A stretch of 64,000 bases of DNA from Myxococcales bacterium (lineage in GTDB: Bacteria > Myxococcota_A > Polyangia > Polyangiales > Houyiibacteriaceae), in NCBI GenBank assembly GCA_024640845.1, contig JAHEEE010000005.1, positions 1 through 64,000 of the forward strand, read 5' to 3'. The notes below the pieces were generated by a model. That model saw nothing but the letters and a program-made list of their open reading frames with translations, made no database searches and had not been told where the DNA came from. The position numbers were made by a program, and so were the translations under genes. Below, piece after piece: positions 1-64,000 of the stretch (position 1 is its first letter; the number at the start of each line of letters is the position of its first letter).

Positions 1-192
1 TTCCATCTGCTCCGGGCCTACGCGCTCCTCCACTTCGATGGCGGCGTCGACCTCGCCTCCTATCAGCGCGACTTGGAGCAAGACCTGCTCCGCTACTACC
101 TCTTCCTCTGCGAGGTGCGAAATCCCGAGTGGGAAGCCGAACGCATGCGCTTTGAGGTATTCCTTTCCCTGCTTCGGATGACGAAGACCTGA
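1..192 (+). CDS. C-terminal fragment of a protein truncated by the window edge; function not assigned
   Basis: Frame 1 is open from base 1 to TGA at 190-192 (FHLLRAYALLHFDGGVDLASYQRDLEQDLLRYYLFLCEVRNPEWEAERMRFEVFLSLLRMTKT). Confidence 0.5.
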   Translation, partial: FHLLRAYALLHFDGGVDLASYQRDLEQDLLRYYLFLCEVRNPEWEAERMRFEVFLSLLRMTKT

Positions 193-250
193 TCGATCTT
201 GATACCTGCTCGCAGGACTGAAGCCATTCTCTGGTGGGCAGCTCACGCCG

Positions 251-787
251 ATGAGTCCAATACTCTGCCCTGTGAAGAGATCTCTTTGGCTCTGGGTCGT
301 CATATTCGCCGCGGTGGTCGCGACTCCGCTCATCGCCGGTCCACCGAAGCCCGAATCCATCAAATGGATGATCGCTGCCCGCTTCCCGAGCGTCTCGTGG
401 ATCGATGCCAGCACCCTTGCCGCTTGGATGCAGGATGACGCCCGGAAGGATCTCCTGCTTCTCGACGTGCGCACCGAGGAAGAGTACGCGGTGAGCCATC
501 TACGAGGTGCAATGCGTGTGGACCCGGAGAGGCCGGAGGTCTCGGAATTGCCGATTCCTGAGGGTGCAACGGTCGTCGTCTATTGTTCGATCGGCTATCG
601 AAGCGCGGCCCTCGTCGGGGAGCTTCGCCGCAGAGGCATCGACCAAGTCTACAACCTGACGGGGGGCATCTTCGGATGGGCCAACGCCGGTCGCCCGCTG
701 TTCGTAGACGAAACCCGGGTCAAGACCGTCCACCCATACGACAACATGTGGGGCTGGCTCGTGCGCGATGAGCTTCGCGGCTACTAG
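251..787 (+). CDS. Rhodanese-like domain protein with N-terminal signal/TM segment
   Basis: Hydrophobic N-terminus, then LLLLDVRTEEEYAVSHLRGAMRV and active-site-like VVVYCSIGYRSAALVGELRRRGIDQVYNLTGGIFGW. Confidence 0.88.
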   Translation: MSPILCPVKRSLWLWVVIFAAVVATPLIAGPPKPESIKWMIAARFPSVSWIDASTLAAWMQDDARKDLLLLDVRTEEEYAVSHLRGAMRVDPERPEVSELPIPEGATVVVYCSIGYRSAALVGELRRRGIDQVYNLTGGIFGWANAGRPLFVDETRVKTVHPYDNMWGWLVRDELRGY

Positions 788-795
788 AGGTATTT

Positions 796-1914
796 TTGAG
801 TAGACGAACCATACCCGCCATTCTGCTCGCCATCTCGGTTCTTGGCATCGCCATCGCGGGACTCGCGGGCAAAGGTTTCGTCGCGACCAATGACGTTGCT
901 TGGGTGAGTGATCCTCCGGCACTGGAGTTCCGTGGCAACGGCCTGGCATACACGGGTGTGCTGTTGCTTTCCGACTCTGCCGCCAACAACGAGGGCGCCA
1001 CACTTTTTCTAGTTCTAGACCCCGATAGAGGATCATCCGAGCGCGGCTTTCAGATTATCGTCACCTTCAGCAGTGGCGAAAGCAAGTCGCAGCTCGCGGT
1101 CGCCCAATGGCAGCGTCAGCTCATCGTCATGAACGGCGATGACTATGAACACGACGAGCGGCGCCCGCGGCTGACAACTGAAGTCGATGACGACGCAGAT
1201 CGATTCGTGTTCTTGGCGATCAGGCTCGGCGCTCGGTCCAGCGAGCTGTTCGTAGACGGCGTGCGCGCCTCAGCACTGAGCTCCATGTTCAAATTGCCGC
1301 CGGAGGACGCCAAGCTTCGCCTCATCCTCGGAGATTCCTTCGAGCTTAGAAATGCATGGTCGGGTCGCATCGCTGGTTTGGCGCTTTTCGAAGGTCAATT
1401 GCCGGAGGCCGAGCTCGCCCGCGCCTGGCAACACTGGTCTGCAGATCAGCGTTTCTCGCTGGCAGCTCCCGCCGCGGCGAGCGTTTACTACGACTTCGCC
1501 CAACCTCCCGGCGCCGAAGTCATGGATCTCTCCGGTAGAGGCAACGATCTGTTGCTGCCTCGAATCCGCAAACCTCTGCAGCCCGACTTGGCCAGCTTGT
1601 CCCTGCAGCCCTCCTCAACGCAGGATATGTGGATCAACGCTCTAGGGTTCATGCCATTCGGCTTTCTGCTTGCCTGGGTGCTCGGATGCGACTCGCGCTT
1701 TAGCAGTGGTCGAGCGTTCCTGCTGGTGATTGTCCTCAGCAGTCTGCTCAGCGGCGCCATCGAGGTGTCACAAGCGTGGTTGCCCGCCCGCACGTCCAGT
1801 TTTCTCGATCTGATCTTGAATGTTTCCGGTGCAGCGTGCGGCGCAATCATTCACCGTCTGGGCGTCGCCACGACCAATCGATCCCGCATTCCGAAGGCCA
1901 GGGACTCCGACTGA
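796..1914 (+). CDS. LamG/concanavalin-like domain fused to a VanZ-like membrane domain
   Basis: LamG-like segment (LFVDGVRASALSS..., VYYDFAQPPGAEVMDLSGRGNDLLL) followed by VanZ-like NALGFMPFGFLLAWV...SSLLSGAIEVSQAWLPARTSSFLDLILNVSGAACGAII. TTG start. Confidence 0.75.
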   Translation: MSRRTIPAILLAISVLGIAIAGLAGKGFVATNDVAWVSDPPALEFRGNGLAYTGVLLLSDSAANNEGATLFLVLDPDRGSSERGFQIIVTFSSGESKSQLAVAQWQRQLIVMNGDDYEHDERRPRLTTEVDDDADRFVFLAIRLGARSSELFVDGVRASALSSMFKLPPEDAKLRLILGDSFELRNAWSGRIAGLALFEGQLPEAELARAWQHWSADQRFSLAAPAAASVYYDFAQPPGAEVMDLSGRGNDLLLPRIRKPLQPDLASLSLQPSSTQDMWINALGFMPFGFLLAWVLGCDSRFSSGRAFLLVIVLSSLLSGAIEVSQAWLPARTSSFLDLILNVSGAACGAIIHRLGVATTNRSRIPKARDSD

Positions 1915-2139
1915 AGCGACCTGTCCGAAATGCCTGCCCTGTAGGGATCCGGATTCGCATAGCTGTGGTTTGACCGAAAAGCGAGGACATCATCCACTTT
2001 TTTTACGTCAATGCAGTCTTCTAGGCCCACGATCATCGAACTGAAATCTTGGTCACACGCGGCCGGATCTTCTGTTATCGTCGCGGGCCCGTCGTGCTTC
2101 CCTTTTTCGGAGCCTGACGAGGCTTTCGCGGAGGGTCGG

Positions 2140-4638
2140 ATGGCGCGTTTCATTTCTTTGATTGCTTTGTGTGGATTGTTGGCGGCCGCTGGATGCAGCT
2201 CGTCTGATGGGGGCGGAGTCGCCGGGAACGGTGGCAACGGCGGCGGCGGCGAAGGCGGCACGGGCGGCAGCGTTGCTCTTTGCGGCGACCTCAGTACCGA
2301 GGATCTCCCCGGTGATCCAGGGGACGGAAACTATGACGCCAACATCGTGTGGACGCAGTACGGCATTCCCCATGTGACCGCCGACGACTGGGGAAGCCTC
2401 GGCTACGGAGCCGGCTACGCCTATGCGAAAGAGAACTTCTGCGTCCTGATGCAGGAAGTGATCCGCGCCAACGGCGAGAGCATGCGTTGGTTCGGCAACG
2501 ACGGAGGAAACCTCGCGGACGACCTCGTGTACCGCTTCTACAGCAACGACGAGTACATCGAGAACGAGTTCATCGCGGCCGCCGACGAGACGCTGCAAGC
2601 GATGACCGTCGGATACGCCGAGGGCTTCAATCGATATCTTGCGGAGACTGGCGTCGAAAATCTTCCAGAAGGCCCCGAGGGCTGCCGCGGTGCGGATTGG
2701 GTTCGACCGATCACCGAGATCGACCTCGCCAAGGTGTATCGAAAGCTCATCCTCCGAGCAGGCGTGGGCACCTTGGCTCCGCTCATTCTCGCCGCGGACG
2801 CGCCGACGATGACGATGGCGGCCAAGAGCCGGGTCGTGCCGGAAAGCGTGCTGATCGAGGAGTCGGCCTGGGGCATGCCCGAGGCGACGGCGATGGGCAG
2901 CAATGCGTACGGCATTGGAGCGGAAGGCTCGCAGACCGAGTACGGCATTCTGCTCGGCAACCCCCACTTCCCCTGGCGCGGGCCCGAGCGTTGGTTCCAG
3001 CAGCATCTCACCATTCCTGGTGTGTACGACGTGATGGGCGCCTCCCTTCAAGGCGTTCCGGTGGTCAATATCGGCTTCAACGGGAACCTTGCCTGGTCCC
3101 ACACGGTGTCGACCGCTCGGCGATTCACCGGCTATGAGCTGCACCTGCTCGAGGATGACCCGATGAAGTACATGTACGATGACGAGGTCCTCGACATCGA
3201 AACCTTCGAGGTCCCCATTCAGGTGAAGCTCGAGGACGGGACGATCGAAGACACGATCCAAGCGATTTACACCACGCAGTACGGTCCGATCGTCGATCTC
3301 GCTCCGGTCAACGGCGCTTTCGGTGGCTGGCCGACCGGGAACACCACGGTCGTCGCCGTTCGCGATGCGAACATCGACAACACTCGCGCGCTCAATCAAT
3401 TCCAGGCCATGGGCAAGGCGAACTGCATCGCCGAGCTCGAGCAGGCGCTCGCGATGATCGGGCTTCCATGGGTGAACACCATCGCCGCAGATCGCCAAGG
3501 TGCGGCCCTCTACGCCGATATCACGACCGTGCCGCATGTGAGCGCGGAGAAGCTCGACAGCTGCGCGGACTCCATCATTTCGGTTGGACTCACCGCGAAC
3601 CGTTTCTTCACGCTCAACGGTTCACGAAGCGAATGCCAATGGGGCAACGACCCGGGTGCGCCCCCGGGGCTCTTCGGCGTCGAGAACTTGCCTAAGCTCG
3701 AGACGAGTCCCGATGTGCCCTACGTGGCGAATTCGAACGACAGTTACTGGTTGAGCAACCCGAACCAGCTGCTCGAGGGCTTTTCCCCCCTGATCGGCAA
3801 CGAAGGCGTTCAGCAGTCGCTCCGAACCCGGCAAGCCTTCGTGCAAGCCGAGGAGCGACTCGCCGGCACGGACGGACTCAGCGCCGAGCCGGGTTTCACG
3901 GTCGAGCTCCTTCAGGACGTCATGTACGGCAATCGCAACATCGCGCAGGAGCTGACGCTCACTGACGTGCTGTCGATTTGCGATAGCGTCGGAGACTGGA
4001 GCGCCTACAGCGCCAATCCCGTCGAGGCAGCGAGCGCATGCGGAATTCTCGCGGCTTGGGACGGCCTCTTCAACAACGGCAGCGTCGGCGCGATGATTTG
4101 GAACGAGCTCTGGCGTCGAATCGACAACAACGCCGACCTCTGGGCCGTGCCCTTTGACGCAAACGACGCGGTCAACACACCCAATACACTCAACGACGAA
4201 GACCCCGACGTCGTCGAAGCGGTGAAGGAGGCCATCGGCGCGGGCGTGGACTTCATGGTGAATGGCGGTATTCCGCTCGACCGACCTTGGGGAGAGGTTC
4301 AGTTCCGTCCGGTAGGCGAAGGTCAGAACATCCCGATTCACGGGGGTTCCGGACGATTCATGTTCAGCGTGATCAGCTCGAGATTCGTCGACCAGGTGGG
4401 CTACGCCGACATTCCAACAGGCAACAGCTACATCCAAACGGTGACCTGGGATGAAAGCGAATGCCCCGACGCGTATGCGGTGCTCACTTACTCCCAGTCC
4501 ACCAACCCCGCATCGGACCACTACGCGGACTTGACCCAGGTCTACTCCGACAAGGGCTGGAACGACATGCCGTACTGTGCCGCCGATATCGAGGCCGCCA
4601 AGATCGACGAAATCGACATCAGCAACTCGGAAAACTAG
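2140..4638 (+). CDS. Penicillin acylase family (Ntn hydrolase) lipoprotein, acyl-homoserine-lactone acylase-like
   Basis: Lipobox start MARFISLIALCGLLAAAGCSSSDGGG (ATG 2140, in frame within ORF 2011-4638). Family motifs: QYGIPHVTADDWGSLGYGAGYAYAKENF, GSNAYGIG, LGNPHFPWRGPERWFQQHLTIPG, GFNGNLAWSHTVS. Confidence 0.88.
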   Translation: MARFISLIALCGLLAAAGCSSSDGGGVAGNGGNGGGGEGGTGGSVALCGDLSTEDLPGDPGDGNYDANIVWTQYGIPHVTADDWGSLGYGAGYAYAKENFCVLMQEVIRANGESMRWFGNDGGNLADDLVYRFYSNDEYIENEFIAAADETLQAMTVGYAEGFNRYLAETGVENLPEGPEGCRGADWVRPITEIDLAKVYRKLILRAGVGTLAPLILAADAPTMTMAAKSRVVPESVLIEESAWGMPEATAMGSNAYGIGAEGSQTEYGILLGNPHFPWRGPERWFQQHLTIPGVYDVMGASLQGVPVVNIGFNGNLAWSHTVSTARRFTGYELHLLEDDPMKYMYDDEVLDIETFEVPIQVKLEDGTIEDTIQAIYTTQYGPIVDLAPVNGAFGGWPTGNTTVVAVRDANIDNTRALNQFQAMGKANCIAELEQALAMIGLPWVNTIAADRQGAALYADITTVPHVSAEKLDSCADSIISVGLTANRFFTLNGSRSECQWGNDPGAPPGLFGVENLPKLETSPDVPYVANSNDSYWLSNPNQLLEGFSPLIGNEGVQQSLRTRQAFVQAEERLAGTDGLSAEPGFTVELLQDVMYGNRNIAQELTLTDVLSICDSVGDWSAYSANPVEAASACGILAAWDGLFNNGSVGAMIWNELWRRIDNNADLWAVPFDANDAVNTPNTLNDEDPDVVEAVKEAIGAGVDFMVNGGIPLDRPWGEVQFRPVGEGQNIPIHGGSGRFMFSVISSRFVDQVGYADIPTGNSYIQTVTWDESECPDAYAVLTYSQSTNPASDHYADLTQVYSDKGWNDMPYCAADIEAAKIDEIDISNSEN

Positions 4639-4720
4639 TTGATTTGCTCCGGAACTTCCGAGTCTCGCAGCGTCCGGTCGAAGCGCTATCATCGCTGTTG
4701 ATGGCACTCATGAGGACAAG

Positions 4721-6169
4721 ATGACCGAGCTCGGAAGACCATCCACGAGCGCTCAGTACAAGCTCACGGCACGGATCGAGTGCCCCCATGCGTCCGGCTG
4801 GATCGCTCGCATCGGGGGTGTGATCGGTGAGGCCGGCGGGGTCATTCACGCGATTGATCTCGTTCAGGTGATCCGAGGCAATAGCGTCAGGGACTACTCG
4901 ATCGACGCATCGTCCGTCGAACATGCCCAGCAGATCGTCGATGCCGTGGGTCAGATCGACGGGGTCACGCTCCACTCCGTTTCCGACGACACGATGTTGA
5001 TGCACCTTGGCGGGAAGCTCGAAATCTCCCCGAAGATGCCGCTGAAGACACGAGCGGATCTATCGATGGCCTACACCCCCGGCGTTGCTCGCGTGTGCAA
5101 GGCGATCTGCGAGGACTACAAGAAATCGTTCAATCTGACGATTCGCAAGAACTGCATCGCCGTGGTCTCCGACGGTAGCGCTGTTTTGGGCCTGGGTAAC
5201 CTCGGAGCCGCAGCGGCGATGCCGGTCATGGAGGGCAAAGCAATTCTCTTCAAGGAGTTCGGCAATGTCGACGCCTTCCCGCTTTGCGTGTCGACGCAAG
5301 ACACTGACGAAATCGTTCGTTTCTGCGAACAGATCGCGCCGACCTTCGGAGGCATCAACCTAGAAGACATCTCCGCGCCTCGTTGCTTCGAGATCGAGTC
5401 ACGTCTAAGGGAATCGCTCGACATTCCCGTATTTCACGACGATCAACACGGAACGGCCGTCGTGGTCCTCGCGGCGCTCATCAATGCGCTCAAGGTGGTC
5501 GACAAACGCCCCGAAAACCTCAAGGTCGTCGTATCCGGGGCGGGCGCCGCCGGAGTCGCCTGCACGAAGCTCCTTGCCGATTATGGGGTTCGGAATCTCG
5601 TCGTGGCCGATTCGCAGGGTGCCATCCATGGCAAGCGCGACCTCGGAGACAATGACGCGAAACGTTGGCTCGCCGAGCACACGAACCCGAACGGGGAGGC
5701 CGGCCCCCTTTGCGAGGTGATCGCGGGAGCGGACCTGTTCATCGGGGTGTCGGCGCCCAACGTCCTCTCGCGTGATGACGTGCAGCGCATGGCGCCATCG
5801 CCCATCGTTTTCGCGTTGAGCAATCCGGATCCCGAGGTACAGCCCGAGCTCGTTCAGGACATCGTCGCGGTGATGGCAACCGGGCGAAGTGACTTTCCGA
5901 ACCAGGTCAACAACGTGTTGGCTTTCCCTGGCATCTTTCGAGGCGCACTCGACTCACGCGCCAAGGACATCAACGAAGCGATGAAGCGTGCGGCCGCCGA
6001 GGCAATAGCAGCGGTGGTGACGGAGCAAGAGCTGTCGGCGGACTACATCATTCCGAGCGTCTTCAATCGAAAGGTTAGTCGGCAGGTTGCGACGGCCGTT
6101 GCTCGAGCAGCGCACCGGACCCACGTGGGTCGCCGTATGCCCAAGGGCACTGACGTGCTTCGTCCTTAG
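4721..6169 (+). CDS. NAD-dependent malic enzyme with N-terminal ACT-like domain
   Basis: MAYTPGVARVCKAI, VVSDGSAVLGLGNLGAAAAMPVMEGKAILFKEFGNVDAFPLC, NLEDISAPRCFEIE, FHDDQHGTAVVVLAAL; N-terminal ~80 aa resembles an ACT domain. Confidence 0.92.
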   Translation: MTELGRPSTSAQYKLTARIECPHASGWIARIGGVIGEAGGVIHAIDLVQVIRGNSVRDYSIDASSVEHAQQIVDAVGQIDGVTLHSVSDDTMLMHLGGKLEISPKMPLKTRADLSMAYTPGVARVCKAICEDYKKSFNLTIRKNCIAVVSDGSAVLGLGNLGAAAAMPVMEGKAILFKEFGNVDAFPLCVSTQDTDEIVRFCEQIAPTFGGINLEDISAPRCFEIESRLRESLDIPVFHDDQHGTAVVVLAALINALKVVDKRPENLKVVVSGAGAAGVACTKLLADYGVRNLVVADSQGAIHGKRDLGDNDAKRWLAEHTNPNGEAGPLCEVIAGADLFIGVSAPNVLSRDDVQRMAPSPIVFALSNPDPEVQPELVQDIVAVMATGRSDFPNQVNNVLAFPGIFRGALDSRAKDINEAMKRAAAEAIAAVVTEQELSADYIIPSVFNRKVSRQVATAVARAAHRTHVGRRMPKGTDVLRP

Positions 6170-6292
6170 CCATGGACCCTCGCGCAGCACTCGGTAATGT
6201 CCGAAGTCGTTCGGGTCGCGCAGCTAGTAAACCTCTTCAGTGCTCGAACACCCGTTCGACGGCGCGCTACTGCATCTCGTTCATACCGGGGA

Positions 6293-6652
6293 TCATTCTC
6301 GGTGCACCGTGTTGTAGGAAAACGCCGGAACGCACACCGCTACGTATTCGGCCCCCTCGGGCCCCGGAGAGCTGTAGCGCACCCATTCCCCCTTAGGGGC
6401 CACGACGGCCTGGCCCGCCCGCACCTCGAGCAAACCCGCCTCGCTTTCGACCCGAAGCATCCCGCGAAGCACGACGGTGTACTCATCGAACTCGGGAGTC
6501 TGCTTTGGTTCCTCCCATCCCGACGGGCTGACCATTTTCGCAATGCTCACGTCGGAGGTGTCGGAGTTGGCCCGGCCCACGAACTCTTCGATGGTCTTTG
6601 GTTTGTTTCCCGCGGGTCTCATCTGGGCGGGAGCTTCGATCAGAATAGCCAC
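6293..6652 (-). CDS. Small cupin-domain protein
   Basis: WEEPKQTPEFDEYTVVLRGMLRVESEAGLLEVRAGQAVVAPKGEWVRYSSPGPEGAEYVAVCVPAF is a cupin-like pattern. Confidence 0.75.
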   Translation of the reverse strand: MAILIEAPAQMRPAGNKPKTIEEFVGRANSDTSDVSIAKMVSPSGWEEPKQTPEFDEYTVVLRGMLRVESEAGLLEVRAGQAVVAPKGEWVRYSSPGPEGAEYVAVCVPAFSYNTVHRE

Positions 6653-6748
6653 AACATCCTCCGTCGCCGAGGCGCCTCAGTGTCGAATTGACCGCATCCT
6701 TAGAGAAACGGCGCAACTCTTGCATCGGTATCGCTGGTGCCCCCGAAG

Positions 6749-7750
6749 ATGGCCACTTTGCCGCGCCTCGAGAACGTTCTGAAATCGAACGACGTGGAGG
6801 ATCTGGTCAACCGATACGTGCACCGCACGCTCGCGTATTTGTTCGTTAAATCGGTCTTCAGGACCCCGATAACCCCGAACATGATCACGCTTTCCACGAT
6901 TTTTCTCGGTTTCGCTGCCGGCTGCGCTTTCATTTGGGGCACGCCTACCGCGATGTTGTTCGGGGGCGCCGGCCTCTGGGCTGCCGCCATCCTCGACGGG
7001 GCCGACGGAATTCTCGCCCGCGCCAAGAACCTGCAGTCGGAGTTTGGGCGCGCGCTCGACGGTTCTGCTGACGGTCTGGTCGCGGTTTTAACCGTGTTCC
7101 CGGCCTTTTACCACATCTGGGTAACTCGCAGCAATCCTTACGATCTTTTGCTCATGGTCCCCGCGTTGGGTCTCACGATCGTGCACTTGGCGATCTATGA
7201 TTTCTACAAGGAGTCCTATCTCAGGGCCACCCGCCCAGGACAGGGCGGCGAGGGGCGAGATGCGGACCAGATCGCCGAGACCGTTCGGGCGGCACGGAGC
7301 CAGGGGCCCATTACGCAGATGGCGATCAACCACGGGCTGGTCCCGCACCTCAATCGCCAAAAGGCGCTCATCAACTGGCTCAATCCCGACGGATGGCGTC
7401 TGAGCCAGTTGCGGGACGGCGACCGCCAAGCATCCGAAATCTATAGGAAACACAACCTGGGGCCCATGCGGCTCTGGGCGCTCGTGTCTTCGGCGCCGCA
7501 CAGCTATTTGATGGCGATATGCGCCATGTTCGATCGCTTGGAACTGTACCTCTATTTCCGGGTTTTCTTGATGAACGTCGTTTTCTTGGTTGCTCTGATC
7601 TGGCAGCGCTATGCCACATGCAGGACGATCGAGGACCTCGGTGAGGGAGACACCAGGGAACTGAGCGGCGCTAGGCAGTCGATCCCAAACTTACAGTGTT
7701 GCCACGCGAACGTGAACCTCCCTCACAGGCGTGAAGGATTCGCCACATAG
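6749..7750 (+). CDS. CDP-alcohol phosphatidyltransferase family protein
   Basis: Contains DGADGILARAKNLQSEFGRALDGSADG, matching the D-x2-D-G-x2-A-R-x8-G-x3-D-x3-D signature; TITPNMITLS-like N-terminal region. Confidence 0.88.
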   Translation: MATLPRLENVLKSNDVEDLVNRYVHRTLAYLFVKSVFRTPITPNMITLSTIFLGFAAGCAFIWGTPTAMLFGGAGLWAAAILDGADGILARAKNLQSEFGRALDGSADGLVAVLTVFPAFYHIWVTRSNPYDLLLMVPALGLTIVHLAIYDFYKESYLRATRPGQGGEGRDADQIAETVRAARSQGPITQMAINHGLVPHLNRQKALINWLNPDGWRLSQLRDGDRQASEIYRKHNLGPMRLWALVSSAPHSYLMAICAMFDRLELYLYFRVFLMNVVFLVALIWQRYATCRTIEDLGEGDTRELSGARQSIPNLQCCHANVNLPHRREGFAT

Positions 7751-7780
7751 AGTCGTCCGCCTAAAGGGTTATTTTCAAGA

Positions 7781-8623
7781 ATGAAAACACGAAACAGTCC
7801 ACAGCGCGCAATCATCCTCGCCGCCGGCCTCGGCAGTCGGCTCTCCGACGGTCGACCCGTCCCGAAGCCGCTCCGTGAGGTTGCCGGAGTTCCCCTCATC
7901 GTTCGCATCATCCGGGGTCTGGAGCAGGGCGGAGTCCGCGAAATCGGGATCGTGATCGGCTATCTCGGCGACGACTTGAGGAACGGTCTGCTGGAGTACG
8001 AGCACCGTGCGAAGCTTTCGTTCTTCATCAACGACGAATACGAAAAGCCCAACGGGACATCGCTCTTGAAGGCGCGCGACTTCGTCAACGGGCCCACGTT
8101 TCTCTTGATGAGCGATCATTTGTGGTCCCCGGAGCTACTCTCGTCCATGGGCGCGTATGCGGTCGGGGAACAGGAGGCAGCCCTCGGCGTCGACTATCGG
8201 ATTGACGCCTGTTTCGATCTCGACGACGCGACGAAGGTTCAGGTCGAGGATGGCCGCATTCTAAGAATTGGTAAGCAGCTCGAAGACTACAACGCATTGG
8301 ACACCGGGCTCTTCCTGATCACGCCGGCGCTCATCGAGGCACTGGACGCAGTGAACGGCCCTGAGGGCTGCTCGCTCTCAGAAGGGGTGGCGGCGCTTGC
8401 TTCGAAAGGCCGAATGAGGGGTGTCGACGTCGGCGACGCTACATGGATCGATGTGGACACGCCCGAGGCGCACGCCGAAGCGGAGCGACTGATCTCCGTG
8501 CTCGGTGAGGAACTGGAAACGCGGCGGCATGCTTCAGCCGAGCACAGTACGGTTACTCGGCGGGTGTGGCCGCAGGCACGCGCGGGCCGATCTGCAACCA
8601 TCAAGAAGGCGCAAGAACGATGA
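7781..8623 (+). CDS. Sugar-nucleotidyltransferase-like protein, probable inositol-1-phosphate cytidylyltransferase
   Basis: AIILAAGLGSRLSDGRPVPKPL nucleotide-binding start; MSDHLW, DDATKVQVEDGRILRIGKQLEDYNALDTGLFLITPALIEAL, SLSEGVAALASKGRMRGVDVGDATWIDVDTPEA. Confidence 0.78.
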   Translation: MKTRNSPQRAIILAAGLGSRLSDGRPVPKPLREVAGVPLIVRIIRGLEQGGVREIGIVIGYLGDDLRNGLLEYEHRAKLSFFINDEYEKPNGTSLLKARDFVNGPTFLLMSDHLWSPELLSSMGAYAVGEQEAALGVDYRIDACFDLDDATKVQVEDGRILRIGKQLEDYNALDTGLFLITPALIEALDAVNGPEGCSLSEGVAALASKGRMRGVDVGDATWIDVDTPEAHAEAERLISVLGEELETRRHASAEHSTVTRRVWPQARAGRSATIKKAQER

Positions 8624-8905
8624 GCTCGCGAATGAGGCGGTCGCATGGGGCAACGACCAGCTCGCGTCCGACTCGCTGACACAGGGGCCCTCTCATCTTG
8701 GTGATGAGGGTGCGCGACCGAAACGAGCGTGTCGCTTCGCGTTCTTCGCGCAACTGGCGAAACTGCGCTCTCGCCGTGGTCAACCACGCTCGTCACGATG
8801 CCCGCGCTCATGCTTTGCTTCAGTCCAAAGGACTGAGGCCGCGAAAACGACGAAACTCTCGTCTGCACTCATGGTATACACGGAACCCACAGGAAAAGGT
8901 TTGGA

Positions 8906-10219
8906 ATGACGCAGCCAACACTCAAGCCCGCCGACGGCAAGCTCGGTGTTCTTTTGCCCGGAATGGGCGCCGTCGGAACGACATTCATCGCAGGGTCCCT
9001 TTTAGCGCGCAGAGGACTAGGTTTGCCCATAGGCTCGCTCACGCAGATGGGGACGCTTCGATTGGGCAAGCGCACCGATGCGCGATCGCCTTTGATCCGC
9101 GACTTCGTTCCCCTCGCCGACCTGAGCGATTTGGTGTTCGGCGGCTGGGATCTCTTCCACGACAATGCCTATGAAGCGGCCGTCAATGCCGATGTCCTTT
9201 CGCGTGAGCATCTCAACGCCGTCGAGGACGAGCTCTCGGCGATCAAGCCCATGGAGTCCGTGTTTTTTCCGGAGTTCGTCAAGAGACTACGGGGCGAGAA
9301 CGTCAAAGCTGGCGCAGACAAGATGGAGCTTGCGGAAGCGGTGCGTGAGGACATACGCCGATTCAAGCGCGACAACGCGCTCCAACGGTGTGTTGCCGTC
9401 TGGTGCGGCTCGACCGAGGTCTTCCGGGAACGAGCCGACGTCCATTCCTCCTTGTCGAAATTCGAAGAGGGCCTGCGTCGCTCCGATCCCGCCATCAGTC
9501 CTTCGCAAGTGTACGCGTACGCCTGCCTTCGCGAAGAGGTGAGCTATTCGAACGGGGCGCCACATCTCACTGCCGGGGACGTCCCTGCGATGCTGGAGCT
9601 TTCACGTGAAACCCAGACTCCCATTTCAGGCAAGGACTTCAAGACCGGGCAGACACTCATGAAGACGATTCTCGCGCCCGGCCTGCGCGCGCGGATGCTC
9701 GGTATTCGAGGATGGTTCTCGACGAACATTCTCGGCAATCGCGATGGCGAAGTCCTCGACGACCCGGAAAGCTTCAAGTCGAAAGAGGTCAGCAAGCTCG
9801 GCGTGCTCGAAACCATCCTTCAGCCGGAGCTTCATCCAGAACTCTATGGCGCCATGTACCACAAGGTTCGTATCAACTACTACCCGCCGCGAGGAGATCA
9901 GAAAGAGGGCTGGGACAACATCGACATCTTTGGTTGGCTCGGCTACCCGATGCAGATCAAAGTGGATTTCCTCTGTCGCGATTCCATTCTCGCCGCGCCA
10001 TTGGTTCTCGACCTGGCGCTCTTGATGGATCTTTCGCACCGCGCGGGGCTGAGCGGGATTCAAGAGTGGCTCTCCTTTTACTACAAGAGCCCCATCGTTC
10101 CCGCAGGCTTGTACGCTGAGAACAATCTGTTCGTGCAACTCGGCAAGCTCAAGAACACGCTACGCTGGATGCAAGGCGAAGAGCTGATCACGCACCTCGG
10201 CCGCGAATACTACGATTGA
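8906..10219 (+). CDS. myo-Inositol-1(3)-phosphate synthase family protein
   Basis: LGVLLPGMGAVGTTFIAGSLL nucleotide-binding motif, LVFGGWDLFHDNAYEAA, ISGKDFKTGQTLMKTILAPGLRARMLGIRGWFSTNILGNRDGEVLDDPESFKSKEVSKL. Confidence 0.88.
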   Translation: MTQPTLKPADGKLGVLLPGMGAVGTTFIAGSLLARRGLGLPIGSLTQMGTLRLGKRTDARSPLIRDFVPLADLSDLVFGGWDLFHDNAYEAAVNADVLSREHLNAVEDELSAIKPMESVFFPEFVKRLRGENVKAGADKMELAEAVREDIRRFKRDNALQRCVAVWCGSTEVFRERADVHSSLSKFEEGLRRSDPAISPSQVYAYACLREEVSYSNGAPHLTAGDVPAMLELSRETQTPISGKDFKTGQTLMKTILAPGLRARMLGIRGWFSTNILGNRDGEVLDDPESFKSKEVSKLGVLETILQPELHPELYGAMYHKVRINYYPPRGDQKEGWDNIDIFGWLGYPMQIKVDFLCRDSILAAPLVLDLALLMDLSHRAGLSGIQEWLSFYYKSPIVPAGLYAENNLFVQLGKLKNTLRWMQGEELITHLGREYYD

Positions 10220-10227
10220 AGCATCGA

Positions 10228-11223
10228 TCAGGGTGCTCCGATTTTTACCAGCGTCCTCCCAGTCACTCTGCCATCGATGAAATCTTGAAATGCATTGGGA
10301 AGGTCGGCGAAATCGATCGTCGAGCCTCCGATGACGTCGAGATGTCTCGGTCTGAGGTCGCCGGCGATCCGCTTCCAAACGGCGAGCCGCAGATCGCGCG
10401 GAGTCTCGACGGAGTTGATTCCCAAAAGGCAGACCGCCCGTAGGATGAAAGGCATCACAGTCGTCTTGAGTTCGTGACTCGCTGCGAGGCCGATGCTTGC
10501 GATGTTGCCTCCATAGCCGACCGTCCGCGTCAGCCACGTCAAGATCTCCCCACCGAGGTTGTCGATCGCTCCTGCCCACAGGGCCTTTTCCATCGGCCTC
10601 TTGCCCAAGTCGATCTCGCCGCGCACCAAGACGCGGGCTGCGCCAATGCTTTGCAGGTAGCCCGCTTGCTCGGCCTTACCTGTCAGCGCAACCACTTCGT
10701 AGCCGCGACCTCCGAGCATGTCGATCGCGAGGCTGCCAACGCCACCCGTGGCGCCCGTGACGATGACGGGCCCGTTCTTTGGGCGCTGCGCGTTCTGTTC
10801 CATCCGATGAATGGCGAGCGCCGCCGTGAAGCCGGCAGTTCCAAGCTGCATCGTCTCGGCTGCCGTCAGGCCTTCTGGGATCGGAACCACCGCGTCGGCG
10901 GGAACTCGAGCGTACTCCGCGTAGCCACCATCGCGCGTCTCGCTCAGGCCGCAACCGTTGACGAGGACCGCGTCGCCCTCGGCAAACCCGTCGACCTCGG
11001 AGCTGACGACCGTGCCAGCGAGGTCGATCCCGCCAACGAGCGGAAACTTGCGGAGGATACGACCAGCTCCGGTCGCAGCGAGGGCGTCCTTGTAGTTGAT
11101 CGTCGAGTAGCTCACTTTGATGACGACCTCGCCCTCGGACAAGTCGTCCAGGGTCAAGTCGGTCAACCGAGCGGTGACCCCACCGTCGCCCTCAGCGATC
11201 TGGAATGCGCGAAACTTCTTCAT
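10228..11223 (-). CDS. acuI: Quinone-oxidoreductase-like MDR protein, acrylyl-CoA reductase (AcuI/YhdH) family
   Basis: VKVSYSTINYKDALAATGAGRILRKFPLVGGIDLAGTVVSSE, VTGATGGVGSLAIDMLGGRGYEVVALTGK. Confidence 0.88.
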   Translation of the reverse strand: MKKFRAFQIAEGDGGVTARLTDLTLDDLSEGEVVIKVSYSTINYKDALAATGAGRILRKFPLVGGIDLAGTVVSSEVDGFAEGDAVLVNGCGLSETRDGGYAEYARVPADAVVPIPEGLTAAETMQLGTAGFTAALAIHRMEQNAQRPKNGPVIVTGATGGVGSLAIDMLGGRGYEVVALTGKAEQAGYLQSIGAARVLVRGEIDLGKRPMEKALWAGAIDNLGGEILTWLTRTVGYGGNIASIGLAASHELKTTVMPFILRAVCLLGINSVETPRDLRLAVWKRIAGDLRPRHLDVIGGSTIDFADLPNAFQDFIDGRVTGRTLVKIGAP

Positions 11224-11337
11224 AGTTTTCCTTGTATCGCGATTCTCGTAGGCACGATAGCGCGCTGCTCACAGCCTCGAACCGACGGCTGGCGGGCTCC
11301 GTTGTCGCGGTCGCGATCTCCATGCCACAATCGCGGC

Positions 11338-13371
11338 GTGCAGAGCCAGTGGAATGATGACGACGCGCGCGCAACTATCGAGCGCTATCGCGCCGTTCCG
11401 TGGGTGAACGAGGATATCGCGCTTCGGGTGTACACCTCGCGGCTGATTGGACGTGACCCTCGGCTCGTCCTGCATGGGGGCGGCAACACCTCCGTGAAGA
11501 CCTCGGTCGTGGACGACACCGGCCACGATGTTCCGGTCCTTTGCGTCAAGGGCAGCGGGTGGAATCTCGGCGACATCGAGCCGGAAGGCTTTCCGGCGGT
11601 CCGGCTGCAAAGCCTCGGTGCATTGCGCGAGCGCGAGTCGCTCTCGGACGAGGAAATGGTCAACGCCCAGCGCACCCGACTAATCGACTCGAGCGCGCCC
11701 AACCCTTCGGTCGAGACCCTGCTGCACGCCTTTTTGCCGCACAAGTTCATCGATCATTCGCACGCGGACGCGATTCTCGCCATCGTCGATCAACCCGAGG
11801 CGGAGGCCATCGCACGCGAGATTTATGACGGCCGGCTCGCCGTGGTGCCTTACATCATGGCAGGATTCGACCTGGCCAAGCTCGCCGCAGCGACCTACGA
11901 GCGCGACCCCCAAGTCGAGGGTCTGCTCTTGCTCAAGCACGGGTTGTTCACTTTTGGCAAGACCGCGAGAGAGAGTTACGAACGGCATATCGCAGCCGTC
12001 GATGCTGCGGAGCGATACATCTCGGAGGCCGTGCGAACGTCCCACGCGGAGCGCGGCGAGCCGGCTGCGCCTTCCTACGAGTCTGTCGCGCCGATCTTAC
12101 GAGGAAGGCTCGGCGAGGGGACACGCTACTATCTTCTCGAGCGCCGACGGAGCCCCGGGATCGACGCGTTTCTCGCCCGCGCAGATCTCGCGAAGGTGAG
12201 CCAGCGCGGGACGGCGACCCCCGATCACGTCATCCGTACGAAGCGCGTTCCCCTGTTGCTCGAGCTCACGCCGCAGATGGATGCCTCGGCGGTCGATGCG
12301 CACGTCCAGCAGCGCCTGGCTTCCTACCGTGCGAAATACTTGCAGTATGTCGAACGAGAGTCTGGCGCCAAGCAACGCGAAGTCTCGCCCCTCGATCCCG
12401 ACCCGAGGATCATCCTCGCGCCTGGCATCGGAGTGATCGCCGCGGGGTTTACCGAAAAGGCGGCCCGGATCGCGGCCGATGTCTACGAGCACACGATAGA
12501 CGTCATCGAGAGCGCCGAAGCGGTTGGCTGCTACGCACCGCTCGCGACGAGTGATCTTTTCGATATGGAGTATTGGTCACTCGAGCAAGCCAAGCTCGGC
12601 CGGGCTAAGCCGAAGGCCATGCAGGGCAGGGTGGTCTACATCAGCGGTGCGGCTGGTGGGATCGGCGCGGCGACGGCGGCTGTGTTCGCGAGCGCGGGTG
12701 CATCGCTCTACCTGACCGACCGGGACGAAGACGCGCTATCCGCCATCGCTGGGCGGATCGGCGCGCGTCACGAGGTCGTCGATGTGACCGACGAGGAGGG
12801 CGTACGCGCCAGCATCGCGCACTGCGTGGAGCTGTTCGGCGGGCTCGATGGCGTGGTCTCGAACGCAGGCACCGCGCCTCAGGGGGATATCACACGCGTG
12901 TCGAGCGAAGAGCTCAAGCGAAGCTTCGAGATCAATTTCTTTTCGCACCAGTATCTGGCATCCGCAGCCGTCGAGGTGTTCCGCGCTCAAGCCATGGGCG
13001 GCTTTTTGTGCTTCAACGCTTCGAAGGCAGCCTTCAATCCAGGACAGGGCTTGGGCCCTTACGCCGTGCCCAAGGCGGCTGTCGTGGCGCTGATGAAGCA
13101 GTACGCGCTCGAGGGAGGGTCGATCGGCGTGCGAAGCAATGCGGTGAATGCGGATCGCATCCGCACGGGGTTGCTGCCGCAGGAAGTCGTTGCGCGGCGG
13201 GCAGAGGCCCGTGGGCTCGATGCCGATGCCTACTTTCGTTCGAACCTGTTGGCCCGTGAAGTGTCGGCGCAGGATGTCGCCGAAGCCCTCCTGCACCTCG
13301 CGCTCGCGCAGAGCACCACCGGCTGTGTCGTGACCGTCGACGGCGGCAACATCGCTGCCTCGCCGCGCTAG
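11338..13371 (+). CDS. Bifunctional class II aldolase / short-chain dehydrogenase
   Basis: GTG start 11338 (VQSQWNDDDARATIERYRAVPWVNEDIALRVYTSRLIGRDPRLVLHGGGNTSVK). Class II aldolase residues (LLHAFLPHKFIDHSHADA) then SDR domain (VVYISGAAGGIGAATAAVFASAGASLYLTDRD). The upstream part of ORF 10474-13371 is antisense to acuI and excluded. Confidence 0.88.
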   Translation: MQSQWNDDDARATIERYRAVPWVNEDIALRVYTSRLIGRDPRLVLHGGGNTSVKTSVVDDTGHDVPVLCVKGSGWNLGDIEPEGFPAVRLQSLGALRERESLSDEEMVNAQRTRLIDSSAPNPSVETLLHAFLPHKFIDHSHADAILAIVDQPEAEAIAREIYDGRLAVVPYIMAGFDLAKLAAATYERDPQVEGLLLLKHGLFTFGKTARESYERHIAAVDAAERYISEAVRTSHAERGEPAAPSYESVAPILRGRLGEGTRYYLLERRRSPGIDAFLARADLAKVSQRGTATPDHVIRTKRVPLLLELTPQMDASAVDAHVQQRLASYRAKYLQYVERESGAKQREVSPLDPDPRIILAPGIGVIAAGFTEKAARIAADVYEHTIDVIESAEAVGCYAPLATSDLFDMEYWSLEQAKLGRAKPKAMQGRVVYISGAAGGIGAATAAVFASAGASLYLTDRDEDALSAIAGRIGARHEVVDVTDEEGVRASIAHCVELFGGLDGVVSNAGTAPQGDITRVSSEELKRSFEINFFSHQYLASAAVEVFRAQAMGGFLCFNASKAAFNPGQGLGPYAVPKAAVVALMKQYALEGGSIGVRSNAVNADRIRTGLLPQEVVARRAEARGLDADAYFRSNLLAREVSAQDVAEALLHLALAQSTTGCVVTVDGGNIAASPR

Positions 13372-13384
13372 TCGCGCTGCGCAA

Positions 13385-14263
13385 TCATCTCTTCGCCGCT
13401 TGCTCGGCGCCGCGTCGCCGCTCCTCCAGCAAGCGCTTCCGTTCCGCCCGGCTCTGCGTTACCTCTTTCACGGCCGCTTGGATCCGATCATCGAGCGCTC
13501 GGTTGGTTTGATTCAAGAGGTCGACGAAACTCTGGTCGAGCGGACGCTGCTCGCGCACCAGTTCGTATAGGGAATCGAAGACCTCGATGACCCCCGGTTC
13601 CAGATCGAGGTAGTCGAGGCTCGTCTCGTCGTCCGAGACTTCGTTCTGAGTGCGGAGCGCAGGCTGCACCTCCCTGATGGCTGCCTCGACATCGCCCTCG
13701 CCGAGCCATTCGAAGACGCTTCGCAGAGTCGCGTCGGGCGCCTCGAGCACCGAGTCGTAGGCAACCATGTAGAAGGGATAGCGACGGGTGACGATGTCAC
13801 TGATGAGAGAGAAGTTTTCGACCCACCACTCGACGATGGGAGACATGACCACGGGTGGAAGCGGCTTTGTGATCGAGCCCTTGGCTGCAGCCTGTCGGGC
13901 CTTGCTCTCCATCGCGTAGAGTCGGTTCAGCGAGCGCACGTATTGGCGCCACGGCCTCACGGTCGCGACGACGCGATCGATGAACGCGACGTCTGATCTG
14001 ATCAGGCCGGGAATGAAGACCTTCACGGCGTTACGCCGGGTCTGATTGGGAAACAAATACGTGCCCGATTTCGGGTCAGGATTGGTCTGGTAGTTGATTC
14101 CGAGTCGGAGCTCCGATTCCCAAAAACCCCCCGGATTGGCGTCATGAATCGTCTTCCCCCAATTCCGAGGGAATGCATCGCCGATGGGCGGAAAGCCCGC
14201 CGCCTTGAGAAGCTGCATCCACATGGACGTTCCCGAGCGCTTTGTTCCGGTAACGACGATCAT
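13385..14263 (-). CDS. Sulfotransferase-like P-loop protein
   Basis: MIVVTGTKRSGTSMWMQLLKAAGFPPIGD is a PAPS-binding-type P-loop start. Confidence 0.65.
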   Translation of the reverse strand: MIVVTGTKRSGTSMWMQLLKAAGFPPIGDAFPRNWGKTIHDANPGGFWESELRLGINYQTNPDPKSGTYLFPNQTRRNAVKVFIPGLIRSDVAFIDRVVATVRPWRQYVRSLNRLYAMESKARQAAAKGSITKPLPPVVMSPIVEWWVENFSLISDIVTRRYPFYMVAYDSVLEAPDATLRSVFEWLGEGDVEAAIREVQPALRTQNEVSDDETSLDYLDLEPGVIEVFDSLYELVREQRPLDQSFVDLLNQTNRALDDRIQAAVKEVTQSRAERKRLLEERRRGAEQAAKR

Positions 14264-14310
14264 CGTAGAGACACCTCAGCATGCATTAGGCAGAATCGGG
14301 CTTCCGCGGA

Positions 14311-14640
14311 TTACTCGACCGCGTAGCATTCGCGGTCGAGGGCCTGCGTTTCCTCGTCGCAGACCTCGACCGAATTCGCGAAGTCTTCACATGAGAGCAC
14401 CGAGAGGCAAGCCACGTAGCTGACGAGGGCCGGCTCGCACGCCGGGTTGCTGAAGTCGCCATAGGTCTCGATGTACGTCGTGTAGTACTCGACGCATTCC
14501 TGGACGGTGTATCCGGCGTAGCACTCCGCGATCTTGACGCAGAAGTCTTGGATCGCGTTGGTGACACCTTCGGAGAGCGATCCGTCGGAGTCGCCGCAGC
14601 CGGTCAATGCAAGACACGCAGAAGCGAGGCTTGGAATCAT
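14311..14640 (-). CDS. Small Cys-rich lipoprotein, hypothetical
   Basis: MIPSLASACLALTGCGDSDGS lipobox and paired cysteines downstream. Confidence 0.6.
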   Translation of the reverse strand: MIPSLASACLALTGCGDSDGSLSEGVTNAIQDFCVKIAECYAGYTVQECVEYYTTYIETYGDFSNPACEPALVSYVACLSVLSCEDFANSVEVCDEETQALDRECYAVE

Positions 14641-14667
14641 CTTCTTGGGGTTAAGTATCTTCTCTCC

Positions 14668-14871
14668 TCATCGCCCCATGTCGTCGGCTTTGGTCTTGGG
14701 TGATTCTGGCATCTCGAACTCGGCGGGAACCTCCGGCTCAGATGCCGATTCACCGTGTTCCGCAGTCTCGTCGTGGGCGGTGTTCGTCTTCGACTGGCCT
14801 CCGCACCCGAGAACAAAAAGGGCGCCAAGCACCAACGACATCACCAAACTCACTCGCTGCATCAATCGCAT
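14668..14871 (-). CDS. Small lipoprotein, hypothetical (67 aa)
   Basis: Internal start of ORF 14668-15195: MRLMQRVSLVMSLVLGALFVLGCGGQSKTNTAHDETAEHGES, a clear lipoprotein signal. Confidence 0.6.
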   Translation of the reverse strand: MRLMQRVSLVMSLVLGALFVLGCGGQSKTNTAHDETAEHGESASEPEVPAEFEMPESPKTKADDMGR

Positions 14872-14966
14872 ACGATTTCCTTCATGTGGTGCAGGCCGTC
14901 CGCCGCCCGCCTTGCGCTGGGATTGTAGCATGGATTTCCAAGAACCTCTGCGAGCCCGCGCCTGCC

Positions 14967-15179
14967 CTAGTCTTCCCTTCGCTGGATGATGTAGATCGGG
15001 TGCTCGGCGCTGACGAGCGTGTGACCGGTCATTCGGCACCAGGCCGGCAGGTCGGTCGGGGCGCCCGGGCTTCGCGCGACGACCTCGAGCATCTCGCCTG
15101 CGGGCATCTCGATTAAGCGGCGCCGAAGCTCGACGACGAGCTGTCCGCATCCCATCTCGGCCGCGTCCCATCGGTGCAT
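14967..15179 (-). CDS. TusA/SirA-like sulfurtransferase family protein (atypical Cys motif)
   Basis: MGCGQLVVELRRRLIEMPAGEMLEVVARSPGAPTDLPAWCRMTGHTLVSAEHPIYIIQR has the TusA-like size and beta-alpha pattern. Confidence 0.75.
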   Translation of the reverse strand: MHRWDAAEMGCGQLVVELRRRLIEMPAGEMLEVVARSPGAPTDLPAWCRMTGHTLVSAEHPIYIIQRRED

Positions 15180-15291
15180 CTGGGCGACAGTCCACCAGCG
15201 ATGGCGCGTCGCGTCAAGGCTTCGCGAGATCGACCTGGATTGAACACGAGGGCCTGCGTATCATCGCAACGCAAACACTGGATGGAGGTGA

Positions 15292-15663
15292 ATGATGGCT
15301 GGGACGAAAAAGCTGGTGATCGTGATCTCCCGAGGCTTCGATGACGAGCGCTCCTCAGTCGCTTGGAGCATCGCGAATGCGGGGATCGCTTCCGACCTCG
15401 AGGTGACGGTCTTTTTGGTGGCTTCAGGGGTCGATTGGGTGCGAAAGGGTGCGACTGCCGTAGCCCACCTAAACCCGCTCGATCCGAGCCTCAGGGAATT
15501 GATTGGGAACCTGATGTCGGGGGGCGGCAGTGTCCTCGTCTGCCCCCCATGCGCGAAGGTTCGAGGCTATTCCGAAGACGACCTCCTCGACGGCGTAACA
15601 ATCGCGGGCGCTCCGGCGATGCTCGAGGTCGTCAAGCAAGGTGCGGCGACACTGAGCTTCTGA
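15292..15663 (+). CDS. DsrE-like family protein
   Basis: KKLVIVISRGFDDERSSVAWSIANAGIASDLEVTVFLVASGVDWVRKG...VLVCPPCAKVRGYSEDDLLDGVTIAGAPAMLEVVKQ. Confidence 0.78.
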   Translation: MMAGTKKLVIVISRGFDDERSSVAWSIANAGIASDLEVTVFLVASGVDWVRKGATAVAHLNPLDPSLRELIGNLMSGGGSVLVCPPCAKVRGYSEDDLLDGVTIAGAPAMLEVVKQGAATLSF

Positions 15664-15739
15664 GACGCTCGACGCACACCAGGTCGACAGATCATGAGAG
15701 GTTCATTTCGACGCTCTTCTGTGGGACTCTCTCAGTCTG

Positions 15740-16738
15740 ATGCGACGGGTGCTTTCGATGGTGGCGGTTGCGGTGCTCGGGCTGCTCTTGCTTGGGATTA
15801 CTGTGCTCCAGGTCCGGCAGCAGCGCGGGAACCGCCGGGCTGCGGAGATCGTCGAGACCTTTGAGGTCGTCCCTGTCAATGATCTCGGCTCCACCAAGAC
15901 GCTTCGCATCCTTCCCCTCGTCGACTACCACACGTCAGACCCCAAGCTCCGGACGGAGGTGGGAGTTTCGTACTTAGTCGAGACCGACGATCACCGAATC
16001 CTTTTCGATCTCGGGCAGAACACCGACTTCGAGACTCCGTCGCCGCTCGAAGCCAACATGGCGAAGCTCGGCATCGAGCTTGCGACCATCGACACCTTGT
16101 TCATCTCGCACAATCACTTGGACCACGTGGGTGGCATGCATTGGTCAGCCCGAAACACGTTTTCATTCGGCACCGAGCAACGGCCGTTTCCGAATCCCAA
16201 GCTTCGGGCAGTCGTGCCGGACCGGATGACATACCCTGGGCTGTCGCCCATTTACGCAACCCGTCCAATGAAGATCGCTCAAGGGGTTGCCACCACGGGT
16301 CTGATTCCGCGTCAGCTCGTGATCGGTTGGATTGAAGAGCATTCGCTCGTCGTGAGCGTAGAGGGCCTCGGCGCTGTCATCATCGTTGGTTGCGGCCATC
16401 AACCCGTGCCGAATCTCGTCGCGCGGTTCGACGACGCATTCGATGTTCCGCTTTACGGCATCGTGGGAGGTCTGCACTTCCCCGTTCCCGACGGCCGAAT
16501 GAACCTCGGCCCGATCAACCTGCAGCGCCGGTTTGCATCCGGCGACGGTTTCTTTCGGCCCATTACGATGGAAGAGGTCGAAGAGCAGATCGCCCTGCTG
16601 AAGTCGTATGATCTGGGACTCATCGCCGTCGGCGGCCACGACAGCAGCGATGCCGTCATCGAGCGTGTTCGAGCTGCGTTCGGCGCCGCACATCGCTACG
16701 TGCGTGTCGGCGAAGAGATCGTCATCCGCGCGCCATGA
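15740..16738 (+). CDS. MBL-fold metallohydrolase with N-terminal membrane anchor
   Basis: ILFDLGQNTDF, LFISHNHLDHVGGMHW (HxHxDH-type site), IIVGCGHQPVPN. Confidence 0.85.
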   Translation: MRRVLSMVAVAVLGLLLLGITVLQVRQQRGNRRAAEIVETFEVVPVNDLGSTKTLRILPLVDYHTSDPKLRTEVGVSYLVETDDHRILFDLGQNTDFETPSPLEANMAKLGIELATIDTLFISHNHLDHVGGMHWSARNTFSFGTEQRPFPNPKLRAVVPDRMTYPGLSPIYATRPMKIAQGVATTGLIPRQLVIGWIEEHSLVVSVEGLGAVIIVGCGHQPVPNLVARFDDAFDVPLYGIVGGLHFPVPDGRMNLGPINLQRRFASGDGFFRPITMEEVEEQIALLKSYDLGLIAVGGHDSSDAVIERVRAAFGAAHRYVRVGEEIVIRAP

Positions 16739-16750
16739 GCGGGACCGATC

Positions 16751-17314
16751 TCACCGGAAGTTCTGGACACTCCAGACTTCACCGTCGGGCCCCCGCGCGA
16801 AACCACATGCCACCTGCTCATACGTCATACTGCTCATGTTCATGTAGTGACCATGCTCCGAAAAGCGTTTGCCAGGTCCCTCGTCCCACATGGCCTGCAG
16901 GCATCCTTCGACGACCCGCTCGGTGGAAGGCCAAGCCGGGCATTCGTTCTGTGCAAAGCCCTGTGGCTTGCAGATGCGCGCGTTGAAACCAGCGTGGATA
17001 CCCTTGCGGCTATCGTGCTTCGCGTGTTTGTTCGCGCACTGCTCCCCGCCCTTCCAACGCCCAAGCGGCGGTAGACACTGGCAAGCACGGCGGAGCTGGT
17101 TGATGCGTCGCACGCAATCTTCGTGAGGATCACCGGTGCTCGCAAGCGGAGGAGGCGCACAGTTGGCGCGAGGCTTGCTAAGGGGTCCGTCTGTGCAGAT
17201 GGCCGCCTTCTTCTCATCGGGATCGGAACTACCCGCCCGTGACTGAATCGGCGCCAACAGCCATGCGCCCGTGAGGGTCACGAGCAACATCGTCATCGCG
17301 ACTCTCCACGCCAT
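16751..17314 (-). CDS. Secreted CAP/SCP-domain protein, Cys-rich
   Basis: Signal MAWRVAMTMLLVTLTGAWLLAP; CVRRINQLRRACQCLPPLGRWKGGEQCANKHAKHDS...NECPAWPSTERVVEGCLQAMWDEGPG...HGHYMNMSSMTYEQVACGFA. Confidence 0.72.
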   Translation of the reverse strand: MAWRVAMTMLLVTLTGAWLLAPIQSRAGSSDPDEKKAAICTDGPLSKPRANCAPPPLASTGDPHEDCVRRINQLRRACQCLPPLGRWKGGEQCANKHAKHDSRKGIHAGFNARICKPQGFAQNECPAWPSTERVVEGCLQAMWDEGPGKRFSEHGHYMNMSSMTYEQVACGFARGPDGEVWSVQNFR

Positions 17315-17423
17315 GCCTTCAGGGTAGCCCGATGAGATGCAACGGCGCACTTGAATGAAGTCCAGCCTGGTAGATTCACGAACGCGGGTCGTCATCCGGG
17401 CTCAGATAATCAAGCGCGGATAC

Positions 17424-17771
17424 TCACCTGCGGAGCCTCTTGCTGCGCCGCTCCTGGAGCCGTTCGATCACCTCGCGGAGCTTTGGATCGTCTGGGCGTT
17501 TGTGATCGTGACGTAGGCCTTTTTCCGAGTTGCAGCGGGCGCACGCGATGGCCAGGTTTTCGAGATCGTCGGTGCCGCCATGGTTCTTCGGTACGATGTG
17601 CTCGAGCGTCGCGCCGTTGATGGGGGTGCCGTCGGCTCGAAGCGCGAGCTTGCGCTGGCAGTGGATGCACTTGCCTTCGAGCACCTGCTCACCGTCGAGC
17701 TCCCTCGGCTCGAACGTCCGATCCGTGGCGGCGACCTCCAAAAGGCGCCTCTGCTTCCGGCGTGATCCCAT
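17424..17771 (-). CDS. Small HNH endonuclease
   Basis: Start ATG (minus) at 17771: MGSRRKQRRL...CIHCQRKLALRADGTPINGATLEHIVPKNHGGTDDLENLAIACARCNSEKG, with CxxC and HNH residues. Confidence 0.85.
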   Translation of the reverse strand: MGSRRKQRRLLEVAATDRTFEPRELDGEQVLEGKCIHCQRKLALRADGTPINGATLEHIVPKNHGGTDDLENLAIACARCNSEKGLRHDHKRPDDPKLREVIERLQERRSKRLRR

Positions 17772-17793
17772 GCCTTCTGGGCGGAGGGTCTCG

Positions 17794-19179
17794 CTAGGGC
17801 TCGACGAAGTAGAAGCCGGCGCCCTCGTACAGGTCGGCGTTGCAGGGCGGGGCGTCCGGTGCTGAGGTGTCGCACAGTACGTAGTTTGGCATCCGGAGCT
17901 CGTCCCAGAAGCCCCAGCCATCGTCGATGAGCTTCCAGGCCTCGTCGAAGGAGACGAACACAAAGATGGTCGGAGGCCCTCCGGTAGATCGTTCCCAGGT
18001 TCGGAGTAGGTCGGAATACCACTTCGCGTTCACGGGATCTGCAGCATAGGTCTCGATTTCTTGGCGCGGATTGGTCTGCCGCCACTTCCAACCGGTCTCG
18101 CCGACCACAATCGGCAAGGACTCACCGACCGTGACGGTCTCGCCCGCGCCGTTGACGTACTCGTAGTCGTAGACGGCCTGGTAGTTTTCCTGAGCACGTG
18201 CAAGCGCCGCGTTCATCATGGCGGCTGCTCGCAGAGGTCCCGCCTCGACCCCCTCCTGCTTCCAGTCCCATTCCTGGTAGTAGCTGAAGGGGTACATGTG
18301 GATGGAAACGAAGTCGAGCAGCGGCAGGATGGTGTCCGGTTGGTTGCCACACCTGCTTCCACCCACCGCGTTCTCACCCGCAAAGAAGGTGTAGTCATCG
18401 TCGGCAGTGACCGGCTGCGTCACGTTCTGGCGGGTCCGCTCGATATAGAGCTCGAGGCAGTTGATCGGCATGAAACACGAGAAAAACGATGTCTCGTTGC
18501 CGACGCTGATCGTTGCCACATTGTCTTTGTAGGTGCTGGCCAGCCGGATGGCGTTTTCAATCTGCTCGTCGTTTTCCGGGACCTCGCAGAGGTCGTCGCT
18601 CATGCCAAAGAGTGCGACCCCAAGCTGGAACTGCAGTTCGGGGAAGTTCTCCGACGCTAGCCGCAGGATCTTTTCGGTCACTGCCTCTGAACGGAACAGG
18701 CGCAACAGGTTGAAGCCGGCGGCTTGCATGAGGCCAAGGTCCTCCAGGATGTCCTCGTCGCTTGGGATTTCCCCGGTATTGGGCCCGCCGGCGCGGAACT
18801 CACCGTAGTTGATGGCGTTGCCCGTGGCGTAGATCTCGGGGAGAGGTCGCAGGGCTGGGTCGGCGGTGCAAACGACCGAGACCGTGGTGACATTGGACTC
18901 CGCAATGCCCGAGCCGTCGCTGACCTCGCAGACGTGAACGGCAGGCTGGGTCTTCACCGTCACGGAATAAGCTGCGCCCTGAGCGATCGGCTGGGCGAAG
19001 GTGAAGGGTCCGTCCGCGCTGATGCTGAGGTCATCCGTGCCGTTGTTGCTCAGAACGACGGTGCCAACGAGGCCCGAGACCGTGCCGCCGATGGAGAACT
19101 CCGTGGGATCGCCGGAATCGCTGCAGGCCGCAGCCGCAAAAAAGGCGCCTATCCAAGCAACGCGGGTGATGAAGCGCAT
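17794..19179 (-). CDS. Lipoprotein with GH17-like beta-1,3-glucanase domain
   Basis: MRFITRVAWIGAFFAAAACSDSG lipobox; ATISVGNETSFFS (acid/base region), LPIVVGETGWKWR (nucleophile region), VSIHMYPF. Confidence 0.72.
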   Translation of the reverse strand: MRFITRVAWIGAFFAAAACSDSGDPTEFSIGGTVSGLVGTVVLSNNGTDDLSISADGPFTFAQPIAQGAAYSVTVKTQPAVHVCEVSDGSGIAESNVTTVSVVCTADPALRPLPEIYATGNAINYGEFRAGGPNTGEIPSDEDILEDLGLMQAAGFNLLRLFRSEAVTEKILRLASENFPELQFQLGVALFGMSDDLCEVPENDEQIENAIRLASTYKDNVATISVGNETSFFSCFMPINCLELYIERTRQNVTQPVTADDDYTFFAGENAVGGSRCGNQPDTILPLLDFVSIHMYPFSYYQEWDWKQEGVEAGPLRAAAMMNAALARAQENYQAVYDYEYVNGAGETVTVGESLPIVVGETGWKWRQTNPRQEIETYAADPVNAKWYSDLLRTWERSTGGPPTIFVFVSFDEAWKLIDDGWGFWDELRMPNYVLCDTSAPDAPPCNADLYEGAGFYFVEP

Positions 19180-19342
19180 TGCCGATGAGAGGGAATGTTT
19201 GATGCTCACGAGTCTTCTGCCTCTAGGGAAATGATTGGACCCGGACGACGATAGCAGATCTGGAGCACCCCGATGCCCCCATTGTCGACCCACGATCGGG
19301 TCCCCCGCCTCGACTTCCGGCCCGAAAGGATGACTCAAGCGT

Positions 19343-19573
19343 CTAGTGCTGTGAGACGCACTTGAAGCAGGGCCCCGGCTGACCCTCCGCGCAGGGCGCG
19401 TCATTGCACACCCCGAGCGGCCCATCGGGCATCCGGCATTGTGCGTACCGCTCGACGCAAGTCGCCCCGGGAGCCGGGGATGAATCTGTGCCCGTTGGGC
19501 AGCCCGTCAGGAGGAGGGCAAATATGAAGAGGCCCCGAGCGCTCGAGGGGCGTCGGGACGAGAGGAACCGCAT
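19343..19573 (-). CDS. Small Cys-rich lipoprotein, hypothetical
   Basis: MRFLSSRRPSSARGLFIFALLLTGCPTGTDS lipobox followed by Cys-rich tail. Confidence 0.55.
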   Translation of the reverse strand: MRFLSSRRPSSARGLFIFALLLTGCPTGTDSSPAPGATCVERYAQCRMPDGPLGVCNDAPCAEGQPGPCFKCVSQH

Positions 19574-19623
19574 GACTTGCGGCACTCGACTACGATTCGA
19601 GGTCGGCACGCAGGCCGTAAGCC

Positions 19624-19821
19624 TCAAAGAGGGCGGACGTTCTCTGCGCGTGGCCCTTTGGGCCCTTGGCCTTCGTCGAACGAGACCTTCTGTCCCTCGC
19701 GCAGGTCTTCGAATCGCACGCCCTCCACGTTGGACATGTGAAAAAAGATGTCGTTGCCCGGAGAGGTTTCGATGAACCCGAAGCCCCGGTCCGTGAGACG
19801 CTTAATTGTACCTTCAGCCAT
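19624..19821 (-). CDS. Cold-shock-domain protein
   Basis: MAEGTIKRLTDRGFGFIETSPGNDIFFHMSNVEGVRFEDLREGQKVSFDEGQGPKGPRAENVRPL, with RNP1-like GFGFIE and RNP2-like IFFHMS. Confidence 0.95.
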   Translation of the reverse strand: MAEGTIKRLTDRGFGFIETSPGNDIFFHMSNVEGVRFEDLREGQKVSFDEGQGPKGPRAENVRPL

Positions 19822-20020
19822 GTTGTACTCGTTCCTACCCGACATCGTCGGTGATCCCAGTAGCTCACAGCCGAAGTGGCAGCGAGGGTGGCAATCACCC
19901 TGGGAAAAGCTTCTTAGCACGTGTGCGGATCTTACTCGACCCGATTCTTCGCGAGCGCGTGGCGCCCCAGCATGGCAGGCGGGCTTGTAAAGGGCCTCTA
20001 GATCGAACACATGCAAGGCC

Positions 20021-21925
20021 GTGCCCATCTTGGTGGCGGAAGGATTGCGCAAGACCTACGGCAACACGCAGCTGCTCGACGGCGTGGATCTGTCCGTCCA
20101 CCAGGGCGAGCGAATTGGGCTGGTCGGGAACAATGGGTCTGGGAAATCGACCCTCGCCCGCATCCTGGTCGGAGAGGAGCACCCCGATGACGGGCGGGTC
20201 GCCCGGCGTCGGGAGGCGAGCATCCGCTACTTGCCGCAAGAACCGCGCTTGCCCAAGGACCGGCGCGCGCGAGAGGTCGTGCTCGAGGGGCTTGGCGACT
20301 GGGCCAGGGCGTTCGAGCGTCATCAGGAGCTGAGCCGCTTGATCGCTGCGCAGGGGCCGGGCTGGGAGGCGCACACCGAGACCCAGGCGGAAGCGGCCCA
20401 CGAAGTCGAACGACTCGGCGGCTGGGAGCACAGCCGGCGCGTGGATGTGCTCTTGCAGGAGCTCGGCTTGCACGAATTGAATCGAACGGTGGGCGAGATG
20501 AGCGGAGGCGAAAGGCGGCGCGTCGCGCTTGCCCGGCTTCTCGTAGAGGCGCCCACCCTCGCGATTCTCGATGAGCCCACCAACCACCTCGACGCGGACA
20601 CGATCGAATGGCTCGAGACCTATCTTCGAGAGCAGTACAGCGGGGCGTTGATTCTCATCACGCACGATCGCTATGTCCTCGATCGCGTGGTCACGCGAAC
20701 CGTAGAGATCGCCCAGGGCAAGGTTCACAGCTATTCCGGGGGCTGGCACGTCTATCTCGAGGCCAAAGCGGAAAGGCTCGCACATGCCGACCGCGCCGAG
20801 GCGAATCGACAGAACCTCCTGCGCACCGAGCTAGAATGGTTGCGTCGCTCCCCAAAGGCGCGCACGACGAAATCGAAAGCACGGGTGGAGCGCGTGGAAG
20901 CGCTCCGCGACGCTGGAGCGCCCTCGGCCGAAAAGGTCGCGAAGTTCGGCGTGCAGACCGAGCGACTCGGCAACACGGTACTGGAAGCGAAGGGGCTCGG
21001 CGTTCAGATTGGTGGGCTCGAGCTGGTGCGCTCGCTAGAGTTGATTCTTTGTCGTGGGGACCGCCTTGGGATCGTCGGGCCGAACGGCTCGGGCAAGACC
21101 ACCCTGCTTCGCACACTGCTCGGAGAGCTGAAGCCCGCGCATGGGGAAGTCGTCGTTGGAAAGAACACCAAGTTCGCATACTTCGATCAGGGGCGAAGCG
21201 GGCTCGATGAGGATGCCTCAGTCCAGCAGAATGTGGCACTCGACCGGCCGCAGGTGACGTTTCAGGGACGCTCGCTCGACATTCGGAGCTATTTGAAGCG
21301 CTTCCTGTTCGCGCCGCACCGCGTCCGCGACAAGGTGTCTTCTCTGTCGGGCGGGGAACGCGCTCGGGTGGCTCTCGCGAAGCTGCTGCTCGCACCCGCC
21401 AACGTCTTGGTGCTCGACGAGCCAACCAATGATCTCGATGTCGCCACCTTGGCCGCGCTCGAAGACATGCTTGTCGAGTCGAGATCGACCGCGCTGATCG
21501 TCAGCCACGATCGCTATTTCCTCGACCGCGTCGCGACGAAGATCTTGGCGTTCGAAGGCGAGGGCAGGGCGACTGTCTATGCGGGCAACTACAGTGACTA
21601 CCGAGCGCAGCGCGCGGCGCGTCCTCCGGATGCGAAGCCTGCCGTGGATGCAGAGCCGAAGAAGGCGAAGCGCGGCGGTTCCCCGAAGACACCCAAGCTT
21701 TCGTACAAGGAGAAGCGCGAGCTCGACGGCATCGAGGACGAAATCGAGCGCGCCGAATCAGCGGCTGCCGAGGTCAACGAGGAGCTCAACGACCCGGCGC
21801 TCTACGCGGAACGCGCGGAGGAAGTACCGAAGATCATCGCTCGCCAAGAAGCGCTCCGCGCCGAGATCGATCGACTCATGGCGCGCTGGATCGAGCTAGA
21901 GGCCAAGAGCTCGCAGGAGCCCTAG
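20021..21925 (+). CDS. ABC-F family ATPase (Uup-like)
   Basis: Two ABC domains: GNNGSGKSTLAR / MSGGERRRVALARLL / LAILDEPTNHLD and GPNGSGKTTLLRTLLG / SLSGGERARVALAKLLL / VLVLDEPTNDLD; charged linker and C-terminal coiled coil. GTG start. Confidence 0.93.
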   Translation: MPILVAEGLRKTYGNTQLLDGVDLSVHQGERIGLVGNNGSGKSTLARILVGEEHPDDGRVARRREASIRYLPQEPRLPKDRRAREVVLEGLGDWARAFERHQELSRLIAAQGPGWEAHTETQAEAAHEVERLGGWEHSRRVDVLLQELGLHELNRTVGEMSGGERRRVALARLLVEAPTLAILDEPTNHLDADTIEWLETYLREQYSGALILITHDRYVLDRVVTRTVEIAQGKVHSYSGGWHVYLEAKAERLAHADRAEANRQNLLRTELEWLRRSPKARTTKSKARVERVEALRDAGAPSAEKVAKFGVQTERLGNTVLEAKGLGVQIGGLELVRSLELILCRGDRLGIVGPNGSGKTTLLRTLLGELKPAHGEVVVGKNTKFAYFDQGRSGLDEDASVQQNVALDRPQVTFQGRSLDIRSYLKRFLFAPHRVRDKVSSLSGGERARVALAKLLLAPANVLVLDEPTNDLDVATLAALEDMLVESRSTALIVSHDRYFLDRVATKILAFEGEGRATVYAGNYSDYRAQRAARPPDAKPAVDAEPKKAKRGGSPKTPKLSYKEKRELDGIEDEIERAESAAAEVNEELNDPALYAERAEEVPKIIARQEALRAEIDRLMARWIELEAKSSQEP

Positions 21926-23494
21926 TCGAGCCGAACGACCAGTCGGTATCGAGGTTGATGACGCCGTGTCGTCGGTTCGTGTTTCCGCGTTGCGCCTCTT
22001 CGCCCGGCGCCCCGAGGAAGCTTCTGGAGCCTCTGAGCACGATTCGAGTGGCTTCGCGGAGAGCTCGAGGATGCCTTTCCCGGAAAAGACCGGGTCGACG
22101 AACATCGCCCGGGAGTCGGGTCCTCCCCATGTGCCGCAGCGGTGCATCGTGTGTCCGATCTGCAGGTTTTGTACGAGGTCTCGTCCTTTGAAATCGAGAC
22201 GAATCGCTCCCTCGGCGAGGCCCTCGACGACGCTCAGCGTCGCGGAGTCCGGTATCGCGGGCTGGTGCAGTGTCATCGACCCGCCTCGGACCGCGACGTC
22301 ACCAGTTCCTAGGCCCGTCGGGGAGTCCACGATCAGGTCCGCGGCCTGGACCGTCACACCGCCGGAAAAATCGTTGTCCCCGTTGAGAACGAGTCGTCCG
22401 CTCCCGAGCCGCAGCGCGCCTTCTCCCGTCAGATGAACGGGCGCATCCCCGTACGCGATCCCGCCGAATTCGGCCGGAGAGTTGTCGAACACACGCACCG
22501 GCAGTGCGTCCCCACCGTCTAGAACCCCTTCATCGAGAGCGATGGTGCCACTGAGGCGAGCTGCGCGGGCGAGCACCGGGCGATATCTTTGGTGGGGCCC
22601 AATGCGCCGCTGAAGAACGCGACCCTCTTCGCTCAAGGCAAACCAAATCGTGCCGGTGCCGACCCCACCAGGCTTCGCCCGGGAATGGGGACGCACTTCT
22701 GGCAGCGTGTAGCGCCCGTGCGCGTTCTTTCTCGAATCGCGATCGAAGTGCACGGTGGCGCTCGAGTCGATGACCGGCACCGCGATGACTTTCGTCGCGT
22801 CTTCCGAGAGCGTGCCGCGACCATCATAGCCTTTGATGGTGGGATCGACCACGCTCGGCGTGCCCGCGACGATGAAGACGTGGCCGGTGTCCCGTGGCTT
22901 GGGTCGGCTCTCGTCCGAGGGCTTCGCGTAGCGTCCCATGGCGTAGGCGCCGATGTCCCCCGGACGCAGGTCTTCGAAGCTCTTCACTAGCTCGAAGCCA
23001 GTCGCCGGCGCGTCGTGACTGCGGAAGTATTGCGCCACCACGAACGCTCGCGGCCACGGCCTCCGGTGTTCTCTCAGCGCAAAGCCTTCCGAATAGACGC
23101 GATTGTGCTCATCTCGCTCGCGCTGGACTTGCAGGACCGCTTGATGGAGCGGGGAGACCGTGTTGAGCACGAAGCTCAGCCAGCCGGAGCAGTCGGTCGA
23201 AGCGAGCAGCGAGTATTGGTCCGCGGGCTCGAGGTGAACCTGCGGCTCGCCGAGCCGCTTTCGCGGACCGAGAAGCCTCTGGTGGCTGTAGCTGTTGCTC
23301 ACCGGCGGGTTCTTGGCGTCGTCGCTCAGCGCCTGGATCACCGTCATCGAGAACCGAATCGTGTCCTCGGCTAGTCGCGCCGACGAGTCGTCGGCCGGAC
23401 GACCGCTCGTGTGCTCGACGGCGGTCGGGGCGTGCTGAGTCGAACCGCACGCGGCGATGAAAAAGAGTATACTAAGACGCGTTTTCGACAGCAC
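21896..23494 (-). CDS. Lipoprotein with NlpC/P60-like cysteine domain and C-terminal autotransporter-type beta-strand repeat
   Basis: Lipobox MLSKTRLSILFFIAACGST; STDCSGWLSFVLN, LRPGDIGAYAMG, DTGHVFIVAG; C-terminal LVLNGDNDFSGGVTVQAADLIVDSPTGLGTGDVAVRGGSMTLHQ. Confidence 0.68.
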   Translation of the reverse strand: MLSKTRLSILFFIAACGSTQHAPTAVEHTSGRPADDSSARLAEDTIRFSMTVIQALSDDAKNPPVSNSYSHQRLLGPRKRLGEPQVHLEPADQYSLLASTDCSGWLSFVLNTVSPLHQAVLQVQRERDEHNRVYSEGFALREHRRPWPRAFVVAQYFRSHDAPATGFELVKSFEDLRPGDIGAYAMGRYAKPSDESRPKPRDTGHVFIVAGTPSVVDPTIKGYDGRGTLSEDATKVIAVPVIDSSATVHFDRDSRKNAHGRYTLPEVRPHSRAKPGGVGTGTIWFALSEEGRVLQRRIGPHQRYRPVLARAARLSGTIALDEGVLDGGDALPVRVFDNSPAEFGGIAYGDAPVHLTGEGALRLGSGRLVLNGDNDFSGGVTVQAADLIVDSPTGLGTGDVAVRGGSMTLHQPAIPDSATLSVVEGLAEGAIRLDFKGRDLVQNLQIGHTMHRCGTWGGPDSRAMFVDPVFSGKGILELSAKPLESCSEAPEASSGRRAKRRNAETRTDDTASSTSIPTGRSARLGLLRALGL

Positions 23495-23784
23495 GGCTCG
23501 TTCCCTGTCCCCAAGCTGCGCCGGTCAAGACATCCGGACGCAGTACAGGCTAGTCCGACTGAGCCCGAGCACCAAATCTCTGACTCGACCTGGGCGCGAG
23601 CTCAGATCGGTCGGCGCCGCATTCGGGCCGCAAACAGGCCGAGAACCAGCGATGGGGAAATCAGGACCGCCTCAGGATGTAGGCCCCGGTCGGGCCTAGG
23701 CGAGATGAGCTCTCGAGCGGCCCTGCCCCCCTAGTCCTAGTCAACGGGTCCGTCGCAGAGTACCTTGCCGCGAACTGAAGGACC

Positions 23785-25440
23785 ATGGGCAACGGCGCAC
23801 AAGCTCTCATCCAAACTCTCATCCACTGCGGTGTGGACACCTGCTTCAGCAATCCTGGCACGTCGGAGATGCACTTCGTCGCCGCGTTGGATCGCTCGGA
23901 CATGCGTGCGGTCTTGTGTTTGTTCGAAGGCGTGGCCTCTGGGGCTGCCGATGGATATGCCCGCATGGCAGACAAACCTGCGGCGACGTTGTTGCATCTT
24001 GGGTGCGGACTCGGCAATGCGCTCGCAAACTTGCACAACGCGCGCAAGGCGCGTGTGCCCATGATCAACATCGTCGGAGATCACGCGACCTATCACACTC
24101 AGTACGACGCGCAGCTTCAGTCGGACATCGAGACCGTCGCCAAGAACATTTCGACCTGGATCAAGACCACGCCGGAAACCGGGCAACTCGCAGCCGATGC
24201 AGCCGAAGCAGTTGCCGTAGCCAAGGGCCCGCCAGCACAGATCTCGACCCTGATCTTGCCCGCAGATGTGTCCTGGGGTGAGGGTGCCGAAGCCGTGCAG
24301 CCGCACAAGCCTCAGCAAGCGCCGCCAGCGTCCGAAGCCACGGTGCGCGAGATTGCACGTGTCATCCAGAAATCAGGTAAGAAGGTCGCGTTGTTGTTGG
24401 GCAATCGGGTGCTGCGCGAGGATGGGCTGCGTGCGGCCTCTCAGATCGCCGAGAAGACCGGTGCCAAGCTCTTTTGCGAGGTCTTTCCGACACGCCTCGA
24501 GCGAGGCGCCGGACTGCCCGCTGTCGAGCGCATCGCGTATCTAGCGGAAATGGCGTCCGTGCAGCTCGACGGCCACGAGCATCTGGTCTTGGTCGATGCC
24601 AAGGCCCCAGTGTCGTTCTTCGCCTATCCAGGCAAGAAGAGCTACCTCGTACCGGACGACTGCACACCCCACACCCTGGTGCAGACGCATGAAGATGCGC
24701 TCGCCTCGCTCCGGGCGCTCGTCGAGGCAGTTGGTGCGTCCGACACTGACCCCAAGTTGCAAAGCGCGGAGCGGCCAGAGTTGCCCAAAGGCAAGCTCAA
24801 CGCCGCCAAGGTTTGCCAGGCCATCGGTGCCCTGTTGCCGGAGAAAGCGATCATCTCCGACGAGGCGCAGACCTCCGGGGTTCGGCTGCCGAGCTTCACG
24901 GCGGGTGCGCCTCGTCATGACGTGTTGGCCCTGACCGGTGGCTCAATCGGACAAGGTTTGCCGGTCGCAGTTGGGGCAGCGACGGCTTCGCCGGGCCGTC
25001 CCGTGCTCGCGCTCATTGGCGATGGCTCCGCCATGTATACGATTCAGTCGCTCTGGACGATCGCGCGCGAAGGTCTCGACGTAACGACCATCATTTTCAA
25101 CAACCGATCGTATGGGATCCTCAACATCGAGCTCGAGCGCGTGGGGGCGGACAAGATCGGACCCAAAGCCAAGGAGCAACTGGACCTGTCAGAACCCGCG
25201 ATCGACTTCGTGTCGATGGCCAAAGGCATGGGCGTACCTGGACGACGCGCCGCAACAGCCGAGGAGTTCAACGCGGCCCTCGAGAAGGCAGTGAAGACTC
25301 GCGGGCCCTATCTGATCGAGGCGATCGTCCCTAGCGAGTACGAAGGACTGAAGCTCAAAGTGCTGCCGCACATGCTCAACGCCCTCGGCCGCGTCCCTTC
25401 GCCTGTCGCGAAGGCGATCAAGAAGAAGATCGCCCCGTAG
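23785..25440 (+). CDS. Thiamine-diphosphate-dependent enzyme, acetolactate synthase large-subunit-like
   Basis: HCGVDTCFSNPGTSEMHFVAAL, FEGVASGAADGYARMADKPAATLLH, IGDGSAMYTIQSLWTIAREGLDVTTIIFNNRSYGIL (ThDP motif). Confidence 0.9.
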   Translation: MGNGAQALIQTLIHCGVDTCFSNPGTSEMHFVAALDRSDMRAVLCLFEGVASGAADGYARMADKPAATLLHLGCGLGNALANLHNARKARVPMINIVGDHATYHTQYDAQLQSDIETVAKNISTWIKTTPETGQLAADAAEAVAVAKGPPAQISTLILPADVSWGEGAEAVQPHKPQQAPPASEATVREIARVIQKSGKKVALLLGNRVLREDGLRAASQIAEKTGAKLFCEVFPTRLERGAGLPAVERIAYLAEMASVQLDGHEHLVLVDAKAPVSFFAYPGKKSYLVPDDCTPHTLVQTHEDALASLRALVEAVGASDTDPKLQSAERPELPKGKLNAAKVCQAIGALLPEKAIISDEAQTSGVRLPSFTAGAPRHDVLALTGGSIGQGLPVAVGAATASPGRPVLALIGDGSAMYTIQSLWTIAREGLDVTTIIFNNRSYGILNIELERVGADKIGPKAKEQLDLSEPAIDFVSMAKGMGVPGRRAATAEEFNAALEKAVKTRGPYLIEAIVPSEYEGLKLKVLPHMLNALGRVPSPVAKAIKKKIAP

Positions 25441-27319
25441 GACCGGCTTCGCCGTACTCGGCGCGGAGGCTCGTCGAGTCCCAGCCCGCGTCAGCTTCTT
25501 CGTTCTGCAGATTCAAGTCGTCGATCAACGCCTGCTCGAGGTAGTTGATCTGTTCGCGCACCGCGCTGAAGTAGTTTTTCTTCTCGAAGCGTATCCGAGC
25601 GAGCTCGATGAGAGAGTCCTGATCGTGCCGGCGAAACGCGCGGGCCGCGCGCTGCGTTTGATAGGCGCGAAAGCCAAGCTGACGAAGCACGTCCCCACCC
25701 ATCTGAATCGAGGTGTCGAGGGTCTCTCGATAGACGCGGGAGACGCCCTCGTCGAGAAGCTCGTACGCCTCCAGGCGACCTCGCGCCCTCGCGATGATCG
25801 AAAGATTCGGAAAGTGTTTCTTGCAGGTGCGCACCAACGAGAGTACGCGCGCATGTTCGTCGATGGCGATGACGATCACCTCCGCTTTTTGCGCCCCTGC
25901 GGCTTCGAGCAGGTCGACCCGGCACGCGTCCCCGTAAAAGACCTTCAACCCAATCTTTCTCAGGAGCTCGACGTGGTCGGAATCGTACTCGAGAACGGTC
26001 GCATCGACCCGGTTCGCACGCAGGAATCGACCGACGATGCCTCCCACGCGGCCGAAGCCCGCAATGATGACCCGATTACTCTCCTCGATCTTGTCGGGTT
26101 CCCGCGTCTCGAGCGGACGAGTCCCCGTGCGGGGCTGCAACACGCGTTCGTTGAACAGCATCAAGAGCGGCGTGACCGCCATCGAGATTGCCACCGCGGC
26201 GACCAACGAGTGAGTCAGCTCAGCAGCGATGACGCCGTGCTGGAGCGCGAACGAGAAGAGGACGAAGGCGAACTCGCCTCCTTGTGCGAGCGCGAACGTA
26301 AAGAGCATGCTCTGATCGAGCCCCATTCGAAACGCTTTCGCGAGCCCGAAGAGCACGATCATCTTCACGATGACGAGCCCGCCGACGATGGCCGCGATTG
26401 TCGCTGGCTCGTTGGCGATGAGGGCGAAATCGACGGAAGCACCGACGGCGATGAAAAACACGCCGAGCAGCAGCCCTTTGAACGGGTCGATGTCGGCTTC
26501 GAGCTCGTGACGGTACTCGCTTTCTGCCAAGACTACGCCGGCCACGAACGTCCCGAGCGCGGGGCTCAGCCCAACTTGTGCCATGAGTAGAGCGATTCCG
26601 ATGACCAAGAGCAGCCCGGCAGCGGTGAAGATCTCCCGAAGACGGGCCTGGGCGATGAACCGAAAGAGCGGCCGCATCAGGTAGCGGCCCCCGACGACGA
26701 TCGCGCTGACCGCTCCGAGAACCGCGAGGGTCTGACCCCAAGCTGGAAGCCCATCGACCCACGCAGCGCCGTGCCCGGTGCTCGACGTTCCTCCTCTGCC
26801 GCTTCCTAGCAGCGGAAGCACTGCAAGGATCGGGATCACTGCGATATCCTGAAAAAGCAGCACCGAGAACGCCCCTTGTCCGCCGTCGGTATCGAGCAAG
26901 CCCTTCTCCGCGAGGGTCTGAAGCACGATCGCCGTCGAGGAGAGGGCGAGGATCATTCCAATGGCGAACGCAGCCCGGAGAGGCTGACCGAGTGCGACGC
27001 CGATGCCCGTGAATGCTGCCGTCGTCACCGCGACCTGCATCCCACCGAGGCCCAGGATCGGCCCACGCATCCGCCACAGGAGCGATGGCTGTAGCTCGAG
27101 CCCGATGAGAAACAGCATCATGACCACACCGAATTCGGCGAAGTGCATGACGTCTTCACCTTCGCTTCCGATCAGGCCAAACCCGAAAGGACCGATCGCC
27201 ATCCCGGCTAGCAAGTAGCCGAGCACGGATCCGAGGCCAAGACGCTTGGCAACCGGCACCGCCAGGACTGCCGCAGCGAGGTAAACGAAGGCTTGGAAGA
27301 AGAATCCTTGACCGTACAT
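25418..27319 (-). CDS. CPA2-family monovalent cation:H+ antiporter with TrkA-N domain (Kef-type)
   Basis: Multiple TM segments; LGSVLGYLLAGMAIGPFGFGLI; TrkA-N NRVIIAGFGRVGGIVGRFLRANRVDATVLEYDSDHVELLRKIGLKVFYGDA. Confidence 0.92.
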   Translation of the reverse strand: MYGQGFFFQAFVYLAAAVLAVPVAKRLGLGSVLGYLLAGMAIGPFGFGLIGSEGEDVMHFAEFGVVMMLFLIGLELQPSLLWRMRGPILGLGGMQVAVTTAAFTGIGVALGQPLRAAFAIGMILALSSTAIVLQTLAEKGLLDTDGGQGAFSVLLFQDIAVIPILAVLPLLGSGRGGTSSTGHGAAWVDGLPAWGQTLAVLGAVSAIVVGGRYLMRPLFRFIAQARLREIFTAAGLLLVIGIALLMAQVGLSPALGTFVAGVVLAESEYRHELEADIDPFKGLLLGVFFIAVGASVDFALIANEPATIAAIVGGLVIVKMIVLFGLAKAFRMGLDQSMLFTFALAQGGEFAFVLFSFALQHGVIAAELTHSLVAAVAISMAVTPLLMLFNERVLQPRTGTRPLETREPDKIEESNRVIIAGFGRVGGIVGRFLRANRVDATVLEYDSDHVELLRKIGLKVFYGDACRVDLLEAAGAQKAEVIVIAIDEHARVLSLVRTCKKHFPNLSIIARARGRLEAYELLDEGVSRVYRETLDTSIQMGGDVLRQLGFRAYQTQRAARAFRRHDQDSLIELARIRFEKKNYFSAVREQINYLEQALIDDLNLQNEEADAGWDSTSLRAEYGEAGPTGRSSS

Positions 27320-27864
27320 CAGCCCGCGACCAGTCCTTTCAGCATTGCCCTGTATCGTGCCGCGTGGTCATGCATCTCGTCCCGCGTCATCCCGTGCGCT
27401 CCATAGACTGCGAACGGAGGTAGATACTGCATGCCGCAGAGCTCCGCGGTCTTCTTGATCGGTAAGAGCAGCTCTTCGATTGTGGTCCCGTGAAAGCCAT
27501 CGCGGCTGTAAGCGCTTTGCCGGGCGCCAGTGCTCACTGCGTTCATGAGCTTCTTGCCGTGAAGCGCGGTTCCGTCCTGTCCATAGGCCCATCCGTGGAC
27601 CAGCACGAGGTCCTCCCACTGTTTGAGGATGGCAGGGGTGCTGTACCAGAAGAACGGGTGCTGAAGAACGATGATGTCGTGGGCCTCGAGCAGGGCCTGT
27701 TCGCGTCGAACGTCGATGTCGAAGTCTGGGTACGCCTCGTACAGATCGTGGAAGGTCACGCCCTCGAGCGTCTCGAGCCCCTCGGTCAGCACGCGGTTGA
27801 CTCGAGATCGTTCGAGAGCTGGATGGGCGAAGAGGATGAGGACCCGGCTTCTGAGGTCAGGCAT
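27319..27864 (-). CDS. NAD(P)H oxidoreductase, KefF/KefG-like flavodoxin-fold protein
   Basis: RVLILFAHPALERSRVNRVL, DIIVLQHPFFWYSTPAILKQWEDLVLVHGWAYG; TGATG stop/start overlap with the downstream antiporter gene. Confidence 0.88.
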   Translation of the reverse strand: MPDLRSRVLILFAHPALERSRVNRVLTEGLETLEGVTFHDLYEAYPDFDIDVRREQALLEAHDIIVLQHPFFWYSTPAILKQWEDLVLVHGWAYGQDGTALHGKKLMNAVSTGARQSAYSRDGFHGTTIEELLLPIKKTAELCGMQYLPPFAVYGAHGMTRDEMHDHAARYRAMLKGLVAG

Positions 27865-27916
27865 CGCTGGCCGAGCTTAGCAGACGAAGAACGCGCCGCG
27901 TGCTATGCGTGACCCC

Positions 27917-28651
27917 ATGGCTAGCTCATTAGTGACATTCGAACTCGAGCATTCCATCGCTACGCTCACGATGGACGACGGCAAGCGCAATGCCCTATCG
28001 CCCGCGATGTTCGACGAAATCTACGAGGGGCTCGAGCGCGCGGAGCGGGAGGATGCGGCCGTGGTAATCACCGGGCGTGAAGGGGTGTTGTCCGCAGGCT
28101 TCGACCTCAAGGTGATGAAGGCCGGCGGCGTTCAAGCCGTGAAGATGCTGCGCGCTGGGTACGGCCTGACCGCACGGCTGTTGTCGTTCCCGAAGCCCGT
28201 GGTCATCGCCTCGCCCGGTCATGCGTATGCGATGGGCGCATTCATGCTGCTGTCCGGAGACTACCGCTTCGGAGTACCGGGCCCCTACACCTACGTTGCA
28301 AACGAGGTGGCGATCGGTCTTCCGATGCCACGCGTTGCCTGCGAGGTGCTTCGACTGCGCTTGAACCCTGCAGCTCGTGAGCGTGCGGTGGTCTTGTCTG
28401 AAGAGTTCTCCCCAGAGGGCGCGCTGCAGGTGGGCTTCATCGACGCGTTGGTGCCCGTCGAGCGATTGCTCGATGAAGCGCGTAGCAAGGCTGCGGCGCT
28501 TCTCGAGCTCGATCCAGCTGCGCACGCGACATCCAAGAAGCGCTTGCGCGCTGACACGCTCAGAAACATTCGCGCGTCCCTTCCGCTGGACCTCGCGGAC
28601 GCCGTAGTGCTTGGTGCCAAGCAGGTCGTGAAGGCCAGGCGAGCGCGCTGA
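27917..28651 (+). CDS. Enoyl-CoA hydratase/isomerase (crotonase) family protein
   Basis: IATLTMDDGKRNALSPAMFDEIYEGL, VVITGREGVLSAGFDLKVM, KPVVIASPGHAYAMGAFMLLSGDYRFG. Confidence 0.9.
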   Translation: MASSLVTFELEHSIATLTMDDGKRNALSPAMFDEIYEGLERAEREDAAVVITGREGVLSAGFDLKVMKAGGVQAVKMLRAGYGLTARLLSFPKPVVIASPGHAYAMGAFMLLSGDYRFGVPGPYTYVANEVAIGLPMPRVACEVLRLRLNPAARERAVVLSEEFSPEGALQVGFIDALVPVERLLDEARSKAAALLELDPAAHATSKKRLRADTLRNIRASLPLDLADAVVLGAKQVVKARRAR

Positions 28652-28760
28652 TCCCCAACCCCCCGCTAACGATGAAAACGATTGACGATGAATTCGCGCT
28701 GGGGGTCATGTTTGTGCTTGCCTACAAGCGAAGGCGTCCTCACGCTCTCGTACCAAGCCC

Positions 28761-29273
28761 ATGACTGAGCTCCACCAACTCGACCCCGTTACTCTCGATT
28801 TTTTCGATACGGCGCCGCTGCGCGTGCAGTGCACGTTGCAGGCCAACTGCAGTCCCGAACGACTCTTCGAAACCCTGCGCGGCGATGCCGTCTGGACCGA
28901 ATGGGCGGGCGTCATTCAGGGCGTGGAGTGGACTTCTCCGAAGCCCTACGCCAAGAACGCCACTCGCAACGTCTCATTGACGGGCGGAATGATGGTGAAG
29001 GAGCTCTTCTTTCACTGGGAAGAAAACGAGCGCATCGCGTTCTACGTCACCGAATCGACCATTCCAGGCCTTTCGAAGTTCGCAGAAGACTACAGAGTCG
29101 AACGCGTTGGACCGAATGAAACGCGACTGACCTGGACCGTGGCGATCGAGAACCAGGGTTTCATGCGGTACCTCAACGCGATCACTGCGCCGCTCATGAA
29201 GCTCGTGTTCCAGAGCTGGCTCAGGAAGTATAAGAAGATCCTCGAGGCGCCCGCTACCCACCCCGCAAGCTAA
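28761..29273 (+). CDS. SRPBCC-fold protein
   Basis: ALQANCSPERLFETLRGDAVWTEWAGVIQGVEWTSP... and an amphipathic C-terminal helix, a START-like pattern. Confidence 0.72.
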   Translation: MTELHQLDPVTLDFFDTAPLRVQCTLQANCSPERLFETLRGDAVWTEWAGVIQGVEWTSPKPYAKNATRNVSLTGGMMVKELFFHWEENERIAFYVTESTIPGLSKFAEDYRVERVGPNETRLTWTVAIENQGFMRYLNAITAPLMKLVFQSWLRKYKKILEAPATHPAS

Positions 29274-29349
29274 ATCGGGCACGCGGAGATCTCGATGCCG
29301 CGAACCGCGCGCGCCTTCGCCGAACTCGCGAGAAGCGCTGGACGACACT

Positions 29350-30939
29350 ATGCTGGCGAGCATGCCCCAGCTAGAGGTCACGTCGTGGGACCTTGCCATT
29401 TTGATCGGCTACGTCGTCCTCACCCGCATCGCCTTCGGATGGTTCTTCGCGAGGCAAACACGTGGAGAAGGCGCCGAGGGCTACTTCCTCGCCAGCCATC
29501 GGATGCGTTGGCCGATCATTGGGCTTTCCTTCTACGTCGCCAACATGGGCGGCAGCAGCTTCGTCGGGCTTCCTGGAGCCGGATATCATAGTGGCATCAG
29601 CGTCTTTCACTACGAGTGGATGCCGGCGCTGCTCTTGATTCTGTTCTCGATGTTTTTTCTGCCGGTGTTCTTGCGCACCCGGATTTACACGGCCCCTCAA
29701 TACCTCGAGGAACGCTTCGGCCGCGGCTCCCGCGTCGCATTCTCTGCGATGCTGCTCGTCACCAGCATGCTCGTCGATGCGCCTGGCTCGCTCTACGCCG
29801 GCGCGATGGTTCTCAAGACCTTGCTTCCTGGTGTCTCGATCTGGATCACGATCACCGTCGCGGCGCTGGCGGCCGGCGTGTACATCTCCTTCGGCGGCCT
29901 CGGGGCGGTCGTCGCCAACGACGCCCTGCAAGCGCTTCTCATTCTTGCCGGCGGAATCGTCATCGCCGTTCTGGCCTGGCAAGCGGTCCCCTCCTGGGAC
30001 GCGGTCGTACAAGCCGCCCCGCCAGGGGCGCTCAATCTCATGCAACCTGCCGATGATCCGATCATGCCGTGGCCGGGCATCGTTGGGGTGTTCATCGTCG
30101 GGATGTATTTCTGGTGCACCAACCAATTCATCATCCAGCGCGCGCTCGGGGCGCAGACGCTCGATGATGGTCGGTGGGGCGCTTTGTTTGCGGGCCTGCT
30201 GAAGCTGCCGAACCTCTTCATCCTCATCCTGCCCGGCGTGTTGGCCACGGTCCTCTACCCGGATCTCGAGAATCCCGACCTCGTGTTTCCGATGCTGGCG
30301 TTCGACCTGCTGCCGGTCGGGCTTCGAGGCTTCATGCTGGCGGTGCTTGCCGCGGCGATGCTATCGAGCTTGGAAGCGATTCTTCACTCGGGCGCGACCT
30401 TGTTCACGATGGACTTCGTCCAACCCGCGCGACCAGAAATCGACACCCAGGGGCTCGCACGCTGGGGCCGCGTGACCACGCTGGTCTTCATGGTCTTCGC
30501 CGTCCTTTGGACGCCTCAGATCTCGCGTTTTCCGACCCTTTGGCAGTACCTGCAATCGATCCTCTCGTATCTGACGCCCCCGATCGTGGCCGTGTTCCTG
30601 CTGGGGTTGTTCTGGCGACGCGCAAACGGTGCTGGCGCGCTTGCGGGTCTCGTCGTGGGAGTTCCGCTCGGCGTTGCCAGCTGGGCTGCGGTCGAGTTGT
30701 TCGGATTGTTCGAGCTTCAGTTTCTCTACGCTGCCCAGATCATGTTTGCGCTCGGTGTGGTGCTCGTCGTCGGGGTCAGCCTGCTGACACCTGCACCCCC
30801 TGAGCAGAAGGTCGAGGGGCATGTCTGGCGACCAAGCGATGCGGCCGTTGCGCTCGGCACGCCGTGGTACCGAGACTATCGCTACCAGTCGGCACTCCTC
30901 GGACTGCTCACGCTCGGCACCGTGGTCTGGTGGTGGTGA
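29350..30939 (+). CDS. Sodium:solute symporter family protein
   Basis: Multi-TM protein; GEGAEGYFLASHRMRWPIIGLSFYVANMGGSSFVGLPGAGYHSG, APQYLEERFGRGSR, MLSSLEAILHSGATLFTMD. Confidence 0.9.
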   Translation: MLASMPQLEVTSWDLAILIGYVVLTRIAFGWFFARQTRGEGAEGYFLASHRMRWPIIGLSFYVANMGGSSFVGLPGAGYHSGISVFHYEWMPALLLILFSMFFLPVFLRTRIYTAPQYLEERFGRGSRVAFSAMLLVTSMLVDAPGSLYAGAMVLKTLLPGVSIWITITVAALAAGVYISFGGLGAVVANDALQALLILAGGIVIAVLAWQAVPSWDAVVQAAPPGALNLMQPADDPIMPWPGIVGVFIVGMYFWCTNQFIIQRALGAQTLDDGRWGALFAGLLKLPNLFILILPGVLATVLYPDLENPDLVFPMLAFDLLPVGLRGFMLAVLAAAMLSSLEAILHSGATLFTMDFVQPARPEIDTQGLARWGRVTTLVFMVFAVLWTPQISRFPTLWQYLQSILSYLTPPIVAVFLLGLFWRRANGAGALAGLVVGVPLGVASWAAVELFGLFELQFLYAAQIMFALGVVLVVGVSLLTPAPPEQKVEGHVWRPSDAAVALGTPWYRDYRYQSALLGLLTLGTVVWWW

Positions 30940-31178
30940 AGAGTCGAGAAGACACCGGCCGGGCGGACTCATCGACTTTGATGCCCGTCCGCGCTGTTCC
31001 AGAGATGGCTCGAGAAGTATGAGAGGGATTCCGCCCGACCAAGGCGCTTGCTTGACTCGCGAACGCTGCGCTCCGCTGCTTCGACTTGCCGCCGATCTCC
31101 AATCCGTTACGCGTCGGATATGCCGAAGATCGACCGCGTGACTGCCCCGACCTCCCAGCACAAGGACGGGACACCGTA

Positions 31179-32393
31179 TTAAGCGCTCGGAGCGCGCTGA
31201 ATGCAGCGCAGGGTCTCCTCGGCGATCTCGAGCTCCTCGTTGGTAGGCACGACCCACACCTCGACCGGCGCTCCTCGCCGATGGATTGGCCGGGCGCCCG
31301 TCGCGTTGGCTCGGTTTCGGGCGTCATCGAGCTCGATGCCCAGAGCCTCGAGTCCCTCGCAGGCTCGCTCGCGAATCTCCGGTGAGTTCTCGCCGACGCC
31401 CGCCGTGAAGACGATTGCATCGACCTGGCGCAGCGCTGCCATGTATGCGCCGATGTACTTGCGCAGGCGGTACGTGTAGACGTCCAACGCAAGTCGAGCC
31501 GACGCATCGCCCGAGGCTTCGCGTCGCAGAACGTCTCGCATGTCACCGACGCCGCAGAGGCCCACGAGCCCGGACGCCTTGTTGAGGCTGGCGTCGATCT
31601 GCGCGATGTCCACACCGGCGTGTCGCACCAAGTGCGTGAGCACCCCAGGGTCGAGGTCGCCACCCCGCGTCCCCATGACCAGGCCTTCGAGCGGTGTCAG
31701 ACCCATCGACGTGTCCACGCTCTTGCCATTCGCAATGGCGGTCGCGCTCGCACCGTTGCCGAGGTGTAACACGATGAGATTGAGCTCTTCGAGAGGCCGG
31801 TCGAGCTCGCGAGCCGTCTGCTTCGCCACATAGGCATGCGAGGTCCCGTGGAACCCATAGCGACGCACCCCGTGGGATCGATACCATTCGTCAGGGACGG
31901 CGTATCGATAGGCGCGGGGCGGGATGGTCTGATGGAAGGCCGTGTCGAACACAGCAACCTGCGGGACATCCGGTCGGCGAGCCATGGACACCTCGATGCC
32001 CAAAAGGTTGGCTGGGTTGTGCAGTGGTGCCAGAGGCTCGAGCTCCCGGATGGCGGCGATCACCTGGTTGTCGATCAGAGAAGGCTCTCGAAAGGCTTCG
32101 CCCCCGTGAACGACGCGGTGTCCGATCGCATGGAGCTCGCTGCCACTCCCCACTGCGCCGTCTTCAGCGAGGAGATCGGCGATTCGGTCGAGGGCTGCGC
32201 CGTGGTCCCGGATCTCGCACAAAGCGGTGCTTTCCCGGAACGTTCCGCCTCCATCTTGTTGGCCGTAAACGAGTCGGCTGCCCGAATCCCCGATGCGCTC
32301 GGCGGCGCCTCTCGCGAGGAGGGTCCGCTCCGCCATGTCGAAGAGCTGGTACTTCAACGAAGAGCTTCCGGAGTTGAGAACCAAGATTTTCAC
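31179..32393 (-). CDS. ackA: Acetate kinase
   Basis: MKILVLNSGSSSLKYQLFDM, AIGHRVVHGGEAF, RYGFHGTSHAYVAKQTARELDRPLEELNLIVLHLGNGASATAIANGKSVDTSMGLTPLEGLVMGTRGGDLDPG. Confidence 0.97.
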   Translation of the reverse strand: MKILVLNSGSSSLKYQLFDMAERTLLARGAAERIGDSGSRLVYGQQDGGGTFRESTALCEIRDHGAALDRIADLLAEDGAVGSGSELHAIGHRVVHGGEAFREPSLIDNQVIAAIRELEPLAPLHNPANLLGIEVSMARRPDVPQVAVFDTAFHQTIPPRAYRYAVPDEWYRSHGVRRYGFHGTSHAYVAKQTARELDRPLEELNLIVLHLGNGASATAIANGKSVDTSMGLTPLEGLVMGTRGGDLDPGVLTHLVRHAGVDIAQIDASLNKASGLVGLCGVGDMRDVLRREASGDASARLALDVYTYRLRKYIGAYMAALRQVDAIVFTAGVGENSPEIRERACEGLEALGIELDDARNRANATGARPIHRRGAPVEVWVVPTNEELEIAEETLRCIQRAPSA

Positions 32394-34489
32394 GACTTGT
32401 CTTCGTGCGACTGAGCCTGAATTGCGGTCACCGCCACCGTGTTCACGATGTCGGGCACACTGCAGCCGCGGCTCAGGTCGTTGACGGGTTTGTTCAGGCC
32501 CTGCAGCACCGGACCGATCGCCACGGCATTCGCCGAGCGCTGCACCGCCTTGTATGTGTTGTTCCCGGTGTTGAGGTCGGGGAAGATCAGAACGGTCGCG
32601 CGCCCTGCCACGGCGCTGCCCGGAAGCTTCTTGTTTGCGACCTCGACATCTACGGCAGCGTCGTACTGGATGGGGCCTTCGATCTCGAGATCCGGTCGGC
32701 GCGAGCGCGCGATCGCAGTGGCTTCCCGGACTTTAGCAACGTCCTCTCCTGATCCGGAAGCTCCGGTCGAATAGGAAAGCATGGCAACGCGCGGCTCGAT
32801 GCCGAAGGTTGCCGCCGTCTCTGCTGAGCTGATGGCGATGTCCGCGAGCTCTTCGGCATTCGGGTTAGGGTTCACTGCGCAGTCGCCGTAGACCAACACC
32901 CGGTCGCGCAAGCACATCAGAAAGACGCTCGAGACCACCGAAACGCCTTTGCGGGTTCGGATGAACTCCAACGCCGGCCTAATCGTGTGCGCTGTCGTGT
33001 GCGCGGCGCCGGAGACCATCCCATCGGCTCTTCCCTGGTGTACCATCATCGAACCGAAGTAACTCACGTCCCCCATGACATCGTAGGCCCGCTCCTCGGT
33101 CACACCTCTGTGCTTTCGGAGCTCGAGATAGACATCCGCAAAGCTACGCCGCCATTCCGAGGTCAGAGGATCGATGATCTCGGCGCCGTCGAGTTGGACA
33201 CCGAGTGTGGAGGCGAGCTCCCGGATCTCTCTCGGGTTTCCTAGCAGTGTCAGGTTTGCCACGCGTCGCCGCAGCAGGATCTCCGAGGCGCGCAGGATGC
33301 GCTCGTCGGTCCCTTCTGGCAGCACGATGTGTTGGCGGCTGACTTTGGCTCGCTCGATCAGCTCGTACTCGAAGCGAAGCGGTGTCATCCGTGGCGAATG
33401 GCTCACTTGGATGCGCTCCGCGAGCTCCGATAGGTCGACGTGCTCCTCGAAGAGTCCGAGCGCGGTCGCGATCTTGCGATCGTTGCCCGCCCTGATCGCC
33501 CCAGCGAGCTCGCTGAGCTTGGCGGCGATGCCGAACGTGTCGTTCGCCACCCCGATCACCGGGACCGATGTGCGCCTCAAGCCCCTGATGAGCTGGGCTA
33601 CGGGCTCGGCCGGCTCCAAGCCACCCGTCAGAACGACACCGGCGATGTCGGGGAATGACTCGGAGCGCACCGAGGCCAGGCATGCGAGCAAGACGTCGGC
33701 ACGATCGCCGCCGGCGATCACCACTGCGCCGGGCTCAAGGCGCGGCAAGAGGTTAGGCACCTCCATCGCCGCAACCGCGAACCCTCGAGCGAGGCCCTGA
33801 AGGCGTTGCTGGTCACCGAAAAGCAACTTCCCATCGAGTGCGCTCATAATCTCGGACAGAGTGGGGTGCCCCAGGGTTTCGTCCTCGGGCACGACGTACA
33901 CCGGCTCCTCGCCGTTCCACCTTCCGGCGAAACCCTCCTTAACCTCTTCGACTCGTTCGTGCGCAACCCGGTTGACTAGGGTGGCGACGATCGAGCAGTC
34001 CTCGCGCGCAAAGGCACGCCGCGCCGCCCTGACGTCCTCGACGATGGCTTCTGGCTCGCGGCCTTGTCCGTTCGCGACGAAGAACACCGGACACGCGAGG
34101 TGAGCGGCCACGCGTGCGTTGAACTCGAACTCGAAGGCCGCGCCCACGCCAGAGTAGTCGGTCCCCTCGCACACGACGAAGTCGCACTCGGACTCGAGCT
34201 TCTTGTAGCGGCTGAGAATGCGCGCCAGCAGCTCGTCCGACTGGTCGGCTCCCACCATGGCACGGGCCTCGTCGTAGGGGCCGCCGCTCGAGGTGTCAGC
34301 ATCGGGGCGCAGCTCATAGCGCGATCGCATGAGCGCAATCTCGCGATCGGCCTCTGCCGCACCATTGACCACCGGTCGAAAGAACCCGAGTCGCTCCACC
34401 CGTCGAGATGCCAGCTCCATCAAACCAAGCGCCGCCAACGACTTCCCGGCGCGCGCTTGAATCGACGCAATGTAAACGCTTGTTGCCAA
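32390..34489 (-). CDS. pta: Phosphate acetyltransferase (long form)
   Basis: N-terminal P-loop-like domain (MATSVYIASIQARAGKSLAALGLMEL) and C-terminal PTA domain (VLPEGTDERILRASEILLRR, SYFGSMMVHQGRADGMVSGA, YDAAVDVEVANKKLPGSAVAGRATVLIFPDLNTGNNTYKAVQR). ATGA overlap with ackA. Confidence 0.96.
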   Translation of the reverse strand: MATSVYIASIQARAGKSLAALGLMELASRRVERLGFFRPVVNGAAEADREIALMRSRYELRPDADTSSGGPYDEARAMVGADQSDELLARILSRYKKLESECDFVVCEGTDYSGVGAAFEFEFNARVAAHLACPVFFVANGQGREPEAIVEDVRAARRAFAREDCSIVATLVNRVAHERVEEVKEGFAGRWNGEEPVYVVPEDETLGHPTLSEIMSALDGKLLFGDQQRLQGLARGFAVAAMEVPNLLPRLEPGAVVIAGGDRADVLLACLASVRSESFPDIAGVVLTGGLEPAEPVAQLIRGLRRTSVPVIGVANDTFGIAAKLSELAGAIRAGNDRKIATALGLFEEHVDLSELAERIQVSHSPRMTPLRFEYELIERAKVSRQHIVLPEGTDERILRASEILLRRRVANLTLLGNPREIRELASTLGVQLDGAEIIDPLTSEWRRSFADVYLELRKHRGVTEERAYDVMGDVSYFGSMMVHQGRADGMVSGAAHTTAHTIRPALEFIRTRKGVSVVSSVFLMCLRDRVLVYGDCAVNPNPNAEELADIAISSAETAATFGIEPRVAMLSYSTGASGSGEDVAKVREATAIARSRRPDLEIEGPIQYDAAVDVEVANKKLPGSAVAGRATVLIFPDLNTGNNTYKAVQRSANAVAIGPVLQGLNKPVNDLSRGCSVPDIVNTVAVTAIQAQSHEDKS

Positions 34490-34617
34490 CTGCTGCCTTT
34501 CGGGCGGCGCAGGATGCCACCGGACGGATGGTTATTCAACGCCGGGCTCACGGAGCAGAATTGCAGTGCCCGAGGCGCTCTGGTAAGGCACTCAGCGAAC
34601 GTTCTTTCAAGATCGGG

Positions 34618-35484
34618 ATGACAGCAGTTCCGGTTGGATCAGTCATGCTTCATTTCGCCTACGACGGGTCGATTCACGGCGACTGGGTTGCGCGCTACGC
34701 GATGCGGATGGCAACGCGGCTTCCGGAGCCGAGGCTCCAAGTGCTGCACATCCGAGACGGGCAACGCTCGGACTCCGTCCTCGAGAAAGGCCTCGCGCGG
34801 ATCGAATCCGAATGCGCATCGCTGTCGGTGCCGTGTGAGCTCGCAGTGCATCCGGCGCGCGGCGGTGTGGCAGCAACGCTGCTCAGGCTCGTCCCGCAGC
34901 GTCGCGATCACTATCTCGTTTGCGGAACTCGCGCCCGCCACAGAGGCCGCGGGTTCTTGGCGGGAACGGTCTCGCAGCAGCTGCTGCGCGAGGGACGCTG
35001 TCAGGTTCTGTCGCTCCGGGTCATTCAGCCTGGTCTACTAGGAGGGCCCCGCAGCTTCCTCGTTCCTGTTAGCGGTCGGCCCGAGGGTATTCAGGTGGGA
35101 TTGCCCTTTCTTCGTTTGTTGGTGCCGGAGTCTGCTCATCTGGAAGTCCTCCTCGTCCGTCGCATGAGCCGCCAACGGTTTCGAGGCATCAGCCACCAAG
35201 AGGCTGCACACGTGATCCAGCGAGGAGAGTCCTACGTTCGCGGCATCGAGCAATCGCTGAGCACCGAGCTGCACATGCCAATTGGCCGGCTCGACGCCGC
35301 GGTCGTCCTTTCTGACGACCTGCCCAAAGAAATCGTCATCCAGGCGAACAAGGCCAAGTCTCAAATCATCTACATGGGTGCGTCTGCAGTGTCGCTTCGT
35401 CAGCGTTCCGTGTACGGCAGTCCGATCGAGCAGGTCTTGCGAAGCGCGTCGTGTGATATCGCCATCTATGGGACTCCGTCGTGA
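34618..35484 (+). CDS. Universal-stress-protein-like (UspA family) protein
   Basis: MLHFAYDGSIHGDWVARYAMRMATRLPEPRLQVLHIRDG, YLVCGTRARHRGRGFLAGTVSQQLLREGRCQVLSLR; second half SQIIYMGASAVSLRQRSVYGSPIEQVLRSASCDIAIYG. Confidence 0.72.
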   Translation: MTAVPVGSVMLHFAYDGSIHGDWVARYAMRMATRLPEPRLQVLHIRDGQRSDSVLEKGLARIESECASLSVPCELAVHPARGGVAATLLRLVPQRRDHYLVCGTRARHRGRGFLAGTVSQQLLREGRCQVLSLRVIQPGLLGGPRSFLVPVSGRPEGIQVGLPFLRLLVPESAHLEVLLVRRMSRQRFRGISHQEAAHVIQRGESYVRGIEQSLSTELHMPIGRLDAAVVLSDDLPKEIVIQANKAKSQIIYMGASAVSLRQRSVYGSPIEQVLRSASCDIAIYGTPS

Positions 35485-38171
35485 GTCAGATCCACGAGGT
35501 AGCTCCGGAGCGCGTGTTCGAATCGCTCCAGAGCCGTGCGGAAGGCCTAACGGAAGAGGAGGCTGCGGAGCGTCTGCGCGAGCTCGGTAAGAACACCTTG
35601 GGTGCACCCGTTCGGTTTCGGTTGGTCCGAAGCCTATTCCGGCAGTTGACCAACTTCTTCAGCCTCCTGCTCGACGTAGCTGCGGGCCTCTGTTTCGTCG
35701 CCAATGCGATGCAGCCCGGGGAGCGGATGGACGTCCTCGGATGGGCCCTGCTCGGCGTCTCGCTCCTCAACGCCTTGTTTGCGTTCTTTCAGGAGTACAG
35801 GGCGGAGCGCGCCATGCAGGCCTTGGCGCAGTTCCTGCCCCCACGTCTGGTGTTGCGCCGCGATGGCCGCGAGCTCGAGATGCTTGCCGAGGACGTCGTC
35901 CCCGGAGATGTGGTTTTGATCCGGGAAGGCGATCGGATTTCCGCCGATGCACGACTGGTCGAGTCCAACGACCTCCTGGTCAACAACGCGCCGCTCACCG
36001 GTGAATCCGCCGCAGTGGTTCTGACGGAAGCCATCGAGTCCGGACGCCTCATCGACAGCACGAACATCGTCTTCGCGGGTTGCTCGGTTCTCAAAGGTTC
36101 AGGCGTCGCTGTCGTGTTCGCCACCGGGGAGCGGACCCAGTTCGGCAAGGTGGCGGCGCTTTCCCGCGACATCCGACGGCCTGCCTCCCCGCTCGAGCGA
36201 CAGACCACGCACATGGTCCGGGTGCTGACGGTGATTGCGGTGACGATGGGCCTGGGCTTCTTCACCTATGGGGTCTTCGCGGGGCGCCCCCTCTGGGTGA
36301 ATCTCGTCTTCATGCTCGGGATCATCGTTGCGAACGTTCCCGAGGGTTTGCTCCCTACGTTCACCCTGTCGCTCGCGATGGGGAGCTTGCGGATGGCCCG
36401 CAAGAACGTGCTCGTCAAGAGCCTCAACGCGGTGGAGGCTCTCGGCGCGGTCCACGCGATCTGCACCGACAAGACCGGCACGCTCACGCTCAACCAGCTT
36501 TCGATCGCGCGGATGGTCGATGCGAGAGCCGGCGAAATTCCGCCGTCAGACCCGAGGCGCGCGAGCCTGCTCCTCTCGGGTCTCATCGCAAGTGAAGTCC
36601 ACCGGCAAGGGGACAAATGGACGGGGGATCCGCTCGACGTCGCCCTTGCTGAGATGTTCGCGAACGAAGTGGGCGACGTGGACGAAGTTGAACAGCGTAT
36701 TACGCGCCGATTCGCGTTCGACGTCCGCAAACGAAGGTCGGCCGGGGTCTCGGAGGATCGAAGCGAATCGGTCGTCGCGGTCAAGGGCGCCTGGGAGGCT
36801 CTCCGCCCGTTGATCGACGAGATCGCGGAGCCGGACGGGACCGCGCGCAGAGCGACAGAGGAGTCGCTCACCGAGACCGACGGGCTCGTCGATGAGCTCG
36901 CGGGCGAGGGGCAGCGGGTCATCGCGATCGGCAGGCGCAGTCTCGGGGCCGATGCTGACGACGAAGATCAAGACCGGCTCGAACGAGGGCTCTCGCTGCT
37001 GGGATTCCTCTGCCTAGAAGATCCCCTTCGCGCCGAAGTTCCCGGTGCCGTGAACGAATGCCACGAGGCGGGCATTCGGGTTCTGCTCGTCACCGGCGAC
37101 CATCCCCGAACTGCCGCGGCGGTGGCGCGCAAGGCCCAGATCCTACCGAGCGCTGATTCGCCGGAAGGAGATGAGCAAAGGGTTCTAGTCACGGGCGACA
37201 CACTTGAGCGTCTGCGGCAAGACGAGCTCTGCGACCTCCTCGAAAGAGGCGCTTGCGTCTTCGCGCGGACGACGCCGGAACAGAAGATGAAGATCGTCAC
37301 CGCGCTCAAGCGCCTCGGCCTGGTCGTCGCAATGACGGGCGACGGCGTCAACGACGCGCCGGCCCTCAAAGCGGCCGATGTCGGTGTGGCGATGGGTGTG
37401 GGAGGCACCGACGTTGCCCGCGAGGCCGCTCAAATCATCTTGCTCGATGACAATTTCGCATCGATCGTCGCAGGAGTCGCCGAGGGTCGAACGATCTTCG
37501 ACAATATCGGGAAGTTCACCAACTACGTGCTGGTGAGCAACGGCCCTGAAATCCTCCCGTACCTGATCTACATTCTCTTTCCGGTGCCGCTCGCGCTGAC
37601 GATCATTCAGATTCTCGCGATCGACCTCGGTACGGACATCATTCCCTCGATGGCGCTCGGCCAGGAACCGACCGACCAAGACACGATGAAGCGGCCCCCG
37701 CGCAGCCGCGATGCGCCGCTGCTCAACTTTCGCCTAGTCGCGCACAGTTACTTCTTCCTCGGCCTGATCGAGGCGGCGTATTCGCTCTTTCTCTTCTTTT
37801 GGGTGCTGCACGCCGGGGGCTGGCGCTACGGAGATCGGCTAAGCGCTGCTGACCCCCTGTACCAATCGGCGACGGGGCTCGCGCTTGCGACGATCATGCT
37901 GATGCAGATAGGCAATCTCATCGGTCGCCGCTCCGCGACCCGCTCGGGCTTGGATCGCGGGCTTTTCACCAACCGCCTCATTCTGATTGGGTTCGCGTTG
38001 GAAATCCTTTTCTCGTGGGGCGCCCTCTACTTCCCCCCGCTTTGTCGCGTGCTCGGCACCGGCCCTGTCTCCTTGCCGATGTTCGCAATGGCATGGCTCG
38101 GCGCCCCACTCATCTTTGCCGCTGACTACTTACGCAAACGGACGTTGGCTGCATTTGCATCGAGGCGGTGA
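35481..38171 (+). CDS. P2-type cation-transporting ATPase (P2C-like)
   Basis: ICTDKTGTLTLNQ phosphorylation motif, NNAPLTGESA, ANVPEGLLPTFT, MTGDGVNDAPALKAADVGVAMG, C-terminal cation-ATPase TM domain. GTG start overlaps the Usp stop codon. Confidence 0.94.
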   Translation: MSQIHEVAPERVFESLQSRAEGLTEEEAAERLRELGKNTLGAPVRFRLVRSLFRQLTNFFSLLLDVAAGLCFVANAMQPGERMDVLGWALLGVSLLNALFAFFQEYRAERAMQALAQFLPPRLVLRRDGRELEMLAEDVVPGDVVLIREGDRISADARLVESNDLLVNNAPLTGESAAVVLTEAIESGRLIDSTNIVFAGCSVLKGSGVAVVFATGERTQFGKVAALSRDIRRPASPLERQTTHMVRVLTVIAVTMGLGFFTYGVFAGRPLWVNLVFMLGIIVANVPEGLLPTFTLSLAMGSLRMARKNVLVKSLNAVEALGAVHAICTDKTGTLTLNQLSIARMVDARAGEIPPSDPRRASLLLSGLIASEVHRQGDKWTGDPLDVALAEMFANEVGDVDEVEQRITRRFAFDVRKRRSAGVSEDRSESVVAVKGAWEALRPLIDEIAEPDGTARRATEESLTETDGLVDELAGEGQRVIAIGRRSLGADADDEDQDRLERGLSLLGFLCLEDPLRAEVPGAVNECHEAGIRVLLVTGDHPRTAAAVARKAQILPSADSPEGDEQRVLVTGDTLERLRQDELCDLLERGACVFARTTPEQKMKIVTALKRLGLVVAMTGDGVNDAPALKAADVGVAMGVGGTDVAREAAQIILLDDNFASIVAGVAEGRTIFDNIGKFTNYVLVSNGPEILPYLIYILFPVPLALTIIQILAIDLGTDIIPSMALGQEPTDQDTMKRPPRSRDAPLLNFRLVAHSYFFLGLIEAAYSLFLFFWVLHAGGWRYGDRLSAADPLYQSATGLALATIMLMQIGNLIGRRSATRSGLDRGLFTNRLILIGFALEILFSWGALYFPPLCRVLGTGPVSLPMFAMAWLGAPLIFAADYLRKRTLAAFASRR

Positions 38172-38185
38172 CGATACGCCCCGCG

Positions 38186-39553
38186 TCAATACTGCCGATA
38201 GCGCCGAGCGACGTGACGCTGTCGGGCGGCGACTTGCTTGCGACGATCGGCTTCGCTGACGCGGGGCGTACCCTCCGGGAGAGCGTCCGCGATCCGTTCG
38301 AATGGCACCACGCGGCATGATACGGTTGGCTGGCGTTCGTCGGGCGGCGACTCGGGAAACGTCGTGCGTAGCGTGATGTAGCCCGACGGGTGCTCCATCG
38401 TGTCGAGCCAGTTCGGAACGCCGGGATCGCGATGAGCGATGACGTATCGGAATCGGCCGTCGTCGTCGCGATGGGCCTGCATCTGGTTGATGCTCGTGAG
38501 CCGGTTGGCGTAGTCCAGCGACTGACCCCAGTAGTCGGTGAGGTGCATGCCTACGTAGACCGGCTCCTCGACGAGTGTGACCTCGGCAATTAGCGCTTCG
38601 TCGGGAGCGAGGTCGAATAGGCCGCCGCCGAAAAGATTGGTGGCTTGGCCGCCACCGGTGCTCAAACCCGCCTGCCTGGGCTTCAGGATTTCGTTCCGTC
38701 GAAGATGAAACGGGCCACGCTGTGGTGCCTTCTCGAAAGGGTCCAACAGGAAGCCGTAAAACGCGTTCCAGAATCGGATGTTGCCCTTGAGCTTCTTCCC
38801 GATGTCGCGGAGCTGGGCGGCTGTTTGTGCCGCGGTGCGAAGCGGCGGGTGCCTGCCCTCGTTCCCCAACCGCGTGATCTGCATGTCGAGCGAGTGCTCC
38901 CGATCCCAGTCGCCAAAGATTTCCCGAACGTACAGCTTGGTTGCCCCAATCGGAGGCTTCCCCGGATCCCGTCGCACGGTCGCAATGAAGTTTCCGCGGT
39001 AGCCCTCCGGACGTTCTGGCGCCAACAGGATTTCGAATGCGCCGTCAGCCTCGACCTCCATATCCGTCGAGGCGAGAACCCCAGTGACAACACGGCTGCC
39101 GTCCCAGAGCTCCTCCAGGCTCCCGCTGTCTCCGGGCGCAACCGAATGCGCTTCGAAGATCACATAGTGCGGAGCCAAGCGATCGCTCGAAGACGCGACG
39201 CCCAGCCACTGCGAATGATCGAAGGCACGACCCTCGATGCGAAAGGTACCCTCCGAATCGATGGGCGCATAAAGGTAGAGATTATCCGGGTTCTCGATCG
39301 TGTACTTGCAGATCGTCCAGGGATGACGCTGAAAATACGGGAACTCCGGCGTTTGTTGGAGCTCGGTTTCGATCAAGCGATAGAGCTGCCCGAGCAAGTA
39401 TCGGTGGCCCTCCGCGAGATTTCGGTCCGTGGCGACGGGCGGATGGATCTCCGGGGCGCTCAACGTGGCATGCGCCTCGTCGAGCGCCGTGATTAGCTCG
39501 GCCCAGGCGGCCTGCAGAACGGCGGCGGCGTTCGGGTTTGGGTTCTCAGCCAT
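38186..39553 (-). CDS. DUF1214-type hypothetical protein
   Basis: MAENPNPNAAAVLQAAWAELITALDEA...; C-terminal ALIAEVTLVEEPVYVGMHLTDYWGQSLDYANRLTSINQMQAHRDDDGRFRYVIAHRDPGVPNWLDTMEHPSGYITLR resembles DUF1214/DUF1254-family proteins. Confidence 0.65.
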   Translation of the reverse strand: MAENPNPNAAAVLQAAWAELITALDEAHATLSAPEIHPPVATDRNLAEGHRYLLGQLYRLIETELQQTPEFPYFQRHPWTICKYTIENPDNLYLYAPIDSEGTFRIEGRAFDHSQWLGVASSSDRLAPHYVIFEAHSVAPGDSGSLEELWDGSRVVTGVLASTDMEVEADGAFEILLAPERPEGYRGNFIATVRRDPGKPPIGATKLYVREIFGDWDREHSLDMQITRLGNEGRHPPLRTAAQTAAQLRDIGKKLKGNIRFWNAFYGFLLDPFEKAPQRGPFHLRRNEILKPRQAGLSTGGGQATNLFGGGLFDLAPDEALIAEVTLVEEPVYVGMHLTDYWGQSLDYANRLTSINQMQAHRDDDGRFRYVIAHRDPGVPNWLDTMEHPSGYITLRTTFPESPPDERQPTVSCRVVPFERIADALPEGTPRVSEADRRKQVAARQRHVARRYRQY

Positions 39554-40733
39554 GTTGCTTCCTCGGGTCTGGAGGTCCGTCCTCCTTCGCGGGTGCGTCC
39601 CACGCAAAGCGATCGAAGAGCGAGCGAAGCTCCTCTTTTAGCCACGCCTCGTCAATCCCGAATTCCTCGAGTCCGTAGTCGTGTGATGATTTGTGCGAAC
39701 GAGCATCCTGTTGCGCCACTTCTAGCGCCGAAGACACCGCCGGCGTCATCTCGATGTCGAGCGCGTCGTAGACCGCTTCCACGGTCGCCTTCGGCTGCGA
39801 AACGAGGTCGCGGTAGTCGACGATGGTCCATTTCGTCTGCGGGTGCTTCTCCAGTACGCTCAACGGGTAGAGATAGGTGTGGACTGAGTTCACGATGAGC
39901 GCCTCGATGCTCCGCTTTATCCGCGCCTCGCTCCAACCCTGGGAACGCCAGGTCTTCTCCAGCATCTTCAGAAGGCTCGGGATCGCCTCGCGTGGATCCC
40001 GCATCATCACCACGAATCTCGCGTCGGGAAAATGCTCGATCAGACTCGCGATTCGTCCCGAATAGGACGGGTTCTTGCTGCAGTGGATCTTCTGCGCGCC
40101 CGAAAGGCAAAGTTGCCGGCGAACCCCGGCCGCGTAGGCGCGCATGACCCGGCGCCGGCGCTTTGGCGTCCATTCATCGACGTAGTACACGTCGAATTCC
40201 GGCATTCCGGGAAACAAAGCGACCCAGGTGCTCGCGATGCACGACGCTGTAAGTACGAAGTCGTCTTCTTCAGGAACGAAAAGCCCAACGTGGTGCATGT
40301 CGCGGGCGCCTTCGAGTGCATCGTCCTCGGCGGCAACGAGCTTTTTCTTGAAGAACGAGCCGAACAGGTTCCGATCGAGGGCGCCCACAGCACGGAGGAG
40401 CCGCTTCTGAACAAGTGATGGGAACAGAAGCTCGTACAGGAGAAAGAAATTGAACCGATCTGCGTCGCTCACCATTAGGCGATGGATCAAGGTCGTGCCA
40501 CTTCGTGCGTGACCCACCACGAATACCGGTTCTTCGATGCGGGCGCGATGGAGCGAGGGAGAGAGGTTGTCGAGCAGGTAGAAGAGCGCTGTCGTTCCTG
40601 AGTACAGAGGGATGAAGACGAGCGCGACGAACAGCGCCGTCGCCCTCGGACGGATGTGCGGCTCGCTCCAAGCAAGGCGGAGCATGAGTCGATAGAGCGT
40701 GAAGTCGAAATACAGAGCTTCCTCCGCGTTCAC
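39546..40733 (-). CDS. Sulfotransferase family protein
   Basis: PVFVVGHARSGTTLIHRLM P-loop, FPDARFVVMMRDPREAIPSLLKMLEKTW, WTIVDYRDLVSQP. GTG start (VNAEEALYFDF) preferred over the longer ORF; overlaps next gene by 8 nt. Confidence 0.82.
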   Translation of the reverse strand: MNAEEALYFDFTLYRLMLRLAWSEPHIRPRATALFVALVFIPLYSGTTALFYLLDNLSPSLHRARIEEPVFVVGHARSGTTLIHRLMVSDADRFNFFLLYELLFPSLVQKRLLRAVGALDRNLFGSFFKKKLVAAEDDALEGARDMHHVGLFVPEEDDFVLTASCIASTWVALFPGMPEFDVYYVDEWTPKRRRRVMRAYAAGVRRQLCLSGAQKIHCSKNPSYSGRIASLIEHFPDARFVVMMRDPREAIPSLLKMLEKTWRSQGWSEARIKRSIEALIVNSVHTYLYPLSVLEKHPQTKWTIVDYRDLVSQPKATVEAVYDALDIEMTPAVSSALEVAQQDARSHKSSHDYGLEEFGIDEAWLKEELRSLFDRFAWDAPAKEDGPPDPRKQHG

Positions 40734-40809
40734 GCCTTCATAACACGAGCGGCGACATAGCCGGCCTTTCGTTTGATTTTGGAGCCACGCTCGGGCTACC
40801 GTTCTGCCG

Positions 40810-41475
40810 GTGAGCGCGGTGAAGCCTCGGGGGGCGCGTATCGGCGCGGCGGTGGTGATGGGGCTCGTGGTCTCGGGCTGCAGCATGCTTGCAGACTGGA
40901 TCGACGAGCTCGGCAAGGGCCTCGAGCCCGAGGCCCCGGCGCCCGCGACGGTCGGCGAGGCCGAAGAGGAATCGCTCCCGGAACGCCCAGCGACTTCGAC
41001 CGCTCGTTCCGAAACCAGCGTCATCACGTTTCAAAGCGTCCTCGAGGACACCGAGATGACACGCCAAGAGCGCATCCGCGCGTTCGAGAACCTCGATCCG
41101 GGGGCACTTCAAAAGCCTGTGGTCCGCGCGAACGTGTCCGGTGCGCCGGAGACCGCCGTCGTCGAGCGATCGTCCGGCGCGGGCGCGCCTTCGGATTGGG
41201 AGTTAACGGCTGCGCGACGTCGCGTTCCGATAGTGATGTACTCGACGACGTGGTGTGGTGTCTGCAAACGCGCTCGCGCCTACTTCCGAGAGAAGCGCAT
41301 CGAGTTCGAGGAGCACGATGTCGACGAAGACCCGCAGGCCCGCGCGGAGTACGAGGTGCTGAACCCACGCCGCAGCGTGCCCACGTTGAAGATCGGCGAC
41401 GAGGTCGTCGTGGGCTTCAGCGCTGCTGCGGTCGAACGAGCGCTCGACACCGCTGCGAGGAAGCGCGTCCACTAG
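40810..41475 (+). CDS. Lipoprotein with C-terminal glutaredoxin domain
   Basis: IGAAVVMGLVVSGCSML lipobox; PIVMYSTTWCGVCKRARAYFREKRIEFEEHDVDEDPQARAEYEVLNPRRSVPTLKIGDEVVVGFS. Confidence 0.85.
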   Translation: MSAVKPRGARIGAAVVMGLVVSGCSMLADWIDELGKGLEPEAPAPATVGEAEEESLPERPATSTARSETSVITFQSVLEDTEMTRQERIRAFENLDPGALQKPVVRANVSGAPETAVVERSSGAGAPSDWELTAARRRVPIVMYSTTWCGVCKRARAYFREKRIEFEEHDVDEDPQARAEYEVLNPRRSVPTLKIGDEVVVGFSAAAVERALDTAARKRVH

Positions 41476-41488
41476 GTTCGAAGCGACC

Positions 41489-41515
41489 CGGCGCCACCGA
41501 TAACGCGTGGCGCCG
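41489..41515 (+). terminator. Strong GC-rich hairpin downstream of the glutaredoxin gene, no U-tract
   Basis: CGGCGCCAC-CGATAACGC-GTGGCGCCG perfect 9-bp stem starting 14 nt after the TAG of the upstream CDS. Confidence 0.45.
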
Positions 41516-41567
41516 ATTGAATCGCCGGCACCTTTGCTCCGTCTAGCTTTCAGGAGAGAGATTCGTC

Positions 41568-42002
41568 ATGCCGTTCACCATGAATTCACACTTCATTTTG
41601 GGGGGAATCGCTCTGATTTCCTCGCTCCTTTCCGGCTGTATCTTCGTCGGGGACTACGACGACTACTACGAGCCTGTGCCCAAGGCGCTCACCTACGAGG
41701 TCTGCTACTCCAGCACCGACTGTCTTCCCGGCGACTACTGCGAGGAGCTCGCCATTCCAGCCGATCTCTACAGCGACTACGTGAACGCGATCTGCACCTT
41801 TCAATGCTTCGACGATCTCGATTGCCCCCCCTCGGAGTTCAACCTACTACCCGGTGCGTGTGTGGATCACGCGTTCCTCGGCGCAAGAGCCCCCGCGCGT
41901 ATCTGTGTCGAGCGTTGCCAGATCGACGCTGACTGCGATGTGGCCGCGGGCTTCGGATGCGAGGTCATCGCGGGCGAGCGGCTCTGCGTTCCGATTCGAT
42001 AG
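41568..42002 (+). CDS. Cys-rich lipoprotein, hypothetical
   Basis: MNSHFILGGIALISSLLSGCIFVGDYDDYY lipobox; Cys pairs such as CYSSTDCLPGDYC. Confidence 0.65.
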   Translation: MPFTMNSHFILGGIALISSLLSGCIFVGDYDDYYEPVPKALTYEVCYSSTDCLPGDYCEELAIPADLYSDYVNAICTFQCFDDLDCPPSEFNLLPGACVDHAFLGARAPARICVERCQIDADCDVAAGFGCEVIAGERLCVPIR

Positions 42003-42015
42003 CGGCCGGAGCTTC

Positions 42016-42444
42016 CTAATTCTCGAGCCGCTCTTTGACGTTCGTGAGCGCGAGCTCGAACTCTCGCGAATTGCGCGCGAGCACGATGTGTTCCGCCAGT
42101 CTGCCGAGCACCGGGATCGGAATAGCGTAATCGATCTCGAGGGTGAATCGCGTCCCCTGTTCGTGGGGCTCGACAGAGTACGCAAACGTGCTGTGGATCA
42201 TCCCGATCGTCTGGTGGACTGCGGATGTGCCCGGAACATGTTCGACGACCACAGCTTGGCCTCGCAGTGGAATGCCGGCCATCTTGTATGTCCATTCCTG
42301 TTGCTGACCCCCCCCACGCCCGATGATGTCGTGAACAGCGATCATGCCTGGCATCCACTCCACGAGCGTCTCCGGATCGTCCACGTATGCGAACACGCGC
42401 TCTCGAGGCGCGTGTATGACGATACTGTCCCTCCAGGAAGCCAT
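42016..42444 (-). CDS. SRPBCC/polyketide-cyclase-like protein
   Basis: MASWRDSIVIHAPRERVFAYVDDPETLVEWMPGMIAVHDI... classic SRPBCC N-terminus; start at 42444. Confidence 0.82.
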   Translation of the reverse strand: MASWRDSIVIHAPRERVFAYVDDPETLVEWMPGMIAVHDIIGRGGGQQQEWTYKMAGIPLRGQAVVVEHVPGTSAVHQTIGMIHSTFAYSVEPHEQGTRFTLEIDYAIPIPVLGRLAEHIVLARNSREFELALTNVKERLEN

Positions 42445-42513
42445 TCGCTCGCTTTCGTATGACACCACCGCCACCAACCCATGTCCACAAGTATTTATTC
42501 CACCCACCCCAAC

Positions 42514-42532
42514 AACCTTCCCAGGTTCGATT
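42514..42532 (+). repeat. Left REP-like element: AACCTTCCCAGGTTCGATT
   Basis: 19 nt, exact reverse complement of 43750-43768; internal hairpin AACCT-TCCC-AGGTT. Confidence 0.75.
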
Positions 42533-42569
42533 TGAAGCAATCGAGCGCCCGAGTGGCCGATATCCGGGC

Positions 42570-43457
42570 ATGTCCCTTCCGCGACGCGTTCTCCCCCACC
42601 AGACCTACCTCATCACCCGCCGTTGCCTGGGCCGTCGGTTTCTGCTCCGCCCGGACGACTCGCTCAACAACGCTTTCGTGTATTGCCTAGCCCTGGCAGC
42701 CGAGAAGCACGGCGTTGCGGTCCACGCGCTTTGTGCGATGAGCAATCACTATCATCTCATCCTGACCGACACCGAAGGCGTGCTTCCAGACTTCATGGCC
42801 TGGTTCAATCGACAACTTGCAATGTGCGTGAAGCGACTCAGGCGCTGGGACGAAGTGGTGTGGGAGCCGAACGTCGCCTACAGCGCCGTGGAGCTCACCG
42901 GCGCTTCCGAAGTGCTCGACAAAGTCGCCTACGTGATCCTGAACCCGGTCAGCGCGGCGCTCGTGCGTTCACAAGAACGATGGCCGGGCGCAGTGAGCAA
43001 GCTCGAGTTCCTGGGCGCGGGCGTCATGAAGGCCAAGCGCCCCGCTGTATGGTTCAAGGACAACGCTCCCGAGCGCGTGAATCTCCCCTTGAGTACTCCT
43101 CCCTGTTTCTCGGAACAGGCAAGCTACCTTCAAGCTCTCGATACACTCATTGATGCCCGTCTTTTGCAGGTCCGAGCTGAGCTCCGACGCAAAGGCCGTG
43201 GGTATCTGGGCCGTGCTCGTGTGCGCAAGACCATCGTGACAGCGCAGCCCAAGAGTAGGAAGGCGCGCTTAGGCCGCAATCCGACCTTCTCTGCGCTAAC
43301 TCGAGTCGCTTGGCGGGTCGCAACCCAGCGCCTGCGGGCCTTCCGCCGTGCGTACCGCGAGGCCTATCGTGCCTGGCGAGAAGGAGATCGATGGGTTGCG
43401 TTCCCGGCGGGCACATGGTGGGTCGTACGGTGTGCGGGCGCGACTGCGGCATCGTAG
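42570..43457 (+). CDS. Y1/IS200-like transposase, REP-associated tyrosine transposase (RAYT) type
   Basis: MSLPRRVLPHQTYLITRRCLGRRFLLRP, HALCAMSNHYHLILTD (HxH), DFMAWFNRQLAMCVKR, VAYVILNPVSAALV; basic C-terminus. Confidence 0.85.
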   Translation: MSLPRRVLPHQTYLITRRCLGRRFLLRPDDSLNNAFVYCLALAAEKHGVAVHALCAMSNHYHLILTDTEGVLPDFMAWFNRQLAMCVKRLRRWDEVVWEPNVAYSAVELTGASEVLDKVAYVILNPVSAALVRSQERWPGAVSKLEFLGAGVMKAKRPAVWFKDNAPERVNLPLSTPPCFSEQASYLQALDTLIDARLLQVRAELRRKGRGYLGRARVRKTIVTAQPKSRKARLGRNPTFSALTRVAWRVATQRLRAFRRAYREAYRAWREGDRWVAFPAGTWWVVRCAGATAAS

Positions 43458-43555
43458 CCATGCAATAAGCTCGAGGAGCGCGAAGGGGAGCGGAAACTCC
43501 GGCCCGTTCACGCTGGACGAGACCTCGTCTTGGCAGGCCGCTATCATGGACGGCG

Positions 43556-43735
43556 ATGGAGGATACCGTTCAAATCAGTTGCCCGTACTGCTTCGAGAGC
43601 CTCGAAGTCTACATCGACCCGCAGAGCGAGGGGGAGCTGATTCGCGACTGCGATGTCTGTTGTCGACCTTGGCTGTTGCAGGTCGCGCGCGGCGTCGATG
43701 GGAGCTTGTCCGTGCGGGTATCGCGCGCACAGTAG
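43556..43735 (+). CDS. CPXCG-motif small Cys-rich protein (59 aa)
   Basis: Not in the ORF track. Read directly: MEDTVQISCPYCFESLEVYIDPQSEGELIRDCDVCCRPWLLQVARGVDGSLSVRVSRAQ*. Confidence 0.8.
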   Translation: MEDTVQISCPYCFESLEVYIDPQSEGELIRDCDVCCRPWLLQVARGVDGSLSVRVSRAQ

Positions 43736-43749
43736 ACGACGGGTGGGCG

Positions 43750-43768
43750 AATCGAACCTGGGAAGGTT
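43750..43768 (-). repeat. Right REP-like element, inverted copy of 42514-42532
   Basis: AATCGAACCTGGGAAGGTT on + strand, exact reverse complement of the left copy. Confidence 0.75.
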
Positions 43769-43789
43769 CAGAGGGAGAGGGGTCTAGGT

Positions 43790-43918
43790 CTACTTGAGAG
43801 TTTCGAGGCCCGTCGGGACATCTTTCTTGGCTGCCTTGGCCGGCTTTTTCGCCTTCTTCTCTTTGGTCGTGAGTTTGGGTGCGTTCTTTGTATCGCTTCT
43901 CTTGTGGTCTTTGGACAT
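43790..43918 (-). CDS. Very small Lys-rich protein (42 aa), hypothetical
   Basis: Not in the ORF track. Read on minus strand: MSKDHKRSDTKNAPKLTTKEKKAKKPAKAAKKDVPTGLETLK*. Confidence 0.5.
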   Translation of the reverse strand: MSKDHKRSDTKNAPKLTTKEKKAKKPAKAAKKDVPTGLETLK

Positions 43919-44144
43919 CGAAAGCTTCTCTCCCGTTGGCGTGCAGCGAAACCGGCTTACGGCCTGAACAGCGCAACGAACTCTAGTATCCGAAGGCCGC
44001 TAGAGGGGGCAAGGTGACCCGGGACAGCCCCCTTTGTCTCACGACTCTTGCCCTGAAACACCGTGAGCCCTCCGACGATGCGATTGTCGCGCCGGGGTCT
44101 GCCTTCCGATCGGGGCCTCTTCAAGGAGTATCCCATCGCTACCG

Positions 44145-44199
44145 TTGTCGGACCTGGGTTGGCACCGTAGGTTTTGTCGAACCTGGGTTGGCACCGTAG
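44145..44199. repeat. Two 26-nt direct repeats with a 3-nt spacer
   Basis: TTGTCGGACCTGGGTTGGCACCGTAG (44145-44170) and TTGTCGAACCTGGGTTGGCACCGTAG (44174-44199), one mismatch. Confidence 0.85.
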
Positions 44200-44270
44200 A
44201 GCTCAGGTGATCTCGGGGGAGCGGGCTGGGTCGCCTGTTCGTCCGGTGTCCGAGCGATTACGCTCTCGTC

Positions 44271-45008
44271 ATGGCTCATGTTCGCGTCATCGCTACCGGC
44301 CTCGCATGCTTGGCGGTCGCTTGCGCCCCCGCCTCGTCGGCAGCGCCGACTGAGCCGTCGCCCGACGCCCTGGCGACCGCGCTGACCCCTCAGCAGCCGC
44401 CCGAGTACTACGTTGATCAAGCGAACAAGTACTTCGATACCCTCGACATCAGCGCCGACCCTGACAGCGCGCCCAGTTATTCGATACTCGTCGCACGATG
44501 GGAGCTGCCGCCCTGGCTCTGGCTGACAGGATACGGCCGCGAGAACATGGAGCTCACCACGGATCTCGCTGTTTCGTTCGAACCATCGACCGTCCCGACG
44601 CGCGACTGTCGCGCATTCTCAGTTCAGCCGTTCGCTCGTTGCTACGTGTCCTTCGACTACGAACAGGGCGACTGCCCCATCTACGAGGAGTTCGTGTTCA
44701 ACGATCAAGGCGAGATCACGTTTATCGAAGCGTGGTCAGACCAACCGGGCCTCTTACCCATGTCCGATCCAAACGACCGTTGGGCGGAGGGCCCCGACGT
44801 GCAGCGGCTCTCGACTCGGGTCCCCGGCTTAGGCAACGAGCTCGGGCTCATCGATCTCGACTCCGAGGCAATGCTGCAGGCTGCGTCAGAAGACCCGGAG
44901 CTCGCAGACTTCGTGCGACGCGCTCGAAATTTCTGGGGCTCCTGGCTCGAGGCTAGCGACGAGGCCGGACCCGACTACTATGCACGCGGATGCGGTTGGC
45001 TGGAGTGA
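44271..45008 (+). CDS. Hypothetical secreted protein/lipoprotein
   Basis: MAHVRVIATGLACLAVACAPASSAAPTEP signal; Cys-containing globular region. Confidence 0.65.
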   Translation: MAHVRVIATGLACLAVACAPASSAAPTEPSPDALATALTPQQPPEYYVDQANKYFDTLDISADPDSAPSYSILVARWELPPWLWLTGYGRENMELTTDLAVSFEPSTVPTRDCRAFSVQPFARCYVSFDYEQGDCPIYEEFVFNDQGEITFIEAWSDQPGLLPMSDPNDRWAEGPDVQRLSTRVPGLGNELGLIDLDSEAMLQAASEDPELADFVRRARNFWGSWLEASDEAGPDYYARGCGWLE

Positions 45009-46419
45009 GCGTCGGGAGAGCAAGTTGACCGAGACATACGAGAGTTGGCGTCGCCGCGCAGAAGACAAGGCGGCTCGCGCCGGAGCCGAGGCGTGGCGCG
45101 CGAACCCCGAGTCATCTGTCTATGACGCTGCGCTGCTGCGACGCCAAACCGAGGAGCTCACACGAACCCGCGAGGCGGGCAACGCAATGATGCTCGTTCC
45201 GTTGCTTCGTGAGGCGCTCTATCGCCACCTAGCCGAGCTGGCCGACCCGCGTCTTTACGCGCTGACGCCGCTCGGCACCAAGCATGTCGTCGAGGCGTTC
45301 TACGAGGAAGCGCTGGCGTGCATTGCCTACCTCGCAGACCCAGCACAAACCGGGCTCGATCCCGAATTCACGCTCGCTGGTTTCAAGCGAGCAGCCCACA
45401 TCTTCGGGCGCTCCGCCCTTCTATTGTCCGGCGGCGCATCCCTAGGCTTCTTCCATCTCGGGGTCGTCAAGGCGCTCTGTGAGCATGCCCTTCTGCCTGA
45501 TGTTCTTTCCGGTGCCTCGATGGGTGCGTTGATCGCGTGCGGCGTGGGCGTTCGTACCGACGAAGAACTCGAGGCGCTCTTCGAGGATCCAAGTGTCATT
45601 CGGACCGACGCGATCAAGCGACTCCCTCCGAGACGCGCGGCAAGAGAGCGAGCCATGTACGACCCTGCTCGCCTCGAAGAAGTCGTGCTGCACAACTGCG
45701 GCGACTTCACCTTTGAAGAAGCCCATGCCCGCACCGGGCGCACCGTGAGCATCAGCGTCTCACCGACGCGCGAACGGCAAAAGCCTCGCGTGCTCTGCTA
45801 CTACACGACGCCGAATGTGTTGATGACGAGCGCGGCGGTTGCCTCGGCCGCCATCCCGGGCGCGTTCCCCGCGACGACGCTTCGCCAACGACTGCCATCG
45901 GGCGAAGTTGCTCCTTACATGGGCACCGAAACCTGGATCGACGGGTCTCTCAAGGGCGATCTCCCCATGCGTCGGCTCAGCCGGCTCCACAACGTCAATC
46001 ACTTCATCGTGAGCCAAGCCAATCCGCATGTCGCACCCATTCGTCGCATGACGCGAAGGCGGGGTGCGCCCGGCGTCCCCAGCATCGTCGCATCGAGCGT
46101 TCGCATACAAGTCGCTCATCAACTCGAGCTTGCCCGTGATCTCACCCGCCGCACGCCCCTCTACGGTGCGCTGGACGTCGCTCAGTCCCTCGCAGGTCAG
46201 CCCTACGGCGGCGACATCGACATTCATCCACGTTTTCGTCCGACCGCGCTCCTGCGTGCGATGTCGAACATCTCCCACGCGGAGCTCTTGAAGCACATCA
46301 AGGATGGGGAGCGCGCGACCTGGCCGATGCTCGCGCGCGTCCGCGACCAAACCTGCGTATCGCGCGCGCTCTACGCTGCGATCCGAAGCCTGTCACTGCA
46401 GACAGGCGCGATCTCCTGA
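44980..46419 (+). CDS. Patatin-like phospholipase with N-terminal DUF3336-like region
   Basis: GRSALLLSGGASLGFFHLGVVKALCEHALLPDVLSGASMGALIACGVG (oxyanion GG and GxSxG); WIDGSLKGDLPMRRL (catalytic DG). True start may be TTG 45025. Confidence 0.88.
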   Translation: MHADAVGWSERRESKLTETYESWRRRAEDKAARAGAEAWRANPESSVYDAALLRRQTEELTRTREAGNAMMLVPLLREALYRHLAELADPRLYALTPLGTKHVVEAFYEEALACIAYLADPAQTGLDPEFTLAGFKRAAHIFGRSALLLSGGASLGFFHLGVVKALCEHALLPDVLSGASMGALIACGVGVRTDEELEALFEDPSVIRTDAIKRLPPRRAARERAMYDPARLEEVVLHNCGDFTFEEAHARTGRTVSISVSPTRERQKPRVLCYYTTPNVLMTSAAVASAAIPGAFPATTLRQRLPSGEVAPYMGTETWIDGSLKGDLPMRRLSRLHNVNHFIVSQANPHVAPIRRMTRRRGAPGVPSIVASSVRIQVAHQLELARDLTRRTPLYGALDVAQSLAGQPYGGDIDIHPRFRPTALLRAMSNISHAELLKHIKDGERATWPMLARVRDQTCVSRALYAAIRSLSLQTGAIS

Positions 46420-46935
46420 AGAGCTCACTGCAGGGACGAAGCCGTTCCTGGACACTCGGCTCGCACGGCGGGTGATCAGCCTTCCGTCGAGCTCCGCCGG
46501 TCCGAAGCCAACAGGTTGGGCCAGGCCGCTCCCGATCGAGGGCGACACTCGCCTTCGACCCGTGAGCTGCTGCGGATCGCCCGTCGGCGGGACGATGTAT
46601 GCGAGGCTGTTCCCGACCGATGCACCCACCACGACCCCTCGTTGCACGAGCATGACGAGCGCGCTGGTCTCCCCTGCTTCCTGGTCGCTGAAGATGACGT
46701 GATCGATCGTCTCGAGGATCATCACCCAGTCCGCCGGGTCTTCGGGGAGCGCGCCTGCTCTGAAGCATCGGGCAAGCTCGTCAACCGTTCGCGCCGCCGC
46801 GGTCTGCGCCGCCCAACCTGAATCTGCTCCATCCGCGAGCGCGATCAACGTCCGATGCGCATCTCTCAGAACCGAGAGCCTGTCGTGACTCGTGTCTTCT
46901 ATGGGTCGCGCGTTGCCATCGATCTCTAATTTCAT
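46393..46935 (-). CDS. PP2C-like phosphatase-fold protein, divergent
   Basis: ALADGADSGWAAQTAAARTVDELARCF and ALVMLVQRGVVVGASVGNSLAYIV resemble PP2C ADGxGG and GDSRxY motifs. Confidence 0.55.
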   Translation of the reverse strand: MKLEIDGNARPIEDTSHDRLSVLRDAHRTLIALADGADSGWAAQTAAARTVDELARCFRAGALPEDPADWVMILETIDHVIFSDQEAGETSALVMLVQRGVVVGASVGNSLAYIVPPTGDPQQLTGRRRVSPSIGSGLAQPVGFGPAELDGRLITRRASRVSRNGFVPAVSSSGDRACLQ

Positions 46936-47062
46936 TGGGCCCCCAGACGCTAGTGTCTATTGCTGGCAACGGGTCCAGGTTACACTCTATTCCGTATTCG
47001 CTGTGCTCCGGTCGTTTGACGAAATGGCAACGGGGATCCGCTGCCGCCGTCCTCAGCAGATC

Positions 47063-47902
47063 TCAGTGCGTACGGCGGGCGAACAGGCTCTCATCGAACC
47101 CGTTGCCGAAACGAATTCCTACGCTGATTTCGTCGGTCCACTTGGCATCTTCGGTTACCTGCCCGGACCAGTCCGAGGCGGTGTAGCGCCGCTTCGTCGG
47201 GAGTAGCAAACCGTCTACACGCTCGTACTCGACCATCATGAGAAGCGGCTCTGTTTTCCCGAAGTCGAGTACCGTGAACAGAAATTGATCAACCCGCCAG
47301 CTGTTCGGATTGATGTAGAGAAGGTACGTGTCCGACACATCGCCGACGCCTGAGTCGAACGTCACCTTCACCAGCTCATACTCGGTATCGCCGACTTTCC
47401 TCCGTCCCGCGTATTCGTATTGTAGGCCCGGGTCGAGCAGCTTGAACGTCATCGCAAACCAGTAGAAGTTCGTCTTCCGAAGGAAGTCGGCCTTCTTGAG
47501 GCTGTCGGCGTCGCTGCTCTGAACGCCGGCAACCGTCTGCCAGGTGCTCCGGCCGTCGTACCCCTGAATGACGGGGCCCCTGCCGCCGGGGTTCAGGCCC
47601 TCGTACACGTCGTATCGCGCCCAGGACTTCTCTCCGTCGAACACATATCGTTCGACTGACACGTCGAGCGCGCCGGTTCCCCCGCGCCTGTAGAGGTAGG
47701 TATACTCGACGTCCGCCTTTTTCCTCAGCGCGTCGATGCCACCGGCATTCTCGACGACCTTGGCGACGAGCGCTTTGACATCAGGGGTGTCTGCGGCGAG
47801 CTCGCCGGTTGGTGCCGAGAGCATGGCGAGGCTCACTGCCGCGACGACCACGGCTCGAGCGGTGCCGTTTACCATCGATTTGCAGCGCATACGTTCCAGC
47901 AT
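47063..47902 (-). CDS. Secreted protein, outer-membrane-lipoprotein-sorting-like fold, hypothetical
   Basis: Signal MVNGTARAVVVAAVSLAMLSAPTGELAADTPDVKALVAKVVENAGGIDALRKKADVEYTY... beta-rich body. Confidence 0.65.
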   Translation of the reverse strand: MLERMRCKSMVNGTARAVVVAAVSLAMLSAPTGELAADTPDVKALVAKVVENAGGIDALRKKADVEYTYLYRRGGTGALDVSVERYVFDGEKSWARYDVYEGLNPGGRGPVIQGYDGRSTWQTVAGVQSSDADSLKKADFLRKTNFYWFAMTFKLLDPGLQYEYAGRRKVGDTEYELVKVTFDSGVGDVSDTYLLYINPNSWRVDQFLFTVLDFGKTEPLLMMVEYERVDGLLLPTKRRYTASDWSGQVTEDAKWTDEISVGIRFGNGFDESLFARRTH

Positions 47903-48060
47903 GGGTGCCCCGTGTCGATCCGCAACCCCGTCCTCGATGCGTCCGCGGAAAGATTTCGTGTATCCTGTCAGCGACTTGCGCGGAACTGGTACTGCGAGCA
48001 CGCTCACGGTCCGTGACAGAAGAACGACAACTGGGTGAAGTTTCGACGTCGACGCGAAGC

Positions 48061-48894
48061 ATGCCGAGGGACCAGCGTCGCGAGCGCTTTCTCGACTTGG
48101 AGGGCCGTGGTCGCATCCGCGTTGTCGAGTATCCGGGTCCCGAAAGCGCACCCACACTGATGTTGCTCCACGGCCTCGCCGCGACGGGCGCGCTCAACTG
48201 GCTCACCGCGTTCGACGAACTCGCCGAACGCTACCACGTCGTGGCCGTTGACCATCGAGGCCATGGCTATGGGATCCCCACGCGTCGCTTTCGATTGAAA
48301 GACTGCGCAGACGACGCCGTTGCTGTGGCGGATGCGCTCGGCATCCGGGAATTCATCGCGGTCGGCTATTCGATGGGCGGGCCCATCGCAAAGCTCTGTT
48401 GGAGTCGGCACCCCGAACGCGTTCGCGGCCTGGTGCTCTGCGCGACCGCGGGGCACTTCACGCCGGAGCGATATCCAGTGCTCACCCGCGCCGTCCTACC
48501 GGGAGCCGTCGTCGGCGCGCGCCTGGCGCCCAATCTCGTGCGGAGCCAGATCATCGAAGGCATGCTCCGAGACGTTCCTTCGCCGACGGCCAGAGAATTC
48601 GTGCGCAAAGAGATGTCGGGCGCCGACCCCGCAGCGCTCGCCCAGGCAACCCGTGCCGTCCTTCGTTTCTCGTCGCGCAATTGGGCTTCAGACATCAAGG
48701 TGCCCACGGCCGTGGTCGTAACGACGCGGGACAAGATCGTCCCCACTCGCCGTCAGTATCGGCTCGCCGCGGCAATCCCTGGCGCCAAGCAGTTCGAAGT
48801 CGACGGAGATCACTTCGCCTGCGCAGACCGGCAAGGCAACTTCGTCTCGGAGCTGGTCGCCGCCTGCGACTACGTGAACGCGGCGGCCGCCTAG
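48061..48894 (+). CDS. Alpha/beta hydrolase
   Basis: TLMLLHGLAATGALNWLTAFDELAERYHVVAVDHRGHG, FIAVGYSMGGPIAKLCWSRHPERVRGLVLCATA, C-terminal DHFAC. Confidence 0.9.
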   Translation: MPRDQRRERFLDLEGRGRIRVVEYPGPESAPTLMLLHGLAATGALNWLTAFDELAERYHVVAVDHRGHGYGIPTRRFRLKDCADDAVAVADALGIREFIAVGYSMGGPIAKLCWSRHPERVRGLVLCATAGHFTPERYPVLTRAVLPGAVVGARLAPNLVRSQIIEGMLRDVPSPTAREFVRKEMSGADPAALAQATRAVLRFSSRNWASDIKVPTAVVVTTRDKIVPTRRQYRLAAAIPGAKQFEVDGDHFACADRQGNFVSELVAACDYVNAAAA

Positions 48895-48905
48895 CTCTGT
48901 CCGCA

Positions 48906-50405
48906 TCAGGTTCCGCAAAACGTTTGCCGGACGACTTCCTCCGGTCGTGGTGGTGCGGCGTATCGTTGTTGTGAAGGCTGGTCGTCGAAGGGCGACGCAA
49001 GCACCTCGAGGAGTTGCTCGAATGGCTCGAAATCATCCCTGGCGACAGCCGCGTCGATGGCCTCTTCCACTCGGTGATTGCGCGGGACGAAGGCGGGGCT
49101 CAGCGATCGCATGTCGTCTCGACACTCCGCGGGAGAGCGCTCTCCTCGTTCGAGGCGATTTCGCCACGCGACGGCCCACTCATCGAACGCAGAGGGATCC
49201 TCGAACAAGCGGCGCACAATCTCGTCGTTGGCCGCACTCGGGCCGACGATCTCCGAAAGCCCGCGGAACGTGAGCGTGAAGTCCGCTTGGTTTTCCGCCA
49301 TCCGCGCGAGCAGGGCCTCCGCAAGTGCAGCATCCCCCTCCTGCCTCTCGCTCAGCCCGAGCTTGCGCTCCAAGCCCGCTCGATAGAACGACTCGAACCG
49401 TTGAGGGAACGTCCCGAGAAGCTCTTGAGCCACAGCGACTGCCGTCTCCGGCTTGGTAGCGATGAGCGGCAGCAACGCGTTTGCCAGGCCCGCGAGATTC
49501 CAGTGCGCGATAGCGGGCTGATTGCCGTATGCGTAGCGCCCCCAGCGGTCGATGGAGCTGTAGACCGTCTCGGGGTGATAATTGTCCATGAATGCACACG
49601 GGCCGTAGTCGATGGTTTCGCCCGCAACCGACATGTTGTCCGTGTTCATCACGCCGTGAATGAATCCGACGAGCTGCCACCGCGCGATCAGCTCTGCCTG
49701 GCGTTCCATCACGCCCGCCAGTAGGGCGAGGATCGGGTGTTCGGCCTCGGCGGCCTCGGGATAGTGCCGGGCAATCACGTGATTAGCGAGCAGTTGCAGC
49801 GCTTCCTCGTCGCGCCGCGCCGCAAAGAACTGAAACGTTCCCACGCGGATGTGGCTTTGCGCAATGCGGGTCAACACCGCGCCCGGTAAGTTGGTTTCCC
49901 GACGGATCTCGTCGCCGGTCGCGACCACCGCCAACGAGCGCGTGGTCGGGATTCCCAAAGCCCACATCGCTTCGCTGATGATGTACTCGCGCAGCACCGG
50001 GCCGAGCGCCGCTCGCCCGTCTCCGCTTCGCGAGAACGGTGTCGGGCCGGAGCCCTTGAGCTGCACGTCGCGCCGAACGCCGTTCCCATCGACGACCTCA
50101 CCAAGAAGGATCGCCCGCCCGTCGCCGAGTTGCGGTACCCAGTTGCCAAACTGATAGCCGGCGTACGCCATCGCCAACGGCTCAGCGCCCTCAGGCACGC
50201 GATTGCCTGCCAACACTTCGACTCCTTCCGGCATCCTCAAGCGCTGGGGGTCGAGCCCCAAGTCTCGCGCGAGCCCCTCGTTCAACCGGATTAATCGTGG
50301 CTCGGAGACCGGCGTCGGCGGCAGGCGTGCGAAGAAGCGCTCCGGCAGCTGGGCGTACTCGTTATCGAATAGGAACAACGGAGCTCGGTCCGCGGTGTCA
50401 GGCAT
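48906..50405 (-). CDS. selO: Protein adenylyltransferase SelO family (YdiU/UPF0061)
   Basis: [105 protein letters not shown]. Confidence 0.96.
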
Positions 50406-50616
50406 CGACCATATCTTGGGCTCGCACGCCCGTTCGCCAGTGGGCCTCGTTGCTGGAGATCAGAGTGCCGGCGATCGTCACATGCAACGCCGACCGTTCC
50501 ACCTTCGGCGAGCTTCAACCGGGGCCGCCGTCACGGCGCGACGCGACCACGTCCTGGCTTCAGTCGCCGCTTCGCAGCAGGCTGTGCGCCAGACCTTTTC
50601 GCCCTAGAGTGTAGGC

Positions 50617-51237
50617 ATGCCCAATCTCAAGCTCACCTATTTCGACATTCACGGCGGTCGCGGGGAGCCCGCGCGGCTTGCCATGTTCATCGGAGGGGTC
50701 GCCTTCGAAGACGATCGGATCAGCTTCCAGGAGTTCGGTGCCAACCGCGATCGTTATCCGTTCAAGCGCGTGCCGCTGTTGACGATCGACGGCGTCGACC
50801 TCAGCCAGGGCAACACCATCAACCGGTACGTCGCAAAGCTCGCCGGCCTCTATCCGACCGACGCGCTCGAGGCGGCGTACTGTGATGAGGTCATGGACGC
50901 CGTGGAAGACATCGTCTCTCAACAGGTGGTCACGATGTCGATCAAGGACGAGGAGGAAAAGAAGGCCGCGCGCGAGGCACTCGCCGAAGGCCCGATCGCG
51001 CTCTATCTGCGCCAGCTGCAGGGGATGCTCGAGGCACGCGGTGGCGAGTATTTCGCGGACAGCAGGCTCACCGTGGCCGACCTCAAGGCAATGGTCTGGG
51101 TGCGCGGCTTGCGCGCCGGCATCCTCGACTACGTGCCGACCGACCTCGCCGACGAGCTCGCGCCCAAGCTCGTCGAGCACCTTGCTCGTGTTCTCGCTCA
51201 CCCGAAGGTTGCCGAGTACTACGCCCGTTTCTCCTGA
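50617..51237 (+). CDS. Glutathione S-transferase family protein
   Basis: LKLTYFDIHGGRGEPARLAMFIGGVAFEDDRI, VPLLTIDGVDLSQGNTINRYVAKLAGLYP. Confidence 0.92.
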   Translation: MPNLKLTYFDIHGGRGEPARLAMFIGGVAFEDDRISFQEFGANRDRYPFKRVPLLTIDGVDLSQGNTINRYVAKLAGLYPTDALEAAYCDEVMDAVEDIVSQQVVTMSIKDEEEKKAAREALAEGPIALYLRQLQGMLEARGGEYFADSRLTVADLKAMVWVRGLRAGILDYVPTDLADELAPKLVEHLARVLAHPKVAEYYARFS

Positions 51238-51365
51238 GCGAGCGTCCGTCGCCCACCGAAGAAGGCGTGGGGATGTGAGGCAGATCGCAGGGCGTGGCGA
51301 TCGAGTGCGCCCGGGTCGAATTAAGCCGCTAGGGTGAAATGCGAAACTGGTTCCGGGGGGGACTG

Positions 51366-52709
51366 ATGTTCAAGAAGCCAAGCAAAACGACGAATCCCCG
51401 CGCGCAACTCGGCAGAGCGCTCAAGGCGGAGCGCCTCGATGAGGCGCTCGGCCTCTACGAGCAGATCGAGAAGCAAGCGCCTGACGAGCCGCGCTGGTCT
51501 CATCGCAGAGGCGACTTGCTGCAACGGATGGGACGCAAAGCCGACGCGGTGCTCGCATACGAGCGCGCTGTGGATCTATATGCGGCCAAGGGCTTCGTCG
51601 CCCGCGCCGCGGCGATGGCAAAGCTGATCATCGCGATGGACCCTAGCCGAGGTGACGTCCTCGACCGCGTCGATCCGCAGGCTGCGCGCAGGCTCCATCG
51701 TCAGAACCGTGCGCTCATCGTCACCGCGGACGAGGCGCCTACCGCCGACTACGAGGCCCCGCCCACCGATACGCAAAGCCTGATCACCGATGCGCTTCCG
51801 CTGATCAGCGACCGCCAAGCTCCACGTGGCGAAACACGATTCACCAAACCAGAGAAGACCGAAGACATTACGCTCGACTTCACGGAGATGGAGCTCCTCG
51901 AGCAGCCCGCGCCTCCCGAGTCGCTGGTCAGCCAACGTCCAAGCGCAGCTGCCCTCGCGCAGCTACCCTCGATGCCGCTATTTGCAGAGGTGCCACGGCG
52001 GGTGCTTCAGGCGCTCGTGAAGGAATCCACGTTAATCGATATCGAGGATGGGCAACGGCTGACGACCGCAGGGGCAAGCGCTGATGCCCTGTACGTCTTG
52101 GTCGAGGGCAATGCCGTCGGGCGACGGGAGGTCGACCACCAGAATCTTCTGCTTGGCGAGGGCGATGTCGCCGGCGTCTCCTGCCTCCTCTCGAACGTCA
52201 GCTATGCCGAAGAGGTCATCGCGTGTGGCAGGGTCCGCGCGCTCCGGATCGGCAAGCCGCTCCTCGACGCGCTGGTGCGAAAGCATCCGCCATTTGGCGA
52301 CGTGCTTCTCGAGGTCCTGAGCCGGAGGATGATCGCTACCTTGCTCCGGACCAATGCGATCTTCACGGGCTTCGACCGCAGCACGAGAGCGAACATCGCC
52401 CGGCTCTTCGAAGTGCGGCGCGCCCGCGCAGGTATCCGCCTCGTCGAGGCAGGAAAGCGCTCGGACGGCATGTACCTTCCGCTTCACGGGCGCCTCATCG
52501 TGAGAGCTCCGAGCGGCAAGCGGCTCGGCACGATGGAGCTCGGCCTCGCGATCGGCCAAGATTCGCTGCTGACGCGCGAACCCTCGCGAATCACGGTAGA
52601 AGCACGGAGCGACGTTCTCGTCTTGCGCATGCCAGTCGAGCGGTTCAGCAAGCTTCTGATGAAGCGCCCGGACATCGTCCAACGCTTCCAAATCACCCGC
52701 CCCAGATAG
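51366..52709 (+). CDS. TPR-like protein with two cyclic-nucleotide-binding-like domains
   Basis: RBS-like GGGGGG upstream of ATG 51366; TPR-like N-terminus (ADAVLAYERAVDLYAAKGFVARAAAMAKLII); CNBD-like segments LPLFAEVPRRVLQAL...LYVLVEGNAVGRREVD and FTGFDRSTRANIARLFEVRRARAGIRLVEAGKRSDGMYLPLHGRLIV. Confidence 0.75.
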   Translation: MFKKPSKTTNPRAQLGRALKAERLDEALGLYEQIEKQAPDEPRWSHRRGDLLQRMGRKADAVLAYERAVDLYAAKGFVARAAAMAKLIIAMDPSRGDVLDRVDPQAARRLHRQNRALIVTADEAPTADYEAPPTDTQSLITDALPLISDRQAPRGETRFTKPEKTEDITLDFTEMELLEQPAPPESLVSQRPSAAALAQLPSMPLFAEVPRRVLQALVKESTLIDIEDGQRLTTAGASADALYVLVEGNAVGRREVDHQNLLLGEGDVAGVSCLLSNVSYAEEVIACGRVRALRIGKPLLDALVRKHPPFGDVLLEVLSRRMIATLLRTNAIFTGFDRSTRANIARLFEVRRARAGIRLVEAGKRSDGMYLPLHGRLIVRAPSGKRLGTMELGLAIGQDSLLTREPSRITVEARSDVLVLRMPVERFSKLLMKRPDIVQRFQITRPR

Positions 52710-52750
52710 GGACACGCTGCGCCCCTACAGACCCAATCGCATAATCCCGC

Positions 52751-53461
52751 TTGGACAGCTCCGATCCCAGTGCCCCACGGCCTCCGGCAACCCCGACTTC
52801 GATCGCGGTCATTCACCACGATGACGCGATCGTAGTCGTCGACAAACCCTCTGGACTCTCGGTCCACAGAGGCGACGACCAGGGCACGACGTTCGCGCTG
52901 AATCTAACGCGAGATGCCATTGGCCAGTGGGTTTACCCGGTGCATCGGCTCGACCGCGCGACGAGCGGTGTTCTCGTATTTGCGCTCTCGTCGGTGCACG
53001 CCCGTACGCTTCAGGGCTCCTTCGATGTCCGAGATGTCGATAAGACATACATCGCGCTCGTCCGCGGCAAGCCTCCGTCACACGGCGTCATCGACAGCCC
53101 GATGGAGAAGCGCGAGGGAGGCCCCAAAGTAGCCGCGGTGACCGAGTATGAAACCTTATTCATCTCCGACGTCGTGCGCGTTTCACTCGTCGCGGCGCGG
53201 CCAAGCACTGGCCGGCGCCACCAGATTCGCCGCCACCTCCGACGCATCAATCACCCTGTGGCCGGCGATGTCCGCTATGGTAAGGGCGGTGAGAATCGAG
53301 CGTATCGCGCCGAGCTCGGGCTCTACCGTCTCGCGCTCCACGCGAAACAGCTCTCGTTTCCGCACCCCGCCACGGGCGAGCAGGTCAGCTACGAGAGCCG
53401 CCTTCCTCGAGACTTGTCCGAGCCGCTGCGTCGGGCCGGCGTCCCCGAAGAGTTGCTCTAG
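52751..53461 (+). CDS. RluA-family pseudouridine synthase (TruC-like)
   Basis: DAIVVVDKPSGLSVHRG, VYPVHRLDRATSGVLVFALS, RPSTGRRHQIRRHLRRINHPVAGDVRYG. TTG start. Confidence 0.92.
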   Translation: MDSSDPSAPRPPATPTSIAVIHHDDAIVVVDKPSGLSVHRGDDQGTTFALNLTRDAIGQWVYPVHRLDRATSGVLVFALSSVHARTLQGSFDVRDVDKTYIALVRGKPPSHGVIDSPMEKREGGPKVAAVTEYETLFISDVVRVSLVAARPSTGRRHQIRRHLRRINHPVAGDVRYGKGGENRAYRAELGLYRLALHAKQLSFPHPATGEQVSYESRLPRDLSEPLRRAGVPEELL

Positions 53462-53466
53462 AGACG

Positions 53467-54747
53467 CTAGGGGAAGATCCCTCGCTCAGCGTACGCGATC
53501 GCCAGGCTCTCGAGCGCCAACCCGTATGCGGCCGTGCGCATGTCGATGCCGTGCTTCTCCGCAAAGAACATCGTGCGCTGATAGCCCCGACGCATGACGT
53601 GCATGAGGCCCGCGTCGACCTTTTCGACGTCCCAGTGCTCGCTGTTCCGGTTCTGCACCCACTCGTAGTAGCTCACAGTCACGCCGCCGGAGTTCGCCAG
53701 AACGTCCGGGATGATGGGGATGCCGCGCTCTGCGAGCACCGCCTCGCCGTCGGGATTCACAGGTCCGTTCGCCCCTTCGGCAACGAGCTTCACCTGCAAG
53801 GCGTTGGCCTCGGCCGCGCCGACCTGGTTTTCGAGCGCGGCCGGGATGAACAAGTCCGCAGCGGTCTCGAAGAACTCAGCGCGCGAGATCTTTTCGCCGC
53901 GCGGATAACCCTCGATCGAGCCGTGGGCTTTTACGTGCTCGCTGAGCTTGGGCGCGTTGAAGCCCTCCTCGTTTCGGAGGTATCCGGTGTGGTCACCGGT
54001 AGCGATGGTCGCGACGCCGAGCTTGGCGAGGAGCCCCGCCGTGTGCGACCCGACGTTGCCAAACCCCTGGACGATTGCGGTGGCGCCTTCGAGGTTCAAG
54101 CGGTTGTCTCTCGCCCACTCCCTAATGCAGTGGACGACACCTTGACCAGTCGCGCGCTCTCGACCTTCGGACCCTCCCGACGTGATCGACTTCCCTGTCA
54201 CCACAGCCCGCTGGTCGCTCTTCTCGTTGTTACCGCCGGTGTTCATGAACGTGTCCATCATCCAGACCATCGTCTGCGCATTGGTGCCGACATCGGGCGC
54301 GGGGATGTCGTGCGACGGTCCGATGTTGGAGCTGAGCGAGTGGGTGAATCGTCGCGTGATCCTCCGAAGCTCATCTTCGCTGTGGTCTCGCGGATTGAAC
54401 TTGATGCCGCCTTTGGCGCCGCCGAATGGAATGCCCATCAGTGCGGACTTCCAAGTCATCTGCGCGGCGAGGGCCTTCAGCTCGTCGAGCGAGACATCCT
54501 GATGATACCGGATGCCGCCCTTGAACGGCCCGAGGATGTTGTTGTGCTGAATTCGATAGCCTTTGAAGAGCCTCATGGTGTCGTCGTCCATGCGAACTGG
54601 GAAATGGACGATGAGCTCGTTCTTGGGCTCCGCGAGAATCGTCCTGACGTGGTCGGGCAAACCGACGACGTCCGCGGCCTGATTCAAATAGCCTTGGACG
54701 ATTTCGAAGAACGGATAGTGCGCGGGCGGGACAGACAACCGATACAT
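53467..54747 (-). CDS. gdhA: Glu/Leu/Phe/Val dehydrogenase (glutamate dehydrogenase)
   Basis: KGYRIQHNNILGPFKGGIRYHQDVSLDELKALAAQMTWKSALMGIPFGGAKGGIKFNPRDHSEDELRRITRRF, GSEGRERATGQGVVHCI, VQGFGNVGSHTAGLL. Confidence 0.95.
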   Translation of the reverse strand: MYRLSVPPAHYPFFEIVQGYLNQAADVVGLPDHVRTILAEPKNELIVHFPVRMDDDTMRLFKGYRIQHNNILGPFKGGIRYHQDVSLDELKALAAQMTWKSALMGIPFGGAKGGIKFNPRDHSEDELRRITRRFTHSLSSNIGPSHDIPAPDVGTNAQTMVWMMDTFMNTGGNNEKSDQRAVVTGKSITSGGSEGRERATGQGVVHCIREWARDNRLNLEGATAIVQGFGNVGSHTAGLLAKLGVATIATGDHTGYLRNEEGFNAPKLSEHVKAHGSIEGYPRGEKISRAEFFETAADLFIPAALENQVGAAEANALQVKLVAEGANGPVNPDGEAVLAERGIPIIPDVLANSGGVTVSYYEWVQNRNSEHWDVEKVDAGLMHVMRRGYQRTMFFAEKHGIDMRTAAYGLALESLAIAYAERGIFP

Positions 54748-54846
54748 ATCCCGCGCATGCTACCCGCACCGCCGCATTCCGACACGAAAAAACGCGCTCC
54801 GCCCGGTGCTCGAGGCACAGCATAGAAGCCGGGAGGTGCTTGCGGT

Positions 54847-56613
54847 ATGGTTCCCAGCCATGGGTGTGGTCGAAGGCCTAAGAGGTCCGGCGTGCGAGCT
54901 TTGAAGTGGATCTTGGGCTCGCTCTTGGGGGTCCTGTTGCTCGTCGCCGTGATCGCCGCGGTCGTTTGGTCGAAGCTCCATCCGTCCCCCCCGGACGTTC
55001 AGGTCTGGCACAACGGCAACGTGTTGACGATGGACGCGCAAGGCAGCGTTGCGATGGCGATCGCGATTGAGGGAGATCGAATCGTTGCGGTCGGCGACGA
55101 TGACGACGTCCAACGCTGGATGAACGCCTCCGATACGGTGATCGACCTAGGGGGTCGCACCGTGGTTCCCGGCTTCATCGAAGGACACGGTCACTTTCCC
55201 GGAGCAGGTCTTGAAGCTGTTGCCGCGGACCTCAACAGTCCTCCGATCGGCAGCGTAACGAACGTCGAAGAGGCGATCGATGCCCTTCGTGAGGTGGACG
55301 CAGTGCAGCCTGGCACTGGGTGGGTCGTCGGTTTGGGCTACGACGACACCATGCTCGCAGAGAAACGGCACCTGAAGAGAGATGACTTGGACGAGGTGAG
55401 CACGACTCGTCCGGTCGTTGCGATTCACATCTCGGGGCACATGGTCGCGGCCAACTCGTTCGCGCTCGAGCGCTTCGGCATCGACGCCGACACGCCAGAT
55501 CCCCCTGGCGGCGAAATCCGACGCGACGAAGACGGTGAGCCGAACGGATTGCTTCTCGAGACCGCAGGGCGCCCGATGATTCTCGAGGCGCTGAAGCTCC
55601 CGCCGCTTCAACAAGTAGCAGTGGTCCGCGCTGCGGTGGACGCGTACGCGCGGGAAGGCTTCACCACCGTCCAGAACGGGCTCGCAAACAAGGAGCAGCT
55701 CGAGGGCATGAGCATGGGCTCGAAAGTAGGCCTGATTCCGTTGCGCGTCGTTGCGTGGCCGGCCGAGGAGCTAGCCCTCGAGGCGATCGCGTCCGGGTTG
55801 GACCTCGAGGCGTACGCCACCGATCGCATGCACATCGGGGCAGTAAAGTTTGTCGGCGACGGCTCGATACAGGGTTACACCGGATACCTCAGCGAGCCCT
55901 ACCACGTTCTCGGCGAGCACCCGGAAGGGTACCGCGGCTATCCAAACATCGACGAAGCGACCATGCGGGAGCACGTGGAGCAGATCCACTGCGCGGGCTT
56001 TCAAATCGCAGTTCACGGCAATGGCGACGCTGCGATCGATCAGTTCCTCGATTCCTGGGAAGCCGCCTTGCAAGCCTGTCCAGCCGAAGACCGCCGACCG
56101 ATTCTGGTGCATGCGCAGATGTCGCGGCCCGATCAACTGGAGCGGATGAAGAGACTCGGCGTCGCGCCCACCTTCTTCAGCGCGCACGTCTACTACTGGG
56201 GCGATCGTCACCGCGACATCTTCCTGGGTCCGGAGCGGGCCTCCCGCATCAGCCCAGCGGCGTCGGCGGCTGCGCTCGGACTTCGCTTCACCACCCACCT
56301 CGACGCGCCGGTCGTGCCGATCGACTCACGGCTTCAGCTCTGGGCCCCCGTGGCGCGAGAGACCTCGAGCGGTGAGCCTCTGGGTCTTGGTGAGCGCATC
56401 TCCGTCGAGCAATCGCTTCGGGCGATGACTATCGAAGCGGCGTGGCAGATGCATCTCGACGATGAGATCGGCTCCATCGAGCCCGGCAAGAAGGCCGACT
56501 TGGTCATCTTGTCCGACGATCCCGTAGGCCCTTCCACAGACCTCCTCGCGATCGACGTCGAGCGCACGGTGGTCGGCGGTGTCACGGTTTTTGAATCAGG
56601 CCGTGATCGATGA
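54847..56613 (+). CDS. Membrane-anchored amidohydrolase (YtcJ-like)
   Basis: N-terminal TM; VWHNGNVLTMDAQGSVAMAIAIEGDRIVAVGDDDDVQRW, VIDLGGRTVVPGFIEGHGHFPG, AVHGNGDAAIDQFLDSW, LVHAQMSRPDQLERM, IEPGKKADLVILSDDP. Confidence 0.9.
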   Translation: MVPSHGCGRRPKRSGVRALKWILGSLLGVLLLVAVIAAVVWSKLHPSPPDVQVWHNGNVLTMDAQGSVAMAIAIEGDRIVAVGDDDDVQRWMNASDTVIDLGGRTVVPGFIEGHGHFPGAGLEAVAADLNSPPIGSVTNVEEAIDALREVDAVQPGTGWVVGLGYDDTMLAEKRHLKRDDLDEVSTTRPVVAIHISGHMVAANSFALERFGIDADTPDPPGGEIRRDEDGEPNGLLLETAGRPMILEALKLPPLQQVAVVRAAVDAYAREGFTTVQNGLANKEQLEGMSMGSKVGLIPLRVVAWPAEELALEAIASGLDLEAYATDRMHIGAVKFVGDGSIQGYTGYLSEPYHVLGEHPEGYRGYPNIDEATMREHVEQIHCAGFQIAVHGNGDAAIDQFLDSWEAALQACPAEDRRPILVHAQMSRPDQLERMKRLGVAPTFFSAHVYYWGDRHRDIFLGPERASRISPAASAAALGLRFTTHLDAPVVPIDSRLQLWAPVARETSSGEPLGLGERISVEQSLRAMTIEAAWQMHLDDEIGSIEPGKKADLVILSDDPVGPSTDLLAIDVERTVVGGVTVFESGRDR

Positions 56614-56658
56614 GCTCGCAGCGACCGCTGCGGACCCGCGCATCGGCGCAGTTCTGCT

Positions 56659-58065
56659 CTAGGGCTCCGACTTCGTCGGGGCCGGCGGATCCGGCGCTTC
56701 GAGTAGTAGGTACAGAGCCTGATCCAGAAATTCCTGATCGCCCACCATCTGGAGGTGCTCGGCGTCATTGAAGTGGACGCTGTCTGCGATCATCGTCGGA
56801 GAAGCCACGGGATCGGCGCTTGGCTGTCCAAGCGCGCTGCTGCGTGTCGCGGTCCCGTCGCCCGGTTCCATCTTGATCCACTGCATCGCGCCGGTAGCGC
56901 GCTCGACGCTCAAGACGGCGGGCGTGCCGTGTGCATCCCCGATAAACGTGTGGATGCGGAGCTCCTCGGGTGGACGAGCAAGGCGATCGAGCGCCTGATG
57001 GAATGCGCGCGCGTGCGCGAGCATGACCGACATGTGGCGACGCACGAGATCCACGCGCTCGCTCCGTGTCTTCGATTCCGGCAGCAGCACTTGGAGTGTC
57101 TGGTCTTGGTCCTCCCGGAACGGCCCCCACCGGAGCCTCTCCCACACCGCGACGTCGTAGAGGTCGACCGGCTGCTTGTCGTCAGACCACACGACCCGAT
57201 GGTCCCACGGCCTTGGCAGCAGCTCGAATCCGGAGGCGAAAGTCGCAACGACGGCAGGTGGGTAGGTTGGAAGCATGGGATGAGCATGCGCGCCGTGATG
57301 CAGTACCTCGAGCACGCTCGCCTCGCCGAGATTCGGCGCGCCGGCGAGTAGGACGCGTTCGACGTGCTCTGCTCCAGCCCATGTCAGCTCCGGTAGCGAT
57401 CCATCTTCAGGCACCGGTGCGGTGCCGTACTGGAGGTACCAACGCACGAGTAGCGTGCCCATCGAATGGGCGACGATGTCCACACGCGGATTTCCAGTCC
57501 TCCGCAACCGCTCTTTGGAGGCCGCTTCGACGATCTCATGAAGGCGCTGCGCCTCGGACGCGATGTCGCGTCGCCAGTCGTACCCAAACCCGATGATTGG
57601 GTCGCGGCCCTCGTTCGCATCTTCGATGCTGATCTTCTTGGGCCTGTGGTGTGCCCCGTGTTCGGTGAGCGACTGAATCAGGCCCTCGAAAGCACCCGGA
57701 TACCCGCGGGCGGCAATTTCGCGTCCTCCAATGTCGAGGTGAACGACCAAGAGCTCTCCGCCTGGCTCGATCGAATCGCGAATCTCGCCCACGGGCCGGT
57801 CGATGGCGAACGGCAGCGCGAAGTCCCGCAGCGTGTCCTCCCACGCGCCGCCGTGCCAGAACGTTCCCCACACCACGTGTCCGTCACGCGTATCGTGGAG
57901 CTCGCTGCCCATGATACCGGGCACGAAAATGATCGTCGACGACCGGCCATGGGCCCGTTCAATGTCGCGTTGATAGATACTCTCGAGGGTCTGGAGCGAG
58001 CCCGATCGTCCGCTGCAGGCCACGAGCAAGAGAGGAAGCATATACGCGACGAAGCGCAGCGCCAT
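56659..58065 (-). CDS. LCAT/alpha-beta-hydrolase-like lipoprotein
   Basis: Lipobox MLPLLLVACSGRSG; STIIFVPGIMGSELHDTRDGHVVWG, IGFGYDWRRDIASEAQRLHEIVE, VDIVAHSMGTLLVRWYLQ. Confidence 0.82.
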   Translation of the reverse strand: MALRFVAYMLPLLLVACSGRSGSLQTLESIYQRDIERAHGRSSTIIFVPGIMGSELHDTRDGHVVWGTFWHGGAWEDTLRDFALPFAIDRPVGEIRDSIEPGGELLVVHLDIGGREIAARGYPGAFEGLIQSLTEHGAHHRPKKISIEDANEGRDPIIGFGYDWRRDIASEAQRLHEIVEAASKERLRRTGNPRVDIVAHSMGTLLVRWYLQYGTAPVPEDGSLPELTWAGAEHVERVLLAGAPNLGEASVLEVLHHGAHAHPMLPTYPPAVVATFASGFELLPRPWDHRVVWSDDKQPVDLYDVAVWERLRWGPFREDQDQTLQVLLPESKTRSERVDLVRRHMSVMLAHARAFHQALDRLARPPEELRIHTFIGDAHGTPAVLSVERATGAMQWIKMEPGDGTATRSSALGQPSADPVASPTMIADSVHFNDAEHLQMVGDQEFLDQALYLLLEAPDPPAPTKSEP

Positions 58066-58102
58066 GTCGGAACCATGACTCGTCCCGGCCCTCGGGCCAA
58101 AC

Positions 58103-58134
58103 TCGTTCGATTGTTCGGGCGAACCCTCGAACGA
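58103..58134. other. Two-tier inverted repeat/hairpin in a divergent intergenic region
   Basis: TCGTTCGA-TT-GTTCG-GG-CGAAC-CC-TCGAACGA: 8-bp outer arms and 5-bp inner arms. Confidence 0.7.
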
Positions 58135-58217
58135 TGATGCACCGCGTCTTTGTGAACTCCGAGCTTGCGGTGATCCGGCTCACGTGACGGCCCGATCTGC
58201 GCTTTCTAATTTGAAAG

Positions 58218-58733
58218 ATGGGGGTGGGGCGCATGGGAAGAGCCGAAGCATTGGGGTTGGTCGTGGCCATGGCGGGTACGCTCGGTGCCCAAAGCACCGG
58301 GCCGCCCGAAGCACTGCAGATCGCTACCGTCGAGGCACTCATCACCATGTCGCGAACGGAGTTCGAATCCTGGTGCCACGACAAGGGTGCGCGGTCCGAG
58401 GCATCGGTCGGGTCGAGCGAAGAGACAAAGGCGACATGCGCATGGATCGACTCCGAAACGGGCGAGGTCTGGCACGCCGCGCTCCACTTCGAGGCGCGCT
58501 CGGCGATCCCCAGTCAGGCCGACGCAGGCCTCCTGCACGCGTCGACGCCCATCCTACTTCGGCACGTTTACAACGAGCATGGCACGATCGACGGCGAAAG
58601 CAGTGAAGGGTTCCCGGTCTGGAAGGTCGACGTCGACGGTCGAGAAGGGCTCCTTGCGGTGGCCGAGTACGACGAGATCACCCTGGTTCAGATACGCGTG
58701 CCGCAAGAAGGCATCTCGCTCTCGATGCGCTAG
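58218..58733 (+). CDS. Hypothetical protein
   Basis: Open frame between a divergent upstream gene and arfB; coherent codon use, no recognised domain. Confidence 0.55.
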   Translation: MGVGRMGRAEALGLVVAMAGTLGAQSTGPPEALQIATVEALITMSRTEFESWCHDKGARSEASVGSSEETKATCAWIDSETGEVWHAALHFEARSAIPSQADAGLLHASTPILLRHVYNEHGTIDGESSEGFPVWKVDVDGREGLLAVAEYDEITLVQIRVPQEGISLSMR

Positions 58734-58761
58734 GGTGACGGGCGCAACCGCCTGAGCACCG

Positions 58762-59190
58762 ATGAAAGAGCTTCCGATCGACGAGCGATTGACGATTCCT
58801 GGCAGCGATCTGTCATGGAGCGCCGCGCGCTCGTCCGGACCGGGTGGTCAGAACGTGAACAAGGTTGCGACCAAGGTGAGCGTTCGATTCGACCTCGAGG
58901 CGACCAAAGCGTTGACCGAAGCCCAGAAGCGCCGGCTTCGAAAGCTTGCAGGACGCCGCCTGGACGCCGAGGGATGCGTGCTGGTCAGCGCCCAGGCCGA
59001 GCGCTCGCAAAGCCAAAACCTCGAGCGCGCGCGGGCGACGCTCCGACGGTTGATTCTCCAGTCCCTCATCGAGCCGAGGCGACGTTTCGCGACGAAACCC
59101 TCGAAGAGTCAGAAGCGCAGACGGCTGCAAGACAAGCGCCGACAGAGCGAGAAGAAGCAGCGGAGATCGCGTGTCGGCAGTGATGACTAG
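58762..59190 (+). CDS. arfB: Alternative ribosome-rescue factor ArfB (peptidyl-tRNA hydrolase)
   Basis: LSWSAARSSGPGGQNVNKVATKVSVRFDL GGQ motif and basic C-terminal tail. Confidence 0.93.
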   Translation: MKELPIDERLTIPGSDLSWSAARSSGPGGQNVNKVATKVSVRFDLEATKALTEAQKRRLRKLAGRRLDAEGCVLVSAQAERSQSQNLERARATLRRLILQSLIEPRRRFATKPSKSQKRRRLQDKRRQSEKKQRRSRVGSDD

Positions 59191-59233
59191 CTCGCTCGTT
59201 GCATCGCTTGCCCCGAGGTGCAAAAGCAGCGGG

Positions 59234-59899
59234 ATGAAGCTCGTACTGCTCCTGGCGCTGCTTGCTGTGTTTGCCTGTTCGTCGAGCGACGCCGGCACGG
59301 ACGCTGACGCTGGCACGGACGCTCGCACGGACGCTGGCACGGACGCTGGCACGGACGCCGGCGCGGACACGGACGCTGGCGCTGACGCGGGGACTGACGC
59401 TGACGCCGGCACGGACGCCGGGGTACGCGAGCGCCGGATCTTCGTGACGAGCAGCGCGCAGAATGCTGACTTTGGCGGAATCGCCGGCGCGGATGCGCTG
59501 TGCGCCTCGCAGGCCGCCGCGGCTGGACTAGAGGGCGAGTTCAAGGCCTGGCTATCGACGATTGAATCGGCGGTCGGCGACCGACTCGTGCAGTCGACGG
59601 TGCCTTACGTCTTGGTGGATGGCACTCGCGTCGCCGACGACTGGACTGATCTAACCGATGGCACGGTTCAGGCCTTCATCAACCTCGACGCGAGCGGAGT
59701 CGAGCGCGCGGGTGACGTGTGGACGGGCACCTTGCCGAGCGGCGAATCCAACACCCAGGGGGGCGATTGCGATGGCTTCACCAGTGGCACCGACGGTGTC
59801 GCGCTCTGCGGGAGCACCCGATCGGTCAATGCGGGCTGGACGGCGAGCCAGCTCCCGGGCTGCGACACGTCGCTCCGATTGTATTGCATCGAGCATTAG
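59234..59899 (+). CDS. Lipoprotein with Asp/Ala/Gly/Thr-repeat linker and DUF1554-like C-terminal domain
   Basis: MKLVLLLALLAVFACSSSDAG lipobox at ATG 59234; (DAGTDA)n linker; RRIFVTSSAQNADFGGIAGADALCASQAAAAGLEGEFKAWLST...SLRLYCIEH. Confidence 0.8.
   Translation: MKLVLLLALLAVFACSSSDAGTDADAGTDARTDAGTDAGTDAGADTDAGADAGTDADAGTDAGVRERRIFVTSSAQNADFGGIAGADALCASQAAAAGLEGEFKAWLSTIESAVGDRLVQSTVPYVLVDGTRVADDWTDLTDGTVQAFINLDASGVERAGDVWTGTLPSGESNTQGGDCDGFTSGTDGVALCGSTRSVNAGWTASQLPGCDTSLRLYCIEH
59288..59423. repeat. Imperfect 6/12-nt coding minisatellite (GGCACGGACGCT-type)
   Basis: GACGCCGGCACGGACGCTGACGCTGGCACGGACGCT... read directly; encodes DAGTDA repeats. Confidence 0.9.
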
Positions 59900-59907
59900 G
59901 GGTTCCC

Positions 59908-60420
59908 TCAGTCGGGAGGAGTGTTGCGTACCGCGACGATTTCGCAGGTCACCTCGCCTTTCGGGCGACGCAAGATGACTTCGTCCCCGACAGCGCGTGA
60001 CAACAGCGACTTCCCGACCGGAGACTCCATACTGATCCATCGTTTGTGAGCGTCGATCTCGTCGGGGCCGACGATCCGGTAGGTCTGCTCGTTGCCATCT
60101 TCATCCTCGATCGTGACCCAGCTCCCGAAGTAGACGCGGCCGTCGTCGGGCGGCTGCTCGTCTACCATTGTCAACACCTCGAGGCGTCGCCCGAGAAAGC
60201 GCAGCCGTCGATCGATCGCCGCGAGGCGCTGCTTGCTGTACTGGTACTCCGCGTTCTCCGAGCGATCTCCCTCTGCCGCGGCAACCTGCACGGCCTTTGC
60301 CATCTTCGGGCGGTCGACGTTCCACAATCGGTCCGCTTCTTCCTCGAATCGGCGGTATCCCTCGGGGGTGATGTAGCCGGGTTTGCCCGAAGTATCCGGG
60401 CGTGTGCGTCGGCGTGACAT
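59908..60420 (-). CDS. greB: Transcription elongation factor GreB-like
   Basis: ITPEGYRRFEEEADRLWNVDRPKMAKAVQVAAAEGDRSENAEYQYSKQRLAAIDRRLRFLGRRLE; VYFGSWVTIEDEDGNEQTYRIVGPDE. Start at 60420. Confidence 0.95.
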   Translation of the reverse strand: MSRRRTRPDTSGKPGYITPEGYRRFEEEADRLWNVDRPKMAKAVQVAAAEGDRSENAEYQYSKQRLAAIDRRLRFLGRRLEVLTMVDEQPPDDGRVYFGSWVTIEDEDGNEQTYRIVGPDEIDAHKRWISMESPVGKSLLSRAVGDEVILRRPKGEVTCEIVAVRNTPPD

Positions 60421-60422
60421 GC

Positions 60423-61895
60423 TCAGGAGGGAATCCAGACGCCGTGGAAACCATAAGGAACGCGTTGAGGCAGTGCGACCTCGGCAATCGGTCCCGCCGC
60501 GACGTTCTCGGCCTCGAGAATCGCGAGAACACTCCGCCGCGAAGCGTGGTCGTAGACGAAGGTCAGCAACCAACCCTCAGCTTCGCCCGAGCTCTCCGGA
60601 ACGAAAAATGCCTCGCCCGCGTGTCTCGTCCGCCCCGGATCCCACTCCGAGATGGCGCCTGTTCGATAATCCACGTGACCAATGCCGGCGAAGTCGATCG
60701 TCTGCGGGTCATCCCGGGTTGCCACAAACCAACCGTGCCGATGCTTTCGTCCGCTGAAACGGCGGTCGTGCGACGGGAGCTCGAACGGATTCGTGGCGAT
60801 GAGCTCTTCGGCGTAGCTGAGCTGCTCCCCGGCGGTGTTGATACGCCAACGCTTCAGCGCGCTCTCTCCGGTGCCTCCAACTAAATCCGAGCCGTTGAAC
60901 ATGTCCGGGTGCCAGCACACGTCCACGATGACATCATCGCCGTCTCGATAGGCGTTCACTTCGTGAAAAACGTAGAAGGGATCGACCTCGACCCAACGGA
61001 TGCTCTCCGTCGGTCCGCCGAGCGGCATGACGCCAATGCGCGCGCCGTAGCCTGGGTCCCACACGAAGGGAACCGGGTCCCCTGCGACGGCGGCTTCGAG
61101 GTCGAACAAGACGGGCGCCTCCCAGAAGACGACATCCTCCTCGGTGATTGCAAAGGAGTGCATCATCGAAGACTGGCCGACCTCGATGCGTTGTGTCGAC
61201 ACCAAGGCTCCGGCTTCATCCGTAACGTGGTAGAGCAGCAGGTCTTCGCCAAAGAACCAGTATCCAAAGGAGTGGAGGTAACCCGTGGCAGGGTCGATTT
61301 TGGGATGCGCCGTGAACGATTGGGTGAGCTTCCCGCCGAAGTCGTACACACCAACCGTCGACAAGTCGTTCGCGTCGATCTCGAAAGGAAGTCCGACTTC
61401 GCCGGAGGTGAGTAGCTTGCCGGCGTGATGGATGGCGCTGACGTTCGACGCGTTGTTGCCGCCTCCCGGCACGTTTCCGGGGACGGTCCCTCCGGTCAGC
61501 TGTCCGGTCTCCACCCACCTGTTTCGATACGCCGTAGCACGGCCGCCCCTCAGCTCGACGCTGTGGAGCATGCCGTCGCCGAAGAACCAATGCGCGGACT
61601 CTCCGCTCGCCGGATTCGAGCCGTTTCGTACGTACCTTCCATCGAGAGCAGACGGAATCGCGCCATGGACTTCGAGGTCGGTTGCCGCGACTTCGTCGTA
61701 TACGGGCGCGAAGTTACCCTGCAACCACCAAGGTGTCGTTGCGTCGAAGGGTTCGGCAATGTTCGAAGAAGAGCTCGCACATCCCAAGAGAAACCCACGC
61801 GACATCGACGCTCCGAGAGTGGCCCCGCTCGCGACCCTGAGAAAGGGGCGCCGGCCGATGCCGAGATGTAGCGCACCAAACTTTCGATAGTTCAT
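60423..61895 (-). CDS. Carotenoid oxygenase family protein, Tat/lipoprotein-like signal
   Basis: GRRPFLRVASGATLGASMSRGFLLGCASSS; GAIPSALDGRYVRNGSNPASGESAHWFFGDGMLHSVELRGGRATAYRNRWVET; conserved His regions (TAHPKIDPATG, YGFHGVWIPS). Confidence 0.9.
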   Translation of the reverse strand: MNYRKFGALHLGIGRRPFLRVASGATLGASMSRGFLLGCASSSSNIAEPFDATTPWWLQGNFAPVYDEVAATDLEVHGAIPSALDGRYVRNGSNPASGESAHWFFGDGMLHSVELRGGRATAYRNRWVETGQLTGGTVPGNVPGGGNNASNVSAIHHAGKLLTSGEVGLPFEIDANDLSTVGVYDFGGKLTQSFTAHPKIDPATGYLHSFGYWFFGEDLLLYHVTDEAGALVSTQRIEVGQSSMMHSFAITEEDVVFWEAPVLFDLEAAVAGDPVPFVWDPGYGARIGVMPLGGPTESIRWVEVDPFYVFHEVNAYRDGDDVIVDVCWHPDMFNGSDLVGGTGESALKRWRINTAGEQLSYAEELIATNPFELPSHDRRFSGRKHRHGWFVATRDDPQTIDFAGIGHVDYRTGAISEWDPGRTRHAGEAFFVPESSGEAEGWLLTFVYDHASRRSVLAILEAENVAAGPIAEVALPQRVPYGFHGVWIPS

Positions 61896-61974
61896 CCCGA
61901 GACCTTCCTCTGGGATTGATACGTGCGTGGTTGCGTGGAGTCAACGTGCTCCACTGTGATAGCTTTGGCCTGTC

Positions 61975-63582
61975 GTGAGCACGGGCGTAGGTCAGACAAC
62001 CGACAGCCGGGAGTTCTTGCAGCAGCGCGTCGCTGCGTTCGGGCTCGCCGTTGCGGTCATTCTTCTCCTCTCGCTGCTAGCGCGCCTCGCGCTGGGTGTT
62101 GGGTTCAACTACATGACCAAGGAGGTCGCCCATCCTTCGTTTTGGGCGCACGCAGTGTCATGGATTCCAGTCACCGCCGTCTGGTTGATTTGCCGCTCGC
62201 GCTCTCTCGGTACACGTACGATTCAGGTGGTCGAAGGCTTCGGCTTGGTGTTGACCAGCATCTGCCTCGTCGTGATGGGCGCCAACCTGCCGGCGGCCGC
62301 GGGCGCCGCGACCACGACTGCATACTCCTTGTCGTTCGTTTTGATCGCGCGAGCGGTTTTCGTTCCAAGCACCGCCCAGCACACTGCCTGGCTCGGGTTT
62401 GCCGTCGGCATTCCGCTCGTCGTCGCGGTCTACTTGAACTTCCTGACCGTCGATCTCGATGCTTGGAACGCGCACGGTTTCTTCCGAAAGATCACTGACA
62501 AGAGCGTCCTCGCGAGAAGTCAGGCCATTCAAATCGCGTTCGCATGGTCTTTGACCACCTTGCTTGCGGCTTGGGCGACGCGTGTGATCTTCGGGCTTCG
62601 GCGAGATGTTCGCGATGCGAAAAGGCTCGGCCAGTACATCGTCGAGGCGAAGCTCGGCGAAGGCGGCATGGGGAAGGTCTATCGCGCGCAGCACGGCATG
62701 CTGAAGCGTCCGACTGCGATCAAGTTACTCAGCCCAGAACGCAACACTCCGGAGGATCTCGATAGATTTCGGCGCGAGGTGCAGATGACTGCCAAGCTCA
62801 AGCACCCCAACACCGTCACGATTTACGACTACGGTCGCACGGACGACGGCACCTTCTACTACGCGATGGAGCTCCTCGACGGCGTCACTTTGTTGGAGAT
62901 CGTGCAGGCCGAGGGATATCTACCGCAATCGCGGGTCGTTCACATTTTGCGTCAGTGTGCGATGGCCCTTCAGGAGGCTCACGCGATGGGTCTCGTGCAC
63001 CGTGACATCAAGCCCAACAACATCATGATGACGCAGCAGGGCGGGGTTCACGACGTGACCAAGGTGCTCGACTTCGGATTGGTCAAGAACGTTGGACCAA
63101 GCACGGATGCGACCAACACGGTGTCGGAGGCGATCATCGGTACGCCTCGGTTCATGAGCCCAGAGCAAATCCTCGATCCCCCGTCGATCGATCCGCGCTC
63201 CGATCTGTACGCACTCGGAGCGGTGGGGTACTACATGCTCACAGGAGAGTTCGTGTTCGACGGAACGAGTGCCATCGAGATCTGCGCGCAGCACCTGAGC
63301 TCCGAGCCCGAGCTCCCCTCATTCCGAGTGGAGCGAGAGGTCGATCCCGAGCTAGAGCTGCTGATCATGCAATGCCTCGAAAAGAAGCGCGATGATCGGC
63401 CGTCCTCCGCGTTGGAGGTGGCGCATCGGCTCGACGGCCTGGCGATCGAAGCATGGTCGCAGGACCGCGCGTCCGAATGGTGGGCAACCGTCGGTCAAAA
63501 CATCGTCGTCATGCGCGATCGAGACCCCGCAGTCGGTAGCCTCGCGACCATCCAAGCGGCGAATATGGGGGCCGACACATGA
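61975..63582 (+). CDS. Ser/Thr protein kinase with N-terminal membrane domain
   Basis: Several hydrophobic segments in the first ~200 aa, then YIVEAKLGEGGMGKVYRAQHGMLKRPTAIKLL, MGLVHRDIKPNNIMM, LDFGLVKNVG, GTPRFMSPEQ. Confidence 0.95.
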   Translation: MSTGVGQTTDSREFLQQRVAAFGLAVAVILLLSLLARLALGVGFNYMTKEVAHPSFWAHAVSWIPVTAVWLICRSRSLGTRTIQVVEGFGLVLTSICLVVMGANLPAAAGAATTTAYSLSFVLIARAVFVPSTAQHTAWLGFAVGIPLVVAVYLNFLTVDLDAWNAHGFFRKITDKSVLARSQAIQIAFAWSLTTLLAAWATRVIFGLRRDVRDAKRLGQYIVEAKLGEGGMGKVYRAQHGMLKRPTAIKLLSPERNTPEDLDRFRREVQMTAKLKHPNTVTIYDYGRTDDGTFYYAMELLDGVTLLEIVQAEGYLPQSRVVHILRQCAMALQEAHAMGLVHRDIKPNNIMMTQQGGVHDVTKVLDFGLVKNVGPSTDATNTVSEAIIGTPRFMSPEQILDPPSIDPRSDLYALGAVGYYMLTGEFVFDGTSAIEICAQHLSSEPELPSFRVEREVDPELELLIMQCLEKKRDDRPSSALEVAHRLDGLAIEAWSQDRASEWWATVGQNIVVMRDRDPAVGSLATIQAANMGADT

Positions 63583-64000
63583 TCGCAAACGCGCAGACCG
63601 AAGACCCCGCAGAGATCGTAGCGGCGATGGCGGCCGGCGACTCCGGTCCCGCGCTCAACGCATTCTATCAGCAGTATGCGAGCATGGTCCTTGCGCTGCT
63701 GATGAAGATGCTCGGCTCGCGCGCCGAAGCGGAAGAGATCCTTCAAGAGGTCTTCGTCGAGCTCTGGCGTCGTGCGCCACAATACGATCCCGAGCGGGGA
63801 AGCGTGGTAGCCTGGGTCGTGACTGTAGCGCGCTGCCGTGCGCTCGACGCCATTCGTGCTCGCGCGCGTCGCCATGGCAATAAGCAATCCGAATTCACGG
63901 AGGGTGATGCTCTCGTGACCGAAGGCCGCCGTCCGGACGTTCTGGTGTCCTCGACGCGCTGGCACCAGGCCTTGCGCGAGGCGTTTCAGCGCCTGAGCGC
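63579..64000 (+). CDS. ECF-type sigma-70 factor (truncated by window edge)
   Basis: MIANAQTEDPAEIVAAMAAGDSGPALNAFYQQYASMVLALLMKMLGSRAEAEEILQEVFVELWRRAPQYDPERGSVVAWVVTVARCRALDAIRARARRHG; ATGA overlap with the kinase gene. Confidence 0.92.
   Translation, partial: MIANAQTEDPAEIVAAMAAGDSGPALNAFYQQYASMVLALLMKMLGSRAEAEEILQEVFVELWRRAPQYDPERGSVVAWVVTVARCRALDAIRARARRHGNKQSEFTEGDALVTEGRRPDVLVSSTRWHQALREAFQRLS

Follow-up and report, generated by a model that had tools for sequence, protein, structure and literature searches.

The transposase gene and its flanking hairpins

The locus described here belongs to a Myxococcales bacterium (assembly GCA_024640845.1, contig JAHEEE010000005.1) and was analysed within a 64-kb stretch of DNA, hereafter the window, with all coordinates given on the forward strand. 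It comprises a gene for a RAYT-family transposase and a gene for a small CPXCG protein, both enclosed by a pair of short inverted repeats, as well as repeat-like sequences farther downstream:

42514–42532, + strand: left hairpin terminal repeat, AACCTTCCCAGGTTCGATT (sequence match, chance test, folding; core also present in orthologs)
42533–42569, + strand: leader from the left repeat to the RAYT start codon (a relative is retained in the mini-element L158)
42570–43457, + strand: RAYT-family Y1 HUH transposase gene, 295 aa, H60-Y-H62 and Y121 (motifs, profile matches, predicted fold)
43458–43539, + strand: 3′ spacer past the RAYT stop codon, shortened at this locus by the CPXCG unit (most orthologs have about 200 nt)
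43540–43547, + strand: GCTATCAT, −10-like box ahead of the CPXCG gene (relatives have a similar box, as compared by eye)
43556–43735, + strand: CPXCG small-protein gene, 59 aa, an enclosed host gene (Pfam PF14255, E 7e-13)
43750–43768, − strand: right hairpin terminal repeat, reverse-complementary to the left one at every position (sequence match, chance test, folding)
44145–44199, − strand: two degenerate repeat-like copies in tandem (CCAACCCAGGT[TC]CGAC), which have half of the repeat in common and lie in right-repeat orientation

The initial annotation had placed a Y1 HUH transposase gene (SNHYHLIL) and a CPXCG gene within a perfect 19-nt inverted pair, each copy of which was a hairpin, and both genes as well as the pair, at 42514–42532 and 43750–43768, proved to be where it put them. 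Its assignment of the transposase to the RAYT family is likewise upheld, the top fold match being a REP-bound RAYT. The 295-aa frame contains the motifs SNHYHLIL and YVILNP, and NHYH and YVILNP are invariant across 10 RAYT orthologs. The protein matches the REP_Tyr_transpos model (NF047646) with an E-value of 2e-13, yet stays under the curated cut-off, and gives a weak match to the Y1_Tnp profile and none in a sequence search of the PDB. The predicted fold (pLDDT 72) is closest to 4ER8, the Escherichia coli RAYT in complex with a REP hairpin, with ISDra2 TnpA ranking second among the PDB matches. By its Y1 HUH fold and its HUH and Y-x3-NP motifs, the protein is a RAYT (TnpA-REP class 2). Approximately 170 residues lie C-terminal to the catalytic tyrosine; the motifs, the core of roughly 111 residues and the long C-terminus agree, in a comparison confined to motifs and length, with subclass 2.1 in the table of PMC6006769. 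No tnpB was found adjoining the gene.

As single-stranded DNA, each 19-nt copy is predicted to form a hairpin in which a 5-bp stem closes a 4-nt loop (−2.6 and −3.3 kcal/mol), with a folding z-score of about −3 that beats nearly all shuffles. Allowing up to one mismatch, AACCTNNNNAGGTTCGA occurs in the 64 kb at two sites only, both of them the repeat pair, where shuffles predict 0.02. The initial annotation had left the wider distribution of the 19-mer to a genome-wide search, which uncovered the two RAYT-flanking copies and no other intergenic ones in this genome: throughout the 4.14-Mb assembly (145 contigs, 95.6% complete), the 17-nt core with up to two mismatches is confined to these two sites, without a third copy, and none of five CCCAGGTTCGA matches on other contigs has a hairpin. 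This absence of further copies is one of the two findings that the initial annotation would have counted against its own reading. Since the core has no copies elsewhere in the genome, nothing points to recent activity at this locus. The genome encodes five such RAYTs; among the four paralogs, L050 has its own clear inverted pair, L049 a weaker one and a third (on C46) an upstream B-type repeat.

The degenerate tandem copies at 44145–44199 possibly represent a decayed outer array that would belong to the unit. Directly outside the right hairpin lies a lysine-rich 42-aa frame (43790–43918, − strand) with no Pfam match. The sequence GGTTCGATT resembles a tRNA T-arm, but a tRNA or other known RNA at the repeats was rejected, the window containing no tRNA and no Rfam match.

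Inverted hairpins at related RAYT loci

At 12 other loci of this RAYT group within the genus (63–78% identity), the hairpin core recurs in the same inverted arrangement, on the + strand upstream and on the − strand downstream, in one to several copies and often in arrays; the position of the core at about −55 relative to the RAYT gene is also retained. Variants of the repeat match across the gene, where L004, L036 and L038 carry ACGTT and L044 carries AGGG at either side, an agreement which was read by eye and in which L004, L036 and L038 may represent a single clade. In three genomes (L034, L035 and L037; genes 91–94% identical), the leader and the 3′ spacer are common to the units as far as the hairpins, beyond which the DNA is unrelated; in L035, homology starts at TCCCAGG, inside the left hairpin. 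This confinement of homology from hairpin to hairpin indicates that the hairpins form the boundaries of a mobile unit. In four other genomes (L039, L040, L041 and L043), the flank downstream of the unit is common to the four loci, and part of the RAYT group thus seems to have been inherited in place.

The constant spacing between hairpins and gene would also suit a regulatory function, in which the hairpins act on the RAYT gene as a terminator, an attenuator or binding sites for a protein and do not serve as transposon ends. Such a function would not account for the homology of the three units stopping at the hairpins, nor for the repeat copies and the mini-element located away from any RAYT (see below), and we consider it very improbable.

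Between the RAYT stop codon and the right hairpin, the spacer remains near 200 nt in length across the diverged loci L034–L044, without conservation of its sequence. A conserved RNA in this 3′ spacer was rejected as a candidate, since sequence conservation is found only among the three nearly identical units. Cleavage inside the loop, hinted at by truncated array copies, was also dropped, because other repeat variants account for part of the breaks.

Across the order, the upstream and downstream flanks of 69 RAYT loci with enough flanking sequence were compared for inverted matches. A strong inverted pair was detected at 24 of the 69, against 1.0 predicted from shuffles and 6 direct matches, an excess whose significance is only indicative, the 69 loci being mutually related; at the same threshold, the strong pair is absent from 45. 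The downstream arm is located 195–320 nt past the stop codon in 20 of the 24 paired loci. Two main repeat types occur at the RAYT loci, TTCCCAGGTTCG and AGATCCGACCGA[GC]GTTG, and within the genus the latter reaches up to 18 copies per genome, controls yielding hardly any match. That the pair in the window arose by chance would be compatible with its two copies in this genome, but the frequency predicted from shuffles and the conservation of the pair in the orthologs, which already contradicts chance, leave this explanation a negligible probability.

Dispersed repeats and the enclosed CPXCG gene

Sister genomes contain between 0 and 13 exact copies of CCTTCCCAGGTT (0–1 for controls). In three of them (G003, G006 and G007), 18 of 25 exact copies are without a coding-like frame, as judged by a crude index, and some dispersed copies form close inverted pairs without a RAYT; at 20 sites in these genomes, on contigs devoid of an A-type RAYT, no RAYT was found within the 1–2 kb read. 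One mini-element of about 80 nt (L158; G006, contig 123, about 1018–1103) has the RAYT leader, as far as the start codon, set between the left and the right hairpin, and no close ortholog of the present RAYT was found in the G006 assembly (about 90% complete).

Dispersed copies lying mostly outside coding-like frames, together with inverted pairs in these three genomes, are what one would expect if the hairpin were a REP spread by the RAYT into many intergenic copies, as in Pseudomonas and E. coli, and the initial annotation had accordingly proposed a REP/RAYT (REPtron-like) unit. The RAYT, its cognate inverted hairpins and the dispersed copies and inverted pairs in relatives all agree with that proposal, but they do not amount to a REPtron in the strict sense: instead of many dispersed copies, there are two in this genome and 0–13 per sister genome, the foot of the stem lacks the GT[AG]G tetranucleotide (the flanks being CAAC and CGATT), and the protein falls short of the REP_Tyr_transpos cut-off. 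A true REPtron is therefore unlikely.

The initial annotation had also described the unit as spanning a non-transposase gene, which is true of this locus, where CPXCG is enclosed, but not of the orthologous units, none of which has CPXCG between the RAYT and the right repeat. Homologs of CPXCG are present in 12 of the 19 genus genomes in all and are elsewhere unlinked to this RAYT; the gene follows a tRNA-Pro gene in G003 and G007 and a tRNA-Pro fragment in G010 and G012. Its similarity to relatives starts at the −10-like box (43540) and ends at the stop codon. Judging from these comparisons, CPXCG is an ordinary chromosomal gene that relatives do not normally have within the unit. Either the unit would have landed directly before CPXCG, the right hairpin beyond it stemming from a separate event, or CPXCG would have been caught between the unit ends; that the two 19-mers are identical would rather speak for a matched pair. 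The insertion site was examined by seeking CPXCG and the upstream polyketide-cyclase-like gene in the genus and comparing up to 20 kb around each with the window. No relative in the genus has both neighbours, synteny being lost on both sides, and no occupied/empty pair was found for this locus.

In G010 (C522), the CPXCG gene (4691–4864) is positioned between a pair of B-type hairpins at 4600 and 4942. Given that CPXCG lies within A-type hairpins here and within a B-type pair there, it may be a recurrent passenger; that RAYTs bearing terminal inverted repeats (TIRs) move host genes trapped between two hairpins, CPXCG perhaps recurrently among them, is a tentative idea to which we assign a low probability. 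On the same contig of G010 (L106, reverse-strand positions), about 1.85 kb separates a nearly complete tRNA-Pro gene from a 25-nt sequence identical to the 3′ end of that gene. This segment contains a membrane desaturase-like frame (CarF-like by eye), has a B-type hairpin at one edge and looks like an insertion at the tRNA adjoining CPXCG.

Relationship to TIRtrons and a possible mode of mobility

The term TIRtron, or TIRYT, denotes a RAYT-like gene located between inverted repeats other than GTAG REPs (PMC3733652), which is the arrangement found here. The unit is a TIRtron by layout, and this is a better label than REPtron; the protein, too, suits the TIR-associated RAYTs better than the REP-associated ones and appears most like subclass 2.1 in motif and length. 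Most TIRYTs fall in TnpA-Y1 subclass 2.1, for which the authors found no REP (PMC6006769). As in the present unit, known TIRs are partly self-complementary, partly organized as dimers or clusters and modest in copy number, and the proteins have NHYH and Y-x3-NP motifs and an extra C-terminal region. The present unit differs from known TIRYTs in its repeat sequence, many of the known ones sharing GGGGWSAS, in its small 5-bp hairpins occurring in arrays, in the host gene enclosed here and in its Myxococcota clade, which is unnamed in the text of PMC3733652 and PMC6006769. With the E. coli REPtron (TnpA-REP; PDB 4ER8), it shares the Y1 HUH fold and inverted hairpins at the gene, but lacks the GT[AG]G foot, has few copies and encodes a longer protein. 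The TnpA proteins of the IS200/IS605 family (ISDra2, IS608) also have the Y1 HUH fold, with hairpins near the element ends, whereas here Y-x3-NP replaces Y-x3-Q, the C-terminal region is long and the ends are in inverted order. Very probably, the unit is thus of a known kind, a RAYT with terminal inverted repeats; no paper on RAYTs of Myxococcota was found in the collection of literature searched, and such units seem undescribed in this bacterial group.

We are fairly confident that the locus is a TIRtron, in which a single-stranded DNA transposase (a TIRYT resembling subclass 2.1) is accompanied by two short terminal inverted repeats of its own, each forming a hairpin. Recognition of single-stranded hairpins and Tyr121-dependent cleavage are likely, as judged by analogy to proteins of the RAYT and IS200/IS605 groups. 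The transposase would bind the hairpins in single-stranded form, for instance on the template of the lagging strand, with a corresponding choice of strand, and its HUH/Tyr121 site would cut at or near them. The stretch between the inverted pair would then be moved or copied, usually with the RAYT gene, sometimes as a deleted mini-element and sometimes as hairpins only, and hairpins alone may accumulate as arrays at the unit ends. In this genome, only the gene-flanking pair would be left, and the chromosomal CPXCG gene would have come to lie inside it by one of the routes outlined above.

The subclass that this RAYT most resembles has been described as having no recognizable REP-like DNA partner (PMC6006769). 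A clade with hairpin ends, repeat variants matched on both sides of the gene, hairpin-to-hairpin homology and a mini-element supplies defined 19-nt candidate substrates for such transposases and is relevant to the question of how terminal repeats could give rise to REPs.
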